Source: Marinimicrobium hydrolyticum (GTDB lineage Bacteria; Pseudomonadota; Gammaproteobacteria; Pseudomonadales; Cellvibrionaceae). Taken from it: a stretch of DNA of 64,000 nt. The notes under the pieces are model-generated. The model had not been told where the DNA came from and ran no database searches. It saw only the letters and a list, made by a program, of their open reading frames with translations. This document shows, piece after piece, positions 1 through 64,000 of this stretch. The stretch is taken from assembly GCF_030848505.1 (NCBI RefSeq), contig NZ_JAVDDU010000009.1:1-64000 (forward strand). The letters are read 5' to 3'. Both the position numbers and the translations under genes were made by a program. Numbering within the stretch: the stretch's first letter is position 1; every line of letters starts with the position of its first letter.

Positions 1-10
1 GGGATCACCC

Positions 11-155
11 GACACCTGTCCGTTTATTTTGGCGAATGAGAGCTTTATAGCATGGCAAAGGCGCGATTTCACTCGTCTCGGGGCGGGTGGCGTATTTGTC
101 ATCTGGGGGATAAGGGACTCGATGTCCGTTTTGCCCGGGTAAAGGGACAGGTGTC
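11..155. repeat. 11-bp perfect inverted repeat pair bounding 145 bp
   Basis: GACACCTGTCC at 11-21 is the exact reverse complement of GGACAGGTGTC at 145-155. The octamer TGTCCGTT also recurs directly at 17 and 124. No coding frame lies between the arms. Such short termini around non-coding DNA could be a decayed miniature element or a stem-loop repeat of the kind linked to Y1 (RAYT/IS200-like) transposases, but no transposase is present here and the left edge of the window cuts the context. Confidence 0.4.
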
Positions 156-558
156 GGTATATCTCGCCCGGAATTTGGGTTAAAAGGCTGTTAACTTATT
201 GATTTATTGGCTCTTATTCTTGAAAGTGCGCTAAAGTAAAACACCCTCCATGCGATATATCCCCGTTGCGTTTCCGTATCCCCACTATTCGTTAACTTCT
301 TGTTTTCTTTACAAAAAGTGGTTCGGTTGGGGTAACACCCGGTTTTTCAGGGTACCCGTGTCGTTTTTGCTCTGGAGAAGCGTAACGCCCTCGGCGTTGC
401 AAGAGCTACAGGCCGGGCGGCGACCGGCGCCCTGGTGGACTATGCGTCGGAATCTGGATATTCTCTCCCTCTGCTAACTACCGGACGCGCACTGGACTCC
501 CCTTTACCCCCAGCGGGCATTCGTTTTGATCCCAACAACGCATAATAAGGTTGCAGAC
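156..558 (+). other. Gene-free leader upstream of the GH9 gene; possible 3' gene remnant at 336-545
   Basis: This stretch holds no complete gene. A frame open from 336 (after the TAA at 333-335) to the TAA at 543-545 encodes about 69 residues of ordinary composition, including VFALEKRNALGVARATG and LVDYASESGYSLPLL, but has no ATG or GTG start. It could be the 3' stump of a lost gene or chance. An AT-rich segment at about 190-240 may hold the promoter of the next gene. The ribosome binding site for that gene, TAAGG, is at 546-550. Confidence 0.25.
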
Positions 559-2502
559 ATGCACACACGTTTTTCTTCCCGATGTATTGAGCTGTTAAAA
601 GCCCGTTTTTTGGGCCGGGCCCACAGTGGCTTGACCGGCCTGGTTCGCCTGACGGGCCTGAGCGCCCTGTTGATTCTGGTTGCTGCTTGTAGCTCGCCAG
701 CGCCTTTGGAAGCCCCGCCGGCCGGTAGCCCGGACGATGGCTCGCAGATGAACAACCCATTCCGCATTAACTATGCTGGGTATTTGCCGCTGCAGGAGAA
801 GGTGGCTGTTTATCTGAGCGAGTCCGATAACCCCATTACCTGGGAGCTGAGAAACGCCAATCACCGGGCTGTGGCCAGCGGCACCTCCGCCGAATACCGG
901 CAAAATGACTATGCCTCGGGTGACAGCTTCTTTCTGATCGACTTTTCCCACTACACCACGCCCGGCGAGGGCTACTACTTGGTGGTAGATAACGAGCGCT
1001 CACATTCGTTCGATCTGACCAATGACCCTTACGGGGACCTGAAATACGAGTTTTTTGACTACTTCCGCGATCATCGGCGCGAGGGCGATCACTTCAACCG
1101 CGCGGTGCATGACTGGACTGATCACGAAGTAACCCTGAACTTTATAGCCGATGCTGGCGATCAGGGTTACTACCCCGTGAACGCCGCAGAAGCTAAGTGG
1201 AGCCTGATCAACCTGTTGGAAACCCACCCGGAGATCAACACTTATTACACGGCTCACCAGGGCGGAGACAACACCGTCTACGACGAGTTGGTGTTTTTCG
1301 CCAGCCCCATGTATGAGTTGATCTTCCCCGGTGAGAAGCTGGCCGTGGCCAAGCTGCACACCAACTCCGCAGACTGGGCGCCCTGCACCGGTGCTTCCGG
1401 TGAAGGGGCCTCCTGTATCTCCATGCCGGAAACCAAAGCCACCTACTCCGTCGCCCGCAGCCTGGCCGCTATGGCGCGCCTGCACGCTAAGTACGGCACC
1501 GAGGAAGAGGTTCAAGCAGCGTATGAGTATGCCCGCACCGCTCTGCACAACGCCGAAACCGAAGATTTTGTGTGCCTGGGGCCTGAATCCTTTGGTGGCG
1601 AGGGTGGCTACTACCCCAACAATGATAACTGGAGCCTATGGCGTGAACCGCGCGAGCACCGCGAGCCCTGCGCCTCCGGCCCGGAAGCCGATCCGACAGA
1701 CGACAACGTCAACGATGACCACTACGCCGCCCTGGTAGAGGTGTATTTGGCCGCGCGCCAGCTAGGCCATGAGGCGGACGCCCGCGCTCTGGAGCCCAAA
1801 ATCCTGGCGCACAACCATCACAACCGGGTCAACTTGTTTTTCTGGGGCGCAGTGTCCACCGAGGCAACCCTGTCACTGCTGACCCATCGCCCTGAAGGCC
1901 TGGACCTGAGCCAGGCTGAAGCCAATCTGTTTGCCTACTCCGATCAGGTTTTGGGCTACCAGCAGGTGGGCTACCCGGGCATTACCTTTGATGTGCAATC
2001 CGACCGCTGGAACAGCAACGACCGCGACGAAGTGGATAACAACTTCCGCTGGGGTTCAAACCGCATGCAGTTGAATGAAGCTCGCATTCTGATGGCTGCC
2101 GCCGATCTTCAGTTTGAGCGCGAAAACTATGCAGAAGCCGCCAAGTACACCAACGGCGTGTTGAGGGTATTGGATCAAATGTCTGGAACCAACGCGGTTG
2201 CCTTGGCCATGTACACTGCTGCCGATTACCCGCACATTCAGCACGCGGTAACGCGTACTCATGACCGGGCGGTGCCTGACACCAAAAGCGGGAAGTTTAT
2301 TCTGGGGCCGAACAACTGGACCAACTCCAATGACCCCGATATGCCGGATTTTGGATCCAAACCTGGGATGAAAATGTTTGCTCTGACCGGCACTGGCTGG
2401 GCCTCCCGTGAGGTGGCCATTGATGCCAATGCGGCTATTCTACCGGTGGTGTACTTCGCTACTGAAGTCGCGCCCACGTATTTGGAGCGGGCACACCAGT
2501 AA
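559..2502 (+). CDS. Glycoside hydrolase family 9-type lipoprotein with N-terminal Ig-like domain
   Basis: Predicted outer-membrane or periplasmic lipoprotein of the GH9 (endoglucanase/exo-glucosidase) fold, 647 aa. The ATG at 559 is chosen because TAAGG sits 8 bases upstream; a TTG at 526 is also in frame. A hydrophobic stretch ends in the lipobox VAAC (Cys44), after an unusually long basic N-region. Residues about 65-160 resemble the cellulase N-terminal Ig-like domain. The GH9 signature DAGD (residues 198-201) supplies the catalytic base. The C-terminal block REVAIDANAAILPVVYF contains the expected catalytic acid, Glu618. No carbohydrate-binding module follows. Substrate is unknown; beta-glucan or a related oligosaccharide is inferred from the family. 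Family assignment is fairly secure, specificity is not. Confidence 0.8.
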   Translation: MHTRFSSRCIELLKARFLGRAHSGLTGLVRLTGLSALLILVAACSSPAPLEAPPAGSPDDGSQMNNPFRINYAGYLPLQEKVAVYLSESDNPITWELRNANHRAVASGTSAEYRQNDYASGDSFFLIDFSHYTTPGEGYYLVVDNERSHSFDLTNDPYGDLKYEFFDYFRDHRREGDHFNRAVHDWTDHEVTLNFIADAGDQGYYPVNAAEAKWSLINLLETHPEINTYYTAHQGGDNTVYDELVFFASPMYELIFPGEKLAVAKLHTNSADWAPCTGASGEGASCISMPETKATYSVARSLAAMARLHAKYGTEEEVQAAYEYARTALHNAETEDFVCLGPESFGGEGGYYPNNDNWSLWREPREHREPCASGPEADPTDDNVNDDHYAALVEVYLAARQLGHEADARALEPKILAHNHHNRVNLFFWGAVSTEATLSLLTHRPEGLDLSQAEANLFAYSDQVLGYQQVGYPGITFDVQSDRWNSNDRDEVDNNFRWGSNRMQLNEARILMAAADLQFERENYAEAAKYTNGVLRVLDQMSGTNAVALAMYTAADYPHIQHAVTRTHDRAVPDTKSGKFILGPNNWTNSNDPDMPDFGSKPGMKMFALTGTGWASREVAIDANAAILPVVYFATEVAPTYLERAHQ

Positions 2503-2509
2503 ACCCCTG

Positions 2510-2588
2510 GGCAACGGACTGGAGGCGCCCGCCTTCATTCCGTTGCCGGGTCTTCCAGCGGGGCACTGTGCTTTATGCGCCCCGCTGG
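2510..2588. terminator. Two consecutive hairpins between convergent genes
   Basis: GGCAACGGA (2510-2518) pairs perfectly with TCCGTTGCC (2539-2547). CCAGCGGGGC (2555-2564) pairs perfectly with GCCCCGCTGG (2579-2588). They lie just after the stop of the GH9 gene and before the stop of the opposing lipoprotein gene. Neither is followed by a T-run, so intrinsic termination is uncertain; they may protect 3' ends. Confidence 0.4.
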
Positions 2589-2688
2589 CGGCCTCAGGTC
2601 AACCTTCCTTCGCTCAATCCATTGCATCCTTGCTTATTCATCCTTACCTTATAGTGCGGCCACTGCGGCGCTACAACATCCCTGCCCG

Positions 2689-3972
2689 CTAGTCCTCTAA
2701 CGGCTGACAATCAAACTCCGCGCTGTTGTTCTCACTCTGATACTCGATCACCAGATCACTGATCAAAACGTCCCCTTCCCGGTCCACCCGCAATTGCAGG
2801 AACGACTTGCGCGTGCCCAAATGCTGAGCCACGCCGCTGACCACATCGTCGCCGATCAAGATATCGCCGGGTACATTTACCGTTAGCCGTTGGCCGGGAA
2901 TCAGTAGGTCGGTATCCAACAGCATCAAACGCGAAGCGTGACTAAAAGGCCTATCAAACAATGCCTCACCGGCGTTGTTATCCGCCCAAACACCCAGGCG
3001 ACCGTGAGCGCTGGCATCACGCACACAAAAACTCACCCGATAGGGTTCCGTCAAATCCAGTTCGCCCCAACTGGTCAGGTCCGAATGGCTGTGGTGGTAA
3101 AGAGTGGAATCCACCTTTGGATTGGGGTTGTTGCTGCTTCGGTACAAGTGTTGGGTTTGGCCCACGGTGAATTGCGCATCGTGAATACGTAGCCCCTGCT
3201 CTTCAATTGCCAAACGGCCCTCGTCGACAACGGGCTGGCCAAGGTTGTCGATATCGTCAAAGCAGCACAGCGGGTAATAGAAAGCGGGTAACGGATCGTC
3301 CAGTGAGGGTGCAAAGCGGGCGTAGCGAGTGCGCAGCGGCTTGTAAGCGGGGCTGAAAAACTCAGCAGCGTGTTCCGCCTCAAAGGTTTCCACAACGGGC
3401 AATGCGGTATTGACGATTTCGGAAAAATTGTTGACCCATAGATACGCAGGCGTAAAAGCACTAAACCCTTGCAGGCGGAAAGTACCGGCCTCTTCTACCG
3501 AGTCAATCTCGTACTCCACCTGGTAGCGTTCGTACAGCCCACCCGATGAGCGAGCCAAGCTATCAGCGTAGATACCATCGAGCGTCCGAGCATGCTCGGC
3601 GTCAATATCAAACACCTCTTGCGGGCGCGCGGCTCTGGGGTCACTGGTGCCGGTTGCTTCGCTGTTGATCCAGCGGCGGATAGCATCATCGCTAACGCTG
3701 GAGCCAAACAGTGCCACCGAGGCCTGGATCCCGAAATCTCTTGAGTCATTGGGAAAGCGAGCCACCAATACCGCGTTTTGCTGGGTAAAGTGGTAGAAAT
3801 CAATCGTCGCTTGGTAACCGGGTCCATTAATGTCCGGCGTTCTGGATTCCCGCTGTACGCCCTCGCCAAAGCGATCCAGTTGGCGTGTTTCGTCGGAGGA
3901 ACCACCTGAAGATGATGAGCCACTACAAGCACTGATCAGTAAACTGACCAGAATAACGCCCACAATTCGCAT
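2689..3972 (-). CDS. Lipoprotein of unknown function
   Basis: About 427 aa from the ATG at 3972, which has an AGAGG site about 7 bases upstream; the frame stays open to 4011. The start gives a compact lipoprotein signal (MRIVGVILVSLLISAC) followed by a Ser/Gly-rich linker typical of surface lipoproteins. The rest contains no family motif I recognise. The C-terminal third (from about residue 250, CCFDDIDNLGQP onward) alternates short hydrophobic strands with polar turns and reads like a beta-sandwich. It converges on the GH9 gene and is preceded by a SIMPL lipoprotein gene on the same strand, so an envelope or polysaccharide-related role is possible but unsupported. Confidence 0.6.
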   Translation of the reverse strand: MRIVGVILVSLLISACSGSSSSGGSSDETRQLDRFGEGVQRESRTPDINGPGYQATIDFYHFTQQNAVLVARFPNDSRDFGIQASVALFGSSVSDDAIRRWINSEATGTSDPRAARPQEVFDIDAEHARTLDGIYADSLARSSGGLYERYQVEYEIDSVEEAGTFRLQGFSAFTPAYLWVNNFSEIVNTALPVVETFEAEHAAEFFSPAYKPLRTRYARFAPSLDDPLPAFYYPLCCFDDIDNLGQPVVDEGRLAIEEQGLRIHDAQFTVGQTQHLYRSSNNPNPKVDSTLYHHSHSDLTSWGELDLTEPYRVSFCVRDASAHGRLGVWADNNAGEALFDRPFSHASRLMLLDTDLLIPGQRLTVNVPGDILIGDDVVSGVAQHLGTRKSFLQLRVDREGDVLISDLVIEYQSENNSAEFDCQPLED

Positions 3973-4126
3973 AATACTGCCTCTTTGCCATTTAACATTC
4001 GGATGCCGCAAAGATAACAGAAGCGCTAGATCACATCATCCTTAAGGTTCTCATTTCGTTTGTTATTTTTTCCAGTCGGTGCCTGGAAGATCAAACATGT
4101 GGTTGCTCCGTTTCGTCTTCTTTAGC

Positions 4127-4960
4127 TTAGCGCACCGAATAAACGGCACACACTCTGGCCTCCACATGCTGAGGTTGTAAATCGGCGGCCAGTGCAAACG
4201 GCTCCGCCGCCTCAGCTAAATTGCGGGCACGACTTTCCGGTGCGGGTGCACCTGCTGAAAATGCCGGAGCCATATCGAACTGAGTGCGTGAAGCGTAACC
4301 CGTTTCGGTAGAGGGAGCACCCAGGCAAGGGCCAGCACCTTCCTGAAGCACGAGCAGCGCCCCCAAAACCGAACCGCTGGCTTCGGCGATCAATTTGGCC
4401 CGCTCCGCCGCATCGTTCACGGCTTGGGCGTAGGCGGCGCGCTGGTTTTCGGTAGTCGGCTCAAGGAAAAAGCGCATTTGCGTGGAGTTTACCGGCCCGG
4501 CGGCTAAGGCTGCGCCCCTCGCTTTGGCCGCGCGCTCCGGGTCAAGTACGGTCACGTTGACGCTCACCGTGGCCACATACCCCAACAACGCATCCGGGTG
4601 AATGTTTTCCACCAATCGCTCATCGTGCTCGCCGTAGCGACGCTTCACCTGGCTGTAATAGGGACGCACAGACAAGTTGGAAGTGATTCGGACTTGGTTA
4701 TCAGAGGCCAAACGAATGGCTTCAGTCGCCGTATTGGCCTGCTTTACGACGGCGGATGATGCCGCTTCACTTTGCTCCGCTTTGTGTTCAAAGTTCACTG
4801 TAAAAGCGGCCCGATTGGGTGCCATTTCCACATAAGCGCGCCCCTGAGCTTCAATCACCGATCCGCGCGCCCATATGGGCCTTTCATCCTGTTTTTCTTG
4901 TACTGTGCCGCAGCCCAGCAACAGCGTGGCTGCCACTGCTACCACTGAAAATACCCGCAT
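4127..4960 (-). CDS. SIMPL-domain (DUF541) lipoprotein
   Basis: 277 aa. The N-terminus MRVFSVVAVAATLLLGC is a lipoprotein signal with a LLGC lipobox. The body (about 30-230) matches the SIMPL/DUF541 pattern: GRAYVEMAPNRAAFTVNFE, then an alternating charged middle, then DAAERAKLIAEASGSVLG, which is the characteristic A-x-x-x-A-x-x-L-A-x-x-x-G-x-x-LG element. Relatives include periplasmic stress-related proteins (E. coli YggE); the biochemical role is not settled. The ATG at 4960 is preceded by GGGGGA. Confidence 0.75.
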   Translation of the reverse strand: MRVFSVVAVAATLLLGCGTVQEKQDERPIWARGSVIEAQGRAYVEMAPNRAAFTVNFEHKAEQSEAASSAVVKQANTATEAIRLASDNQVRITSNLSVRPYYSQVKRRYGEHDERLVENIHPDALLGYVATVSVNVTVLDPERAAKARGAALAAGPVNSTQMRFFLEPTTENQRAAYAQAVNDAAERAKLIAEASGSVLGALLVLQEGAGPCLGAPSTETGYASRTQFDMAPAFSAGAPAPESRARNLAEAAEPFALAADLQPQHVEARVCAVYSVR

Positions 4961-5076
4961 GTGATCCCCCTGGAATTCTCTGGCTATGTGCCGACGCCCA
5001 AAGACGCACTCGAGCTGTTATAGCCCAGTTGGCGTGGGAAAGCCAGAGTACCAATCCACCGTTACCGGGAGATCGA

Positions 5077-5658
5077 TTAGAAAAATAACCAATACACAGA
5101 CAGCGCTAAACCGGCAACGCCCACCAGAGAGCCCAGCAACACGATCAAACCATCGTGGCCCGACAAACCCACCGCGAGCAAGGCGATGGCCAGGGCGGGA
5201 ATGTAGCCAGCCATGGGAATGATTTCCAACGGTGGCATGGTCAAGGCCATGAGTATGCAGATGCAACCCACTACGCGCGCCGCCCAGGGGGTTACAAAAA
5301 AATTCAGGCGCGGTTTGATGAGCACATCCAGCTTTCGGGTTACAGGCTTGACCTTCTCCCTCGCCTTGTTGAATTTGTCGCGTTTGAAGCCTTTGGTGCG
5401 CAGCTTTTCGGGCATCCATGGTGTGCGCCGCCCTAGGACCAATTGGCTGGAAAAGAGGATGACAATGATGGCCACCAGTGTGGGCACACCGGGAATGCCC
5501 CCCGAGGGCAAGAGTTCAATGAGCGCTGCAGCCAACAGCAAAGGACCAAAGCCCCGGCTGCCGAAGGCGTCCATAATGGCGCCGAGGGTCAGCTTTTCCC
5601 CTTCGGCTTTTTCGTCCATGAGGTCCAACACGCCAGTCAGGTTAATGCGCTCCGCCAT
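5077..5658 (-). CDS. ExoD-family integral membrane protein
   Basis: 193 aa with an N-terminal cytosolic segment (LTLGAIMDAFGSRGFGPLLL) and about four membrane segments, at residues about 35-70 and 120-190. This matches the ExoD (exopolysaccharide synthesis, PF06055) pattern, including GIPGVPTLVAIIVILFSSQL and WMPEKL between helices. In rhizobia ExoD affects exopolysaccharide and alkali tolerance; here the role is unknown. The ATG at 5658 has GGGAG six bases upstream. It lies 130 bp downstream of the TRAP permease gene on the same strand and could be transcribed with it. Confidence 0.75.
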   Translation of the reverse strand: MAERINLTGVLDLMDEKAEGEKLTLGAIMDAFGSRGFGPLLLAAALIELLPSGGIPGVPTLVAIIVILFSSQLVLGRRTPWMPEKLRTKGFKRDKFNKAREKVKPVTRKLDVLIKPRLNFFVTPWAARVVGCICILMALTMPPLEIIPMAGYIPALAIALLAVGLSGHDGLIVLLGSLVGVAGLALSVYWLFF

Positions 5659-5787
5659 ACGTTTCTCCCTGGTTTTGTCGAGCGCCTGCGAGTAATAAAC
5701 GCACTCGATCTCGGCTCGCTCTTATTGGACGCATTAGTAAGGACGCAAGTTCTCCCAGAAACAGTATCCGTGGCACCGCACGGCACC

Positions 5788-7683
5788 TCAAAGGCGCGAC
5801 GACAGAGAAGCCCGATAATTGAACGCCATAACGGCCAGGGTGAGCGCGGCCCCCGCGCAATCAGACCACAGTCCAGGGTGTAACATCATGGCAATGGCGC
5901 CAAGCAGCGCGACCGCTTCCATTGAATGCAGGCGCGTGAACAAACGATTCTCCAGAACAAAAGTAAACGCCATCATCACCAGCAACGCCATTGCCAGTGA
6001 CAATGCATAAGCACCGGCGCTGGTGCCTTCAACCCAAATCAGATCGCCGTACACCATCAACAACGGCAGAATAAAAAGTCCTTTAGCCAACTTAAAGGCT
6101 TCAAAGGCCGCGCTCAGTGGGCGTGCGCCCGCAATACCGGCGGAGGCAAAAGCCGCCAGCGCCACCGGAGGCGTTACGTTTGAGCTTTGGGACAGCCAGA
6201 AAATCACCATGTGCGCCACCAGTACCGGTACGCCCAAATCGCCCAGTGCGGGTGCCGCCATAACCGCCAGCAAAATGTACGCCGCCGTTACCGGCAAACC
6301 CAAGCCGAGCACCAAAGCCGCCAACGCCACCAGAAGCAAAGCCAACCACAGATGCCCTCCGGCCAGAGAAACCACAAAACCGGTGAATTCCAATCCGATA
6401 CCGGTTTGCCCCAAAGCGCCGACCACAATTCCGGCGGTGGCGCAGGCGGCGGAAATGGGCAGCATCATCAGCGCACCGTTTTTCAGGCCGGTGAATAAAA
6501 CCCTTAAAGTTGGCCGCGTATGCGCTCGCAGCAGCGCCGCTACCAAGACCGCAATACAACCCACGACACCGACACGCGCCGGGCTGTAGTTCATCAGCAA
6601 CAGAGCGGTAATCAGCACCAGTGGGACGATAAAGTGAAAACCAAATACCAAGGTGTCTCGCAGGGGCGGTGTTTTGTCCATGCCTTTGAGGCCCAGCTTG
6701 GCGGCCATTAGGTGCACCGACAACAGCACACCGATAAAGTACAAAGCGGCTGGAGCAATCGCCACCGCCACGATGGTGCTGTAGGGCGTGTTGGTGTATT
6801 CCGCCATGATAAAGGCACCGGCGCCCATAATCGGCGGCATGATCTGCCCGCCTGTGGAAGCGGCTGCCTCAATGCCGGCGGCTTGCTTGGGTTGGTAGCC
6901 CAGGCGTTTCATCATCGGGATGGTAAAAGCCCCTGAAGTGGCAGCGTTGGCAATAGCCGAGCCGGAAATGGACCCCATACCCGCGCTGGCCAGTACCGCC
7001 GCCTTGGCGGGCCCACCTCGGTATTTGCCGGCGGCGGCGTAGGCCAAGTCGATAAAAAACCGGCCCGCGCCGGTCACTTCCAAAAAAGCTCCAAACAACA
7101 CAAACAAAAATACCGTACTGGCCGCAATGCCCAGGGGTGCGCCAAAAATTCCTTCAGTAGTGAAGACCTGGAATCGCAGCACTCTTTCAAAACTAAAACC
7201 GCGATTGGCGATCACCTCGGGCAGTAAGTGCCCTGCCAAGCTGTACACCAAAAACACTGTGCCGATCAGGGCCATCTCCCAACCCACGGCCCGGCGCGTG
7301 CATTCCAGCACCATAACCAGCAACAAAGCACCGGCAAACTGCTGGCTGGCATTCAAGCCATAGCGCAGATGATCAATGCTGGAATGATCAAACGTGGCCG
7401 TTACCCAGCCGGCCCAAAGAATGCCCAATGCCAAAAGCACATCCATTAGGCGCAGAGGTGTGTACAAAGAATGCCCGGCAGGCACAGAGGGGAAGCGCAA
7501 AAGAATCAGCACCAGCACCCAAACCAGATGAATCGGTCGTAACTGAGTAGCGGGCAGCGTGGTATCCAGTGCGTACCACAAATGGAACACCGCTAAACCC
7601 ACGGCCAACCAAGCCATGACGGGCAAGGCGAATTTATCCGGCCAGGTACCTTTCACGGTACCGTTGCTATCACCGTTCATCAT
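5788..7683 (-). CDS. TRAP transporter fused permease (TAXI type)
   Basis: About 631 aa, very hydrophobic, with some 16 or more membrane segments. It is the fused small (DctQ-like, N-terminal) plus large (DctM-like) permease found with TAXI binding proteins. The DctM core shows GMGSISGSAIANAATSG and IEAAASTGGQIMPPIMGAGAF, the transport-scaffold signature of the family, and a second copy-like block near QSSNVTPPVALAAF. Start choices cluster at 7680-7704 (TTG 7704, ATG 7692, ATG 7683, ATG 7680); 7683 is used here, overlapping the binding-protein gene by 14 bases, which indicates translational coupling. The substrate of TAXI systems is often a dicarboxylate or amino acid, not deducible here. Confidence 0.9.
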   Translation of the reverse strand: MMNGDSNGTVKGTWPDKFALPVMAWLAVGLAVFHLWYALDTTLPATQLRPIHLVWVLVLILLRFPSVPAGHSLYTPLRLMDVLLALGILWAGWVTATFDHSSIDHLRYGLNASQQFAGALLLVMVLECTRRAVGWEMALIGTVFLVYSLAGHLLPEVIANRGFSFERVLRFQVFTTEGIFGAPLGIAASTVFLFVLFGAFLEVTGAGRFFIDLAYAAAGKYRGGPAKAAVLASAGMGSISGSAIANAATSGAFTIPMMKRLGYQPKQAAGIEAAASTGGQIMPPIMGAGAFIMAEYTNTPYSTIVAVAIAPAALYFIGVLLSVHLMAAKLGLKGMDKTPPLRDTLVFGFHFIVPLVLITALLLMNYSPARVGVVGCIAVLVAALLRAHTRPTLRVLFTGLKNGALMMLPISAACATAGIVVGALGQTGIGLEFTGFVVSLAGGHLWLALLLVALAALVLGLGLPVTAAYILLAVMAAPALGDLGVPVLVAHMVIFWLSQSSNVTPPVALAAFASAGIAGARPLSAAFEAFKLAKGLFILPLLMVYGDLIWVEGTSAGAYALSLAMALLVMMAFTFVLENRLFTRLHSMEAVALLGAIAMMLHPGLWSDCAGAALTLAVMAFNYRASLSSRL

Positions 7684-8623
7684 GCTCGTCATGGTGCTGG
7701 TCAAAGTAGCGTTTGGCTCCCGGGTGCAGATAGTCCCAGGCGTAAGTGCGGGTGTTTTCCTCCGTCGTGTAACGGGCCGGATAAGTAACTCTTTCCAGTT
7801 GCTCGCGATGCGTCAGGGCAAGCCGCGTCAATTCGAAGGCTAGGCTTTCGTCCATGTCCTGGCGCACTACGAGAAAATTCCACAGACTCACGGTTTGCAC
7901 CGGTTGGTTTACACCTCGATACAAACCCACGGGCACATCAAAAGCCGTGTAGGCGGGATAGGCTTCGCTCAAGCGGGCCATGTCTTCGTCGCTAAAGGGA
8001 ATCAACCGAATGTCGCGGGTAAGCGCCAGCTCCGTAACCACACCCACGCCAATACCGCCCACCACGAAACCGGCATCCAGCGTGCCGTCGCGCAGGCCGG
8101 TAGCGGTTTCCGTATAGGTGAGGTAATACGGGCGCAGCTCATTGAGTGGAAGTTCGAGAGTGGCGAGGATGTTTCTTGCCGTTACCAAATTGCCTGAGCC
8201 GGGGGCGCCCAAAGAAACTCGTTTACCGATCAGATCCTGAACGCTTTTTATATCCGATCCCGCAGGGACAAGTAGATGCACAAGATTTGGGTACAGTGCC
8301 AATAGAGCGCTTACGCGTAGCGGTTCTTTAAACCGCCCATCGCCTTGGCGCGCAGCGACAAAGGCATCCCCCTGGGAAATACCCACTTCACTCTCGCCGC
8401 GATGAACTTGCAAAAGATTGGCCACCGAGCCGGTGGTCACTTCCGCTTTCATATTGATCTGTTCGCCGTGCTCGGACCACAGCGATGCCAAGCCACCGCC
8501 AAACGGGTAGTAAATGCCACTGGGGCTGCCCGTGGCGATGGAATAGGTTTTACTGACGCTGGGCAAGGCGTTGGCCAAAACAGCCAGGCCAACGGCCGCC
8601 ACAATGAGCGCGAAGCCCTTCAT
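7670..8623 (-). CDS. TAXI family TRAP transporter solute-binding protein
   Basis: 317 aa periplasmic binding protein feeding the overlapping fused permease. The ATG at 8623 gives a clean signal peptide (MKGFALIVAAVGLAVLANA). A TTG at 8659 is also in frame, with GGAAGAGG immediately before it and so little spacing. The TAXI hallmark is YSIATGSPSGIYYPFGGGLA near the mature N-terminus, followed by VTTGSVANLLQVHRGESEVGISQGDA and the typical GLRDGTLDAGFVVGG motif. It starts just after the S9 peptidase stop, so peptidase, binding protein and permease look like one operon. Confidence 0.92.
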   Translation of the reverse strand: MKGFALIVAAVGLAVLANALPSVSKTYSIATGSPSGIYYPFGGGLASLWSEHGEQINMKAEVTTGSVANLLQVHRGESEVGISQGDAFVAARQGDGRFKEPLRVSALLALYPNLVHLLVPAGSDIKSVQDLIGKRVSLGAPGSGNLVTARNILATLELPLNELRPYYLTYTETATGLRDGTLDAGFVVGGIGVGVVTELALTRDIRLIPFSDEDMARLSEAYPAYTAFDVPVGLYRGVNQPVQTVSLWNFLVVRQDMDESLAFELTRLALTHREQLERVTYPARYTTEENTRTYAWDYLHPGAKRYFDQHHDEHDER

Positions 8624-8648
8624 AACAAACTCTAATCGTTTTTTATCG

Positions 8649-10694
8649 TTAGGGTGCAACCTCTTCCGGGTCTACACGCATGCGCTCTAGCCGCTCGGCG
8701 ACCTCCGGTGACATGGATTCCTGAAAGCGAATTCCGTCAATGTGCTCAGCCAGAAATCGCTCCGTCTCAGCCAGTGCGGCCATGTTGTTGTCCGAGACGG
8801 CAAAGCCATGACCTTCATCCGGCGCTACGAGATAGGCCACCGGCAAATTGTTTTCATGCAAAGCCGCCACAATTTGATCCGACTCGGCCTGTTTGACTCG
8901 CGGGTCATTGGCGCCGTGAATGACCAACAACGGCGCATTGATTTGATCAGCCGAATACAAAGGCGACTGACGTATCAATTGCTGGCGCCCTTCCTCCGTG
9001 GTGGGGTCTCCCACGCGCCGGTGTAAGGTGGTTCGGAATGCCTCCCAGTATGGGGGGACGGTTTCAATCAGTGTGATCAAGTTAGACGGCCCCACGAGGG
9101 ATACGCCTGCGGCATAAACCTCCGGAGTAAAAGCCAGGCCCGCCAGAGTGGCATAGCCGCCGTAGGAGGCGCCCATTATGGCCACCCGATTTGGGTCGGC
9201 GATGCCCTGCTCCACCAGATATTTAACGCCCCAAGTGATGTCGTCCTGCATTTCGTCGCCCCAGGCCAGGTTGCCGGCGTCGAGAAACTCCTTGCCGAAA
9301 CCGGCGGAGCCCCGGAAGTTCGGCTGCAGCACGGCGAAGCCCCGATTGGCAAAAAACTGAGCGTAACTGTTGTACCCCCAGTGATCACGTACCCAAGGGC
9401 CACCGTGCGGAACAACAATCAGCGGCAAGGAATCTTGATTGCGCCCCACAGGCAGGGTGAGATAGGCGGGAATGGTCAGGCCATCAGAGGATGCGTATTC
9501 AATGGGTTTCATGGACGCTAGCCATTCCCGAGGCAACTCCTCCCTAACCCGGTACTGGAACGCGAGGGTTCGGTCATCCCGATCAAAAAGGTAAATCTCT
9601 CCGGGCTCGGTATCGGCGCTGGCGCTCACCAACCAGCGACGCTCATCGCGGGTGCGGGAGTTGATACGGATTTCCCGATTGGGGAATTGCTCTTGCAGCC
9701 AGGTAAAGTCGGTCTCCCAACGATCGTTACGCCAGTAGACGCGCTGCTTGTCTTCCACGTAGAAAGTCGCCAGAAGTTCATCGGTCACTGAGGAAAACAT
9801 TACTCTGGAGAGGTCGACGCTCTGCTCGGGATCTTCTTCTATTAGCGTTTCTTCACCAGACTGCAGATCAAGCAGCGTCAACCGTTGAAAGTTAGCATCG
9901 TCGCCACGGTTGGTGACCAGATACGCGTGCTCCCCGTCCGAGTGAAAGTATTGGACGCTACAGCTTTCAAAGATGCCGCACTGGTAAATCAGCGTTAGCT
10001 CGTCGCCGTCCACACGTAAGATCTCCGTACTGCCGTCCTGAGGGCTGCGGGTGGCAGTGCGCAGATTACCCTGCGGGTCGAAGCTGACGCCGGTAATACG
10101 ATCGGTGTTTTCCAACACCAACTCTAGCTCACCGGTGGAGATGGTTAACCGGTAGACGTCGTGCCAGGAAGGGTCGCGATCGTTCAGGCCGATGTAGAGG
10201 GTGTCCGGCCGTTCTCTAGGGGCGCCGTAGATGAATGCACGCACACCGGATAGGCCGGTCAGATTGCGCGCTGGCGGTACGGTGGTGTCAGGTGCGGGAG
10301 GCTCACTGGGATCGACGGCATACACATTGAAATTTTCGTCACCGCCGTCGTCACGCACGTACAACAGGTAGCGGCCGTCCCAACTCCAAAAGTAACCGGC
10401 GATGGGCCGATCCGTTTCAGCGGTCACCGGCCGAGCTTGGTCGAATGAGTCTTCTGCACCCTTGACCCAGATATTGCGCATACCCAGGTATGGCCGAATG
10501 AAGGCGATGAACTCGCCATCGGGAGACACTTGAGTGTTGGCAATGTCCGGGTCATCAAACAGCAGCTCCCGGTCCATTAACGGTGGTGGTTCAGCGCCCT
10601 GTTCTGTGGTGGCGCAGCCCAGCATACCCAGAATCAACGCGCTGAGGACCGCACCCACTCCCCATCGAATACTCAAGAATGTACGCACTTTCAT
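8649..10694 (-). CDS. S9-family (prolyl oligopeptidase/acylaminoacyl-type) peptidase lipoprotein
   Basis: 681 aa. The start is placed at ATG 10694 because AGGGAG lies six bases upstream; ATG 10700 is also in frame but sits directly on that site. Lipoprotein signal with lipobox LGMLGC. Residues about 40-420 are a seven-bladed beta-propeller-like region (DPDIANTQVSPDGEFIAF). The C-terminal alpha/beta hydrolase has nucleophile Ser in GASYGGYA (about 506), Asp in HGANDPRV (about 595) and His in DEGHGF (about 627), a complete triad. The family cleaves short peptides. Its place at the head of a TRAP operon suggests release of amino acids or small peptides in the periplasm for uptake. Confidence 0.9.
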   Translation of the reverse strand: MKVRTFLSIRWGVGAVLSALILGMLGCATTEQGAEPPPLMDRELLFDDPDIANTQVSPDGEFIAFIRPYLGMRNIWVKGAEDSFDQARPVTAETDRPIAGYFWSWDGRYLLYVRDDGGDENFNVYAVDPSEPPAPDTTVPPARNLTGLSGVRAFIYGAPRERPDTLYIGLNDRDPSWHDVYRLTISTGELELVLENTDRITGVSFDPQGNLRTATRSPQDGSTEILRVDGDELTLIYQCGIFESCSVQYFHSDGEHAYLVTNRGDDANFQRLTLLDLQSGEETLIEEDPEQSVDLSRVMFSSVTDELLATFYVEDKQRVYWRNDRWETDFTWLQEQFPNREIRINSRTRDERRWLVSASADTEPGEIYLFDRDDRTLAFQYRVREELPREWLASMKPIEYASSDGLTIPAYLTLPVGRNQDSLPLIVVPHGGPWVRDHWGYNSYAQFFANRGFAVLQPNFRGSAGFGKEFLDAGNLAWGDEMQDDITWGVKYLVEQGIADPNRVAIMGASYGGYATLAGLAFTPEVYAAGVSLVGPSNLITLIETVPPYWEAFRTTLHRRVGDPTTEEGRQQLIRQSPLYSADQINAPLLVIHGANDPRVKQAESDQIVAALHENNLPVAYLVAPDEGHGFAVSDNNMAALAETERFLAEHIDGIRFQESMSPEVAERLERMRVDPEEVAP

Positions 10695-10788
10695 GCTCAT
10701 CTCCCTGTAGAGGTCTTGCTGTTAGAATGCTGCGGTTGCAGCGCAGTTTCTGACTTTGTAAGCAGCAATCCGCCGCAAGTTTGGTTCT

Positions 10789-12183
10789 TTAATTGTTTGC
10801 CGCCAACCGGTAACTACCGTGCACCCGAGTCACGCCCTGGGGCTCATGCAATTCACTGATGGAAAACACCAGCCGCGAAGCACCATTCACCACCAGAGCT
10901 GACTCCCGGCCGCGCACCTTGACGCCGGCCATGTCCAGCCGACTATGGGCGGCCGAAATTCCCACCTCTCCGGCGAGGGTCCCATTGGTTATTTTGACCG
11001 CTGAGCCCGTAGCCTTTAAGGCGACATCCTCAGATTCAACCGTGACATTTAAGAATGTGGCTTCACTGCTGACCAATTCTATTTGTTGGGCGTGGATATC
11101 TTCAAGATGGATCCCCCGGCAATTGATCAGCCTAACAGTTCGGTAGTGGCCCCGGTAGCGTACGCCGTTCAAGCCCCGGCAAGTGAGATCCTCCAAAGGT
11201 CCCTCGAACGCGGCCGCTTCTTGCCTGGGCAGACGATTGCCCGTCAAAAAATCCATCACATCTTGATTAAATTTAACGCTGCGCGCCATAGGCACATGGC
11301 CAGTGCCGTCAAATATGAGCAGTTCCGAATCTGGAATTTGCGCCCTTAACAGCCGGCCGGTGCGCAGCGGTGCCACGGGATCTTCGCTTCCCCATACAAT
11401 CAATGTCGGTACTGAAATCTGATTTAGGACGCCATTAAAATTTTCATCGATCAGAGCCAGTGCCGCATTGCTGTTGGGGCTATCCTTTAGCACGGCGTTC
11501 CAGACGGTGTCGCTCTGCAGCAGCTCACGCGGACCGGGCAACTGATTGGCCAAGTCCAAAACTTTACCGCTTAAACGCCGAAGCCGGTACTCGGCGTGTT
11601 GGCGCACGGAGTCCGGCAGAGGCTCGAGATTGAGCGAATTCTCGGATCGATGATGTAAAAAAGCCGAGCGCTCCAAAACCCCCGCCACGCTGACCAATAC
11701 CAAGTTATCAAGCAGATCGGGAAAACTACTGGCGAAGCGCAGTGCCACAGCGCCGCCCATGGAGTGCCCAATCAAAGAGACTTGTTCACGCCCCGTTTGC
11801 TCATACAACCAATGCAGTAACCGCGCGTACTGGGTGGGCGAATAACGTCCGCTGGATTTATCGGAATAACCAAAGCCGGGCAGATCCATGGCAATGACAT
11901 GGTAGCTCTGAGCCAACACAGGCATGACTTTTTTCCAGTCCTGATAGCCATTCTGCCCCAACCCATGAACCAGGATCACGGTCTGCGAGTGTTCGTGACC
12001 GGCCTCGACCACCAACATGCGGCCGTTGAAAACGGGCTCCTTAACATAGCCCGCTTGCCAACCGGAGGGTAGCTCGCCCGAAACAGGGCTGGCCTCCGCC
12101 AAAAACAAATCGCTTAATTTGGCCGCAGCAAACCCCGGAAAAACCAGGCTCACCAGAAGGCACAACCACGCTATGTATCTCAC
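10789..12183 (-). CDS. Exported alpha/beta hydrolase with beta-helix-like C-terminal extension
   Basis: 464 aa. Signal peptide residues 1-21 (MRYIAWLCLLVSLVFPGFAAA). The hydrolase domain covers about 40-330: oxyanion motif HGLGQNG, nucleophile elbow GHSMGG, acid in GSEDPVAP and His in GTGHVPM, so a full Ser-Asp-His triad. From about residue 345 to the end the sequence changes to short repeating strands (CRGLNGVRYRGHYRTVRLIN, HLEDIHAQQIELVSSEATFL and similar), which reads as three to five coils of a right-handed beta-helix. This tail is not part of the usual 270-300 residue hydrolase. Substrate unknown: esterase, lipase or acyl hydrolase. It stands alone, 66 bp from ybhN. Confidence 0.8.
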   Translation of the reverse strand: MRYIAWLCLLVSLVFPGFAAAKLSDLFLAEASPVSGELPSGWQAGYVKEPVFNGRMLVVEAGHEHSQTVILVHGLGQNGYQDWKKVMPVLAQSYHVIAMDLPGFGYSDKSSGRYSPTQYARLLHWLYEQTGREQVSLIGHSMGGAVALRFASSFPDLLDNLVLVSVAGVLERSAFLHHRSENSLNLEPLPDSVRQHAEYRLRRLSGKVLDLANQLPGPRELLQSDTVWNAVLKDSPNSNAALALIDENFNGVLNQISVPTLIVWGSEDPVAPLRTGRLLRAQIPDSELLIFDGTGHVPMARSVKFNQDVMDFLTGNRLPRQEAAAFEGPLEDLTCRGLNGVRYRGHYRTVRLINCRGIHLEDIHAQQIELVSSEATFLNVTVESEDVALKATGSAVKITNGTLAGEVGISAAHSRLDMAGVKVRGRESALVVNGASRLVFSISELHEPQGVTRVHGSYRLAANN

Positions 12184-12248
12184 ACCATTGCTCCACGCCT
12201 AACTTCAACCGCAATCGATACTACACCAACTGGCGGCAAAGTGAACGG

Positions 12249-13241
12249 TTAGGCATGGCTGTTTTGTTTTTTCTTGGCGGTAATCTCAAATCCGGCGTAC
12301 AGGATAACGGCGATAAAAAGTGGCAAAAGATAGAACACGGCTCGGTACGCAATCAGCGCTGCAAACAGCATGGCGGGAGGAACTTGATCAGCCAGCAAAG
12401 CGATAAACACCGCCTCCAGGACGCCCAAGGCGCCAGGAATGTGCGCAATGATGCCGGCTATAGCGCTTACCAGTAGAACGCCCAAAAGCTCAAAGTAGCC
12501 AACCTCCGTATGCAAAAAACTGAACATGATGGCGCCCATCAACATCCAGTGCGCACTGGCCACTACTAGCTGTACCGTCGCCAGACGCACCGTCGGCAAC
12601 ACGATGTTCTGCCCCCGGATACTCCATGAACGGGTCTTAGCGAAGTGACAGAGGATAAAGTAGCCAAGGACTACCGCTAAAAATAAACCGCCAAGTAGCC
12701 GCAAGAACGCCGTACTGATCACCCAGTTGGCGGGCATAGAAAGGCTTCCGGACGCAAACACCAGGCCCGCCAAAAAGATATACCCCAACCAATTGGTGCT
12801 CAACGTAACACCAATAATGCGGGTCACGTCAGTCTTGCTCACGCCGCGCTGAGTGTACATACGATAGCGAAATCCCACGCTGCCGATTAATGCGCCCAGG
12901 TTTAAAGTGAACGCGCAGCTCACGAACGCAATCATCATCATGCGGATTTTCGATATCCGGCTTTTGATATAGAGACGACCAAAAAGATCGTATGAGGAGT
13001 AAACCAGATAAGTGCTTAAGGCACAGGTGATACCGAGGAATATGGTCCACAAGGAGTAGTTTCTGAGCGTTTCGAATACTTCGCGCCAGTCCACCTCACG
13101 TGCATGGTGCACCAACAACCACAAGACCAAGCCAAGAAACCCAATGGCAAACACGTGCTTGAGATACGGCCATACCTTTTTGTAGATCTTGCGCAATTTA
13201 GCCAGGGTCTGGTTCTGCATTACGCTGCTCTGTGCCTCCAC
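12249..13241 (-). CDS. ybhN: YbhN-like membrane protein (LPG synthase TM / UPF0104 family)
   Basis: 330 aa with about eight membrane segments, matching the integral-membrane flippase-like module of the lysylphosphatidylglycerol synthase superfamily (SVGFRYRMYTQRGVSKTDVTRI; AHIPGALGVLEAVFIALL). The GTG at 13241 is used because GGAG lies eight bases upstream, inside the end of clsB; ATG 13220 is the alternative. It is the last gene of ybhP-clsB-ybhN, the order known from E. coli, which supports a role in membrane lipid handling. In E. coli ybhN has no firmly fixed biochemical activity. Confidence 0.88.
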   Translation of the reverse strand: MEAQSSVMQNQTLAKLRKIYKKVWPYLKHVFAIGFLGLVLWLLVHHAREVDWREVFETLRNYSLWTIFLGITCALSTYLVYSSYDLFGRLYIKSRISKIRMMMIAFVSCAFTLNLGALIGSVGFRYRMYTQRGVSKTDVTRIIGVTLSTNWLGYIFLAGLVFASGSLSMPANWVISTAFLRLLGGLFLAVVLGYFILCHFAKTRSWSIRGQNIVLPTVRLATVQLVVASAHWMLMGAIMFSFLHTEVGYFELLGVLLVSAIAGIIAHIPGALGVLEAVFIALLADQVPPAMLFAALIAYRAVFYLLPLFIAVILYAGFEITAKKKQNSHA

Positions 13242-13244
13242 GGA

Positions 13245-14465
13245 CTAAACTCCATCACCGGTATCACTTTTTGAAGACTGCGCCCTTCTGATCGCTAAAC
13301 CAACTTTTGATGAAAGTGGTGGAACCCACCCGGTCAGGCCAGGAAAGTGCCGCAGAAAATGATACACCAGGAAACTGGTAAAACCCTTGAGCATGGTCCG
13401 TCGGCGAATCCAGGATTGATCGATCTGCCGCACATAACTTTGGTCGATCAGGGCTTGAATTCGTGACTGTATAAGACTGTTAAACGCACGATCCCGTACA
13501 AAAACATTGGCTTCTAGGTTTAAGCACAAACTGAGCGGGTCGAGATTACTGGATCCAATGGTTGCCCACTCGTCGTCAAAGGCGGCAATCTTGGCGTGCA
13601 ACTGCCGCTCCCAGTATTCGTAAACATTCACTTCGGATTCTACGAGAAAGTCGTACAACAGCCTGGCGCCAAACTTGGCCAAAGGCGAACCGGGTTTGCC
13701 CTGAATGAGCAGGCAGACCTTCACCCCTCTACGCGCGGCATCACGCAAGCCCTTTAATAACCGATAGCCCGGAAAGAAATAGGGATTTGCCATTATGATG
13801 GTGTGTTTGGAGGCCCGAACTCGCTTTAGGTATTCATTTTCGATATTCGTTTTACATTTATTATTGTCCCGGCCCAAAAATCGAATCTTTGCCTCGCCTT
13901 TGACTGCCGGTTTTAAATCGTTTCTTAGCTCGGGAAACTGCACGTAACTCTGGCTGTAATGCTGGATCGCCTCGTGGATATAGGCCCTTATAGGAGCGAC
14001 GCCCGGCCCTATAATTTCGGCAGCATAATCCTGTTTGAAATCCGGCCCAAAATCGGACCTGTGGTTATGCGCGAGGTTTATTCCGCCGATAAACGCCACC
14101 GCACCATCGACCACCACCAGCTTTCGGTGCATTCGACGGAATATATTGGTACGAACCCGCAGCCATCGGGGTTGTGGGTGATAAATGTCGAATCGAATGC
14201 CCGCATCCCGAAGCTCATCGATAAAGGTTTGTGGCAAATAGTGAGACCCGTAGCCATCAACCAGTACCGACACCCAAACACCGCGCGCCGCGGCCCTCAA
14301 CAGGGCTTTCTGAACCTCTCTCCCTACAGGATCATCCAGCAGAATAAACGTTTCTAAGAGTACTTCTTTCTGTGAGCTATCAATGGCCTCAATCATTCTC
14401 GGAAAGAATTCATCACCATTCTCTAGCAAAGAGATGGTATTCCCTGAAGTCCAACCCGACGTCAT
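13245..14465 (-). CDS. clsB: Cardiolipin synthase B-type phospholipase D protein
   Basis: About 406 aa in the cytosol or at the inner membrane. ClsB condenses phosphatidylglycerol with another phospholipid to form cardiolipin or related lipids. Two HKD motifs are visible: HRKLVVVDGAVAFIGG in the first half, and LHAKIAAFDDEWATIGSSN in the second, both complete. The ATG at 14465 has GGAG eight bases upstream and overlaps the ybhP stop as ATGA, so the two are translationally coupled. Length and lack of N-terminal membrane helices fit ClsB rather than ClsA. Confidence 0.9.
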   Translation of the reverse strand: MTSGWTSGNTISLLENGDEFFPRMIEAIDSSQKEVLLETFILLDDPVGREVQKALLRAAARGVWVSVLVDGYGSHYLPQTFIDELRDAGIRFDIYHPQPRWLRVRTNIFRRMHRKLVVVDGAVAFIGGINLAHNHRSDFGPDFKQDYAAEIIGPGVAPIRAYIHEAIQHYSQSYVQFPELRNDLKPAVKGEAKIRFLGRDNNKCKTNIENEYLKRVRASKHTIIMANPYFFPGYRLLKGLRDAARRGVKVCLLIQGKPGSPLAKFGARLLYDFLVESEVNVYEYWERQLHAKIAAFDDEWATIGSSNLDPLSLCLNLEANVFVRDRAFNSLIQSRIQALIDQSYVRQIDQSWIRRRTMLKGFTSFLVYHFLRHFPGLTGWVPPLSSKVGLAIRRAQSSKSDTGDGV

Positions 14466-15217
14466 AGTATGATCTCCGCTGCCAATGGCGCGTGATCGGA
14501 TAAGTGCGACCACGGCCTGTTGGGTAGCCGAACGGGGCTAAAGTCCTTTACTCCCCGAACGTAAATTCTATCGAGTCTCAATAGCGGAAACAGCGCAGGA
14601 AACGTTTTTGGTGGCGCGCCATAGACGGCAGAAAAAACATCCGTCAATCCGCATTCAGCCATAACTGACTGCGCCTTCCCGAGCCAATCGTTAAAGTCGC
14701 CAGCGACGATCACGGGCTCATTTTTCGGAAGCGCCTCGATCAGATTGCATAACAGCGCCAACTGATGCTTTCTATGACCACCTCTCAAGCCTAAATGCAC
14801 ACAAATTGCGTGTAAGGTGATGTCGCTGTCGACGGTATCTAGTTGACAATGCAATAGACCACGTTTTTCCGTGAACTCGACGGAAACATCCACGTTCTGG
14901 TGACACACAATGGGAAACTTGGAAATCAAGGCGTTGCCATGATGCCCTTCTGGATAGACGGCGTTACGCCCGTAAGCATAATTGTGCCACATATCGTCGG
15001 CGAGAAATTCGTAGTGGGGAGCCTCGGGCCATTTCTTTGAGTGGCGCAAGGCGAATACTTCATGGGCGCCTAGTACTTCCTGAAGAAAAACGACATCCGC
15101 ACCCACAGTGCGCACAGCTTCACGTAACTCGGGAAGAACAAACTTACGGTTAAAATAGGTAAAACCCTTATGAGTGTTTACCGTTAGAACTCTGAGTTTT
15201 AAGGGATTCTCAATCAT
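14462..15217 (-). CDS. ybhP: Endonuclease/exonuclease/phosphatase family protein YbhP
   Basis: 251 aa from the ATG at 15217 (AGAAG six bases upstream); ATG 15238 is an alternative. The EEP fold is recognisable by VLTVNTHKGF, the Mg-binding Glu in LQEVLGAHE, GDFNDW, and the C-terminal SDHAPLAAEI. The sequence follows E. coli YbhP closely, including YEFLADDMW and YGRNAVYPEGHHGNALIS. The enzymatic substrate is not established in E. coli; a phosphodiesterase acting on lipid or nucleotide is the family expectation. First gene of the ybhP-clsB-ybhN operon and divergent from the RND efflux operon. Confidence 0.9.
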   Translation of the reverse strand: MIENPLKLRVLTVNTHKGFTYFNRKFVLPELREAVRTVGADVVFLQEVLGAHEVFALRHSKKWPEAPHYEFLADDMWHNYAYGRNAVYPEGHHGNALISKFPIVCHQNVDVSVEFTEKRGLLHCQLDTVDSDITLHAICVHLGLRGGHRKHQLALLCNLIEALPKNEPVIVAGDFNDWLGKAQSVMAECGLTDVFSAVYGAPPKTFPALFPLLRLDRIYVRGVKDFSPVRLPNRPWSHLSDHAPLAAEIIL

Positions 15218-15498
15218 AAGCACTTCTGTCGGTGTCATCACCTGAATTCAGCATCCTAGCTACGTGCGCCGCCCTGAAAAATGGGGACCGAGAGAGGCCA
15301 TACTAGCACGAATTATTTCGTCTCTCATAACACCGCGGCAGGGCTGCCTCTAACACGGGTTTCACGGAACGACAATTGCTTATTCAGTAAAGCATGGGTG
15401 GACTCATCACACGTTGAGCCTTTAGTATTTAAAAAGGCGCTCATGCGGTTTGCGCCAGACGACAGCCGAGTTCTTTCAAGAACACTGGGAATAGTCCT

Positions 15499-16596
15499 AT
15501 GTGCCGACCTCTCTATATTTGGAGAAGTAGCCCATTTTTTGTAGTTTTCATTGTATTGCTATCAGCCTGCGCGCCGGAGGAAGACGCTGATGAGACCCCG
15601 GACGCCACACCGGTTCTCTTAGAGCGCGCCCGGCTCGACACAGTGGTAGAAACTGAACGTTCCATCGGTCGTAGCGAGGCCTTCTCCGCACCCATTGTCG
15701 CGGCTCAAGTCGATGGCCAAGTCGAAGAGATCTTTCACGACATTGGCGACCAAGTTGAAGCGGGCACTGTACTGGCGAAGCTTGACGAAACCGATCACCA
15801 ATTAGAACTGGACGCCGCTCAGGCAGAAGCAGACGCCCTGAGTGCGCAACTCCAGCTCGCTGAACGCGAGTTAGAACGCTTGCAGCAGGTCGCCGAGGGA
15901 GAACATGTCAGTGAGTCTGAACTCGAAATGGCGCGCACGGAAGTCGCCGCTACGCGAGAACAACTAAAGTCGGCGCAAAGCCGCCGCGATGTGGCGCAAA
16001 GACGACTGCGTAAAACGGAAATTCTCGCGCCCATTGATGGACGCATCGACGAGCGTATGATTTCCGAAGGTAATTTTCTCGCAGCGGGGGCCGAAGCCTT
16101 TCGTATGGTTCCACAACGCAGCGGACGAGTCCCCCTACCCTTTCCCGAGCGCAACGCCAATCAACTTGAAGTGGGTTTTTCGGCTCGCTTGCGGCGCCTG
16201 CACGAGGACGATCGTTGGCTCGATGGGGAAGTGACGCGCCTTAGCCCCTCGGTGGGCGACGGAACTGGAGTCACTGCGGTGATTGAGTTCGATCCACCGG
16301 AGCATTGGCCAGCAGGAGCTCTGCTGGAAGGACTGGTAGAAGTTGATCGACGAGAGAACGCTGTTTTGGTGCCCAGCGAAAGCGTGGTGGCCAGGCCAGA
16401 GCGGCAAGTGATTTATGTATTTCCCGGCGAATCAGAAACCGGGCCTGTAGAGGAACGTGAAGTCGAGGTCGGTTACCGAACCCAAGAGCTGACCGAAATT
16501 TTAGAGGGAGTGAACGCGGATGAGCGCGTGGTCGTCGATGGCGCTCAGTACCTGAGTGATGGAACCGAGGTGCGCGTTCGGGAGGGCGATAGATGA
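15499..16596 (+). CDS. RND efflux periplasmic adaptor (membrane fusion protein) lipoprotein
   Basis: 365 aa. The signal ends in LLSAC, so it is a lipid-anchored adaptor of the AcrA/MexA type. The order is conventional: N-terminal beta strands with the lipoyl half-motif (APIVAAQVDGQVEEIFHDIGDQVEAG, split by the hairpin), an alpha-helical coiled-coil hairpin at about 95-165, the second lipoyl half (KTEILAPIDGRIDERMISEGNF), then beta-barrel and membrane-proximal domains. The 3' end overlaps the permease gene as ATGA. No outer-membrane factor gene is present, so it probably uses a TolC encoded elsewhere. Confidence 0.93.
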   Translation: MCRPLYIWRSSPFFVVFIVLLSACAPEEDADETPDATPVLLERARLDTVVETERSIGRSEAFSAPIVAAQVDGQVEEIFHDIGDQVEAGTVLAKLDETDHQLELDAAQAEADALSAQLQLAERELERLQQVAEGEHVSESELEMARTEVAATREQLKSAQSRRDVAQRRLRKTEILAPIDGRIDERMISEGNFLAAGAEAFRMVPQRSGRVPLPFPERNANQLEVGFSARLRRLHEDDRWLDGEVTRLSPSVGDGTGVTAVIEFDPPEHWPAGALLEGLVEVDRRENAVLVPSESVVARPERQVIYVFPGESETGPVEEREVEVGYRTQELTEILEGVNADERVVVDGAQYLSDGTEVRVREGDR

Positions 16597-19500
16597 CCTT
16601 ACCGGAGTTTTCCATCCGGCGGCATGTCATGGCCCTGATGATGAGCGCGATTCTGGTTCTGTTCGGCATCATCGGCTACAACGAGATCGGCAATGACCGC
16701 CTCCCAGATATAGACTTCCCCATTATTTCCATTCAAACCGCTCTGCCGGGAGCGGACCCCAATACCGTAGAAGCTAGCGTCACCCAGTTTATTGAACGGG
16801 CTGTGAACACTGTGCCGGGTATTGATAATGTCACGTCTAATTCATCCCCGGGAATTTCGGTAGTCAATGTCACTTTTGATCTGGATAAGGACATTGACGT
16901 CGCCTTTTCCGAAGTACAAACCCGCGTCAGCGAAGAAATTGCCAACCTGCCTGAAGACGCTGAAGCGCCGATTATCAATAAAGTTGAGGCAGACGCGCAG
17001 CCGGTAATGTGGCTGTCGGTCCAGGGTGATCGCGACGCCCAACAGCTGACCGATATTGCGCGCAATACCGTGCGACCATTGCTGGAGCAAATCCCCGGCG
17101 TCGGTGAAGTACAAGTGGGCGGTGGCCGCGAACGGCGCGTACGCATTGAGCTGGACGCGGACGCTATGAGCCGAGAGCAATTGACGGTTCAGGAGGTCAT
17201 GGCAGCCGTCGAGAGCGAGCATGTCATTGCACCCGGCGGTTTTCTCGTGGGTGGTCGCCAGGAGCGCATGGTTGATCTGGATCTGGAATACCACGACACG
17301 GACGAGCTGAACAATCTGATTGTGCTCGAAATGGATGGTCGGTTGGTGCGCCTGGGGGACGTTAGTGACATTGTCGACGGCTTGGAAGACTTTCGACAGC
17401 TGGCGCGCTTTCGCGGTGAGCCGACCGTCGGCCTGGGTGTAGTCAAAATCGCCGGGGCTAACACCGTCGCCATAGTTGAAGAGGTGCGCAATCGGCTGGA
17501 GACAGAGATTCGGCCCATGCTACCGGCTGGCGTTGAAGTCAATGTGGCTTCCGATCAGTCGGTGTTCATCAATAACTTGATTGACAACCTTGAGAACACA
17601 CTGCTGTTGGCCGTACTCCTGGCGGCATTGGTCATGTGGTTGTTCTTAAAAAGTTTGCGTTCCACGTTGATAATCTCCGCCGCCATACCGGTATCGCTCT
17701 TGTCCGTCATTGCGGTGATGTTTTTCGCTGGCTACACACTTAACGCCATGACCATGCTGGCCATTCTTCTGCTTATCGGCTTGGTGGTTGATGACGCCAT
17801 TGTGGTGCTGGAGAACATATGGCGCTATCGGGAAAAAGGCGAAAGCGACCCCTTTCAAGCGGCAGGCGATGGCGCCAACGAAGTATACACGCCGGTAATC
17901 GCTTCCTCCCTGTCGCTGATCGCCATTTTTGGTTCAGTGCTGTTTATGGAAGGTATCATTGGCCGATTCTTTGAATCCTTTGCCGTGGTTGTCGTGTTTG
18001 GGGTCGCCACCTCAACCTTTGTCGCCCTCACACTCATACCCATGCTCTGCTCGCGCTTTTTGCAACTACCCAAAAAACAGGGCCGTGTATCGCGGTATAT
18101 AGAAACCGCCTTTCAATGGCTCGACGACCACTACCGGGATCTACTCTCCTGGGTACTGACGCTGCGCGTCAAAGCGCTATTGGCCTGCGGCCTATTGTTT
18201 ATCGCCAGCTTCTGGTTACTGGGGCAACTGGGCGGCGAATTTGCGCCTGAGGAAGATGAAGGCCAATTTGTCGTCAGCATGCGCGCCCCGCTGGGCGTAT
18301 CCATTCACTACATGAACGAAAAACTGGCAGAAGTGGAACACATTCTTGGTGAGCAGGAGGAGATAGACACCTATTTTGCGGCCATCGGACTGGGTACAGG
18401 CGAGGTTAATGAGGCGATCGCCTTCGTGCGTCTCAAGCCTTGGGGGGATCGAGACGCAACGCAGCGGGAGATCATGACTCGCCTGAATCAAGCGTTCACC
18501 GACTTGACGGGCATACGCGTGTTCACCGCGTCTCCTGGACTCGTGGGAGGGCAACGGGGTGAACCACTGCAGTTTCATGTACGCGGCCCTGATCTGGATG
18601 AACTGTCGAATGTAGCCGATGAGTTCATGGAAAGGCTGTCCGCTGAAGAAGGTATGGGCGAAATCGATATGGAGCTGCGCTTAGAGCAACCGGATTTGCA
18701 ATTGATCGTGGACCGGGAGCGAGCCCGACTGATGGGGCTAAACACCAACGATATTGTCCAAGCGGTCAGCGTCTTCATCGGAGGCCTGGATATAGCGCGC
18801 TACGACGACGACTTTGGAGACGGCGAACGGGTCAGAATTCGCCTAAAGGGGCGTGAAGACCAATTCAATACCCCAGAAGACATTCAGCGCATCTGGGCGC
18901 GCAACGCCGACGGTGAACGCTTGCGCTTGGATTCTGTCGCTCATTTCGAAGAGGGCCACTCGCCCGCCGTCATCACCCGATTTGATTTGCAGTATTCCGC
19001 GCCCTTTTTTATCACGCCAGAGATGTCCCTGGCCGATGCCGTGGATTTCGTGCGCGCGCAGGCAAATGAAGTTCTACCCGGCGGTTTTAGTATATCCTTA
19101 GTGGGCGAGGCCGAAGAGTTTGAGCGCACGGTGCAAGCGGTTATTTTTGTCTTTGTGGTTTCAACCTTGCTGGTGTACATGGTACTGGCTAGTCAATTCA
19201 ACTCGTTTTTGCAGCCATTTATTATTATGCTAGCTATGCCGCTGGCGATCATGGGGGCGGTACTCGGCCTTTGGTTGACGGGCAATAACCTCAACATTTT
19301 TTCCATGATCGGCATGGTGCTACTGATTGGTGTGGTCACGAAAAATTCAATTTTGTTGATTGATCTGACGAACCAGTATCGACTAAAACAGAACCTGGGA
19401 ATTAATGAAGCGCTCAAAGCAGCCTGCCCGATACGTTTGCGCCCGGTGTTAATGACGTCGCTTACGTTGATCCTGGCAATGGTGCCCGCCGCCTTGGACA

Positions 19501-19664
19501 CTGGCCCCGGAGGACAGGGCAATACCGCCTTGGGTGTGACCATTATTTTTGGTATGACGATTTCTACGGCGCTGACTCTGTTAATTGTTCCCTGTGCTTA
19601 TAGCTTGTTGGAGGGTGCAAAGAACAAAATAGCCGTCAAGAAGTCTCAACATCAGCGAGCCTAG
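16593..19664 (+). CDS. RND efflux transporter permease (HAE1/AcrB type)
   Basis: 1023 aa inner-membrane proton antiporter that extrudes drugs or other amphiphiles with the adaptor. Twelve membrane segments arranged 1+5/1+5 with two large periplasmic loops. The proton-relay Asp pair is visible in IGLVVDDAIVVLENI, and the partner region in GVVTKNSILLID. The start overlaps the adaptor stop by four bases. Substrates cannot be told from sequence; no regulator gene is adjacent. Confidence 0.95.
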   Translation: MTLPEFSIRRHVMALMMSAILVLFGIIGYNEIGNDRLPDIDFPIISIQTALPGADPNTVEASVTQFIERAVNTVPGIDNVTSNSSPGISVVNVTFDLDKDIDVAFSEVQTRVSEEIANLPEDAEAPIINKVEADAQPVMWLSVQGDRDAQQLTDIARNTVRPLLEQIPGVGEVQVGGGRERRVRIELDADAMSREQLTVQEVMAAVESEHVIAPGGFLVGGRQERMVDLDLEYHDTDELNNLIVLEMDGRLVRLGDVSDIVDGLEDFRQLARFRGEPTVGLGVVKIAGANTVAIVEEVRNRLETEIRPMLPAGVEVNVASDQSVFINNLIDNLENTLLLAVLLAALVMWLFLKSLRSTLIISAAIPVSLLSVIAVMFFAGYTLNAMTMLAILLLIGLVVDDAIVVLENIWRYREKGESDPFQAAGDGANEVYTPVIASSLSLIAIFGSVLFMEGIIGRFFESFAVVVVFGVATSTFVALTLIPMLCSRFLQLPKKQGRVSRYIETAFQWLDDHYRDLLSWVLTLRVKALLACGLLFIASFWLLGQLGGEFAPEEDEGQFVVSMRAPLGVSIHYMNEKLAEVEHILGEQEEIDTYFAAIGLGTGEVNEAIAFVRLKPWGDRDATQREIMTRLNQAFTDLTGIRVFTASPGLVGGQRGEPLQFHVRGPDLDELSNVADEFMERLSAEEGMGEIDMELRLEQPDLQLIVDRERARLMGLNTNDIVQAVSVFIGGLDIARYDDDFGDGERVRIRLKGREDQFNTPEDIQRIWARNADGERLRLDSVAHFEEGHSPAVITRFDLQYSAPFFITPEMSLADAVDFVRAQANEVLPGGFSISLVGEAEEFERTVQAVIFVFVVSTLLVYMVLASQFNSFLQPFIIMLAMPLAIMGAVLGLWLTGNNLNIFSMIGMVLLIGVVTKNSILLIDLTNQYRLKQNLGINEALKAACPIRLRPVLMTSLTLILAMVPAALDTGPGGQGNTALGVTIIFGMTISTALTLLIVPCAYSLLEGAKNKIAVKKSQHQRA

Positions 19665-19677
19665 GTCGCTTGCTTAG

Positions 19678-19712
19678 AACGGGCAGCCATCCAGGAGGAT
19701 ACGGCTGCCGTT
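19678..19712. other. Hairpin after the RND operon
   Basis: AACGGGCAGCC (19678-19688) pairs with GGCTGCCGTT (19703-19712) with one bulged G. It directly follows the efflux permease gene and could end that transcript, but no T-run follows. Confidence 0.3.
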
Positions 19713-19789
19713 CGTAAATCGGAACCGCTTTGCCGGCCGATGGAAACCTAATCGTGGCAACGCGGGAAGCCAAACAGGAGGGCTTTCTC

Positions 19790-20992
19790 ATGCGCAGATC
19801 CCATGTAATGCTAGTCAGCGTTTGTTTCACTGTTGTGATCGCCTGCGGCGGTAGCACCTCGCAGCAACCCGATCAGCCGGTCAATGACGGCACAATACCA
19901 AGGCAGGTTGCCGTTACTGAAGTGACCAACCAATCGGTTACCCTGCGCTGGGACGCCGTTGAAGATGCCGAGGCGTACTACCTTTACTACGCCAGCGAGC
20001 CGATCTCAGATATCGAAAACATACACGCTTATCAAAACGGCGATTGGCTCGCCGATGTTAACTCTCCCTATACGGTCACCGGCCTGACCAACAACATCAC
20101 CTACTACTTTCTGATCACCGCCGTGGTGGATGGCGAAGAATCGTCCCCCGGCTACAGCGTTAACGCCACACCAGTGGACGCACCCCCTACCCCGCAACCT
20201 TCAGCGGAAGAGGTGCGTGTCATTGAGCTGATCAATCGCGCCCGCCGGGACCCGGTCGCCGAAGTGGATCGACACCCTCAGGTAAACGATCTCAACAACG
20301 GGCTTGAACCAGACACCATTGTCGCCACTCAAAAAGAGCCCCTGGCGTTTAACCCACACTTAATGGTGGCCGCACGGGAACACAGCGAGTGGATGCTGGA
20401 AACCAACACCTTCAGTCACACTGGTGCCAATGGAAGTTCGCCGCAACAGCGCATTGCTCAAACCGAGTATGGAACCCCAGACGCCAGTGGCGAAAATATT
20501 ACCGTTACCGGGCGCACGAACCTAGACACCATTCAGGTAATCGAAACGCATCACGCTCACCTGTTCGCCTCTCCCAGTCACCGCACTACCATGTTTGCCG
20601 AAGCCTTCAAAGAAGTGGGCATCGGGCGCGAGCTGGGTGATTACACCTTCGAGGAAGGCACCTTAACGTCGTCCATGTTGACTCAAAAGTACGCCCGGCA
20701 GAGGGACCGTCACTTCATTACCGGCGTAATCTTTACTGACGACAACGGCAACGATATTTATGATGTGGGCGAAGGCATGGAGAACGTGGTGATCACCGTA
20801 AACGGTACAGCACATCGAGCCTATCAAAGTGGTATCTATGCCGTGCAAGTACCTGGCAATGCCATACACCAAGTCACCATCTCAGGGGGCACTCTGCCAG
20901 AACCCGTAGACACAGAAGTCGAAGTAATGAACCGCAATGTAAAACTGGACGTCATTCTCGATGGTAACGACGTACGCCTAGACTCTTGGTAA
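19790..20992 (+). CDS. Lipoprotein with fibronectin type III and CAP (SCP/PR-1) domains
   Basis: 400 aa. The ATG at 19790 has AGGAGGG six bases upstream. Lipobox VVIAC near residue 20. Residues about 35-115 form a fibronectin III domain (VTEVTNQSVTLRWDAVEDAE and TVTGLTNNITYYFLITAV). Residues about 125-290 are a CAP domain: VIELINRARRDPVAEVD, NPHLMVAAREHSEWM, NTFSHTG, GENI and SPSHRTTMF, supplying the usual cavity His and Glu. The last 80 residues (TGVIFTDDNGNDIYDVGEGM) resemble a small extracellular beta domain with Asp/Asn-rich turns. Function of bacterial CAP proteins is largely unknown; surface exposure is inferred. Confidence 0.82.
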   Translation: MRRSHVMLVSVCFTVVIACGGSTSQQPDQPVNDGTIPRQVAVTEVTNQSVTLRWDAVEDAEAYYLYYASEPISDIENIHAYQNGDWLADVNSPYTVTGLTNNITYYFLITAVVDGEESSPGYSVNATPVDAPPTPQPSAEEVRVIELINRARRDPVAEVDRHPQVNDLNNGLEPDTIVATQKEPLAFNPHLMVAAREHSEWMLETNTFSHTGANGSSPQQRIAQTEYGTPDASGENITVTGRTNLDTIQVIETHHAHLFASPSHRTTMFAEAFKEVGIGRELGDYTFEEGTLTSSMLTQKYARQRDRHFITGVIFTDDNGNDIYDVGEGMENVVITVNGTAHRAYQSGIYAVQVPGNAIHQVTISGGTLPEPVDTEVEVMNRNVKLDVILDGNDVRLDSW

Positions 20993-21397
20993 CAAATCAG
21001 AGGACCGTAACTGTAGAAACCAATAGTTTTTCCCGCTCCGTGACTTGTTTCACATCCCCGCCACATAGACGCGCGTCGCGCCAATTTGGGTACATTCGCT
21101 AAGCGCGCCATTGCGCGCGGCGCCGCTTCGAGATCGTCTTCAAACCCAACAGTACGAAGCACTCCTGCGTATTGCCTTAGCTGTTTGTTTGGCTATATGA
21201 TGTCAGCCCATTTGCGTCAGCAACTAACCATGACTACTCAACGTTTTGTCGGTGAATCATCAGATCGCCACCTGCTCAAATAGGAACCAGATCAACAATT
21301 GCACTCGCCAGTGCCACTAGAATGACAACTGCGAATGACTGCGTAGAATTACTACACAGCAGTACAGAACAAATGGATGATAGACAGGGAGTTTCGT
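20993..21397. other. 405-bp gene-free interval
   Basis: No credible coding frame. It contains GC-rich runs such as GCGCGCCATTGCGCGC (about 21102-21117), which form a short inverted repeat, and AT-richer DNA from about 21170 that could hold the promoter of the next gene. Nothing else recognised. Confidence 0.4.
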
Positions 21398-22204
21398 ATG
21401 CCGTCTTTACACTCAACGCTAATGGCACTCCGTCGAGCAACTCTTATGTTTGTGCTCGGCCTTTGCGCCACAATTGCCAACGCCGACACAGAAACCCTTT
21501 CCCAAGGTGTTTACGTCAAAACCCCAGAAGGATTAATCCCGGTGCGGCCTATCGGGGGCATCAACGGCCTGAACTACGATTTTGGTCGTTTTTTAATGCA
21601 TATGCCGCAAGTTGAGGCGAATAGAACCGTTGAGTTCATCGTCTATCAGTCGGATTTTTCTCCCTATTGGTCCGACGCTGAATTGCGCAGCATAAAGTCC
21701 CCGGCCGCTGGACAACGGCTGATGCCCGCCCACATCGACAAGCTGGCCGATGGAAAATACCTTCTACAATACGAAATCTCCAGCCATGCTCACACCTTTG
21801 TGGTGCTTGATACCGGCTGCTGCCGAAGCAATGTTTTTGGCGTATCCCTTACCGACACGAAAGCGTCCATTAAAGAGATCTATTCCGACGAATCGCTCAA
21901 CCCTGTGTCGGCAGAACACACCCTTGCCAGCATTGTTCGCGGTGCGCCTGAAGATGCCGAGCTATCCAGCTTGCACGCTCAATGGCAGAAGCGCATTGTC
22001 ATCCAAGAGGCCAGGGAGCACTTTGAGCATATCTCCTATCTTTGGCAGCAATACGAAGAAGCCGAGGACCCGGTAACGAAAGTGGAGTCCCTTCAGGCCG
22101 TGAAGCAATCGGCGCAACAATACGTCATCCAGTATCCCGACGGTGCAAACGCTGAGGAAGTTACGGAGTTCCTTTCTTCCGCACAGGTCCGGCTGGACAT
22201 CTGA
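21398..22204 (+). CDS. Exported protein of unknown function
   Basis: 268 aa from the ATG at 21398, chosen because CAGGGAG lies six bases upstream. Residues 1-27 form a signal peptide ending near IANADT. The mature part begins ETLSQGVYVKTPEGLIPVRP; the first 150 residues look beta-rich and carry one Cys-Cys pair (DTGCCRSN). The last 80 residues are amphipathic helix (WQKRIVIQEAREHFEHISYL). I do not recognise the family. It is followed 137 bp later by a membrane-anchored response regulator gene on the same strand, with a hairpin between them. Confidence 0.6.
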   Translation: MPSLHSTLMALRRATLMFVLGLCATIANADTETLSQGVYVKTPEGLIPVRPIGGINGLNYDFGRFLMHMPQVEANRTVEFIVYQSDFSPYWSDAELRSIKSPAAGQRLMPAHIDKLADGKYLLQYEISSHAHTFVVLDTGCCRSNVFGVSLTDTKASIKEIYSDESLNPVSAEHTLASIVRGAPEDAELSSLHAQWQKRIVIQEAREHFEHISYLWQQYEEAEDPVTKVESLQAVKQSAQQYVIQYPDGANAEEVTEFLSSAQVRLDI

Positions 22205-22212
22205 CGTTTCAC

Positions 22213-22244
22213 TCGGCTGCAGGCTCTTTTCAGAGAGCAGCCGA
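22213..22244 (+). terminator. Hairpin after the exported protein gene
   Basis: TCGGCTGC (22213-22220) pairs exactly with GCAGCCGA (22237-22244), with a nested CTCT/AGAG stem inside. It starts eight bases after the stop codon. Only ACTTTC follows, not a full T-run, so its termination strength is doubtful. Confidence 0.4.
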
Positions 22245-22341
22245 ACTTTCAACGCTAACCGATTGAGATGCACCTCGTTTTTTAGAGGAGGCTTGGCTAA
22301 CACGGGTCCATCCCAATCGTTCATCCGGGGAAGTAGACACT

Positions 22342-23760
22342 ATGGCAACGAAACGCGCTCTTATTGTTGACGATTCGAAAACCGCACAATTCCGTTTAAA
22401 AAAGCTACTGCGCGAATACGATCTTACAATTGTCGCCGTGGACTCAGCGGAAGCCGCCTTGAGTTACTTGTCCAGCAACGTGCCTGATGTTGTGTTCTTA
22501 GACCATATGATGCCGGGCTTAGACGGATTTCGTGCCCTGCAAATCATTAAATCTCACCCGGTCACTGCCCGTATTCCGGTCATTATGTACACCTCAAAAA
22601 CCGGCGACGTCTACGCAAGTGAGGCTCGATCGCTGGGCGCCTTGGATATTCTCAACAAAGACAGCATTAACGCTGATGAATTGCGTGCCGTCTTAGCTTC
22701 AATCCAGATTTTTCCAGACGAGCGGCCAGAGAGAGAATTGGCGCCAGCGCCGGTTCCCGAACAGGCGCCACCAACGGCTGCAACGCTGAGCAGCGGTGAC
22801 GATCTACTTTCTGTTGAACTACGTCTGCGGGAACTTGAACGGGCAATCGAAGACAACCGCCGCATGGTTACCTCGCGCCTGGTTCGTGAAATTCAGGCCG
22901 TTCGGCATGGCTTGCGCAAGGTATTGGGAGAAGTCGCTGAACTGAAACATCAACGCGTCGCGGCCCCACCGGCGGCCCCTAACCCTCAACCCCGCGCCAA
23001 GAAAAGAGCCGGACGCTATTGGTCGGCGATGGCCACTGTTTTATTACTGTCCGCGGTGGGCGCATCCTTGTATTGGGCACCGGAAATTTACCAAAAAGTT
23101 GACCGAGTGGCCGCCATGGTTCAAGAAGAAATCAGGCAATATACCGATTCGAGAGACAGCGCTCGGAACGAGCATGCGCTGAGTAGTGAGGCAGGGTTCT
23201 CCGCTCGGCCAAGCTCTCAAGCTTTCGTGCAGATGCCCGCCATGGTCGAAGCGGATCGCAGTATGGATTTACTACCGGAGTTATCCTGGGCCTTTAATCA
23301 AAGCAGTATTCAGGACTTTCATGCCGAAGGTCTGGACCCGATGCTGACCAAACGACTGGACGAACTGGCATCCCGCTTGGCGCACAGGCACTTTCAGGGA
23401 ACGATTGAATTGCAAGTCAGCGGTGGCGACTTTTGCGTGGTTACTAACTTAAGTGGTAAGCCTCGACTGCCGCACAGTGGAGCCCAAATGCGTGACTGCA
23501 TGTTGATGAGTGAGCTGTACGGTGCCAAAGCCACCCAGAGTAAGGCCCAACGATTGCGCTCTGCACTGTCGGAATTGACGGCGGTGGATGAGCGGCGCAT
23601 TACCGTCACCATTTTGCCCGTGAGTGAAACGTTTGAGGCATACCCCGTAATGGATGCTCGCACACCCGCCAGAGACTGGAACGAAGCGGCCCGCCAGAAT
23701 AACCGCGTGCTAGTGCATTTAAAGCCGGACACAACCACCCAAACTGCATTGAGACAATAA
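22342..23760 (+). CDS. Response regulator receiver domain fused to coiled coil, membrane segment and extracytoplasmic domain
   Basis: 472 aa. Residues 1-122 are a complete REC domain: acidic pair Asp10/Asp11, phosphoacceptor Asp54 in FLDHMMPG, Thr84 and Lys106. Next comes a Pro/Ala linker (about 133-150) and a helical, probably coiled-coil segment (155-205), then a second Pro-rich linker and a basic patch before one membrane segment (about 228-245, ending ASLYWAP). About 225 residues follow on the far side of the membrane, including a beta-rich part (GTIELQVSGGDFCVVTN) with two Cys. No DNA-binding or enzymatic output is visible. This suggests phosphorylation-dependent signalling across or at the membrane. 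No histidine kinase gene is adjacent. Confidence 0.8.
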   Translation: MATKRALIVDDSKTAQFRLKKLLREYDLTIVAVDSAEAALSYLSSNVPDVVFLDHMMPGLDGFRALQIIKSHPVTARIPVIMYTSKTGDVYASEARSLGALDILNKDSINADELRAVLASIQIFPDERPERELAPAPVPEQAPPTAATLSSGDDLLSVELRLRELERAIEDNRRMVTSRLVREIQAVRHGLRKVLGEVAELKHQRVAAPPAAPNPQPRAKKRAGRYWSAMATVLLLSAVGASLYWAPEIYQKVDRVAAMVQEEIRQYTDSRDSARNEHALSSEAGFSARPSSQAFVQMPAMVEADRSMDLLPELSWAFNQSSIQDFHAEGLDPMLTKRLDELASRLAHRHFQGTIELQVSGGDFCVVTNLSGKPRLPHSGAQMRDCMLMSELYGAKATQSKAQRLRSALSELTAVDERRITVTILPVSETFEAYPVMDARTPARDWNEAARQNNRVLVHLKPDTTTQTALRQ

Positions 23761-23780
23761 ACCTCAGGTGCAGGGGTGGA

Positions 23781-23807
23781 TGACGGTGTTTGAACTTTAC
23801 ACCGTCA
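23781..23807 (+). terminator. Hairpin after the response regulator gene
   Basis: TGACGGTGT (23781-23789) pairs perfectly with ACACCGTCA (23799-23807) across a nine-base loop, 20 bases after the stop codon. No T-run follows. Confidence 0.4.
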
Positions 23808-23825
23808 TAGATCACACTCATTAGG

Positions 23826-25388
23826 ATGATCAACTCAGCCTCTGCCACGGCGGTAGCCGAAAACCACACAAGCAATACCCGCTGTTACTGGCGGGCATTG
23901 CTTGTTGGCGCCAGCCTGGGAATCACGGCCTGTGCTGGCCCAGTGGTTCAAACCCCACCCATTTCCGAACACAACACACCGCTCGCGGCCTGCGAAAGCT
24001 TTTACCGACACTTGGATAACGCCGCCCAGGAGGCGCAAGTCATTGACGCCAGGGCGCAACGGGTTTCCGGTGCGCCCTACTTGCGAGTGTCACGCTTTTT
24101 GGCCAGCTTTGAACCGGACACATTAAGTCCGGAAGCCTACGCGAGCTGGCTAGGCCACCTCAATGTTTTGGCCAACCAGGGATTAACCAAAGAATGGCAC
24201 CGGTTGCCAACATCACAACAGGAGGCGCTGCGTGATTATTGGCCAAATCGAAACGACGACATCACGCAAACGCTGACCGACTGTGGCCAACATTTGGTGC
24301 AACACCTTACCGAAAGTCCGCGTATCTCAGCGTTGGAAGCACAGGATCATTATCAGACGTGGAAACGTTTTCTGGGGCTCTACCCCGTAGTGGCCTTACC
24401 CTTTCGCTGGGGCGTGGTGCGCGAGCACCGGGACATAGCGAACAGCCAAGAGCGCCATCAACAGTTGCTGCAAGACGAAGAAGCCCTGGAAAACTGGCAG
24501 CGCTTTGCAGCCCCGGGTGCGGCAAATAACATCCCTCGTGCGCTGGAAGCGCTGCGCAGAAGCGAGTCTGATGCTTTGGGAATCCCTGAGCTCGACGGAC
24601 CAACCCGCCGGCTGCTACTGGAAGCCTTCGCACCCTCTTTGGCCATTGAGGAGGCGGGACCGGACGGCTTGGCGAGCAACGATCGACCGCTTTTACTCAC
24701 TGCGTCAACTGAAGGGCAGATCAGCGGCGATCATTCCCGTCCGACTCTTTATACCGAGATCAATCATGGCCGCTATCAAAATGGCGTAACCACCCTTCTG
24801 AGCTACAGCGTGTGGTTCTCCGAACGCCGTCCGACACACCGCCTGGATTTACTGGCAGGCCAATTTAACGGCGTGACTTGGCGCGTACATTTGACCGACC
24901 AGGGTGAGGTGCTGGGCTACGACAAGATGCATTTGTGCGGTTGCTGGTACCAGTTCTACCCCGCGGCGGGCTTCCAGGCCCTGCCAGATCTGCCTTTTCT
25001 CCAAGAGCCTTTTTACCTGGGCACCAGCCTTGAGCCGCACTCGGCACACACCCTGTGGCTTGAGGCGAATACCCATAGCCTGTTGGGAGTCAGTGAACGG
25101 TCACCCCAGAGCCGTAGCCGCGCGCTGGCATTGAGGGAGTATAACGAGCTGCGCGCGCTGCCCGACAGCCGTGGCGGCTATCACAGCCCTTTTGATGCGG
25201 AGGGGCTGATTCCAGAATCCAGCCGCCCGGAGCGGTACCTGTACTGGCCAATGGGCGTGGCCAATACCGGTGCTCTGCGCATACACGGCACCCACGCCAT
25301 TGCGTTTGTGGGGCGGCGCCACTTTGACGACCCTTGGTTGCTGGATGAACTGAATCTCACGCGCACAGCTCCAAACGCTGACGAGTGA
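23826..25388 (+). CDS. Large lipoprotein of unknown function
   Basis: 520 aa. The hydrophobic segment WRALLVGASLGITAC gives a lipobox (ITAC), preceded by about 22 polar residues. The body has no motif I recognise. Its first half is helical and rich in Gln, Ala and Leu. The second half (from about residue 290, RPTLYTEINHGRYQNGVTTL) looks beta-rich, with a short CGCWYQFYP stretch containing two close Cys and later aromatic-rich strands. The ribosome binding site is weak (TTAGG touching the ATG), so the start is not certain. No enzymatic residues can be proposed. Confidence 0.55.
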   Translation: MINSASATAVAENHTSNTRCYWRALLVGASLGITACAGPVVQTPPISEHNTPLAACESFYRHLDNAAQEAQVIDARAQRVSGAPYLRVSRFLASFEPDTLSPEAYASWLGHLNVLANQGLTKEWHRLPTSQQEALRDYWPNRNDDITQTLTDCGQHLVQHLTESPRISALEAQDHYQTWKRFLGLYPVVALPFRWGVVREHRDIANSQERHQQLLQDEEALENWQRFAAPGAANNIPRALEALRRSESDALGIPELDGPTRRLLLEAFAPSLAIEEAGPDGLASNDRPLLLTASTEGQISGDHSRPTLYTEINHGRYQNGVTTLLSYSVWFSERRPTHRLDLLAGQFNGVTWRVHLTDQGEVLGYDKMHLCGCWYQFYPAAGFQALPDLPFLQEPFYLGTSLEPHSAHTLWLEANTHSLLGVSERSPQSRSRALALREYNELRALPDSRGGYHSPFDAEGLIPESSRPERYLYWPMGVANTGALRIHGTHAIAFVGRRHFDDPWLLDELNLTRTAPNADE

Positions 25389-25546
25389 AAACAATGACAG
25401 CGGTTCAATACCCAGGAAGGGGAGGCCTTAAAACGAGTTTGGAAACGCTAGGCATCTTTTCTTCCGATTTACGGGCAAATACCCTATAGTCCTTCGCGTC
25501 GACCAGCTCTGCTGAGCTGGGTCCTGAATGCTCACTGTTGGATGTT

Positions 25547-26275
25547 ATGTCTTACGCCGATCTTACTACCCGCGATCAAAACGCCTTTAAACGCTGGCTT
25601 CAACGACGCCGCTTTGCCGATGCCCTTAAGGTGTTTCGTAAGCACTCCGAGGCAGCAGCACCCTTAAAGGTTATGGATTATGGCGCGGGCAACGGCGAGC
25701 TTATTCGGCAGTTGTCCGAATTGCAGCCGCTTGAGGCGACGGTGTTCGAACCCACCCCGGCGCTAATGAAAGAAGCCAAGAGCCATCTTGCCGATCTAGA
25801 AACGGTGAGTTTCGCCCGCTCTTTGAAGAAAGTGCCCACGGATCACTTCGACTACGTATTCTGCCTGGAGGTGTTTGAGCACCTTCCGCCCGAGCAAACT
25901 GAGCACGCCATTGCTGAAATACATCGCCTACTCAAACCCGAAGGACTTGCCGTAATCGGCGTCCCTCACGAGCTGTTTCTCCCAGCGCTGCTCAAAGGTG
26001 TGTTTCGCATGGGGCGCCGCTACGGCGCTTTCGACGCCCGGCCCGGCAATATACTGTCGGCTTGTCGCGGTAGAGCGCCTAGCGAACGGCCCACCACGGA
26101 AATAGCACCGGGCAAACCCTACCACCCGCACCATCTCGGGTTTGATTATCGACGGCTCGAACAACTCCTACAGCAGCGCTTTCAACTCAAGGCGCGCTGG
26201 TTCAGCCCCTTCCCGCTACTGGGCGCCAGCCTGAACTCAGAAGTGTACTTCCTCCTGCAAAAAGTGCGACTATAG
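25547..26275 (+). CDS. Class I SAM-dependent methyltransferase
   Basis: 242 aa from the ATG at 25547 (a TTG at 25538 is also in frame). Motif I is VMDYGAGNGELIRQL, the acidic residue after strand 2 is in ATVFEPTPAL, and the later motifs are FDYVFCLEVFEHLPP and RLLKPEGLAVIGVPHEL, so the Rossmann-like SAM-binding core is complete. The C-terminal third probably sets substrate choice; the target molecule is unknown. A short CCAGCTC/GAGCTGG stem lies at 25503-25520 in its leader. Confidence 0.85.
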   Translation: MSYADLTTRDQNAFKRWLQRRRFADALKVFRKHSEAAAPLKVMDYGAGNGELIRQLSELQPLEATVFEPTPALMKEAKSHLADLETVSFARSLKKVPTDHFDYVFCLEVFEHLPPEQTEHAIAEIHRLLKPEGLAVIGVPHELFLPALLKGVFRMGRRYGAFDARPGNILSACRGRAPSERPTTEIAPGKPYHPHHLGFDYRRLEQLLQQRFQLKARWFSPFPLLGASLNSEVYFLLQKVRL

Positions 26276-26310
26276 ACCTCTGTCAAAGCGATAGACGCGA
26301 AGAGGGAACA

Positions 26311-27069
26311 ATGAACAGTCGACGAGCGTTTTCTTGCGCCCTACTAGTCTCAGCGGCCCCCGCACTGACGCAGGCCGAGCCATTTACCGATCAATTTAGC
26401 CTGGAAATAGAGACGGGGCCGGCTTGGTTTAGCCGCAACGACGTGCGCATCCCCAATGAGGGAGGCACTCGCTTTGATCTGCTGGATTTGACTGGTAGTG
26501 GGCCCGAGCCTTACGTTCGTTTATATGCACACTACCAGTTTGACGAAAACCACTCCGTGCGCCTTAATCTGGCGCCACTGGAAATCAGCGGTTCCGGCCG
26601 TTTTGACCAGGATGTGGTTTTTCAGGACTCCAACTTTTCGGCGGACGCCCACACCGACGGCCTCTACCGTTTCAACACCTACCGCCTGACCTACCGCTGG
26701 ATGTTTCGTCGTGAGGGCCGGTGGGATTTGGGGCTGGGCGCTGCGCTTCTGGTTCGCGACGCCAAGATCGAACTGCGTCAAGCCGGCTTGAGAGAGCAGG
26801 ACGATGACCTTGGCTTGGTCCCGCTTTTGCATTTCTATGGCGCCTATCACGTCAACGAACGGACTCAATGGATTATCGATATTGAAGGCGCCGCGGCCTC
26901 GCAAGGCCGGGCAATTGATGCCTCGCTTAAAATTCAGTACACCTTACCGGATGACAGCTGGTACCTTTCTGCCGGCTATCGAACCCTCGAAGGTGGGGCG
27001 GACAATGATGAACTTTATACTTTCGCTTGGGTGCATTACGCCTCGTTTGGCATCGGATACAATTTCTAA
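26311..27069 (+). CDS. Outer-membrane beta-barrel protein
   Basis: 252 aa. Signal peptide residues 1-22 (MNSRRAFSCALLVSAAPALTQA). The mature protein alternates aromatic and hydrophobic residues in about eight to ten strands (YVRLYAHYQFDENHSVRLNL; YRFNTYRLTYRWMF; WDLGLGAALLVRDAKIEL) and ends in a C-terminal Phe (FGIGYNF), the recognition signal for the Bam machinery. Size fits a small OmpA/OmpW-like barrel. Ligand unknown. GAGGG lies upstream of the ATG. Confidence 0.8.
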   Translation: MNSRRAFSCALLVSAAPALTQAEPFTDQFSLEIETGPAWFSRNDVRIPNEGGTRFDLLDLTGSGPEPYVRLYAHYQFDENHSVRLNLAPLEISGSGRFDQDVVFQDSNFSADAHTDGLYRFNTYRLTYRWMFRREGRWDLGLGAALLVRDAKIELRQAGLREQDDDLGLVPLLHFYGAYHVNERTQWIIDIEGAAASQGRAIDASLKIQYTLPDDSWYLSAGYRTLEGGADNDELYTFAWVHYASFGIGYNF

Positions 27070-27287
27070 AAAATCCGCCATTCCGGGGCACTTCGAGTGG
27101 CCTATGGCATCATAAACAAACGCTTAACGTCGCTCACCACTCCAGGAACCTGCCTTGTGAAGGCCACAAGCCGCGCATAGAATACCGGAATCACAACGTA
27201 TCGAAGCGGAAGGAAAGAGGACTTTAGCAAGGCATTCTTTCCAGGCTACTCGGTAGCATCACAACAACTGACTCTACGGGGAAAAAC

Positions 27288-29336
27288 ATGGCAACTGCAT
27301 CCACTCTAAAACAAGGACCCGTCAAGCTGGCTGGCATCTGGGTCGCCATAGCCTGCCTGACATTGGTGGCTTGTGGGCAGCAACCGGCTCAGCCTGACGC
27401 CCCCGAAGACCCCAAATGGCCTCAATTCGAGGACGAGGATGCGCAAGCGTACATTGATCAGTGCCAAGCGAACTTAGAAGCGGCGCAGTTGCAATTTGCC
27501 TCTCTGGAAACGTCCCCCACGCCGATGACCGACGCTGTGCTGCTGGAGCAGATCAATAAGCTGGATATCATGACCAACCGCATTGCCGGCAGCGCGAGCC
27601 TGTACCGCAATGTTCACCCCAACCCTCAAGTCCGCGCCGCCGCTGATACCTGCCAGCAAAATCTTGTGCCACTGGGTACGGATATTGGTTTGTCCCGGCC
27701 GCTGTACCAACGTGTGAACGAAGTGGATCTGGATGCCCTGGACGCACTAGATCAGCGTTTCGTTGAAGATATGTTGCTCGGTTTCCAACGCGCCGGTGTC
27801 GACCGCCCGGAAGTGACCCGGCAGCGCATTCGAGAGTTAAACGGTGAAATCAATAAACTTGGCCAGCAATTTAATGCCCATATCCGCGAGGATGTCCGTA
27901 AACTGGAAGTAGAGTCAGCCGACCGGCTCGCCGGCCTCCCTCAGGACTACATTGACGCTCGCGTCCAAGAAGATGGCACCGTAGTAATTACCACCGATTA
28001 CCCCGACTATTTCCCAGTGATGCAGTACGCGGAAGACGACCAGCTACGTTACGAGCTATACAAGCTGTTTCGCCAGCGGGGCTACCCACAAAACGACAAA
28101 GTGTTGCATGAGCTGCTCACCGCCCGCCACGAACTGGCCACCCTGCTCGGCTACCGCCACTACGCTCATTTTGTTACCGAAGATAAAATGATCGAGACGC
28201 CGGAACATGCGCAGGTGTTTATCGACCGTATTAGCGCCATCGCCGATTCCAGAGCCCGTTACGATTACGAAATCCTGCTCGCACGTCAGCAGGAGATTGA
28301 CCCCACCGCGCAGGTCGTGGGTGACTGGCAAAAAACCCACCTGGAAGAGTTAATCAAGCAGGAACTGTTCGATATCGACTCCCGGGAAATCCGCTCTTAC
28401 TTTCAATACGACCGTGTTCGCCAGGGCATTTTTGACCTGACCGAAACCTTATTCAACGTACGCATCGTTCCCTGGGACACAGAGACCTGGCACGAATCGG
28501 TACACGCCTACGAGATGCTGGATGGGGACGAAGTCATCGGCCGTTTTTACCTGGATATGCACCCGCGCGAAGGCAAGTTTAATCACGCCGCCGCTTTCAC
28601 CATGCAAAGTGGCGTCAAGGGTCACCAGCTGCCCATCGTATCTTTGGTGTGCAACTTTCCGGGCGGTGAAGGCAGCTCCGGCTACATGGAGCATTCGGAT
28701 GTCAAAACCTTCCTGCATGAGTTCGGCCATTTGCTGCACGCCATTTTTGGTGGTCACCAGCGTTGGTTGAGCATGTCCGGCGTGCGCACCGAGTGGGATT
28801 TTGTGGAAGCGCCCGCACAGATGCTTGAGGAGTGGGTGTGGGACGCGGAGACACTCTCCAAGTTTGCGCGCAACGCGCGCGGCGAAACCATCCCCGTGGA
28901 ATTGGTGGAGAGAATGAACGCCGGGCGCGATTTTGGCCGGGGTCTGTTCGTTCAACACCAAATGTTCTATGCCGCGTTGTCGCTCAACCTCTACAACCGT
29001 GACCCGGAAGGCCTGGACTTGACCGAAACCGTTCGTGAGCTGCAGGAACAATACTCGCCCTTCCCCTACGTGGAGGACACCTATTTCCACACCGCTTTCG
29101 GTCACCTCTACGGTTACTCGGCGATTTACTACACTTATATGTGGTCCCTGGTGATCGCTCAGGACATGTTCAGTGAGTTTGAAGAGCACGGCATGCTTAA
29201 CACCGAAGTGGCCCAACGCTATCGGGACAAAGTCCTGGCCCCCGGCGGCAGCCGCGATGCCGCCGATTTGGTGGAAGATTTCCTGGGGCGCCCCTACAGT
29301 TTTGACGCCTTCGCTCGAAGACTTGAGGACAAGTAA
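27288..29336 (+). CDS. M3-family (thimet oligopeptidase-like) zinc metallopeptidase lipoprotein
   Basis: 682 aa. Lipoprotein signal with lipobox LTLVAC. The C-terminal catalytic half carries the M3 zinc motif HEFGHLLHAIF; the downstream Glu is expected in EWDFVEAPAQMLEEW, the conserved M3 segment, and the end LYGYSAIYYTYMWS is also typical. Most M3 enzymes are cytosolic, so the lipid anchor places this one in the periplasm or at the outer membrane. The gene ends three bases before an OppA-like gene, so secreted oligopeptide trimming and uptake appear coupled. Confidence 0.9.
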   Translation: MATASTLKQGPVKLAGIWVAIACLTLVACGQQPAQPDAPEDPKWPQFEDEDAQAYIDQCQANLEAAQLQFASLETSPTPMTDAVLLEQINKLDIMTNRIAGSASLYRNVHPNPQVRAAADTCQQNLVPLGTDIGLSRPLYQRVNEVDLDALDALDQRFVEDMLLGFQRAGVDRPEVTRQRIRELNGEINKLGQQFNAHIREDVRKLEVESADRLAGLPQDYIDARVQEDGTVVITTDYPDYFPVMQYAEDDQLRYELYKLFRQRGYPQNDKVLHELLTARHELATLLGYRHYAHFVTEDKMIETPEHAQVFIDRISAIADSRARYDYEILLARQQEIDPTAQVVGDWQKTHLEELIKQELFDIDSREIRSYFQYDRVRQGIFDLTETLFNVRIVPWDTETWHESVHAYEMLDGDEVIGRFYLDMHPREGKFNHAAAFTMQSGVKGHQLPIVSLVCNFPGGEGSSGYMEHSDVKTFLHEFGHLLHAIFGGHQRWLSMSGVRTEWDFVEAPAQMLEEWVWDAETLSKFARNARGETIPVELVERMNAGRDFGRGLFVQHQMFYAALSLNLYNRDPEGLDLTETVRELQEQYSPFPYVEDTYFHTAFGHLYGYSAIYYTYMWSLVIAQDMFSEFEEHGMLNTEVAQRYRDKVLAPGGSRDAADLVEDFLGRPYSFDAFARRLEDK

Positions 29337-29339
29337 TAC

Positions 29340-30965
29340 ATGACATTGCAACGCTACTCCCGCTTTATTCTCGCTCTCGCTGGCGCCTTATTGCTCAGCG
29401 CCTGCTCTGACGGCCAGAGAACCGCCGTGGAAATCGGCAACGAGCAGCAGATCCTCCATATGGGCAACGGTGATGAACCTTCCGATGTGGACCCCCACAC
29501 CACTGTGGGTATTCCCGAACGCCAAATCCAACTGGCACTGTTTGAAGGCCTGGTGAGCAAAAGCTCCGAAACCCTGGAGATTGAGCCGGGCGTAGCCCAC
29601 TCCTGGGACATTTCCGAAGACGGGTTGGTGTATACGTTTTACTTGAACGAAGAAGCGCGCTGGTCTAATGGTGACCCCATCACCGCCGAACACTTTGTCT
29701 GGTCGTGGCGACGCGCGCTCTTGCCCGGCCTAGGCAATCAATACGCCTATTCTCTGTACAGCATCAAAAACGCCGAAGACTTTCATCGGGAACGCATTAG
29801 CGATTTCGACGAAGTGGGCGTAACCGCTGTGGACGAGCGCACCCTGCGCATCGAATTGGAAAGCCCCGTGCCCTACTTTTTGGAGCTGCTGGAGCATCAC
29901 AGCTTCTACCCCGTGCATCCGCCTACCATTGAACAATTCGGGCGACCGGACCAACGGGGCACACGCTGGACCCGGCCGGAAAACTTCGTGGGTAACGGTG
30001 CCTTTACTCTGAAATCCTGGGAGCCCAACCGTGTGCTGGTGGTGGAAAAAAACCCTCACTACTGGGATGCGGACCGGGTATTACTCAATGAGATCCACTT
30101 CTACCCGGTGCAACAACCCGCCACTGAAGAGCGCATGTTTCGCGCCGGGCAATTGCATATCATCAACCTCCTGGCAGAGGAGCGCGTGCCCCGTTATAAG
30201 AGCGAGGAGCACCCCGCCTTGCGCAGCTTCGCCAACTACGCCACCTATTACTACGAATTCAATACCCGGGTAGAACCACTGGGCGATCCGCGTGTGCGCC
30301 GAGCCCTGAGTCTGTCCATCAATCGGGAACAGATTACCGATCAAATGTTGCGCGGTGGCCAGCGGCCCGCTGAACACTTCACGCCCCCAGGAGCCGGCTA
30401 CGAAGCGCGCGCGCGCGTCCCCTACAATCCCGAAAAAGCGCGTGAATTGCTGGCCGAAGCTGGTTACCCAAATGGCCAGGGCTTTCCAACTCTAACCATT
30501 TTGTATAACACCCTGGACGTTCACGAGCGCATAGCGGTGGTCATTCAACAAATGTGGCGCCAGGAGTTGAACGTCAACGTCACCCTGCGCAATCAGGACT
30601 GGCGCGTCTATCTGGCGAGCAAGCGCGGCGGTGACTATCACATCGCCCGTTCCGGATGGGTAGCCGATTATTATGACCCGAACACCTTTCTGGATATGTT
30701 TCTCTCCGACGGCGGCAACAACGATACCGGCTGGTCGAACGAGCGTTACGATGAGTTAATTGGTCGAGCGGCGCGCGCCGAGGATACCGAGCAACGTATG
30801 GAATACTTCCAGCAGGCCGAAGCCATACTGCTTGAAGAAGCGCCCATCGCACCCATTTACTTCTATCAGTACAATCACTTGGTATCGCCCTCCGTCCGCG
30901 GCTGGCACAGCAATGTTATGAAGCACGTCAACTACAAAGGGGTCTACCTGGAGTCTCAGCCATAA
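29340..30965 (+). CDS. oppA: Oligopeptide ABC transporter substrate-binding lipoprotein
   Basis: 541 aa SBP family 5 protein. Lipobox LLLSAC. Typical blocks: ILHMGNGDEPSDVDPHTTVG near the mature N-terminus, LALFEGLVSKS, FVGNGAFTLKSWEPNRVLVVEKNPHYWD (in two parts) and RRALSLSINREQITDQML. Family 5 proteins bind di- to oligopeptides, sometimes other solutes. It lies three bases after the M3 peptidase and three bases before the first permease, as part of one operon. Confidence 0.92.
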   Translation: MTLQRYSRFILALAGALLLSACSDGQRTAVEIGNEQQILHMGNGDEPSDVDPHTTVGIPERQIQLALFEGLVSKSSETLEIEPGVAHSWDISEDGLVYTFYLNEEARWSNGDPITAEHFVWSWRRALLPGLGNQYAYSLYSIKNAEDFHRERISDFDEVGVTAVDERTLRIELESPVPYFLELLEHHSFYPVHPPTIEQFGRPDQRGTRWTRPENFVGNGAFTLKSWEPNRVLVVEKNPHYWDADRVLLNEIHFYPVQQPATEERMFRAGQLHIINLLAEERVPRYKSEEHPALRSFANYATYYYEFNTRVEPLGDPRVRRALSLSINREQITDQMLRGGQRPAEHFTPPGAGYEARARVPYNPEKARELLAEAGYPNGQGFPTLTILYNTLDVHERIAVVIQQMWRQELNVNVTLRNQDWRVYLASKRGGDYHIARSGWVADYYDPNTFLDMFLSDGGNNDTGWSNERYDELIGRAARAEDTEQRMEYFQQAEAILLEEAPIAPIYFYQYNHLVSPSVRGWHSNVMKHVNYKGVYLESQP

Positions 30966-30968
30966 GCC

Positions 30969-31898
30969 ATGTTGCGTTTTTTGTGTAAGCGACTTGCTCT
31001 GGCCATACCGGTCATGTTGGTGGTCATCACGATCACCTTTTTCCTGATCCGGCTCGCCCCTGGGGGGCCGTTTGATCAGGAGCGAAACGTGCCGCCGGAA
31101 GTCATGGCCAACCTGCACGCCCAGTACAATCTGGACGCGCCAGTGGTACGCCAGTACTTTGACTACCTGGGGGATTTGCTTAGGGGTGACCTCGGTCCCT
31201 CTTTCCGCTACACCACCCGCAGCGTGAACGAAATGATCGCCAGGGGCTTTCCGGTCACCATGGAGCTGGGCCTCTACGCCATTTTGTTTGCCTTGCTAGT
31301 GGGGATGCCGGCGGGGATTATCGCGGCCATGAGACCGAACAGCCTTCAAGACTATGTGCCCATGTCGGCGGCCATGGTGGGGATCTGCCTGCCCTCTTTT
31401 GTTCTGGGGCCGATCCTCATGCTGATCTTTGGGATCTGGTTGGGCTGGTTACCGGTGTCCGGTTGGGGCTCGACGCCCGGAGACAAGATTCTACCCGCCA
31501 TTACCCTCGGCTCCACCTACGCCGCTTATATCGCCCGAATTACCCGTGGCGGCATGTTGGAAGTGCTATCCCAGGACTATATTCGCACCGCGCGGGCAAA
31601 GGGTCTTTCCACCTGGCGAGTCGTGATGGTGCACGCCCTGCGCGGCGGCGTCACACCGGTGGTCTCTTATCTGGGGCCAGCCCTGGCCGGTTTGCTGGCC
31701 GGCTCTTTCGTGGTGGAAACCATCTTTCAGATTCCCGGCCTGGGGCGCTTTTATATTCAAGCGGCCTTTAATCGCGATTACACCATGATCATGGGTACCA
31801 CGGTGTTCCTGGCCGGGTTGATCATTCTGTTTAACCTGATCGCCGACGTTATTTTGGTGTGGCTCAATCCACGGTTGCGTCAGGAGGCGGGTCACTAG
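30969..31898 (+). CDS. oppB: Oligopeptide ABC transporter permease (OppB type)
   Basis: 309 aa with six membrane segments. The N-terminal block FLIRLAPGGPFDQER and the cytoplasmic EAA loop (DYIRTARAKGLSTWRVV) that contacts the ATPase are both present. Tightly packed after oppA and two bases before oppC. Confidence 0.93.
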   Translation: MLRFLCKRLALAIPVMLVVITITFFLIRLAPGGPFDQERNVPPEVMANLHAQYNLDAPVVRQYFDYLGDLLRGDLGPSFRYTTRSVNEMIARGFPVTMELGLYAILFALLVGMPAGIIAAMRPNSLQDYVPMSAAMVGICLPSFVLGPILMLIFGIWLGWLPVSGWGSTPGDKILPAITLGSTYAAYIARITRGGMLEVLSQDYIRTARAKGLSTWRVVMVHALRGGVTPVVSYLGPALAGLLAGSFVVETIFQIPGLGRFYIQAAFNRDYTMIMGTTVFLAGLIILFNLIADVILVWLNPRLRQEAGH

Positions 31899-31900
31899 CC

Positions 31901-32794
31901 ATGCAGAGAATCACTGAGCAAACCGCGACCGAACCCGTCCTGGAAGAAGGTTCATCCCTGACCCGGGACGCCATGCACCGGCTGTTCAAAAACCGTCTCG
32001 CTCTGGTCAGCGCCGGATTTCTGTTGCTGTTAATTCTGGTGGCGCTGCTGACCCCCTGGATCGCCCCTTACGCGTATCAGGATCAGAACCTTTTGCTGGG
32101 CGCCAGCTCGCCCTCAGCGCAGCACTGGCTCGGTACCGACACCCTGGGCCGGGATCAGCTCACCCGCATCCTCTACGGCACGCGCGTCTCTTTGATGGTT
32201 GGCTTCGTCGCCACCGCGGTGGCCCTGGGCATCGGCGTGCTTTGGGGCGCAACCGCTGGCTATTTGGGCGGGCGCGTCGACAACGCCATGATGCGCATTG
32301 TGGATGTGCTCTACGCCCTACCCTTTGCCATTTTCATCATCCTGCTTACGGTCATTTTTGGCTCCAGTATGCTGCTGCTGTTTTTAGCCATCGGTGCAGT
32401 GGAATGGCTGACCATGGCGCGCATCGTGCGCGGCCAGGTGCTGACCATCAAACGCCAGGAGTACATTGAAGCGGCCATCGCCATGGGCCTGTCCCGCTGG
32501 CGAATCATTCGCCGGCATGTGATCCCCAATGCGGTTGGCCCCATCATCGTGTACACCACCCTGACCATTCCCAGCGTTATTTTGCTGGAATCCTTTTTGA
32601 GCTTTTTAGGCCTGGGCATACAGCCGCCGCAAAGTTCTTGGGGATCTCTCATCTCTGACGGCGTGGAGAATATGGAAAACTACCCCTGGATGCTGATCTT
32701 TCCAGCTCTGACCCTGTCGGTCACTCTGTTCGCGTTGAACTTCCTGGGCGATGGCTTGCGCGATGCCCTCGATCCACGAGCCTCGAAGGATTAA
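31901..32794 (+). CDS. oppC: Oligopeptide ABC transporter permease (OppC type)
   Basis: 297 aa from the ATG at 31901; the GTG at 31859 lies inside oppB and is not needed. Cytoplasmic N-terminus, then about six membrane segments. HWLGTDTLGRDQLTRILYGT is the classic OppC/DppC periplasmic signature, and EYIEAAIAMGLSRWRIIRRH is the EAA loop. Forms the heterodimeric channel with OppB. Confidence 0.93.
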   Translation: MQRITEQTATEPVLEEGSSLTRDAMHRLFKNRLALVSAGFLLLLILVALLTPWIAPYAYQDQNLLLGASSPSAQHWLGTDTLGRDQLTRILYGTRVSLMVGFVATAVALGIGVLWGATAGYLGGRVDNAMMRIVDVLYALPFAIFIILLTVIFGSSMLLLFLAIGAVEWLTMARIVRGQVLTIKRQEYIEAAIAMGLSRWRIIRRHVIPNAVGPIIVYTTLTIPSVILLESFLSFLGLGIQPPQSSWGSLISDGVENMENYPWMLIFPALTLSVTLFALNFLGDGLRDALDPRASKD

Positions 32795-32797
32795 GCC

Positions 32798-34402
<1,605 letters not shown>

Positions 34403-34433
34403 TTAGACGCGTTCGTTATCATGGAGGAAGCGA

Positions 34434-35255
34434 ATGAAAACCAACTATCCAGGCCCGCCGCCAGCGTGCGCCTACCGAGTGGTGGCCGGTCTCGCCGCTC
34501 TGCTGATATTAGCCGCTGCCGCTGTGCCGCCCATTCAACAACCTGCCGATTACAACATCTGGGCCGATCAACGCCAGTTTTTGGGCATCCCCCATATAGG
34601 CGACGTTCTCACCAATCTGGCGTTTTTATGGGTAGGCATAGTCGGGCTACGGGCCCTGTGGGAAGGACAATGTCAATGCGCTATTCGGGGCGAACGTCTA
34701 GCTTGGCTGCTGTTTTTTACTGGCATCATCCTAACCGGTTTTGGCTCCGCCTATTACCACTGGGAGCCCAATAACTTTCGCCTAGTCTGGGATCGAGTGC
34801 CCATGGCACTCGCCTTTATGGCCTTATTCAGTGCCGTGCTGATTGAACGAATTAACCACACACTGGGCTTGCGCTTGCTGCCGGTGTTAATCGCCCTGGC
34901 ATGGGCAAGCGTCGGTTATTGGTATTGGACTTACCTGCAAGGCCAAGACAACTTGGCACCTTACCTTTTGGTTCAATTGGGGCCAATGATACTCATCCCG
35001 ATCATCCTACTGCTGTTCCCCGCTCGTTATGACCGAGGTGGCGACTACGTCATCGCCCTGGCAATCTACCTCAGCGCCGTCGCCGCCGAACACTTGGACG
35101 AGCCGATTTTCCAACTCACCGGACAATTCATCAGTGGCCACAATCTAAAACATTTACTCGCGGCCTTTGCCGCCTACTGGTTAATGCGCATGCTGCAAAA
35201 ACGCAAGCCGATAGAGTCAGAAAGCCCCATGCCCGAAAGCGTCGCAACTTCCTGA
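34434..35255 (+). CDS. Alkaline ceramidase-like (CREST superfamily) membrane protein
   Basis: 273 aa with about seven membrane segments. Conserved polar residues of the alkaline ceramidase/CREST hydrolase fold are visible in order: Ser and His in GFGSAYYHWEPNN, Asp in WDRVPMALAF, and the paired His in SGHNLKHLLAA. These form the presumed zinc site. An amide hydrolase acting on a lipid is the family expectation, but bacterial members have little direct evidence. GGAGGAAG lies before the ATG. It stands between the Opp operon and a DJ-1 family gene. Confidence 0.65.
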   Translation: MKTNYPGPPPACAYRVVAGLAALLILAAAAVPPIQQPADYNIWADQRQFLGIPHIGDVLTNLAFLWVGIVGLRALWEGQCQCAIRGERLAWLLFFTGIILTGFGSAYYHWEPNNFRLVWDRVPMALAFMALFSAVLIERINHTLGLRLLPVLIALAWASVGYWYWTYLQGQDNLAPYLLVQLGPMILIPIILLLFPARYDRGGDYVIALAIYLSAVAAEHLDEPIFQLTGQFISGHNLKHLLAAFAAYWLMRMLQKRKPIESESPMPESVATS

Positions 35256-35314
35256 ACTCGCCCTAGCTCGCACTGCCTAATTCCGAACAGGATTCATTCG
35301 GAGGAGAAAGGCAC

Positions 35315-36058
35315 ATGAAGATTTTGATGGTACTGACATCCCACGATCAGCTCGGCGACACCGGCCGGAAGACCGGCTTCTGGTTGGAGGAATTCGCGGC
35401 CCCCTATTACCGATTTATCGACGCCGGCGCCACCGTCACGCTCGCCTCCCCTAAAGGCGGGCAACCACCCCTGGACCCCATGAGCGACAACCCGGAAACT
35501 CAAAGTGAAGACACCTCCCGTTTCCGTAAGGACCAACAGGCTCAATCACTGCTGGGCGCCACACGTAAACTCCGGGACCTTGACCCGGATGACTTTGACG
35601 CAATCTTCTACCCCGGCGGTCACGGTCCTTTGTGGGATCTGGCGGAAGATCCGGTATCCATAGAAATGATCGAGCACTTCTACCACGAAAACAAACCCAT
35701 CGGCGCGGTGTGCCACGCCCCTGGCGCCTTGCGCCATGCCAAACAGCCAGACGGCCGCCCCCTGGTCAGCGGCAAGCATGTGACCGGGTTCAGTAACGCC
35801 GAGGAAGAGGCCGTGGGATTGACGGAGGTCGTGCCGTTCCTGGTGGAAGAGGAGCTCAAACACCACGGCGGGCAGTACACCAAAGCGGAGGAGTGGGAAG
35901 AGCACGTCATCGTCGACAACAAGCTGGTGACCGGTCAAAACCCCGCCTCTTCAGCGGGCGCAGCCGTTGCTCTGCTCGACCTGTTGCGAGGAGCCAGCCC
36001 CGGCGCTCGGCCCGGCTCGCTTCGCCCGAGAGAGTCTCCGGGCCTCAGACCCGGCTAA
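35315..36058 (+). CDS. DJ-1/PfpI family protein (type 1 glutamine amidotransferase-like)
   Basis: 247 aa cytosolic protein. The nucleophile Cys is in PIGAVCHAPGAL, with FYPGGHGPLWDLAED just before it, and the conserved Glu lies early in the chain. This pattern matches the HchA/Hsp31-like, glyoxalase-III-type subgroup, which converts methylglyoxal or repairs glycation; the exact activity is not provable here. The last 20 residues (SPGARPGSLRPRESPGLRPG) are a basic Pro-rich tail not seen in the core family. The gene overlaps the end of the opposing gene by 14 bases. Confidence 0.85.
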   Translation: MKILMVLTSHDQLGDTGRKTGFWLEEFAAPYYRFIDAGATVTLASPKGGQPPLDPMSDNPETQSEDTSRFRKDQQAQSLLGATRKLRDLDPDDFDAIFYPGGHGPLWDLAEDPVSIEMIEHFYHENKPIGAVCHAPGALRHAKQPDGRPLVSGKHVTGFSNAEEEAVGLTEVVPFLVEEELKHHGGQYTKAEEWEEHVIVDNKLVTGQNPASSAGAAVALLDLLRGASPGARPGSLRPRESPGLRPG

Positions 36059-36656
36059 GGGCCATCAGCGCCTGCGCGTCCCGCCGGTAGCGATCCAGAA
36101 GATTGTACCTGGCCCGCAGCAGGGTTTTGGTAACGGTGGGGCGACTTTTGTTGAGCCGCTGAGCGATGGCTTTATGCCCATCCGGTTTGAGCAGATGCTC
36201 GAAATAGGCCTCTGCCTCGCTGGGTGTCCAATGGCTGAGAATATCGTCGGCGAAGGCCGTCGCCAAAGAGACCGCCAACCGTAAAGGCTCGGGATTGGCA
36301 TAAAAGGTTAGGTGGCCGCGCTCCAGAGCTTCCAGGCCGTGACTGGCGACGCGGTAAGCGTCTTCCGTCCCCCGACCCGGCTCCGACTCTCCCAAAGCCA
36401 TGGAGATGCGCGCATCCCAGCGCTCCTTGCGGCTGGGACTCACTGCCAGCAATCCAGCACGGATAAACAGCGCACACTCCAAAGTGGCACGTGGCTGACT
36501 CAACGCCACCTGAAAGGCGTCGTCGTCGGAAATTCTCGCTTGCGCACCGTAGCGATTGCCGAGCTCGCCCAGCAACCACTCTAGGCGCTGATGCCGGGCA
36601 GCCGCATTGGCCTCAAAATGATCCAATCCGCCATTCAATACCGCAATCTCGGTCAT
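36045..36656 (-). CDS. SatD-like protein with C-terminal helix-turn-helix
   Basis: About 203 aa. ATG 36656 is preferred because GGGG sits six bases upstream; ATG 36662 is also possible. The N-terminal two-thirds resembles SatD-family proteins in pattern (DDAFQVALSQPRATLECALFIRAGL; ARISMALGESE followed by DAYRVASHGLEAL), a fold related to nucleotide-cyclase domains. The C-terminus is a helix-turn-helix (GHKAIAQRLNKSRPTVTKTL), so DNA binding and regulation are likely. The target is unknown. Its 3' end overlaps the DJ-1 gene tail to tail. Confidence 0.6.
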   Translation of the reverse strand: MTEIAVLNGGLDHFEANAAARHQRLEWLLGELGNRYGAQARISDDDAFQVALSQPRATLECALFIRAGLLAVSPSRKERWDARISMALGESEPGRGTEDAYRVASHGLEALERGHLTFYANPEPLRLAVSLATAFADDILSHWTPSEAEAYFEHLLKPDGHKAIAQRLNKSRPTVTKTLLRARYNLLDRYRRDAQALMALSRV

Positions 36657-36880
36657 ACGCATCCCCAGACAGGAACGACGATGGTTAGCAGGCTATCAGG
36701 TAAGACGTTAGCCCATTGGATGGCCCTATACAACAGGGTTTTCGTGCAACAAAGGGTTAAGCGCAAGTGCGTTAAGACTCACGCGCCCGACGCTCTTGTG
36801 CAAGCATTAAGCGAGTATGTTAAAGTCCGACCGGCTAATGCAGTACGAAGTCCTTTTCCCTTTAGATTGAGGAAATATCT

Positions 36881-37162
36881 ATGAAACGCCGTGATTTTTT
36901 GCGTCTCTCTGCCGTCACCGCTGGCGCCTCTCTGATTCCGGTCAAAACTCTCTCTGCAGAAGAAGAAGTACGACTTGATCCTAGCAACCCTCAGGCTCAA
37001 GCGCTTCAATACACCGAGGAAACGCCCATCGAAGATGAGCGTTGCGATAATTGCATCCACGCCACAGGCGATCTGGACGCCGAATGGGTAGGCTGCAACC
37101 TGTTCCCCGGCAAAAAGGTCAAAGGGGCTGGTTGGTGTAACGTCTGGGCAGCGCGCCCCTAA
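36881..37162 (+). CDS. High-potential iron-sulfur protein (HiPIP)
   Basis: 93 aa. Twin-arginine-type signal KRRDFLRLSAVTAG, as expected for a protein exported after cofactor insertion. The four cluster Cys follow the HiPIP spacing: RCDNC, GCNLFPGK and GWCNVWA. It holds a [4Fe-4S] 3+/2+ cluster and acts as a periplasmic electron carrier, often donating to a terminal oxidase or reaction centre. GAGGAAATATCT precedes the ATG. Monocistronic in appearance. Confidence 0.93.
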   Translation: MKRRDFLRLSAVTAGASLIPVKTLSAEEEVRLDPSNPQAQALQYTEETPIEDERCDNCIHATGDLDAEWVGCNLFPGKKVKGAGWCNVWAARP

Positions 37163-37295
37163 ACGTCTCTGAGGGCGCCGGGTAACTTTCTGCTCGGCGT
37201 CCAGCAGCACAATATTCTCCTGCCCCCCTGTCGTGCCAACACAGTATCTGCGTTAACATAGCGCTCTTTTGCTCATCGATAACAAGAGAAACGCT

Positions 37296-38309
37296 ATGCT
37301 CACTCAAGATCCCAATCTTTCCTATCAAGCCAACGCTGACCGCTACACCCGCATGACGTATCCCCGCTGCGGCGCCAGCGGCATACGCCTGCCCGCTCTG
37401 TCCTTGGGGTTGTGGCAAAACTTTGGCGGCACGGATTCTTTAGCCAACGCTCGCGCCATGGTTCAATGCGCTTTTGATTTAGGCATCACCCAATTTGATT
37501 TGGCCAACAACTATGGCCCTCCTTACGGCTCTGCGGAAACGACGTTTGGAGAAATTTTTAAGCGCGATCTTGCGCCCTACCGCGATGAATTGATAATCAC
37601 CAGCAAAGCCGGTTACGACATGTGGCCCGGTCCTTATGGTATCGGCGGTTCACGCAAATATCTGGTGGCCAGCTGCGATCAAAGTTTGAAACGCACCGGG
37701 CTCGACTACTTCGATATTTTTTATTCTCACTGCATGGATCCGGACACACCTTTGGAAGAAACCATGCAGGCGCTGGATTATATTGTTCGCTCAGGACGTG
37801 CGCTTTACGCAGGCATTTCGAACTACGGAGCGGAACAAACCCGTGAAGCCATCGCTATTCTCAAATCACTCGGCACACCGCTGCTGATTCACCAGCCTCG
37901 CTACAACATGCTCGACCGCTGGATTGAAGACGGACTCACGGATGTACTCAAAGAGGAAGGCGTGGGCGCAATTGTATTTTCTCCGCTCTCCCAAGGGCTG
38001 CTTACGGACAAATACTTGCGCGGTGTACCGGCTAACTCTCGCGCGGCACGGCAAGAACAAATTTACTTCAACGAGAAGGACATCAGGGAAGAGTTGCTGA
38101 CCAAGGTCAAGGCGCTGCACGACCTGGCCGAAGCCCGGGGGCAGTCCCTGGCCCAGATGGCGCTCGCCTGGGTACTGAATAACGAAGTGGTGTCCAGCGC
38201 ACTGATCGGCGCTAGCCGGCCAGCGCAGATTGAGGATTCGGTGGCAGCGCTGGACAATCTCGACTTCTCTGCGGAAGAGCTGGCCCGTATAGATGCGATT
38301 TTAAAATAA
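37296..38309 (+). CDS. gpr: L-glyceraldehyde 3-phosphate reductase (aldo/keto reductase, YghZ type)
   Basis: 337 aa from the ATG at 37296 (AAGAGA upstream; a TTG at 37269 is in frame). NADPH-dependent reductase of the AKR14 type that detoxifies L-glyceraldehyde 3-phosphate and related aldehydes. The sequence tracks E. coli YghZ: LPALSLGLWQNFGG, FDLANNYGPPYGSAE with the catalytic Tyr, ITSKAGYDMWPGPYG with the catalytic Lys, and SSALIGASRPAQIEDSV for cofactor binding. Confidence 0.93.
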   Translation: MLTQDPNLSYQANADRYTRMTYPRCGASGIRLPALSLGLWQNFGGTDSLANARAMVQCAFDLGITQFDLANNYGPPYGSAETTFGEIFKRDLAPYRDELIITSKAGYDMWPGPYGIGGSRKYLVASCDQSLKRTGLDYFDIFYSHCMDPDTPLEETMQALDYIVRSGRALYAGISNYGAEQTREAIAILKSLGTPLLIHQPRYNMLDRWIEDGLTDVLKEEGVGAIVFSPLSQGLLTDKYLRGVPANSRAARQEQIYFNEKDIREELLTKVKALHDLAEARGQSLAQMALAWVLNNEVVSSALIGASRPAQIEDSVAALDNLDFSAEELARIDAILK

Positions 38310-38321
38310 TCCTCCGCAACA

Positions 38322-38359
38322 GGGCTTACGGATGAGACGCAGCGATTATTCGTAAGCCC
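38322..38359. terminator. Perfect 9-bp inverted repeat at the convergent gpr/esterase junction
   Basis: GGGCTTACG (38322-38330) pairs with CGTAAGCCC (38351-38359). The right arm lies within the last codons of the opposing esterase gene. Placed to work on transcripts from both sides; no T-run. Confidence 0.4.
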
Positions 38360-39017
38360 GCGTCAGGCACTCCCCCAACCAACGGCTAATCACCGGTATT
38401 TGTTGCGGGCATACGCCGTGTTCCACTGGGTAGCGCTGATACTGCACGGGGTATTGCCAGGCCCGTAACTGATCGGCCGCTTGCTGCCCCAAAATTTCCG
38501 GAACGACGGGATCCTGAACACCGTGTTGAATAAGCACGGGCAATGACTGATTGACCGGATCACGCTCCATCGTATCCGCCGTAGCCAAATAGCTGGACAG
38601 CACCAACAGCCCGCCCAAAGGCCGCGTTTGAGTGAGTGCGGCGTGATAAACCACCGCCCCGCCTTGAGAGAAACCAGCCAGTACAATGCGCCGACTATCA
38701 ATACCGCGCTCAATTTCCCGCTCGATCAGTTTTCCTACCTCATGCGCCGACTGACGCAGTCGATCCGTATCCACCTCTCGCAATGTTGTCATGGCGTAGA
38801 TGTCGTACCAAGCGGGCATGACGTAGCCACCGTTAACTGTGACCGGTATGCTGGGCGCATGGGGGAGGACAAAGCGCACCGCGAGCTCGGAAGGCAGAGT
38901 CAACTGTGGCACCAGGGGCGCGAAATCGTGGCCACTGGCCCCCAGACCGTGCAACCAAATAACAGCGGCATTGGCACTTTCAGAAGGTTCGATTTCGACA
39001 CAGGGCAAGTAGGACAT
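38346..39017 (-). CDS. Carboxylesterase/acyl-protein thioesterase-like alpha/beta hydrolase
   Basis: 223 aa from the ATG at 39017; the frame stays open to 39062 but that extension has no support. Cytosolic serine hydrolase of the carboxylesterase II (EstB/APT) family: VIWLHGLGASGHDF for the oxyanion hole, VLAGFSQGGAVVYH with the nucleophile Ser, QHGVQDPVVP with Asp, and VEHGVCPQQI with His. The triad is complete. Natural substrate unknown (short acyl esters or acyl-protein thioesters). Confidence 0.88.
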   Translation of the reverse strand: MSYLPCVEIEPSESANAAVIWLHGLGASGHDFAPLVPQLTLPSELAVRFVLPHAPSIPVTVNGGYVMPAWYDIYAMTTLREVDTDRLRQSAHEVGKLIEREIERGIDSRRIVLAGFSQGGAVVYHAALTQTRPLGGLLVLSSYLATADTMERDPVNQSLPVLIQHGVQDPVVPEILGQQAADQLRAWQYPVQYQRYPVEHGVCPQQIPVISRWLGECLTRAYE

Positions 39018-39123
39018 AATGAAACTCAAGTAGACTGAAGCGGATGGAAAGAAGCGGCCCATTATACCCGCTACCCAAGGCGATAAAAGTCCGTTCGTTT
39101 TCGGGCCATAACCGCTACACTTA

Positions 39124-39195
39124 TACTACTGAACAATCGGAAACTGATACCACTGAATAATCGGGAACTGATACCACTGAACGATCAGGAAAGGA
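39124..39195. repeat. Three tandem copies of an approx. 24-bp unit
   Basis: Units start at 39124, 39148 and 39172, built on TACCACTGAAYAATCGGRAA with CTGA at the end. Units 1 and 2 are 24 bp with about three differences. Unit 3 is complete for 18 bases and then runs into the left arm of the palindromic element at 39188. The copies are direct and contiguous, without spacers, so this is not a CRISPR array. Confidence 0.75.
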
Positions 39196-39290
39196 TCCCC
39201 TGCGTTTTGAGACCCTCGGAGGCAGGAAGCCGACGCGGAGCGTACAAGGAGGTATTTAAAGCGTGTCTCAAACCGCAGGGTATCCTTTCC
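39188..39290. repeat. Palindromic three-way-junction element, copy 1
   Basis: A 26-base left arm (39188-39213) and right arm (39265-39290) are complementary at 24 of 26 positions. The 51-base centre (39214-39264) is about 81 percent identical to the centre of the copy at 49535-49632. It holds two small hairpins, one around TCGG...CCGA and one around TAC AAGGAG GTA. The arms of the two copies are different sequences apart from TTTG and GAC near the junction. No coding frame. It lies in the gap between the esterase promoter and ppnN. Confidence 0.8.
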
Positions 39291-39330
39291 TTTCGCACCG
39301 ACAAGTATAAACGTGAAAGGTCCATGATTT

Positions 39331-40752
39331 ATGAAGCAAGATTCGTCTCAGGTACCCTCGCAGGTAGCCTCACTGGATAAAGACGCTTACGCCACCACCG
39401 ACGCCATCATTTCGCCCGTAGGCCAGCTCAAAGTCCTGTCCAAACTCGAAGTGGCGAAACTGCTCGACGCCAGTCAGAGTGGCCTCTACACCCTCTTTCG
39501 CAGTTGTGCCCTGGCGGTATTGAATTGCGGCAACTACCTGGATGACGGTAAGGAGCTGCTGGAGCGCTACCAAGATTTTTCCATCAGCATTTTACAGCAG
39601 GAAAGAGGCATAAAGCTGGACGTTCGCGGCGCTCCGGCGAGCGCCTTTGTGGACGGAAAGATGATTCGCGGGATCAGTGAACATCTGTTCACCGTACTGC
39701 GCGACGTGCTCTACGCGAGTTCCGAAATACAGGGCAACCCGCAGTTCGACATGAATACCACGGAGGGCATCACTGACGCCGTATTCCACATGCTGCGCAA
39801 CGCGGACCTGTTACGCTCGGGCGTGGAGCCACGCGTCGTAGTGTGCTGGGGTGGTCACTCCATCAGCCGGGAAGAGTACGACTACACCAAAGTGGTGGGC
39901 TACCATATGGGCCTGCGTGGCCTGGACATTTGTACCGGCTGCGGCCCTGGCGCCATGAAAGGGCCCATGAAAGGCGCCACCATCGGCCATGCCAAGCAAC
40001 GCATACCCAACGGCTGGTATCTGGGCATCAGTGAGCCGGGCATTATCGCCGCTGAGGCTCCTAACCCGATCGTGAATCAATTGATCATTATGCCCGACAT
40101 TGAAAAGCGCCTGGAGGCGTTTGTGCGCACCGGTCACGGCATTGTTGTGTTCCCGGGCGGTGCGGGCACGGCGGAAGAAATTCTGTACATTCTGGGCATA
40201 TTGCTGCACCCGGACAACCGGGACATCCCCTTCCCCTTGGTTTTCACCGGTCCTGCGAGCAGCGCCGAGTATTTTAACCGCATCAACGAATTTATCGGTC
40301 AAACCCTGGGGCTAGAAGCTCAAAGCCGCTATAAGATTATTATTGACGATCCAGCACAGGTCGCGCGAACCATGCTGGACGGCGTCACGCGAGTGCGGGA
40401 ATTTCGGAAAAACACCAATGATGCCTTCCATTTTAACTGGCAGTTGAAGATCAGCCCGGACTTTCAGCAGCCGTTTATCCCCAGCCACGAGAATATGAGC
40501 GCCTTGGAGCTGCATCAGAATCAAGAGCCCCATGTGCTCGCCGCCAACCTGCGACGCGCCTTCTCCGGCATTGTTGCGGGCAACGTGAAAGACGAGGGTA
40601 TACGCGCCATTGAAGAGCACGGCAACTTTGAAATCCATGGCGACAGGATCATTATGGAGCCCATGGACGAACTGCTGGCGTCCTTTGTCGCCCAACATCG
40701 GATGAAATTGCCGGGGCGTGCCTACGTGCCCTGCTACAAAATCGTCCGCTAG
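39331..40752 (+). CDS. ppnN: Pyrimidine/purine nucleotide 5'-monophosphate nucleosidase
   Basis: 473 aa, close to the E. coli YgdH/PpnN length plus a short N-terminal extension. It hydrolyses nucleoside 5'-monophosphates to base and ribose 5-phosphate, a step in nucleotide salvage and a (p)ppGpp target in E. coli. The LOG-family core is visible as CTGCGPGAMKGPMKG and VVFPGGAGTAEEILY. The N-terminal block ISPVGQLKVLSKLEVAKLLD and the C-terminal region identify the PpnN subgroup rather than short LOG proteins. Confidence 0.93.
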   Translation: MKQDSSQVPSQVASLDKDAYATTDAIISPVGQLKVLSKLEVAKLLDASQSGLYTLFRSCALAVLNCGNYLDDGKELLERYQDFSISILQQERGIKLDVRGAPASAFVDGKMIRGISEHLFTVLRDVLYASSEIQGNPQFDMNTTEGITDAVFHMLRNADLLRSGVEPRVVVCWGGHSISREEYDYTKVVGYHMGLRGLDICTGCGPGAMKGPMKGATIGHAKQRIPNGWYLGISEPGIIAAEAPNPIVNQLIIMPDIEKRLEAFVRTGHGIVVFPGGAGTAEEILYILGILLHPDNRDIPFPLVFTGPASSAEYFNRINEFIGQTLGLEAQSRYKIIIDDPAQVARTMLDGVTRVREFRKNTNDAFHFNWQLKISPDFQQPFIPSHENMSALELHQNQEPHVLAANLRRAFSGIVAGNVKDEGIRAIEEHGNFEIHGDRIIMEPMDELLASFVAQHRMKLPGRAYVPCYKIVR

Positions 40753-40796
40753 CCTAGGGCGCAAGGAGTTGTTCAGAGGTGCCCTGCGACGGTTTT

Positions 40797-40814
40797 TGTA
40801 GTCAATGTCTCACA
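40797..40814 (+). promoter_or_regulatory. GacA/UvrY-like upstream activating site for the small RNA
   Basis: TGTAGTCAATGTCTCACA matches the known GacA/UvrY-family box TGTAAGNNATNNCTTACA at 11 of 14 specified positions, including both outer TGT/ACA halves and the central AT. It lies about 60-75 bases before the inferred start of the GGA-rich RNA, a spacing seen for rsm/csr small RNA genes. No gacA or uvrY gene is in the window. Confidence 0.6.
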
Positions 40815-40872
40815 AAAAGAATGGACAGTCGCCACTAGGCGACTCCCTGGTAGTGGGGGAAAATACTTACCA

Positions 40873-41070
40873 CATGGAGGTGACACAGTGAGTACACTGG
40901 CCAGGACGGCCAATGGATGCGCCCTCTCCCGTCGGGTCAGGAAGAGCCATGGATGTGAAGACTGGGGAGCGGTAGTGGTCATGGAGCGGGCAGGACGCCC
41001 ATGGGACTGCACAAGATTTAATGGATAGATATCTGGGGGCCGGGAAACCGGCTCCCACCCTTCTTTTTTA
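40873..41070 (+). ncRNA. Candidate CsrB/RsmZ-family CsrA-sequestering small RNA
   Basis: About 198 nt, non-coding, on the plus strand. Five ATGGA motifs (40874, 40913, 40949, 40981, 41021) and three CAGGA motifs (40902, 40938, 40991) fit the CsrA/RsmE binding core; a further GGA is at 40966. Two CAGGACG motifs sit in hairpin loops: TGGCC-AGGAC-GGCCA (40898-40912) and GGGC-AGGAC-GCCC (40988-41000). The ATGGA motifs fall mostly between hairpins. The 3' end is a strong intrinsic terminator. An AATACT at 40862-40867 is a possible -10. These RNAs titrate the translational repressor CsrA/RsmA. The 5' end is inferred, not seen. Confidence 0.75.
41034..41069 (+). terminator. Intrinsic terminator of the small RNA, GNRA tetraloop
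   Basis: A 10-bp stem (41034-41043 with 41048-41057, one G-T wobble) is capped by the tetraloop GAAA and followed by CCC and TTCTTTTTT (41061-41069). It stands alone, about 280 bases after ppnN, which argues for a dedicated transcript upstream of it. Confidence 0.88.
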
Positions 41071-41148
41071 GCACTTTCCCTTATCGAAACAACTTAACCT
41101 CTCCAAAGCACTCACTTTCTCGTGAGCTCTAGAAAGCGCCCTGAAAGG

Positions 41149-41904
41149 TTAGAAGTTTTCCTGCAAGTACCGTCTTGCTAAGCGGGAGGCATCACTGCCA
41201 TCGCCAGCCACTTCCTGTAGCAACTCTTGCGCGCGACTGTTATTGCCCATGCGGTGGTAGACGGTGCCCAGCTTGAACTTGGTGTCAGACACTTTGCGAT
41301 CACGGGGGAAGTCTTTCAACAGCCGACTGAACCACTCCTGAGACTTTTCCAGATCATCCTTCAACAGGAAGATCTCGCCCAGCCAATAGTAACTGTTACC
41401 CGCGAAATTGCCTTTGGGGTACCGCTCCAAATAGGCATTGAAAGCCTCAATGGCTTCATCAACGTTGCGGTCCCGCAACAGCTGATAGGCCGCACGATAG
41501 GCTTCGGTTTCCGCGTTGCTGCCCGCCGTCGAACCTTGTGAAGGTGCGGAGGAGCCGCTGCGCTGTGCAGAGCCGTTGGCATCGCCCCGGGAGCTGCTTC
41601 TGGCACCCTCGGTCAACAGACTTAACCGGCGATCCAAATCCAGATAGTCGTCCATCCGCTGCTGCTGGAGACGATTAATTTCGTGGGACTGTTCTTCCAC
41701 CATGCCACGCAGCATCTGCACTTCTTCCTGCAGAGCCTGCAGCTGGAAAAACAGCTCCATCTGAATATTTTGCGCGTCGTCAGAAGGGGCGTTGGTATTC
41801 GCCACCCCAGTACGGACAAGGGGCCGAGATTCCTCGACCCTGACTTGCGCTTCCAGAACTGGAGCCGCTGCGATTACCGCAGCGGCCAACATGAGTTTAT
41901 ACAT
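41149..41904 (-). CDS. cpoB: Cell division coordinator CpoB (YbgF)
   Basis: 251 aa periplasmic protein. Signal peptide residues 1-19 (MYKLMLAAAVIAAAPVLEA). A coiled-coil trimerisation segment follows at about 45-85 (QLQALQEEVQMLRGMVEEQ), then a Ser/Gly-rich linker, then TPR repeats from about 130 (AYRAAYQLLRDRNVDEAIEA; NSYYWLGEIFLLKDD). CpoB links TolA with peptidoglycan synthesis at the septum. Last gene of the tol-pal cluster, five bases after pal. Confidence 0.93.
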   Translation of the reverse strand: MYKLMLAAAVIAAAPVLEAQVRVEESRPLVRTGVANTNAPSDDAQNIQMELFFQLQALQEEVQMLRGMVEEQSHEINRLQQQRMDDYLDLDRRLSLLTEGARSSSRGDANGSAQRSGSSAPSQGSTAGSNAETEAYRAAYQLLRDRNVDEAIEAFNAYLERYPKGNFAGNSYYWLGEIFLLKDDLEKSQEWFSRLLKDFPRDRKVSDTKFKLGTVYHRMGNNSRAQELLQEVAGDGSDASRLARRYLQENF

Positions 41905-41909
41905 AGGGA

Positions 41910-42428
41910 TCAGTACTTAATCTCAACACGACGGTTTTGAGCCCAAGCTGAATCGTTGCTACCACGGGCAGCTGGGCGCTCCTCTCCATAGCTAATCACT
42001 TCCAGAATATCCCGGCTCACACCTTGCAGTACCAGGAAATCCCGCACAGCATTGGCGCGACGCTCACCCAAAGCCATGTTGTATTCGCGCGAGCCGCGCT
42101 CATCGGTGTGGCCTTCCAGACGTACGCTAACGTTGTTGCCTGGGTTTCTAAGACGCTCAGCATGAGCCAGCAGCAAAGCGCGTGATTCGGGCTGCAGGGT
42201 AGCTTGGTCAAAGCCGAAGTAAATCACGTTGTCGAGTGCCTCAGCATCGTCCTCTTCGGAAGCTCTGAGACGGTCCCGATCGGCAGTGCCAGTGGTCACG
42301 CCGCGCTCATCGGCGCGATCGGCGGCTGCATCATCGGCATCATCCATAGTGTCAGTTGCGGTACAGCCAGCCAGGAAGGCCAGAACAAAGGCCAGGAAAA
42401 AACCCTGCTTAAATACGTTGCTTATCAT
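41910..42428 (-). CDS. pal: Peptidoglycan-associated lipoprotein Pal
   Basis: 172 aa from the ATG at 42428 (GGAG six bases upstream). Lipobox LAGC. An acidic Asp/Ala-rich linker precedes the OmpA-like peptidoglycan-binding domain (about 70-172): IYFGFDQATL, RLEGHTDERGSREYN, LGERRANAVRDFL and a C-terminal NRRVEIKY. Anchors the outer membrane to the wall and binds TolB. Confidence 0.96.
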   Translation of the reverse strand: MISNVFKQGFFLAFVLAFLAGCTATDTMDDADDAAADRADERGVTTGTADRDRLRASEEDDAEALDNVIYFGFDQATLQPESRALLLAHAERLRNPGNNVSVRLEGHTDERGSREYNMALGERRANAVRDFLVLQGVSRDILEVISYGEERPAARGSNDSAWAQNRRVEIKY

Positions 42429-42512
42429 GTGTTGCTCCAATCAGTAGAGTGATCTGTGCAGATCTGTTTATTAATACGAAATACGGCAAATAGGTCCGAA
42501 TAGTACTTGAGT

Positions 42513-43802
42513 TTAGTCGAAAAATGGCGACCAGGCTGGCTCCCGAACATCACCCCTTTCGGAAGGCAAATAATAACGCGTCCCGGCGTCCAGAGATACC
42601 ACCGCCAAAACTCCGCGTCCGCGGTGACGGGTTGAGTAAATCAGCATTGCGCCATTAGGCGCCACACTGGGCGATTCATCCAACTGGGTTTCGGTAAGTA
42701 GACGTAAAGTCCCAGTGTCCAGTTCCTGTAGAGCGATATTAAATGTACCTTCTCGCTGGTGCACCATAACCATGCTCTTGCCATCTGGGGACAACCGACC
42801 ACGGGCATTGTAGTTACCCTGGAAGGTTAAGCGCTCCACCCGGCCACTGGCAAGGTCCACCTGGTATATCTGCGGGCGACCACCACGGTTGGACGTAAAG
42901 ATAATGCCCTTTCCATCGTGGGTCCAGCTCGGCTCCGTATCAATGGCAAAGTGGTTGGTAACGCGGGTCAACCGCTTGTTGGCCAACTCCAATGTGTAAA
43001 TTTCCGGATTGCCATCTTTGGACAACACTACGGCCAACTTGCGACCGTCCGGCGACCAGGCTGGCGCGCCATTCAAGCCCACAAAGTCCGTCACCTGCTC
43101 ACGCTCACCGGTAGCCAAATTCTGTACAAACACGGCCGGCCGGTTGGTTTCGAAGGACACATAGGCCACTCGGCGGCCATCGGGAGACCAGACCGGAGAG
43201 AGAATGGGCTCGCTGGATTCGAGCAACAATACTGGACGCGCGCCATCGGCGTCGGCCCGCATCAAGCGGAAAGTATCGGTTCCGTCGTCATGACGCACCA
43301 CTTCCACGTAAATAATCTGCGTGTCGAAGGCGCCGCGAATACCGGTAATGGTTTCATAGATGCGGTCGCTGATGTTGTGCGCAATACTGCGCAGCTGACC
43401 TTCCGAACCTTCCACCACTTGCCGACGCATAATCCGGCGCTCGCCCAGCACATCGAACAGCTCATAGCTAACACGGTAAATACCAGCGTTTTCCGTCACC
43501 TGTCCGATCAACAGATACTCTGTGCCCAACACTCGCCAGTCGCGGAAGTGAATTTCATTCTCCGCACGTGGGAAAGACAACATGTTGTCCCGCGGAATCG
43601 CATCAAACAGGCCGCTGCGCTCCAGGTTTGCCATGACGATGCGACTAATATCCTCTGGCAGCGCAACGCCATCGGTGCGCTGTATCGGAACCACGGCAAT
43701 CTTTGTGGGATCGTCGACCCCTTGAGTGATTTCGATGGTGAGCTGCGCCTGAGCGGTAAAGCTCAGCGCCAAAAGAGCAACAAATACAAAAATGTGTTTC
43801 AC
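42513..43802 (-). CDS. tolB: Tol-Pal system protein TolB
   Basis: 429 aa periplasmic protein. It starts with GTG at 43802, overlapping the tolA stop as GTGA. Signal peptide [19 protein letters not shown]. The N-terminal domain (about 20-160) binds TolA and Pal; the C-terminal six-bladed beta-propeller shows repeated [28 protein letters not shown] and similar blades. Confidence 0.96.
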
Positions 43803-44578
43803 AATCTCAAATCCCGTGGAATAAAGACCAGACGTAGCTGGCGAAAATGACGTTCAAACACTTCTGGCGGCATATCCTGGACTTCGGTAAAACGTCCAAC
43901 CCGTTTCACCGCCTGCTCGGCGGAGCGGTCGAAAGCGGCATTACCGCTGCTCTCAACCACGGACACATCAACCACCTGACCGGTGGGAACCAACTGAATC
44001 ATTAAAACCACCTGCATACCCACGCGGGCTGACGGTGGACGACTCCAGTTTTGCTCAATACGTTGTGCGATCAGAGCGACATAACTTTGCGCTGTGCTTT
44101 GAGACTGTGTCTCAGCGATAAACTCTTCTTCCCTGGCCAACGCATCATCCAGGCGCTGCTGACGAACCCGTTCCTGACGCTCTTGTTCACGTCGCTCAGC
44201 TTCCCGACGTTCCCGCTCGCGCTGCTGCTCCCGCTCACGTTCCCTCTCTCGCTCTGCCTGAGCCTGCCGTTCGGCCTCCTGACGCTCGCGCTCCCGAGCC
44301 TGCCGCTGACGCTCTGCTTCCTGCTGACGCCGCTGCTCGGCCTCACGGCGCGCCCGCTCCTGTTCGCGCTGGCGCATATCAATGACTCGTTGCTCCTCGG
44401 CCCGAGCCTCCTCCGCAGCACGAGGATTAAAGTCCACAATCTCTGCCTGAACATGCCTAGGCGTCCGCACTTCCATCGGCGCAGGTGCCGACTGCCAGTT
44501 TTGCAGGACCAAGCCCAGCACCAGCCCGTGCAGTAACAGGCTGATAATAAAAGGCAGTGTGTATGAGTTCAGCTTCAT
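43799..44578 (-). CDS. tolA: Cell envelope integrity protein TolA
   Basis: 259 aa. One N-terminal membrane helix (about 10-30, [18 protein letters not shown]), a long charged helical domain (about 55-155) made of Arg/Glu/Gln repeats, and a C-terminal TonB/TolA-like domain (about 170-259) with [20 protein letters not shown]. Spans the periplasm and couples TolQR proton-motive energy to Pal. Shorter than E. coli TolA (421 aa), mainly in the helical part. Confidence 0.94.
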
Positions 44579-44591
44579 CGTGACCTAAATG

Positions 44592-45020
44592 TTAGCGCGG
44601 CGGTTCGGTTACCAGGCCCACCGAAGGCGCTCCGGCACTTTGCAATTCAGTCATCAGGCTGACCACCACCCCATAGCCGACATTGTGATCACCCCAGACC
44701 AACACTGAAGTCGAAGGCTTCTCTCGCAGCACTCTGGCAACGGTATCCTGAATCTCGCTCAGGGGCCGGCTCTGCTCAGGGTTGGCGCCCAGATTAATGT
44801 AGTAAGTGCCGTCGCGTTTTACGGACACGATCAGGGGCTCAGAATCCTGATCCTCAACAGGCTCGGACGGAGCCTGGGGCAAGTCCACAGCGACGCCCTG
44901 CATCAACATAGGTGCCGTCACCATAAAGACCACCAGCAACACCAACATAACGTCGATGTACGGGACCACATTGATCTCGGCCATGGGCTTCTTTTTGATC
45001 TTGCGCGGAAATCCGGACAT
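44592..45020 (-). CDS. tolR: Tol-Pal system proton channel subunit TolR
   Basis: 142 aa, one N-terminal membrane helix with the proton-binding Asp in NVVPYIDVMLVLLVVFM, the ExbD/TolR signature, followed by a periplasmic domain. Works with TolQ as an ion-driven motor. Short gaps to tolQ (38 bp) and tolA (13 bp). Confidence 0.96.
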   Translation of the reverse strand: MSGFPRKIKKKPMAEINVVPYIDVMLVLLVVFMVTAPMLMQGVAVDLPQAPSEPVEDQDSEPLIVSVKRDGTYYINLGANPEQSRPLSEIQDTVARVLREKPSTSVLVWGDHNVGYGVVVSLMTELQSAGAPSVGLVTEPPR

Positions 45021-45058
45021 AAATAGTTACCTCTCGCTAAACGCTCTGGACACCGGGT

Positions 45059-45754
45059 TTACGCAGCGGCCTGCTGTTTGCCGTGGACCTGACGATGCAA
45101 AATAGCGGAGAACTCTTCAGCGAAGGTCTGATAGTTGCTCATCATTACCTCAGCTCGAGCGGAGAATCGGTTGTAGGCCAGAACCGCTGGAATAGCGGCG
45201 AACAGCCCCATGGCAGTAGCGACCAGGGCTTCCGCAATACCGGGCGCAACCACTGCCAGAGTGGCCTGATGAACATTGGCCAGGCCCCGGAATGAGTTCA
45301 TGATCCCCCACACGGTACCAAACAGACCGATGTAGGGGCTTACCGATGCAACACTGGCCAGGAAGGGCAAATGGGTTTCCAGCTTTTCCTCTTCCCGAGC
45401 GAGCGCGACGCGCATGGCCCGTTGAGAGGCCTCCATGACGGCATCGGGTTCGGCTCCGCTCTGCTGGCGCAGACGCGTGAATTCTTTAAAGCCCGCCCGG
45501 AAGATGTTCTCAACCCCTTCGGCGACGCGGCCATTGCCCTGCCTATAAAGGTGATTCAAGTCTATACCCGACCAAAATTGCCGCTCAAACGCGGTCATTG
45601 CGGCGTACGCTTTGCGCTGATAAAAGCCGCGCTGAAAAATCATGACCCAGGAAATGATGGAAGCTAATAACAAGATCAGCATCACCGCCTGTACCAGCAA
45701 GCTGGCCTCGGCAATCAGACTCCAGATCGACATGGTGTTTTGAGTCGGGGGCAT
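45059..45754 (-). CDS. tolQ: Tol-Pal system proton channel subunit TolQ
   Basis: 231 aa with three membrane segments, of the MotA/TolQ/ExbB family. The conserved region VSPYIGLFGTVWGIMNSF and GIAEALVATAMGLFAAIPAV marks TMs 2 and 3. First Tol protein of the cluster, seven bases after ybgC. Confidence 0.96.
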   Translation of the reverse strand: MPPTQNTMSIWSLIAEASLLVQAVMLILLLASIISWVMIFQRGFYQRKAYAAMTAFERQFWSGIDLNHLYRQGNGRVAEGVENIFRAGFKEFTRLRQQSGAEPDAVMEASQRAMRVALAREEEKLETHLPFLASVASVSPYIGLFGTVWGIMNSFRGLANVHQATLAVVAPGIAEALVATAMGLFAAIPAVLAYNRFSARAEVMMSNYQTFAEEFSAILHRQVHGKQQAAA

Positions 45755-45761
45755 AGTCGAA

Positions 45762-46202
45762 TCAGCTCTCTGTCAGTGTTGAAAGTTTTGAATGAATATC
45801 TGCGGGGATTGGCCGAGGTTTAAGTGTGTCGCCTGTTACACACGCGACACGGATTAGACCTTGGCACAGCAATTCGTTCCCACGCCAGACGTTTTGCTTA
45901 AAGCGCACTGAAGTGCGCGCCAATGAGGCAATACTGGTGGTAATCGTCAATTTGTCATCCAGGCGGGCGGCACGGCGGTAATTGACTTCGGCAGAGTGCA
46001 CAACCAATAGGAGTCCGTCATCCAGAACGGCGGGCTTATCATAGCCGAACGAGCGCAAGAATTCTGTTCGGCTTCGCTCCATAAACTTTAAGTAGTTCAC
46101 ATAGTAGACAATACCACCGGCGTCGGTGTCTTCTATATAGACTCGAACGGTAATGCTGAACTCCGGTTGTGTCGACGTACTGGGGTCAAAACCCTCGGGC
46201 AT
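45762..46202 (-). CDS. ybgC: Tol-Pal-associated acyl-CoA thioesterase YbgC
   Basis: 146 aa hot-dog fold thioesterase. The 4HBT motif VYIEDTDAGGIVYYVNYLKF contains the catalytic Asp, and the next helix MERSRTEFLRS is typical. Acts on short acyl-CoA or acyl-ACP and is almost always found before tolQ, as here. Confidence 0.95.
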   Translation of the reverse strand: MPEGFDPSTSTQPEFSITVRVYIEDTDAGGIVYYVNYLKFMERSRTEFLRSFGYDKPAVLDDGLLLVVHSAEVNYRRAARLDDKLTITTSIASLARTSVRFKQNVWRGNELLCQGLIRVACVTGDTLKPRPIPADIHSKLSTLTES

Positions 46203-46219
46203 AATCTACTCTCAAGCCA

Positions 46220-47248
46220 TTACAGTTCGGTTTCGTCGCGCAGCCGCCCGGGGATATCCACCCCAAAGTGCAGGTAAGCATTGGCGGTTAATACCCGTCC
46301 GCGCGGAGTGCGGGCTATAAGACCCTGCTGAATCAAATAAGGTTCGATAACATCTTCAATCGTGCCACGTTCTTCACTGATGGCGGCCGCCAGGCTTTCC
46401 ACCCCTACGGGTCCGCCACCAAACTTATCCATTAACGCCAACAATAGGCGTCGGTCCATGTGATCAAAGCCGCGCTCGTCCACGTTGAGCATATTCAAGG
46501 CCTGATCTGCCACTTCACCGGTCACCACGCCATTGCTGCGCATTTCCGCAAAGTCGCGTACCCGACGCAGTAAGCGGTTGGCGATCCGCGGCGTACCTCG
46601 TGCGCGCTTGGCCACCTCTTGAGCGCCGTCGGCCTCGATTTCCACCCCCAGCAACTGCGCGGAACGCTGAACAATGTGCCCCAGATCGGCCACACTGTAA
46701 AATTCCAGCCGCTGTACTATACCGAACCGATCGCGCAGTGGCGAGGTCAGCAAACCGGCGCGAGTCGTGGCGCCCACCAGGGTGAAGGGGGGCAAATCCA
46801 GTTTAATGGAGCGCGCTGCCGGACCTTCGCCAATCATGATATCCAACTGGAAGTCTTCCATGGCTGGGTAAAGAATCTCTTCTACTACCGGGCTCAGGCG
46901 GTGGATCTCGTCGATGAACAGGACATCGCCGGGTTCCAGGTTGGTCATCATGGCCGCCAGATCGCCCGCTTTTTCCAACACTGGGCCAGAGGTGCTTTTT
47001 AGCGACACCCCCATTTCTTCGGCAATAATGTTGGCCAAGGTGGTTTTGCCCAGACCAGGAGGGCCAAACACTAGGGTGTGATCCAGGGCTTCAGAACGCT
47101 TGCGGGCCGCGCCGATAAAAATTTCCATTTGCTCGCGCACCACCGGCTGACCTCTGTACTCCGCCAGCGTCTTGGGGCGCACGGCACGGTCCAGCACGTC
47201 TTCACGCTCGGTGGCGGCAGGGGCAATTAGGCGGTCAGTTTCGATCAT
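46220..47248 (-). CDS. ruvB: Holliday junction branch migration helicase RuvB
   Basis: 342 aa AAA+ ATPase. Walker [14 protein letters not shown], Walker [12 protein letters not shown], sensor [10 protein letters not shown], and the C-terminal winged helix ([17 protein letters not shown]). Drives branch migration with RuvA during recombinational repair. Starts 66 bases after ruvA. Confidence 0.97.
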
Positions 47249-47313
47249 GGCGTTATCTCGGGTGGAGGCCTCTATGATGTTGGCCCCGGTTTTCGCGCAG
47301 AAAAACGAGTTTA

Positions 47314-47937
47314 TCAGACCTGGCTGATGCTTCTCAGTGCCAACCTGATCAATTCTTGGCTGCTAGCACCGGGGCCCTGACGTGCCGCGCTGGAAACCAT
47401 GCGCGCCGCTTCGGTGGGTTTGTAGCCCAGGGCAATTAAGGCGCTTTCCGCTTCTTCCTGAGCACCGCCTGTTACGGCGGGAATGGGTGACGCAGGAGTT
47501 TCCTCTGGACCCAGGTCCTGCCTGGGCAGCTCCCACGCCTTGAGGCGGTCGCGCAGTTCGATCACCAGCCGCTCGGCGGTTTTCTTGCCGACACCAGGTA
47601 CTTTGACCAGCGCTGACACTTTGTCTTCGCGCACGCAGCGGGCGATATCATCAGCCTCCATCCCAGACAGAATGGCCACGGCCATTTTCGGCCCCACGCC
47701 ACTGACTTTGATCAGGGTCCTAAATAGCGTTCGATCGCGCTGGTCGGCAAAGCCAAACAGTTGTTGGGCCGTTTCGCTAACGCTCAGGTGGGTGTAAAGA
47801 AGCACTTCCGCGCCCAGCTCCGGCAGCCGATAGAAGGTGGTCATGGGCGCCTGAACTTCGTAGCCAACGCCTTGAACGTCTATTAATAAATGAGGGGGCT
47901 GTTTTTCGACTAATACGCCCCGCAGTCGTCCGATCAT
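47314..47937 (-). CDS. ruvA: Holliday junction branch migration protein RuvA
   Basis: 207 aa. N-terminal OB fold ([20 protein letters not shown]), the central double helix-hairpin-helix ([32 protein letters not shown]), a flexible linker, and a C-terminal RuvB-binding domain ([20 protein letters not shown]). Tetramers hold the four-way junction. Confidence 0.97.
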
Positions 47938-47957
47938 AAGCTGTTCATCCTAAATGT

Positions 47958-48476
47958 TTAGACTACCCTGCCCCGGCGAAAACTGCGCGCGCCAGCCATT
48001 TTCACCAGTTGTGCTTGGGTGTTGGCATGGCACAGTGCCACGGCAAGCGCATCGGCGGCGTCTTCTTGGGGGGTGGCAGGCAGGCGCAGCAGGACTTTGA
48101 CCATATGCTGCACTTGTATTTTGTCGGCGCCACCCTGGCCCACGACCGACTGTTTGACTTTGCGCGCTTCGTATTCAAATACCGGCAAACCGGCCACTAC
48201 GGCGGCGGTTATCGCTGCTCCCCGCGCCTGCCCCAGTTTAAGGGCTGAGCTGGCGTTTTTGGCCATAAAAACCTGTTCGATGGCCAGTTGGTCCGGGGCG
48301 TATTGACCGGCCAATTGGGTAATGGAGTCAAAAATGACTTTGAGGCGTTCCGGCAGGGAAACTTCGGGCACCCGAATCACCCCGCTGGTGACGTAGACGG
48401 CCCGACTACCTGATATATCAATGAGGCCAAAGCCGGTTTTGCGGGAGCCCGGGTCGATGCCGAGAATTAGGGCCAT
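47958..48476 (-). CDS. ruvC: Crossover junction endodeoxyribonuclease RuvC
   Basis: 172 aa from the ATG at 48476. RNase H-like resolvase: first catalytic Asp in [13 protein letters not shown], the Glu in [11 protein letters not shown], and the C-terminal acidic pair in [14 protein letters not shown]. Cuts Holliday junctions brought by RuvAB. Twenty bases before ruvA. Confidence 0.97.
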
Positions 48477-48571
48477 ACTGTGACTCGTCAATGGGGTGGA
48501 CGCATGACCAGTAGTGTTACATGCCAGCCCAGTAGCCGCAAGCAGCGACTACCGAGCGGGAGAGAGCAGTG

Positions 48572-49315
48572 TTATTCCATTTGCGCCAGAACGTCGTCGG
48601 GAATGTCGCCATTGGTGTAGACGTTTTGCACGTCGTCCAGGTCTTCCAGCATGTCCACCAGAGCGAGCAGTTTCTCGGCGCCTTCTTTATCCACTTCGAT
48701 GGTGGTGGAAGGCAGCATGACGATGCCACTGTTGGTGGGTTCAAAGCCGGCTTCGATGAGCGCTTCTTTGACGGCGAAGTAGTCTTCAAACTGGGTCATG
48801 ACGTCTTTGGTGCCGTCGCTGTTGGTGACCACGTCTTCGGCGCCCGCTTCCAGGGCGGCTTCCATCAGGGCGTCTTCGCTCACCTCGGCGTCGTACGTCA
48901 GTTGGCCGGTGCGAGTGAACAGGTAGGCGACGGAGCCGTCGGTGCCGAGGTTGCCACCGCGCTTGCTGAAGGCGTGGCGCACTTCGGCAACAGTGCGGTT
49001 TTTGTTGTCGGTCATGCACTCGACGAGTACGGCGATGCCGTTGGCGCCGTAACCTTCGTAGGTGACTTCTTCGTAACTATCACCTTCGGCATTGCCGGCG
49101 CCACGAGCGACGGCTTTGTCGATGGTGTCTTTTTTCATGTTGACGCCCAGGGCTTTGTCGATGGCAGCTCTGAGGCGGGGGTTGTCTTCGGGGTAAGGAC
49201 CGCCTTTGGCGGCGACGGTCAGCTCGCGGATAATTTTGGTGAAGACTTTACCGCGCTTGGCGTCTTGTGCGGCTTTGCGGTGTTTGATGTTTGCCCATTT
49301 GCTGTGGCCAGCCAT
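48572..49315 (-). CDS. yebC: YebC/PmpR family translation/transcription factor
   Basis: 247 aa from the ATG at 49315 (GGAG seven bases upstream). The start [20 protein letters not shown] is the family hallmark, and [20 protein letters not shown] is also conserved. YebC-type proteins bind DNA as regulators in some bacteria; recent work links the family to relief of ribosome stalling at proline runs. Lies between aspS and ruvC as in pseudomonads. Confidence 0.95.
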
Positions 49316-49666
49316 GAGGTTTCTCCAGTTACTGTCGTTATGTCTGGTAGTTCCGGTAAAGCGGTGGTTTCGGCGCCGGTCCGCTTTGGGTGGGACCGAA
49401 TCGAGGAGTCCCGCCGGCGACGGTCTTGGAAGGCCAAATCCCAAATCGGGCCTACCTTTCGAGCAAAACCGCGAACAGCGCTTCAGTTACATCAAGTCTC
49501 GGAGCTCATAGGCTGCCGTATAGCACCGAGCCGTGCGGGCGGCCCCCTTTGCGGGACCGTCGGAGGCAGGGATGCCGACGCCGAGCTTGCAAGGATGCAT
49601 TCACAGCGTGTCCCGCAAAGGGGGCCGCCCGCTCGGCGCCCACAATTAAACCCCGAAACTTGAGTA
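49316..49666. other. 351-bp gap between aspS and yebC
   Basis: Holds the yebC leader (GGAG at about 49323-49326) and, near the aspS end, the second copy of the palindromic element (49535-49632). A plus-strand frame runs through it but is only an extension of the antisense of yebC. No other feature seen. Confidence 0.5.
49535..49632. repeat. Palindromic three-way-junction element, copy 2
   Basis: Left arm 49535-49557 and right arm 49610-49632 are perfectly complementary over 23 bases (G+C-rich, with a CCCCC TTT block), and four more pairs form outside a single mismatch. The 52-base centre (49558-49609) has the inner stem CGTCGG/CCGACG around a loop AGGCAGGGATG, and TGCA-AGGA-TGCA as a second hairpin. 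It matches the centre of the copy at 39188-39290 at 42 of 52 aligned positions. It lies just past the aspS stop, so it may also act at the 3' end of that transcript. Confidence 0.85.
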
Positions 49667-51451
49667 TTACGATTCGCTAGCGGGCTTTTCCTTTTTACGC
49701 AGACGAATATTCAACTCTTTCAATTGCTGCTCATCCACGCCACCCGGCGCGTCGGTCATAACACAAGCCGCGCTCTGGGTTTTCGGGAACGCAATCACGT
49801 CGCGGATTGAGCTGGCGCCGACCATAAGCATAATCAGGCGATCGAGGCCGAAGGCCAAGCCGCCGTGGGGCGGTGCGCCGTATTTGAGGGCGTCCAGCAG
49901 GAAGCCGAATTTTTCCCGCTGCTCGTCTTCCTCAATACCCAACACGCGGAATACCGCTTGTTGCATAGCCTGGTTGTGGATACGGATGGAACCGCCGCCC
50001 AATTCGGTGCCGTTGAGCACCATGTCGTAGGCGCGGGACAGAGCCTGCCCGGGGTCGGCTTCCAGTTCTTCCACGGTGCAAGAAGGCGCGGTGAATGGGT
50101 GGTGCAGGGAATTCCACTCGCCGTCGGAATCCTCTTCGAACATGGGGAAGTCCACGACCCAGAGGGGTGCCCACTCTTGGGTGTACAGGTCCAGGTCCGC
50201 GCCCAGTTTGCAGCGCAGGGCGCCCAGGGCTTCGGTGACGACTTTGGCTTTGTCGGCGCCGAAGAAGATCAGGTCGCCGTTTTCCGCTTGCAGGCGTTCC
50301 AGCAAGGCGGCGCGTACGTCGTTGGGCAGGAATTTCACGATGGGCGATTGCAGCCCCTCTTCCAAGTCGGACTTGTCGTTGACCTTGATGTAAGCCAGAC
50401 CCTTGGCGCCGTAGATGCCGACGAATTTGGTGTAGTCGTCGATCTGCTTGCGAGTCAGCTTGTCGTTGCCGCCGGGCACTTTCAGTGCGGTGACGCGGCC
50501 TTTGGGGTCTTTAGCGGGGCCGGAGAAGACTTTGAAGTCCACTTCGGTCATCAGGTCTTTGACGTCCACCAGGGTCAGGGGAATGCGCAGGTCAGGCTTG
50601 TCGGAGCCGTACTGGGCAATGGCGTCGGCGTAGGTCATGCGCGGGAATTCACCCAGGTTGACGTCCTTCGCTTGTTTGAACACTTGGCGAATCATGTCTT
50701 CGGTCACGCCCATGATCTGTTCCTCGCTCATAAACGAGGCTTCGATGTCGATCTGGGTAAACTCGGGCTGACGATCCGCACGCAAATCTTCGTCACGGAA
50801 GCATTTGGCGATTTGATAATAGCGATCAAAGCCAGACACCATCAGCAACTGTTTGAACAGCTGGGGCGACTGGGGCAAGGCGAAGAATTTGTTCTCGTGG
50901 GTACGTGAGGGCACCAGGTAGTCCCGTGCACCCTCTGGAGTAGCGCGGGTCAAAATGGGGGTTTCAATATCCAGGAAGCCCTGACCATCCAAATAGTTGC
51001 GCACGGCGCTGGTCACTTTGGAGCGAAAACGCAGGCCGGCTTGCATGTCGTGGCGGCGCAGGTCCAGATAGCGGTACTTCAGACGCACGTCTTCGCCCAC
51101 GGAGGCGTGAGAATCCAGGGGGAAGGGGGTGGTTTCCGCTTCGTTGAGGATCAGCAGCGCGGTGCCGTAGACTTCCACTTCACCGGTGGCCATATTGGGG
51201 TTAACGGTGGCGGCATCCCGAGCCCGCACCTTGCCGGTGACTTGCAGCACGTATTCGCCCCGCACCCGATCGGCCAGATGAAAGTGATCGCCCGCATCCG
51301 GGTCAAATACCACCTGAACAATGCCCTCGCGATCGCGCAGGTCGATGAAAATCACACCGCCGTGGTCACGGCGACGGTCAACCCAGCCGCAAAGAGTTAC
51401 TTCCTGATCAATGTGCTCGGCTCTCAGCGTGCCGCAATAGTCACTGCGCAT
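49667..51451 (-). CDS. aspS: Aspartate-tRNA ligase
   Basis: 594 aa class II synthetase of the bacterial type. N-terminal OB-fold anticodon-binding domain (about 1-110, [20 protein letters not shown]), catalytic core with motif 2 [19 protein letters not shown] and motif 3 [15 protein letters not shown], and the bacterial GAD insertion (about 290-420). Whether it is discriminating or also charges tRNA-Asn depends on gatCAB elsewhere. Confidence 0.97.
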
Positions 51452-51492
51452 AATGCGTTTCCCGTTAGTATTTCGTGGTCTCGGCGGCCCAA

Positions 51493-51774
51493 TCAGGCCG
51501 CCGTACTGCCTTTGCTGGCGGGTTGGCTATCCGATTTTTTGCTTTCGGACTTTTTACTGTCTCCACCATCGCCCGCCAGGTTCTTACGATTGGAGGATTT
51601 GAAGTCGGTCTCGTACCAACCACTGCCCTTGAGCCGGAAACCGGCGGCGGAGATTTTCTTAATCAGCGCTGGCTGGGCACAGGCGGGACAATCCACCAAT
51701 GGCGCCTCACTCAGCTTCTGCAATGCTTCGAACTCGTGTTGACAGGACTCACATTGATATTCGTATATCGGCAT
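51493..51774 (-). CDS. FmdB-family zinc ribbon protein
   Basis: 93 aa from the ATG at 51774; the frame remains open upstream, but the family always begins [11 protein letters not shown]. Zinc-binding Cys pairs are CESC and CPAC. The C-terminus is a low-complexity Lys/Ser tail ([17 protein letters not shown]). Putative regulator, found next to aspS in many gammaproteobacteria; function unproven. Confidence 0.92.
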
Positions 51775-52018
51775 CTCGTTGTACCTTGAAAGTAAGTAGT
51801 ACCTTGGTAATAAACGGAGGAAAACCTGCCGGCTAAGACAACTCTGGAGAGAGCCGCCGTCAGACCCCGAGGCTGGCGCATGACCCAAGGGCCGAAAAAC
51901 GCGCGATTATACCCCATGAGGCCGCCAGCGAGAACCGGACAGAGCGACTTCCCTGCGTGCGAGACGCGAGGAGTCAGCTTTGGCTATTTAATGGCAAATG
52001 ACGAAATTTAAAGGGGGA

Positions 52019-52330
52019 CTAAACGTCAACACCCACAGTATTACCCTCGTAGACCAGCGGCAGGGACTGTAAGGGCCCAACGCATTCGGCGGCGGGCCCC
52101 AGCGCCCGGCCGGTAAGGAGGTCAAACTCAATGCCGTGCACCGGGCAGCGCAAAATACCGGCGCGCACGCTCGCCTTATGCAAAGGGGCATCCATATGGG
52201 GGCACCGGTTGGCGAGCAGGTAAACCTTGCCCTCCTCCTGCACCAGAAGCAGATCCCGGCCGCCCAGGCGGATGCGGTTCAGGTATCCGTCGTACAACTG
52301 GTGCAACTTCTCTAAAGCCTGATAAGCCAT
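52019..52330 (-). CDS. Rieske-type [2Fe-2S] ferredoxin
   Basis: 103 aa soluble protein. Cluster ligands are in the two Rieske boxes CPHMDAPLH (C-x-H) and CPVHGIEFDL (C-x2-H). The ATG at 52330 has GGGGGA eight bases upstream; ATG 52345 is also in frame. Such small Rieske proteins usually feed electrons to an oxygenase, but no oxygenase gene is nearby. Confidence 0.88.
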   Translation of the reverse strand: MAYQALEKLHQLYDGYLNRIRLGGRDLLLVQEEGKVYLLANRCPHMDAPLHKASVRAGILRCPVHGIEFDLLTGRALGPAAECVGPLQSLPLVYEGNTVGVDV

Positions 52331-52440
52331 AGCGGTGTCCCCCATAAAACCCAAAAATAACAGATTTTTACCTTCGCCGGGTCACAGACGCGCCAGGAAA
52401 CTATAAACTAGCGCCGACGCTTTCCTGCTCCCGGAGTCCC

Positions 52441-53793
52441 ATGAACGACAGTCAGGCTTATCTCGTACGCCTTAAGAACTTGTCCACGCAGTTGGTGGCG
52501 CTGCAGAAGCCCATCCGTATCCTGGATGCCATTAAGTGGCCGAGCTCCCTGGAAGCCAGCTTTCGCGCCAGCGGTGGCCGAGAATTGCCGGCCGTGGATG
52601 CCGAATTTTACCAACGTCAGAAGTTGGGTTTCGACCCCGACCGGGTGTACACCGACCTCAAGGACTTGAAAAGCGATGTACGCCGACAGCTGGGCCGAGG
52701 CGACGCCCTAGGCCGCATTCTGACCGCTACTATTGAGCAATACCAGGTGGTGATCGAACTGCTGCGCCACCGGGGTCAACCCGAGTTTGGGGATTTTAGC
52801 CGAGAACTGTACGGCTCCGCTCACGACAAGATCCGTGGCGACCGCAAGACTCTGCGCCAGTTAGGCGAGCGCTTGTGTGAGGTGTTTTCTCTGCCCGCCG
52901 TAACGCACTTAAACCGCCCCTATCAAAGCGACATCAATGGTGAGCAGGCGGTGGCCATTTTGCGCCAACGCATGGACCGCTACTTTACCCCTGGCGAGGT
53001 CCGGGTGGAGCTGAGCGATGACATTGTGTCCGACGCCTCCGCCGGTGGCGATTGCATTAAGGTCAACCGACGCGCGCATTTTTCCGAGCTAGACTTACAG
53101 GTTCTGGAAGTCCACGAAGGCTGGGTCCATATTGGTACAACGTTGAATGGGCGTCAGCAGCCCTGGGCGACTTGGCTGAGTGTCGGTTCACCTCGCATTA
53201 CCGCGATTCAAGAAGGTATGGCGGTATTAATGGAAACCCTGACTTTCAGCTCCTTTCCGCAACGGGCTCGGCGCGTCAGTGACCGGGTGGTGGCGGTGGA
53301 CCTGGCTGAACAGGGTGCGGATTTTTGTGAGGTTTACCGGCATTTTATTGAGCGCGGCGTCAGCGAGCACGACAGTTACCGGGTAACTCAGCGGGTGTTT
53401 CGCGGCGGCATGGTCGAAGGCCGCGCCGGCGGGTCGGTATTTACCAAAGACATTTCGTACATTAAAGGCTTTGTGGAAAATGTGAATTTTATTCGCAGCG
53501 CCATTCAGTCCGGCGTGCCGGAAATCATTCCCATGCTTTTTGTGGGGAAAGTAACGCTGGATGATTTGCCGCTACTCTATGAGCGCTATTTGGAAGGTGT
53601 AATCGCTGGCCCCCGCTACCTGCCGCCCATGTTTAAAGATCTCAATGGCCTTTATGTCTGGTTCGGCTTTTCCAGCGGCATGTCACTGATGAACATAAGT
53701 CGGATACAGCAGCACTTTAGTAAACTATTCCAGCAACTACCGGCCACCGAACCGCTGTACTCCAACAACAAGACCGATATAGAACTGAATTAA
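52441..53793 (+). CDS. DUF1704 / QEGLA-motif metallopeptidase-like protein
   Basis: 450 aa. Matches the family named flavohemoglobin expression-modulating QEGLA motif protein. The motif VHEGWVH gives HExxxH (His225, Glu226, His230), and IQEGMAV provides Glu258; this is the same zinc-site arrangement as eukaryotic MATCAP tubulin tyrosine carboxypeptidases, which belong to this domain family. The bacterial substrate is unknown. The ATG at 52441 closely follows CCCGGAGTCCC. Five bases separate it from the next small gene, so the two are probably cotranscribed. Confidence 0.8.
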   Translation: MNDSQAYLVRLKNLSTQLVALQKPIRILDAIKWPSSLEASFRASGGRELPAVDAEFYQRQKLGFDPDRVYTDLKDLKSDVRRQLGRGDALGRILTATIEQYQVVIELLRHRGQPEFGDFSRELYGSAHDKIRGDRKTLRQLGERLCEVFSLPAVTHLNRPYQSDINGEQAVAILRQRMDRYFTPGEVRVELSDDIVSDASAGGDCIKVNRRAHFSELDLQVLEVHEGWVHIGTTLNGRQQPWATWLSVGSPRITAIQEGMAVLMETLTFSSFPQRARRVSDRVVAVDLAEQGADFCEVYRHFIERGVSEHDSYRVTQRVFRGGMVEGRAGGSVFTKDISYIKGFVENVNFIRSAIQSGVPEIIPMLFVGKVTLDDLPLLYERYLEGVIAGPRYLPPMFKDLNGLYVWFGFSSGMSLMNISRIQQHFSKLFQQLPATEPLYSNNKTDIELN

Positions 53794-53798
53794 CCAAC

Positions 53799-54164
53799 AT
53801 GATGCATTACAAAATTATCCTAAGCGGTAAAGATATCTTCGTAGAGAACTACGGCAGCGCCGACCCCATCACCGGTTTCGTTGCCTGTCGCATCATTAAA
53901 GCGGAAACCGAACGCCTGGCCATAGCCATCGCTAAGCGCGACATTCTGGTGAATTGGAATCAAAGTTTTAACGCCGACCGAAAAGTTGGCTTGCCCAACC
54001 TTAAAGTGGAAAGGGTTACGCAGGTGAATGGATTTCTTGCGCGCGAACCCAAGAACGATTATTTCTTTTATACCGACAGTCAAACCCGGGATGAGCATCT
54101 GGAGAACTTGATCAACCCGCGCCGGTGGTTTAAGCGCAAGCCCAAGCAATCGCCGCCCGCTTAA
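53799..54164 (+). CDS. Small protein of unknown function
   Basis: 121 aa, no signal peptide, basic C-terminus ([14 protein letters not shown]). It begins [18 protein letters not shown] and contains [20 protein letters not shown], a pattern of two strands and a helix. Family not recognised. Starts five bases after the DUF1704 gene and overlaps the opposing ung gene by four bases at the 3' end. Confidence 0.65.
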
Positions 54165-54862
54165 CCGGGGATATCAGGCAGGCACCAATTGATCGGCTCC
54201 TGCCCTCTTTGACGCAAATATTCATTCGCTTTGGAAAAGTGCCCGCAGCCCAGAAACCCCCGGTACGCAGACAGCGGCGATGGGTGCGAAGACTTAAGAA
54301 TTAAATGCCGCGCCGGGTCCAGCAAAGCGGCTTTTTTCTGGGCGTAGCTGCCCCATAACATAAACACTACGCCTTCCCGCTCCTGACTCAGCGTTTGAAT
54401 CGCCCGGTCCGTAAAAGTCTCCCAGCCCTGCTTCTGGTGAGACCCAGCCCGACCGTGTTCCACCGTTAAGGTGGCGTTCAACAGCAAGACGCCCTGCTCC
54501 GCCCAGGATTGTAAATAACCGTGCCGGGGAATCTCACAGCCGAGATCCCGCTTTAGCTCTTTGTATATATTTTGCAAAGACGGCGGCACCTGCACGCCGG
54601 GTTGAACGGAAAAACACAACCCGTGAGCCTGACCGGGACCGTGGTACGGGTCCTGGCCCAGGATCACCACTTTCACTTGGTCCAGCGGTGCACTGTTAAA
54701 GGCATTAAAGATATTTTTGGAGGCGGGATAGATCACTTTGCCAGCTTGTTTTTCATTCAACAAGAAGGCTTTAAGCTCGCGCATGTATGGCTGGTTGAAT
54801 TCCGGCTCCAGCTGGGCCAGCCAGCTGGCGTGGAGGTCAATTTTGCTGGCTTTTAAATTCAT
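54161..54862 (-). CDS. ung: Uracil-DNA glycosylase (family 1)
   Basis: 233 aa from the ATG at 54862; the frame is open to 54979, but the family starts near here. Removes uracil from DNA. Motif [21 protein letters not shown] has the catalytic Asp, and motif [17 protein letters not shown] the catalytic His and intercalating Leu context. The ribosome binding site is weak. Confidence 0.95.
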
Positions 54863-55019
54863 AATCGGTTCAAACCAAAGCGAAATTAGCACAACAGCCG
54901 CTGTCACCTGTGCTACTCGCCGCACAGAAATACATTCTCGTGGCCGGAATCGACGGCTCCGCATGGCAATCATAGACAAAGCACCCTCCCTGACGCAATT
55001 TTAGGCTATACAATCCAAA

Positions 55020-55033
55020 TGTAACCGGTTACA
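55020..55033. promoter_or_regulatory. Perfect palindromic operator, LacI-family-like
   Basis: TGTAACCGGTTACA is a perfect 14-base palindrome with a central CG, the form of LacI/GalR-family operators. It lies 34 bases before the start codon of the solute-binding protein gene, within the expected promoter zone, so repression is likely. No LacI-type regulator gene is in the window. Confidence 0.6.
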
Positions 55034-55067
55034 GTTTGCGTGTAATAATAACAACAGGTGGCTACAA

Positions 55068-56291
55068 ATGGCGCTCTCTTCTCCCCTTCGAATCCTGGTT
55101 CTGGTGGTATCCCTGACTTTAACAGGCGCGGTGAATGCCCAGATTGGCGGCTCTATCACCGTCTACGTCAATCGAGCGGACCTGCAGGAAAACGGCAGCT
55201 TTCGCCGCTGGGCGAGGGAGTTTGAAGCGCTCCACCCTGGAGCAAAGGTCACCGTAGTCGCCGTTCCCAACTACGAAGTGGCCATGGTTTCGCGCTTCGA
55301 AGCCCGGGATTATGGGGATGTCATGATGGTCCCGCGGGATATGCCGCGTGCCACCTACCCTAACTTCTTTCTCCCCCTGAATGACCTCGGCCTGGCCGAC
55401 GATCTCTATTTTGCAGACACATGGTCTCACGGCGAACACCATTACGCTTATAGCCAGGGGGTGAGTCCCGAAGGATTGGTGTACAACAAGGCCGTGTTTA
55501 AGACGTTGGGCCTGGAGCCACCGCAAACACTCGATGAGCTACTGAGTGCAGCGGAAACGATAAAGGCCTCGGGTCGAATTCCACTGGCGCTCAATGTCGG
55601 CGCTGGCTGGCCACTGCAACAGTGGGATAAGGCAGTCATGATCTTCGCTGACGATGGCCGTTATTACGACAGCATGACCACAGACCTGGCGCCCTTTGCC
55701 AGAGGCAAGCCCTACCGACAATCCCTTGCGGTGGCGAAGCACTTGTTCGAGCAGGGTTACAGCGAGCCAGATTTTATTCTCGATTCCTGGGAACAGTCCA
55801 AACAGGCGTTCGCACAAGGGCGCATCGCCATGTACTTCCTGGGCAGCTGGGTCATCCCTCAACTGGTAAGCGAGGGCATTCCCTCAGCCGACATAGGATT
55901 TATTCCTTTCCCCTTGACCAATTCGAACGAGGCGGTAGGCATTCTAAATTACGACTGGGGAATTGCCGTTGCGAGAAATTCCCGCAACCCGGCGACCGCA
56001 AAGGCTTGGGTACGCTTTCTGTTAACCCGTTCGGATTTTGCTGATGTTGCCGGATTTATGTCCACCGTCAAAACGCGCACCTCTTCCACCCCCCAACTGA
56101 CCGAATACATGAGCACTCAGCCGCGTATGATTCAGGCGCAGCCCCAAAGCACGGAGTTTATTCGGCTCGCCAACAAGGCAGGGTTGGACTTTATGTCCGG
56201 CAGCTACATTCGGGACATCCTGATCAGTCCGGATTTTGAAGGCAGTATGGACTACTGGAATCGCCGCTGGCGGCAGGCACAAGAAAAATAA
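55068..56291 (+). CDS. Periplasmic solute-binding protein (family 1, sugar type)
   Basis: 407 aa. Signal peptide residues 1-24 (MALSSPLRILVLVVSLTLTG then AVNA). SBP family 1 features: ITVYVNRADLQENGSFRRW, FEALHPGAKVTVVAVPN, YSQGVSPEGLVYNKAVFKTL, SWEQSKQAFAQGRIAMYFLG. No ABC permease or ATPase is nearby; instead a chemoreceptor gene begins nine bases later. It is therefore likely to present its ligand, probably a carbohydrate, to that receptor. A palindromic operator lies upstream. Confidence 0.85.
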   Translation: MALSSPLRILVLVVSLTLTGAVNAQIGGSITVYVNRADLQENGSFRRWAREFEALHPGAKVTVVAVPNYEVAMVSRFEARDYGDVMMVPRDMPRATYPNFFLPLNDLGLADDLYFADTWSHGEHHYAYSQGVSPEGLVYNKAVFKTLGLEPPQTLDELLSAAETIKASGRIPLALNVGAGWPLQQWDKAVMIFADDGRYYDSMTTDLAPFARGKPYRQSLAVAKHLFEQGYSEPDFILDSWEQSKQAFAQGRIAMYFLGSWVIPQLVSEGIPSADIGFIPFPLTNSNEAVGILNYDWGIAVARNSRNPATAKAWVRFLLTRSDFADVAGFMSTVKTRTSSTPQLTEYMSTQPRMIQAQPQSTEFIRLANKAGLDFMSGSYIRDILISPDFEGSMDYWNRRWRQAQEK

Positions 56292-56300
56292 GGAGCTACC

Positions 56301-58304
56301 ATGAAACTCAACCTTACCCTTGTGCAGCAAGTCATCGCAGGCTTTACCATCGTTTTGGGCTTGCAGCTTCTGGTGGCATCCCTGAGTCTAAGCGGGCAAC
56401 AGCGATTGGCGAACCGCGTTGAAATGGCTTCTCAAACAATCACTCCGCTCATGCAGGAAACCGCCGCCTTGACGCGAGAAGCGCAACAGGCTGCCCAATT
56501 GGCAACGCAACATGCCGCCGAAACCGAGCTCCGGCGCCTGGCTCCCATGCAGGGAGCTTTTCTATCCGCCACCCAGGCGTACAACGAATCAATGAAACGT
56601 ACACAACGATTGTTGGACAGACTGGGAGACGGTCAAGGTGCAATCCAGCGTGTGGATACCAGCATTAAAGGGGCTTTCACCCTGGCGGAACAACATCTGG
56701 AAATTCATGAGCAACAATTGCGTGCCACAGAAGCAGAATACCGGGCGTTGCATGACTTTGAGGACACTTGGCAATACTTCTCACCCGAGATGAACGACGC
56801 ACGCTTCGGCATGACAGAAGAGGAACTGCCGGCACGCTGGCTCCTGGCATCACTGGAGCAGGATGCGAATCACGCGGCGGCGCTGCTGTCACGGGTGCCT
56901 TCCATGCGCTCAGAGGAAAGCCTTGCCGAGGTGGCCGATCAGTTGACCTACTTTCTCGGCAACATCGAAGCCAAAAACGCCATTATGCTAGAACGCTTTC
57001 CGATGCTCGCGGACAGACTTTCCATGTACGTTAACCTTCTGGTCCGGCATATCCGAATGGATAATGGCGTACTGGAGTTACAGCGACGGCGCTTGGCACT
57101 CGGAGAACAGAGCCGAGTCATGCTGCAGGATCTGGTCTTGAGCTTGCAAACAGGCCTCACGGATCTCGCCAGCTTTAACGAACAACTGAAAGACCAACTT
57201 GACCGAACCACTTTGGAAACAAGACAAAGTCTCAACAACTCAAGAAGCACAATCGTCATAGCCTTCATCGTAGCGCTAATCGTCGGCGTGGCCATCGCAT
57301 ACCGCGTGGTAAGGGGCGTACGGGTGCCACTGCGGCAATTGGTTAAGAGACTGGAGCGCTTGGCCAAGCAAGACTTAAGGGACAATGAGGCACATTGCAC
57401 AGAAGGTGAGTTCGGAACCATTTCAAGATCACTCGACACACTCGTAGGCAGCCTACGACATGTCATTGGCCAATTGAAAAAACAAAGTGACGACCTGTCG
57501 GAATTGTCTACGGAAACCAGCCGCATCAGCACCGACTCCCGGCGGGATATCGATAACCAGAAAGCACAGACAGAAACGGTGGCGTCCGCCGCAACTGAAA
57601 TGGAGTACACGGCCAAGGATGTTGCCAACAATGCGCGAGAAACCAATCAGGTGGTGGCACAGATTGACTCATCCGCGCAGGAAGGACGGAAAACAGTTCT
57701 GCTCAATCGTGAATTGGTGGAGTCCCTTGATAGCGAACTGACTTTGGGTGTTGACGTGATGACGGAACTGCGTGAGCAATCACAGCGCATTGGGTCCATC
57801 GTCTCCGTCATTCAGGATATTGCCGAGCAAACCAATCTACTGGCTCTGAACGCAGCCATTGAAGCGGCCAGAGCCGGTGATCAAGGCCGTGGGTTCGCCG
57901 TGGTTGCCGACGAAGTACGGGCCTTGGCCAGTAAGACCCGGGCTTCGACCTCTGAAATCAACAATATGGTGGAATCGCTTCAAGACTGCGCATTAAAGGC
58001 AGCCGATATCATGTTCCGCAACAAAGAAAAAGCCATACAATGCGTCGAGCAATCGGATCTCACGCGAGATTCCTTCCAAGGGATCCTGTCAGAACTACAA
58101 CGCATCAAAAAAATGACTATAGGCATCGCAACAGTCGCTGAAGAGCAGAGCCGCGTCACCAGCGAAGTGGCCAAAAGTGTCGTGATCATTTCCTCCGTGT
58201 CAGACGGTGTGCAGAGGCACGCGGTGGACCTAGAGGAGTCCAGCCAACGGCTAACCACCATGGCCACAACTCAACAAAAACTGACCGCCAAGTTTTCAAT
58301 GTAG
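56301..58304 (+). CDS. Methyl-accepting chemotaxis protein
   Basis: 667 aa. Membrane segment 1 (about 12-30), a long all-helical periplasmic region (about 31-315, HBM-like in length and composition), membrane segment 2 (about 317-337), HAMP, and the conserved cytoplasmic hairpin tip [20 protein letters not shown] with [13 protein letters not shown]. No C-terminal CheR-binding pentapeptide (ends LTAKFSM). Cotranscribed with the solute-binding protein, implying indirect sensing through it. Confidence 0.93.
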
Positions 58305-58325
58305 TTACGGTCCCAGCAACTGCTT

Positions 58326-59504
58326 TTAGATGCAGTATTCTTTCAAAGGCGGAAAGCCGTTGAACTCAATCGCGCTGTACGAAGTGGTGTAGGCACCTGT
58401 GGACAGCCAGTACAAACGGTCACCTATGGCCAGGTTCAAAGGCATGGGGTACTTGTAGTTCTCGTACATAATGTCCGCACTGTCGCAGGTTGGACCGGCA
58501 ATAACCGACTCCTCCACCTCGCCTTTCTTTTCCACGTAAATGGGAAATTTGATAGATTCATCCAGGGTTTCGATCAGCCCGGAAAATTTGCCTACGTCGG
58601 TAAACACCCACCGATGCAAAGCGGTGCGGGATTTTCGGGAGATCAGCACGACTTCACTTACCAGAATGCCCGCATTAGCGATCAGGGAGCGGCCCGGCTC
58701 GATAATAATTTCGGGAAAGTCCTTGCCGAAATCCTCTTCGATAAAACGGGTAATCTCCTGCGCATAGGTCTCTAGCGTATTGGTGCGGGTAATGTAGTTG
58801 GCCGGGAAGCCGCCGCCCATGTTGATCATTTTCAGTTCGATGCCGTCTTCTTCCCGAAGGCGCTCAAAAATGACCTTCACTTTGCCCAGGGCTGCATCCC
58901 AACTACTGATTTCACGCTGTTGAGAGCCCACATGGAATGACACGCCGTAGGGGATCAAGCCCAGGTCGCGCGCCAGAATGAGCAGATCCATGGCCATGTC
59001 GGTTTGGCAGCCGAACTTGCGGGACAGGGGCCAATCAGCCGTGAGCGTACCTTCCGTCAGGATGCGCACATAGACACGTGAACCTGGCGCGGCGCGCGCA
59101 ATGTTGCGCAGATCCGCCTCGGAGTCGGTGGCGAACATGCGCACGCCCCGCTCGTAAAAATAGCGAATGTCTTTGCTCTTCTTAATGGTGTTGCCGTAAC
59201 TGATCCGATCCCCCGTAACCCCCAGGTTCATTACCTTGTCCAGCTCGTAAATGGAGGCAATATCAAAATTGGCGCCCCGGTCTCGCAACAGAGTCAGGAT
59301 ATCCACCGCAGGGTTAGCTTTAACCGCGTAGTAAATGCTGGCGTAGGGGAAGTTATCTTCCAGCTCCTGATAGGCCCGGCTGATAGTGGCCGTGTCGATG
59401 ACCACAAACGGAGTGTCCTTTTGATCGGCGAAAGACTTCATCCGGGCGAAGGTGTCGGCCGCAAAATAGTCATCAATCTGGATGTTTGGCGCGTTGTGGG
59501 TCAT
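58326..59504 (-). CDS. Type III PLP-dependent decarboxylase (ornithine/lysine type)
   Basis: 392 aa from the ATG at 59504 (GAGG seven bases upstream). Alanine-racemase-fold decarboxylase: PLP Lys in YYAVKANPAVD, phosphate-binding MGGGFPANYI, EPGRSLIANAG, and the catalytic Cys in GPTCDSADIM with the following YENY. These motifs match the ornithine/lysine decarboxylases of pseudomonads, which make putrescine or cadaverine. Substrate choice is not decidable by eye. Confidence 0.9.
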   Translation of the reverse strand: MTHNAPNIQIDDYFAADTFARMKSFADQKDTPFVVIDTATISRAYQELEDNFPYASIYYAVKANPAVDILTLLRDRGANFDIASIYELDKVMNLGVTGDRISYGNTIKKSKDIRYFYERGVRMFATDSEADLRNIARAAPGSRVYVRILTEGTLTADWPLSRKFGCQTDMAMDLLILARDLGLIPYGVSFHVGSQQREISSWDAALGKVKVIFERLREEDGIELKMINMGGGFPANYITRTNTLETYAQEITRFIEEDFGKDFPEIIIEPGRSLIANAGILVSEVVLISRKSRTALHRWVFTDVGKFSGLIETLDESIKFPIYVEKKGEVEESVIAGPTCDSADIMYENYKYPMPLNLAIGDRLYWLSTGAYTTSYSAIEFNGFPPLKEYCI

Positions 59505-59655
59505 GAATAGGCCTCGGGGATTAGAGCGGAGGATGGGGCCGACGGAACGCCAGGCCCGGAAAACCGCGGATTTAACCTCGCCAATGAATAATCGGCAAGC
59601 ACTATTTTGGCTTTTTTTGAGGCCCTCCGCAAAGTCCGTATGAAGCGGTCCGGCC

Positions 59656-59688
59656 AAAAAAAAGCCCGACCATAAAGATCGGGCTTTT
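59656..59688 (-). terminator. Intrinsic terminator of the peroxiredoxin gene
   Basis: On the minus strand AAAAGCCCGA, loop, and TCGGGCTTTTTTTT form a stem with a U-run, 26 bases after the peroxiredoxin stop. The A/T flanks make it potentially active in both directions. Confidence 0.9.
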
Positions 59689-59713
59689 ACTGCGTTAGAA
59701 CCGAAGCAAGTGC

Positions 59714-60316
59714 TTACAGTTTGTCGCCATGGGTGCTCAGGTAAGCCGCTACACCTTCGGGCGAAGCGTTCATACCTTTGTCACCTTCCTGCCAGCCGGC
59801 GGGACATACTTCGCCGTGCTCCTGATGGAAGGCCAGAGCGTCAACCATGCGCAGCATTTCGTCCACGTTGCGGCCCAGCGGCAGATCGTTAACAACCTGG
59901 TGACGAACAGTGCCGTCTTCGTCAATCAGGAAGGAGCCGCGGAACGCCACACCACCTTCAGACTCAACGTCGTAGGCCTGGCAGATGTCGTGCTTAACGT
60001 CGGCCGCCAGAGTGTAGCGAACCGGGCCAATACCACCGTCGTTGACCGGGGTGTTACGCCAGGCGTTGTGGCTGAACTGGGAGTCGATAGATACACCCAC
60101 TACTTCCACATTGCGCTTTTTGAACTCTTCGATACGGTGGTCGAAAGCAATCAGCTCAGAAGGACATACGAAGGTGAAGTCCAGCGGGTAGAAAAACAGT
60201 ACCGCTTTCTTGCCTTTGATGGCCGCGTGAAAGTTGTAATCGTCGACGATTTCGCCATTTCCCAGTACCGCTGAAACCGTAAAATCCGGTGCGGGTTTGC
60301 CTACTAATACGCCCAT
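59714..60316 (-). CDS. 2-Cys peroxiredoxin (AhpC/Prx1 type)
   Basis: 200 aa thiol peroxidase that reduces hydrogen peroxide and organic peroxides. Peroxidatic Cys51 in DFTFVCPSELIAF, resolving Cys near 172 in EVCPAGWQEG, with GGVAFRGSFLIDEDG between. Length and motifs fit Prx1/AhpC rather than 1-Cys Prx6. AGGAG lies seven bases before the ATG. No ahpF next to it, so thioredoxin is the likely reductant. Confidence 0.95.
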   Translation of the reverse strand: MGVLVGKPAPDFTVSAVLGNGEIVDDYNFHAAIKGKKAVLFFYPLDFTFVCPSELIAFDHRIEEFKKRNVEVVGVSIDSQFSHNAWRNTPVNDGGIGPVRYTLAADVKHDICQAYDVESEGGVAFRGSFLIDEDGTVRHQVVNDLPLGRNVDEMLRMVDALAFHQEHGEVCPAGWQEGDKGMNASPEGVAAYLSTHGDKL

Positions 60317-60466
60317 AGTGTTTCTCCTAAAGGGTTGGTTTGTGGGTAACTACTCTACATAGAGCCGAATGGTAAAAGATCAAGGGGTCGCCCCAGGTAA
60401 AACCAGGCTCGAAGAGTGACTTCCGAACCAACAACAAGGTTTTACCAATTAAACTCTGTGTCGCTG

Positions 60467-60481
60467 ATAGCAGTTAGCTAT
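60467..60481. promoter_or_regulatory. OxyR-like half site
   Basis: ATAGCAGTTAGCTAT keeps the ATAG-N7-CTAT form of an OxyR binding element. OxyR normally binds two such elements seven bases apart; the partner is not clear here. It stands about 150 bases before the peroxiredoxin gene, a typical OxyR target. Confidence 0.35.
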
Positions 60482-60610
60482 GATACACGTCTGTGTCTAG
60501 GTGTCCTATTGATTTTGTATATAGCTACGAAAGGTTCACACTATATAGACTCACCCTATTAGCCTGACTTTACTTATAGCAACAAAGATACAAATCATTC
60601 TCAACAGTTA

Positions 60611-60639
60611 TTGACATAGATTCTCATTATCGATATCGT
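60611..60639 (+). promoter_or_regulatory. bfd promoter overlapped by a Fur box
   Basis: TTGACA (60611-60616) and TATCGT (60634-60639) are 17 bases apart. Between them GACATAGATTCTCATTATC (60613-60631) matches the 19-base Fur consensus at 14 positions. Iron-replete repression of bfd by Fur is the known pattern in E. coli. Confidence 0.65.
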
Positions 60640-60673
60640 TTGGACGTTCCCGCGACTTTTCTCCGAGGTCATC

Positions 60674-60883
60674 ATGTACGTCTGCATCTGCAAAGGCATT
60701 ACCGATCATCAAATCCGTTCAGCGGTTAATGAAGGCGCCACATCCATCGGCCAGTTGCGCCGGGAGCTGGGCGTGGCCAGCCAGTGCGGCAAATGCAGCT
60801 GCCTAACCCGGGAAATTGTTCAGGAAGCCCTCAGCGAGTCAATGCCAACGGCCGAAGGTCTGTTTTATTCAGCCGTCGCCTGA
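60674..60883 (+). CDS. bfd: Bacterioferritin-associated ferredoxin
   Basis: 69 aa [2Fe-2S] protein that reduces bacterioferritin so iron can be released. Four Cys ligands in the Bfd order: MYVCICKGIT (two) and SQCGKCSC (with a C-x2-C pair), plus an extra Cys. GAGG precedes the ATG. Under a Fur-like promoter and just before bfr, but the 161-bp gap with its own promoter suggests separate control. Confidence 0.93.
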   Translation: MYVCICKGITDHQIRSAVNEGATSIGQLRRELGVASQCGKCSCLTREIVQEALSESMPTAEGLFYSAVA

Positions 60884-60960
60884 TTCCATCTCCGCCAGGA
60901 TGCAAATGGAAATAACTCGCCATTGCATTCTCTTTTTTCTTTAAAGTCAATAACTTAGCC

Positions 60961-60989
60961 TTGACAGGCTAGGTGCCTGTACTCAGAAT
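60961..60989 (+). promoter_or_regulatory. Predicted bfr promoter
   Basis: TTGACA (60961-60966), 17-base spacer, CAGAAT (60984-60989). It would give a leader of about 50 bases before the bfr ATG. No Fur box is seen in it, consistent with bfr and bfd having opposite iron responses. Confidence 0.5.
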
Positions 60990-61044
60990 GTGGCCAAGTA
61001 CGACCTCCCTGGGCTTCAGCCCACCCCGAACAAGGAGCCACATC

Positions 61045-61512
61045 ATGAAAGGCGACGCTAAAGTAATAGCCACACTCAACAAAATATTGGGCAATGAGCT
61101 CGTAGCCATTAACCAGTATTTTTTGCACGCCCGTATGTATAAGGACTGGGGCTTGAAGGAGCTGGCCGAGCATGAGTACGAGGAATCCATCGACGAAATG
61201 AAGCACGCCGATCAATTGATTGAGCGGATATTGTTTTTGGAGGGGCTGCCGAATCTTCAGGATCTGGGCAAATTGATGATCGGCGAAAACACGCAGGAAA
61301 TGCTGGCATCCGATCTTAAGCTGGAATTAAAGGCCCTTCCCGATCTGCGAGAAGGCATTGTTTACTGCGAATCCGTTAAGGACTTTGTCAGCCGGGATTT
61401 GCTCAAGGATATTCTGGAGTCTGAGGAAGAGCACGTGGATTGGCTGGAGACTCAACTGTCTCTGATCGACAAGGTGGGCTTGCAGAACTACCTACAGTCA
61501 AAAATGAGTTAA
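61045..61512 (+). CDS. bfr: Bacterioferritin
   Basis: 155 aa four-helix-bundle iron store. The ATG at 61045 has AGGAG seven bases upstream; upstream in-frame codons to 60973 are not used. Very close to E. coli Bfr: [38 protein letters not shown] with the haem Met and ferroxidase Glu/His, and [10 protein letters not shown] with the last Glu and His. All ferroxidase ligands are present. Confidence 0.96.
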
Positions 61513-61527
61513 ACCGGCGATGGTGGT

Positions 61528-62637
61528 TTAGGTACAGCCCGGTAGCAGCATGATCAGCAGCGTACCCATGACCACCACTAGGGCCAGCGCCCAGGGCAGC
61601 ACCGTACCCAATCGAGAGGCTTGTCCTCCTTCGGGTTCGATGCGATCCTCTGGCTGGGCCGCCAGGCCCGGCTCCGCCACATTCAGCTCATCCACTTCCG
61701 CCACGTCCAGCTTCTGTCCTTCGGCTTCCGGCATATCCAAGTCGAAAGGCGGAACCTCTTCCTGAGCCTGGGTCTGATCCGGGGTCTCGCCTGGCACTTG
61801 CTCCCCGGCGGATTGCTCTTCCCGGCTGGCTGACTTGGACCTATCCTCCTCCCCCTCGCGCATCAACGCCTCTTCACAAGCGCTCATGACCGCTTGCAAC
61901 TGAGTTAGGGTAATCGTCGACAGGGCGTGCGCAAACTCAGCGCAAGACCCGTAACGATCTTCGGGATTCGGGGCCAACGTACGGTCAATCAAGGGCTGAA
62001 AGAACTCCAACTCCGGGCGCAGCTGGGGGCTTTCACCTGGCCGCATGGGCGGGTGTGGCAATAAATCATGCAGGAGTAACAGCAGCACCCGACCGAGGCT
62101 GTAGACATCGGAACGCTCATCCAAAGCGCCGCCTTCACGCTGCTCGGGGCTCAAATAGGTGTTCCAGTCAGCATCGGTGCCCGCCGACCAGCCCATGCCA
62201 AAGTCCAGAACCATCGGACGGCTGTCCTCGGCATGCAAGATTATGTTCTCGGGTTTGAGGTTGCCGTGTACGCAGCCTTGCAGATTGGCCGCATCCAGCG
62301 CGCGCGCGACCTCCTCTAGAATGCTCAGCTGTTCGGGCAGATCCAGCTCGAAGCGCTTGTGCCTCAAGTTTCGGCCTGGAACATACTCCATGGCCAGGTA
62401 GAATCGCCCACCGTGGCTGCCCTGCTCATACACTGAGGCGATGCTGGGGTGTTCGAGTTCACTCAGTAGCGACGCCTGGCGCGCAAACTGCTCACCGAAG
62501 GCCTTGTCGGCAGAAACCTGTGCGGAAAAAACTTTGAGCGCTACTTCCCGGTCGGCGTTTTCCACAAACGCCAGATAAACCGTCGCCGAACGCCCCTCTC
62601 CCAAAGTGTCAACAATGTTATAACCCGGTATTTCCAT
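61528..62637 (-). CDS. Membrane-anchored serine/threonine kinase-fold protein, probable pseudokinase
   Basis: 369 aa from the ATG at 62637 (AGGTGG just upstream; a TTG at 62673 is in frame but lies within the preceding gene's end). Kinase domain 1-265: glycine loop GEGRSATVYL, ATP Lys35 in VALKVF, DFG intact (Asp145). But the HRD loop reads VHGNLKPEN, with Asn126 in place of the catalytic Asp, and the alpha-C Glu position reads Gln (FARQASLL, Gln54). An acidic Glu/Gln-rich linker (265-340) leads to a C-terminal membrane helix (LPWALALVVVMGTLLIMLL). It follows the STAS gene with an overlap or few bases, suggesting one signalling unit. Confidence 0.85.
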   Translation of the reverse strand: MEIPGYNIVDTLGEGRSATVYLAFVENADREVALKVFSAQVSADKAFGEQFARQASLLSELEHPSIASVYEQGSHGGRFYLAMEYVPGRNLRHKRFELDLPEQLSILEEVARALDAANLQGCVHGNLKPENIILHAEDSRPMVLDFGMGWSAGTDADWNTYLSPEQREGGALDERSDVYSLGRVLLLLLHDLLPHPPMRPGESPQLRPELEFFQPLIDRTLAPNPEDRYGSCAEFAHALSTITLTQLQAVMSACEEALMREGEEDRSKSASREEQSAGEQVPGETPDQTQAQEEVPPFDLDMPEAEGQKLDVAEVDELNVAEPGLAAQPEDRIEPEGGQASRLGTVLPWALALVVVMGTLLIMLLPGCT

Positions 62638-62659
62638 GGCACCACCTGCCGCTGCCGAC

Positions 62660-63142
62660 TCAGGTTTTTTCAAGCATGTTTACCAAATTGCGAAAGGTTT
62701 CCCGGTTGTTTTCGTTTAAGCTCATCAAAATTTTGTGCGCCTCCAGAACCTTGTCTTTTACCCTACTCTCTTCAATGGCCTTGTCGGGCAAGGGCGTGTC
62801 CGCGCTCACAGGCGGTTCTAAATCATTCACTATCTTTAAAATTTCGTCAAACCCCATCGTTTCCAGCAGGCGGTTGATACTGGGGTTCGAGGAATACACA
62901 ACCGGTATGACGTCTCGCTGCTCCCTTCCCTGCAAAGCAATTTTCGCCATCAGCCCCAACGTTGTGCTGTCTATGGCTTCTGCCTCGGTCAAATCAAATA
63001 ACACGCCGGAGAAGTCAGCCTGGCTGAACATGGCATCAATAAACTGATCGAACGAGATACACAGGGTCAAGCGAACATCGCCAACCATTTTGATGACGTA
63101 AACACCTTGGTGGTCTGCAACCAAAATCTGACCGGGGCGCAT
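62660..63142 (-). CDS. STAS-domain anti-anti-sigma factor
   Basis: 160 aa. Residues about 8-110 form a STAS domain; the phosphorylatable site is in AEAIDSTTLGLMAKI (Ser/Thr after Asp), and SINRLLETMGFDEILKI is typical of the C-terminal half. About 50 extra residues at the end (helical, EENNRE-like charged) are unlike minimal STAS proteins. Partner of the PP2C phosphatase encoded six bases upstream, as in the RssB/RssC or HsbR/HsbA systems of Pseudomonas. Confidence 0.88.
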   Translation of the reverse strand: MRPGQILVADHQGVYVIKMVGDVRLTLCISFDQFIDAMFSQADFSGVLFDLTEAEAIDSTTLGLMAKIALQGREQRDVIPVVYSSNPSINRLLETMGFDEILKIVNDLEPPVSADTPLPDKAIEESRVKDKVLEAHKILMSLNENNRETFRNLVNMLEKT

Positions 63143-63148
63143 ACAGAC

Positions 63149-64000
63149 TTACCTCTTAACGATGGTCAACACTGCAATGTCGTCAGGTGTGTCGCTTACA
63201 TCCCTGATGCCCAAAACGTTGCATACACTATCAAGGCTAGCACTGTTTTGAGCCACAAGCTCGAGTAACCGAGTTTCTTTTTCCTGCAAGCTCTTGGCGG
63301 AGATTAATTCCAGCACGCCATCGGAAAAACACACCAGAGAAAAGGCATCCGGCAAGGTCCGGCTGTGCACTTGCCATTCCACGTCGCTAAAAATGCCCAC
63401 GGGCTTACCGCTCCCTGCGAGAAATTCCGCACCCTGTGATGTCACCAGTATCGGCATAGGTAAATGACCCGCCACCACGTAGCGCATTTGCTGAGTGTGG
63501 GTGTCTACTACCCCGACAAAAAAAGTAAGGTGGTGGTTCAGCCTAGTTTCGTTAAGTTCTTCGTTAATTCGCTGCAGCATGATATTGGTGCCATGCTCGA
63601 AGGACTGTTGGTCACCAAATAACCCTTCTTCGCGCACCATTCGACTGACCAAGTGCTTTAACCATATGGTGACGAATGCCGAAGAGGCGCCGTGGCCCGA
63701 AACGTCCGCTAAATAGAACGCCAGATAACGTTGATTCAGATAGGCGTAATCGACGAAATCGCCGCTGAGGTACAACGAGGGAGCGATGTGGTGAGCGGCA
63801 TGGTAGCCTTCTGGGGTGGCCAGGGGTTTGGGCATGAGGCGCTGTTGAACCTGGCGACCCGCCAATTGATCCCGCTCCAGTACACGCAGGTTCTCTTTCA
63901 GGCCGCGGTTGGCATACTCCAGCTTGTCCCGGTAGCGCTGATTTTGCAGTAGTAAATCCCGCCGCTCCAGGGCCTTGCGCACTGAGTGCACCAGTACTTC
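63149..64000 (-). CDS. Response regulator-PP2C (SpoIIE-type) phosphatase, 5' truncated by window end
   Basis: The last 283 residues are present; the frame runs off the window at 64000. The first visible residues (EVLVHSVRKALERRDLL) read like the last helix of a receiver domain, followed by a coiled-coil linker and the PP2C-like domain: LYLSGDFVDYAYL, YLADVSGHGASSAFVT (metal-binding Asp), VVAGHLPMPIL, VCFSDGVLEL and the final DTPDDIAVLTI. It dephosphorylates STAS partners in partner-switching systems. The missing N-terminus is inferred to be REC. Confidence 0.88.
   Translation of the reverse strand, partial: EVLVHSVRKALERRDLLLQNQRYRDKLEYANRGLKENLRVLERDQLAGRQVQQRLMPKPLATPEGYHAAHHIAPSLYLSGDFVDYAYLNQRYLAFYLADVSGHGASSAFVTIWLKHLVSRMVREEGLFGDQQSFEHGTNIMLQRINEELNETRLNHHLTFFVGVVDTHTQQMRYVVAGHLPMPILVTSQGAEFLAGSGKPVGIFSDVEWQVHSRTLPDAFSLVCFSDGVLELISAKSLQEKETRLLELVAQNSASLDSVCNVLGIRDVSDTPDDIAVLTIVKR

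Follow-up and report, generated by a model that had tools for sequence, protein, structure and literature searches.

Whether the gap between ppnN and cpoB in Marinimicrobium hydrolyticum holds an RNA gene, and of what kind, is the question raised by a dense cluster of A(N)GGA motifs at this locus. An earlier note on the window (the whole 64,000-nt stretch that was analysed) had read the gap as encoding the Csr/Rsm sponge RNA of this organism. From sequence analysis, we put the probability that the gap holds a real CsrA-sponge RNA gene at roughly 0.9. The small RNA (sRNA) is most likely an unannotated, previously unrecognised representative of a known regulator class, with two or more further RNAs of this kind in the genome, so the assignment was supported but the claim that it is the organism's only such RNA was wrong. 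The reading rests on the anatomy of the stretch, a GacA box at the spacing of rsmY, conservation in four genera, compensatory stem changes, and the presence of CsrA, GacS and GacA. The coordinates of all features are given in Table 1.

Table 1. Features of the ppnN-cpoB locus (window coordinates) and, in the last three rows, of other loci in the genome.
Feature	Position	Strand	Remarks
ppnN (nucleotide 5'-monophosphate nucleosidase), upstream neighbour, co-directional	39331..40752	+	Pfam PpnN_C 2.4e-58
GacA-type palindromic upstream activating box	40797..40814	+	TGTAGTCAATGTCTCACA
Putative -10 element GAAAAT	40859..40864	+	44 nt past box; aligns with GATAAT/CATAAT of relatives
CsrA-sponge sRNA candidate	40871..41069	+	Predicted start (+/- 3 nt); end taken from terminator
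GGA-loop hairpin 1	40898..40912	+	TGGCC-AGGAC-GGCCA; stem covaries among relatives
GGA-loop hairpin 2	40988..41000	+	GGGC-AGGAC-GCCC; retained in same-genus homologue
Intrinsic terminator	41034..41069	+	GAAA tetraloop and T tract
cpoB, downstream neighbour, convergent	41149..41904	-	Pfam TolA_bind_tri 1.3e-13 and TPR matches
Second sponge candidate	L282 ~1632-1950 (G000:C28:175631-175950)	+	Box TGTGGCAGATTTCCTACA; GC-rich terminator GGGGCCGGCCCTTGGGGTCGGCCCC
Third, shorter sponge candidate	L283 ~1681-1486 (G000:C23:84180-83985)	-	Box TGTGCGACATGTCTCACA; strong terminator
gacA, followed by uvrC	G000:C5:69032-69673 (L159 1465-2148)	+	

The stretch carried five ATGGA motifs (40874, 40913, 40949, 40981, and 41021) and three CAGGA motifs (CAGGACG near 40902 and 40991, CAGGAA near 40938) on the forward strand. 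These are the counts claimed earlier for about 160 bases, and all eight A(N)GGA motifs fell within about 152 nt (40874-41025). The density of 8 per 200 nt was the highest among 200-nt intervals on both strands of the 64 kb, where the mean was 1.0 and no other interval reached 8, and dinucleotide shuffles of the stretch gave P = 0.003 for eight A(N)GGA motifs. The plain GGA count was unexceptional for the composition (11 vs. 7.8 expected in shuffles, P = 0.065), and the overall fold of the stretch was no more stable than that of shuffles (z = -0.96). Because GGA count and folding energy are unremarkable alone, the case for a sponge RNA must rest on the further evidence below. The same two values would also fit a stretch of intergenic DNA that is purine-rich by chance and merely ends in an ordinary terminator. 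That explanation retains scarcely any probability, as the conservation of box, leader, and GGA motifs across genera refutes it already, and the compensatory stem changes and the GacA box described below also stand against it.

Both CAGGACG copies lay inside perfect hairpins (GGCC-AGGAC-GGCC and GGGC-AGGAC-GCCC), as had been claimed, with a predicted unpaired probability of about 0.9-1.0 for the two loop GGAs; the other motifs were not all unpaired. The earlier note had also placed the ATGGA motifs mainly in single-stranded segments between hairpins, and the predicted fold bore this out in part, with some ATGGA motifs partly paired. The GNRA-capped intrinsic terminator that it described was found as GGGGGCCGG-GAAA-CCGGCTCCC followed by CCCTTCTTTTTT. 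Every forward-strand frame was interrupted in the stretch, in agreement with the reported lack of a coding frame, and likewise in the same-genus homologue. Frames of 63 and 79 amino acids on the antisense strand might suggest an sRNA that is peptide-coding or acts mainly by base pairing (Hfq-type), with CsrA binding secondary. However, these antisense frames were broken in the same-genus homologue, neither sequence had an open sense frame, and box, leader, and GGA motifs were constant between genera while RNA length varied from 197 to about 430 nt (approximate end points), which makes a role of this kind highly improbable.

The strongest clue, overlooked in the earlier note, was the GacA-type box TGTAGTCAATGTCTCACA, which forms the core of the sequence upstream of the sRNA (TTTTTGTAGTCAATGTCTCACAAAAAG). 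It resembled the published GacA site TGTAAG-N6-CTTACA (PMC4950607), agreed with a Pseudomonas rsmY box at 14 of 18 positions, and was the sole match without mismatch to TGTARNNNNTGTCTYACA in the 4-Mb genome. A looser search found a second palindrome in the genome (C23:52156), which had no GGA cluster. The distance from the start of the box to the first ATGGA was 77 nt, compared with 76 nt in a true Pseudomonas RsmY gene, and the spacing from box to -10 element was 44 nt, compared with 43 nt in Pseudomonas rsmY. Exact-type boxes were present in 16 of 144 family genomes (reversed control pattern, 0) and mostly preceded multi-GGA intergenic stretches. At three loci (L142, L157, and L158) GacA-type boxes had no GGA cluster downstream and may be direct GacA targets; since such boxes occur, a box alone is no proof of a sponge RNA. 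Four loci of genus g9 (L143, L147, L148, and L150) carried a different class of GacA-box RNA, which forms AGGATG hairpins and was not matched by Rfam.

The promoter also bears on a second explanation, in which the GGA-rich stretch is the 3' UTR of ppnN, acting as a terminator region or as a local CsrA site on the ppnN mRNA, with no separate sRNA. The stretch does follow ppnN in the same direction with no terminator found between them, and RsmW is a published sponge derived from a 3' UTR (PMC4950607). We nevertheless consider a ppnN 3' UTR decidedly unlikely, given that a conserved box and -10 element at constant spacing belong to the stretch itself and that the unit of box, leader, and GGA motifs was found at loci other than ppnN in further genera, as well as at two more places in this genome.

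For the sponge RNA, conservation was assessed in the DNA 3' of ppnN in 67 genomes of the same family, 30 from four genera (g1, g9, g14, and g20) and 37 from others. The RNA family was delimited by box and synteny because DNA similarity was weak past genus level. A box (diverged in some) followed by 7-18 A(N)GGA motifs per 200 nt was found downstream of ppnN in 29 of the 30 genomes, with G023 the lone exception, so that the GGA motifs, whose loss in relatives had been named in advance as evidence against a sponge RNA, were kept. The 37 genomes of other genera showed no box and no GGA cluster after ppnN, with at most 5 A(N)GGA per 200 nt, and one genome each of g18, g31, g2, and g12 had boxes and GGA stretches of varying richness at loci other than ppnN. 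The gene order ppnN-RNA-cpoB, judged by eye from the cpoB end, was retained in g20 and in one or more genomes of g14. GGA number and length varied across the four genera while the promoter-leader layout was constant, with a near-constant distance from box to first GGA, and the leader consensus ACARGGAsGTagACAgkGA...GGCCAGGAAaGGTCAAnGGAnGCGCC was common to six genera. The leader model had no match at ppnN in named genomes, among them those of Pseudomonas, Massilia, and Halomonadaceae.

The arms of hairpin 1, which carries the second GGA, stayed paired among relatives with changed sequence (TGGCC/GGCCA, GGGCC/GGTTC, TAATC/GATTA, and AAATC/GATTT). Pairing was scored with hand-defined loops and a shuffle control because MAFFT did not align the arms of this short hairpin in structural register. 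We observed 42 of 45 pairs compared with 36.2 after re-dealing the 3' arms (P = 0.0014), a result inflated somewhat by choosing the best-pairing hairpin in each sequence. RNAalifold on the whole 15-sequence alignment gave little net covariation (-0.5) because the GGA-rich linkers are poorly alignable. The covariation that the earlier note had proposed to look for in the ppnN-cpoB gap was seen in the hairpin 1 stem. The hairpin 1 loop was AGGAN in most sequences; in structures of RsmE, the bound high-affinity RNA forms a hairpin whose loop is ANGGAN (PMC7652899). In several relatives the loop was AGGCAA, without GGA, so not all GGA sites have been retained.

No Rfam model matched the stretch at its gathering score, including the three suggested in the earlier note, CsrB (RF00018), PrrB_RsmZ (RF00166), and RsmY (RF00195), and also CsrC (RF00084). 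The highest score, 17.4 bits, came from RsmY (E = 0.069 when 701 bases were searched), whose cut-off is 57. Rfam likewise gave no match at the gathering score in 13 loci bearing related RNAs. The sRNA shares with Pseudomonas RsmY the box and -10 spacings given above, repeated A(N)GGA motifs, and a GC-rich terminator, but RsmY is 118 nt compared with about 200 nt here, lies at another locus, and has box half-sites TGTAAG/CTTACA in place of TGTAGT/CTCACA. The sRNA is like RsmZ/PrrB and RsmX in the placing of its eight A(N)GGA motifs, some in linkers and some in hairpin loops, and P. protegens RsmZ has eight GGA motifs and a published sponge mechanism (PMC13287468). The locus differs, as had been remarked, with ppnN-cpoB here and the rpoS/fdxA region in pseudomonads (PMC4353343). 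The enteric CsrB and CsrC appear to be the same kind of molecule, but they have no sequence match to the RNA here, which is far shorter. The size of CsrB is approached by longer relatives (about 360-430 nt, L170 and L186). Both CsrB and CsrC are CsrA antagonists driven by UvrY/GacA (PMC7652899). By score the sRNA falls outside the Rfam CsrB, RsmZ, and RsmY families, and by its anatomy and promoter it would work like them.

We built a model, R1, from 27 boxes and leaders with no Pseudomonas sequence included. R1 matched loci in genus g84 (another family of the same order) to which the Rfam RsmY model gives about 126 bits, and it thus served as a positive control, since a Pseudomonas-free model recovered an experimentally known sponge class, mainly via box, promoter, and first GGA block. 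In the same genome R1 found a second candidate on C28 (E = 3.4e-15), upstream of a GNAT acetyltransferase gene, with 10 A(N)GGA motifs and its own terminator, and a third on C23 (near 84179, E = 2.6e-5), with 8 A(N)GGA motifs, which adjoins MotB and PilZ genes downstream of both and is similar to short RNAs of other genera (L296, L297, and L299). The genome thus has at least three copies, and others beyond the reach of R1 may remain; several relatives had three or more. Azotobacter vinelandii is likewise described as having more than one GacA-dependent sponge RNA, namely rsmZ1-7 and rsmY (PMC4824345), whose sequences and loci differ from those here (compared by description). A stretch of about 7 kb in another genome (L291, G059:C1:718500-726900) contained three multi-GGA RNA genes with GacA boxes that were nearly identical to one another, apparently through recent local multiplication.

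In the mechanism we propose, GacS would phosphorylate GacA, which would bind the palindromic box and switch on a promoter with its start near 40871. Transcription would stop at the terminator and yield a free-standing non-coding RNA of about 200 nt. Several A(N)GGA motifs exposed on this RNA, of which two or more lie in hairpin loops, would bind CsrA dimers. The RNA would titrate CsrA off its target mRNAs so that CsrA-repressed genes are translated, presumably acting jointly with at least two further sponge candidates of the genome. The sRNA would then be a missing part of the Gac-Csr circuit for a bacterial group in which the papers searched describe no such RNA; a literature search that covered few subscription papers found no report of such RNAs naming Cellvibrio or Microbulbifer. 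The Rfam RsmY, RsmZ, and CsrB models appear to overlook clear members beyond pseudomonads and enterics, and the conserved promoter signature with the 27-sequence alignment could seed a new Rfam family.

The genome encodes a single CsrA of 64 amino acids, a GacS/BarA-type hybrid sensor, and GacA. Residue 54 of GacA, the predicted phosphorylation site D54 (PMC2699552), was Gly (GGT) here and Asp in all 14 readable relatives, the same genus included. This points to a gac-mutant isolate, a base error in the codon, or a GacA that works differently. Activation of the sRNA by GacA in this isolate is doubtful on the basis of this residue, and Gly54 predicts low expression, with the sRNA possibly poorly transcribed. 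It seems unlikely that the combination of at least three GacA-box sponge RNAs with a GacA that cannot be phosphorylated at residue 54 reflects a Csr switch fixed in the off state or run by an altered, phosphorylation-independent GacA. The identity of the RNA is unaffected by Gly54 of GacA.

Follow-up and report, generated by a model that had tools for sequence, protein, structure and literature searches.

The window examined here is a 64,000-nt stretch of DNA in which a long palindrome lies directly behind the 3' end of aspS, and its place raises the question of whether it serves the transcript that it adjoins or belongs to something larger. The initial annotation described it as the second copy of a palindromic element with a very stable stem, built from perfect 23-bp arms and four further pairs beyond one mismatch. 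A repeat search located this hairpin at 49530–49637, with two 28-nt arms paired at 27 of 28 positions and 52 nt between them; 23 perfect pairs are followed by one T.T mismatch and then by 4 further pairs. RNA folding of this segment alone gave −82 kcal/mol with a z-score of −6.3, a stability equaled by none of 200 shuffles, and folding as DNA gave a z-score of −7.2, so that both the place and the stability of the stem were borne out. The aspS gene on the minus strand ends at 49667, 29 nt off the element, and yebC starts at 49315. The features of the window are as follows.

49530–49637, plus strand (the strand with the GGA loops): whole element, an outer stem and two hairpins in a three-way junction (repeat search, fold, covariance model)
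49530–49557, plus strand: left arm of the outer stem (repeat search)
49610–49637, plus strand: right arm of the outer stem (repeat search)
49558–49583, plus strand: hairpin 1 (SL1), loop AGGGAT at 49568–49573 (alignment fold; GGA in 130/131 copies)
49585–49607, plus strand: hairpin 2 (SL2), loop AAGGAT at 49591–49596, bulge TTCAC at 49600–49604
49585–49587/49605–49607 and 49588–49590/49597–49599, plus strand: SL2 helices P3a and P3b, respectively (RNAalifold, copy comparison)
49492–49506, plus strand: left outer inverted repeat of the sub-family of this copy, 12/15 positions matching by eye
49649–49663, plus strand: right outer inverted repeat, ending next to the aspS stop codon (by eye)
49372–49452, minus strand: probable remnant of the sense member of an ancestral inverted pair (local alignment against relatives)
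39185–39294, plus strand: second window copy (HMM and covariance searches)
49667–51451, minus strand: aspS (ORF; Pfam tRNA-synt_2, GAD, OB)
48572–49315, minus strand: yebC (ORF; TACO1/YebC)

A full-sensitivity search of the window returned only these two copies, besides opposite-strand shadows and one weak match at chance level. Behind a minus-strand gene and 36 nt ahead of a plus-strand one, the copy at 39185–39294 is in a promoter region, as had been noted from the sequence. Three 24-nt head-to-tail repeats at 39119–39190 reach its left arm, and short tandem repeats also adjoin copies at two other loci (L023 and L106). The frame GTVGGRDADAELARMHS is open within a 364-aa ORF antisense to yebC; short "proteins" predicted on copies of the element would be artefacts. 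Elsewhere in the window, a short overlapping palindrome around TGTAACCGGTTACA (55009–55044) precedes a plus-strand gene and is perhaps an operator.

Both copies belong to a large dispersed family. In the same genome, blastn found 38 places, 44 core matches came from an HMM run on the first stretches, and a covariance model listed 125 matches among the best 150 of 1223 candidates, from which at least 118 copies were kept after the removal of five opposite-strand shadows and two partial matches. Searching 495 kb (86 stretches, about one eighth of the genome) at higher sensitivity yielded 146 matches and, with 15 dropped as shadows or overlaps, 131 copies; the stretches were picked around earlier matches, and 118 and 131 are lower bounds rather than a census. 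According to a crude, unpublished codon-score ORF caller made for this analysis, 116 of the 118 copies overlap no gene, and the gaps that hold them are co-directional (72), convergent (30), divergent (15) or, for one copy at a contig end, undecided, in agreement with the earlier remark that the position of the element does not point to a single function. Among the co-directional gaps, 36 copies are sense and 36 antisense to their neighbors (17 and 15 for single copies). The 3'-end role that the initial annotation suggested fails in its simplest form: no terminator-like site was found at 49300–49700, and TTTT follows the stem, on either side, in just 1 of 131 copies, by which an intrinsic terminator is rejected.

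The conserved architecture goes well beyond a plain stem. The element is an intergenic unit of about 110 nt, in which the long outer stem closes a three-way junction with two hairpins. RNAalifold on 33 copies recovered the outer stem, SL1 and SL2, with at least one compensated double change in 30 of 35 pairs. Across the 131 copies the outer arms average 27 positions when all mismatches are penalized equally, and both arms and stems vary between copies with compensating changes. In the genome of the window, GGA is present in loop 1 of 130/131 copies and in loop 2 of 129/131, and the two GGA are spaced by 22 or 23 nt in 121/131. Outside the arms, at least 98% of the 131 copies keep A.GGA in both loops, AG before P3a, and CGT with the following T on the 3' side of P3a. 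The 5-nt bulge of SL2 has the form TNNAC, with T..AC kept in at least 98% of the 131 copies, and usually reads UUUAC or UUCAC. P3a, a 3-pair helix below the bulge (G-C, then C-G or U-A, then C-G, U-A or G.A), is absent from the covariance model and pairs in 325/361 cells of the 131 copies, with a slid-pairing control that is not clean, since a shift of +2 still pairs in 282/360 cells because the invariant letters recur.

Exactly two such hairpins occur in 111/131 copies and three or four in 14/131, some of the extra ones through insertions in SL1 or SL2. Four loci (L038, L039, L040 and L041) have a common SL2 insertion of about 50 nt, by which one more AGGGA hairpin is gained. Long SL1 stems of the type GCCTCAAAAG AGGGAC CTTTTGAGGC mark a sub-family (L117, L123, L124, L127, L130, L132 and L135–L140) that has its own flank, GGTAAGAATGCCTTAG...CTTACGAAG. 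From other taxa, 131 matches were reduced to 117 full-length copies by dropping fragments and overlaps, and GGA is found in loop 1 of 114/117. The search pattern already contains the second GGA and is matched by 85 of the 117; GGA is present in loop 2 of all 32 copies outside this pattern. The motif GGCAC occurs in 49/131 copies, and a sigma-54 promoter reading of it was dropped by eye, the second box being missing.

Could the element still act at mRNA 3' ends, as a stem blocking exonucleases or ending transcription both ways? The higher count in convergent than in divergent gaps (30 vs 15) speaks for it, as do six relatives without the element (G005, G036, G074, G033, G071 and G002), which by eye have an ordinary-looking terminator, a stem with a T-run, behind aspS. 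Such a role is nevertheless improbable, since the element has no T-run and a plain stem needs no two conserved loops, bulge and junction.

A G.U mismatch on one strand is an A.C mismatch on the other, and the arms can therefore indicate which strand must fold. Thirty-three copies had been retrieved on sequence similarity only, and their arms, paired with G.U and A.C penalized alike, hold 881 Watson-Crick pairs, 35 G.U and 8 A.C. The model by which the larger sets were found rewards G.U; with this bias, the arms of the 131 copies hold 3251 Watson-Crick pairs, 135 G.U and 12 A.C (86 copies have more G.U than A.C and 5 have more A.C than G.U), and the 117 copies from other taxa hold 169 G.U and 27 A.C. 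Other mismatches in the 131 copies are likewise uneven, with 103 G.A, A.G or G.G versus 9 C.T, T.C or C.C. The excess of G.U over A.C indicates that folding is maintained on the GGA-loop strand. Judged from these patterns, the working form is most likely a single strand with GGA loops, RNA being the most likely; the strand bias itself would fit RNA and single-stranded DNA alike.

The SELEX consensus for CsrA is RUACARGGAUGU, which occurs exactly in 6/131 copies and nowhere else on either strand of the 495 kb. The element keeps A-N-GGA in the loops of two hairpins, at a spacing of about 23 nt, and such paired A-N-GGA loops characterize CsrA/RsmA-binding RNA. In one report (PMC4333381), paired GGA hairpins are given as a CsrA-binding motif, generally paired because CsrA is a homodimer, and CsrA binding of the TwoAYGGAY RNA was proposed from such hairpins. 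We give about even credence to the reading that the family is a REP-like dispersed repeat whose RNA would present two docking loops for CsrA/RsmA, with transcription and binding both predicted from sequence. In a transcript through a copy, the three-way junction would hold the two loops out to be bound by both faces of one CsrA/RsmA dimer, and the copies, acting as docking sites or decoys, would take up CsrA or else mark and stabilize transcript ends.

The copies are frequently arranged in inverted pairs. Among 42 neighbor pairs within 600 bp, 38 are "-+", 2 "+-" and 2 "--", and 48 copies are single; the pairs at loci from other taxa are 20 "-+", 5 "+-", 4 "++" and 1 "--". By the "-+" geometry, RNA polymerase coming from either side transcribes the complement before the GGA form, which would make the unit independent of the orientation in which it is inserted. 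With one of the 38 pairs dropped from the comparison for a part that is empty in the alignment, mates were found to be alike in SL1 (0.34 vs 0.127, sd 0.045, in shuffled pairings, with 0/5000 as high) and not alike in their arms (3754/5000 shuffles as high for the left arm and 1858/5000 for the right). The spacers between mates often hold a smaller palindrome, ATTCCCGCGAAAGCGGGAAT (L092, L096, L101, L014 and L120), which by eye resembles a CGTC-tagged REP, a name taken from PMC3733652. When two relatives were compared, G064 had one whole pair that G080 lacks (365 bp vs 39 bp), with drifted flanks and no clean empty-site junction at this site; elsewhere in the same two genomes, cores are near-identical and arms differ yet still pair.

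Arms that are near-perfect while differing between copies and between orthologues are what template switching during replication would produce, the palindromes being kept perfect by quasi-palindrome correction with no selection involved, and mates with a common SL1 would likewise be expected from conversion. This process is nevertheless highly improbable as the explanation, for it leaves unaccounted for both the 135 G.U against 12 A.C and the fixed GGA in both loops, together with the fixed bulge and junction letters.

The aspS-yebC gap of related genomes illustrates the history of one such pair. A "-+" pair is located in this gap in four of them (G020, G021, G064 and G080), and in G001, from the same genus, only the sense member is present. 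In G064 and G080 the sense member occupies the same place, with paired arm changes. In the window, the intact member is antisense to aspS and is accompanied by a decayed sense member at 49372–49452. This remnant is not detected by the covariance model; its local alignment score is 49 with the G080 member, versus at most 31 in 500 shuffles, 45 with that of G064 (best shuffle, 30) and 28 with that of G001 (one shuffle as good), and it is not distinct from shuffles against G020 and G021. The alignments suggest that the window copy is the antisense member left from an old pair, its sense mate having decayed. As the GGA-loop strand here is the plus strand, the aspS-yebC transcript holds the complement, and for this transcript the window copy is probably a relic. 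The initial annotation had set mobility against arms shared in orthologous gaps by descent. Descent was upheld at this locus, where the orthologous gaps hold a related pair, and the absence of mobility was not, the family being clearly dispersed; the pair kept in relatives and the decayed partner mean that no recent jump is needed here.

Dispersal on this scale brings in the main rival to the CsrA/RsmA reading, a purely DNA-based mobile element (REP- or MITE-like) whose single-stranded hairpins are recognized by a transposase or replication enzyme, the GGA loops being contacts for that enzyme and RNA having no role. It is a serious possibility, although on balance a doubtful one. Many copies are dispersed, sub-families have common flanks at unrelated genomic places, inverted dimers and the co-directional and convergent placement are as described for REP (PMC3733652), a whole pair differs between G064 and G080, orientation to genes is unbiased, and single-strand folding suits DNA as well. 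Against it stand the lack of a Y1 transposase (PF01797) in the genome of the window, the lack of an established target duplication, the fit of both loops to the CsrA/RsmA pattern A-N-GGA, and the pairs that stay in place at aspS-yebC in four genomes. The outer inverted repeats, a MITE criterion, were seen by eye in the sub-family of the window copy only, with no clean empty site.

The element is widespread in Gammaproteobacteria. In the family of the host, model matches were obtained in 97/120 genomes and 27/32 genera (best 32 candidates per genome), and in the order, at E up to 1e-6, in 112/293 genomes and 54/119 genera (best 13 candidates per genome). Matches listed from a DNA pattern search include Microbulbifer, Cellvibrio, Marinobacter, Alcanivorax, Haliea, Shewanella, Stenotrophomonas and Xanthomonas, with at least 150 matches in X. 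hortorum and at least 98, among the best 150 candidates, in S. maltophilia D457. Phage and plasmid records gave no match to the 60-nt core. The element is present on two IMG/VR viral contigs (L314 and L315), one of which holds two copies about 2.3 kb from each other and oppositely oriented. Rfam searches returned only sub-gathering miRNA and isrG matches for 49300–49800 at E up to 1 and no match for 7 loci at gathering scores, and searches of an open-access literature collection listed no earlier description of the family.

The occurrence of CsrA itself bears on the docking-loop reading. The genome of the window has one csrA, and 110 of the 112 element-bearing genomes of the order have CsrA, the exceptions being G299, which is fragmentary, and G094. 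Among the CsrA-less genomes of the order, 2/16 carry the element (Fisher p 0.034, kinship ignored), and the link between CsrA and the element is weak. G094, assembled as one contig, has at least 32 element matches and gave no CsrA match, nor any better one on a second search, which counts against the CsrA reading, as does the antisense position of the intact window copy relative to aspS. G094 is also a natural case in which to see whether loops decay when CsrA is absent. The equal sense and antisense counts, which likewise speak against the CsrA reading, show no sign of copy-by-copy selection for the sense direction, and a cis role in sense mRNA was rejected for the lack of orientation bias to neighboring genes. 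A 3'-UTR RNA, RsmU, can sequester RsmA in Xanthomonas; after all four of its GGA were changed, RsmA binding and the overexpression effect remained, according to that report (PMC7694677), so that GGA alone need not decide binding.

A bolder version of the docking-loop reading takes the copies as genome-wide, self-dispersing CsrA/RsmA decoys whose spread is coupled to the global regulator. The mates of a pair have SL1 in common and could base-pair with each other, and their transcript could then alternate between two forms, an open one taking up CsrA and a closed one that does not. Whichever way a pair is transcribed, the UCC-loop hairpin would appear before the GGA-loop hairpin. We regard this version as rather unlikely.

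Genomes with the element may carry a hidden network of candidate CsrA/RsmA docking sites. Should the copies prove to be transcribed and bound by CsrA/RsmA, a dispersed repeat overlooked by current annotation would help to set the load of this regulator in marine and plant-associated Gammaproteobacteria, and models built on two or three CsrB-like RNAs would be incomplete. As purely DNA elements, the copies would still form a large repeat family unlike REP, with a strand-specific structure and a fixed pair arrangement.

Among known systems, REP, BIME and REPIN sequences, which bear GTAG or CGTC tags, resemble the element in being numerous intergenic palindromes, mostly in inverted dimers and seldom in divergent gaps, with compensating stem changes. 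REP are described as mostly inverted dimers between co-directional and convergent genes, with transcription suggested, in PMC3733652. The element differs in its length of about 110 nt versus 20–40 nt for REP, in its 25-pair outer stem with a three-way junction, and in having no GTRG head as a rule (found within 24 nt on the 5' side in 34/131 copies versus an estimated 20 or so by chance). GTAG-REP are defined by a head motif and an associated Y1 transposase (PMC2817692); PF01797, the REP-associated Y1 transposase, is absent from the 99.8% complete genome of the window, and membership in the GTAG-REP/RAYT group was rejected on both features. The likeness to CsrB/RsmZ-type RNAs and TwoAYGGAY (RF01731) lies in the paired GGA-loop hairpins (PMC4333381); the element is not a single RNA gene, having more than 100 dispersed copies, and has no Rfam match. 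RsmU (sRX061) of Xanthomonas campestris is similar as a GGA-bearing RNA from an mRNA 3' end that binds RsmA (PMC7694677). The comEA locus, read in X. hortorum rather than X. campestris, has no element directly behind comEA, the nearest match lying about 1.2 kb away, and gives no support to RsmU as a family member. The element thus behaves like REP in the genome, yet it is neither a REP in the strict sense nor a known CsrA RNA.
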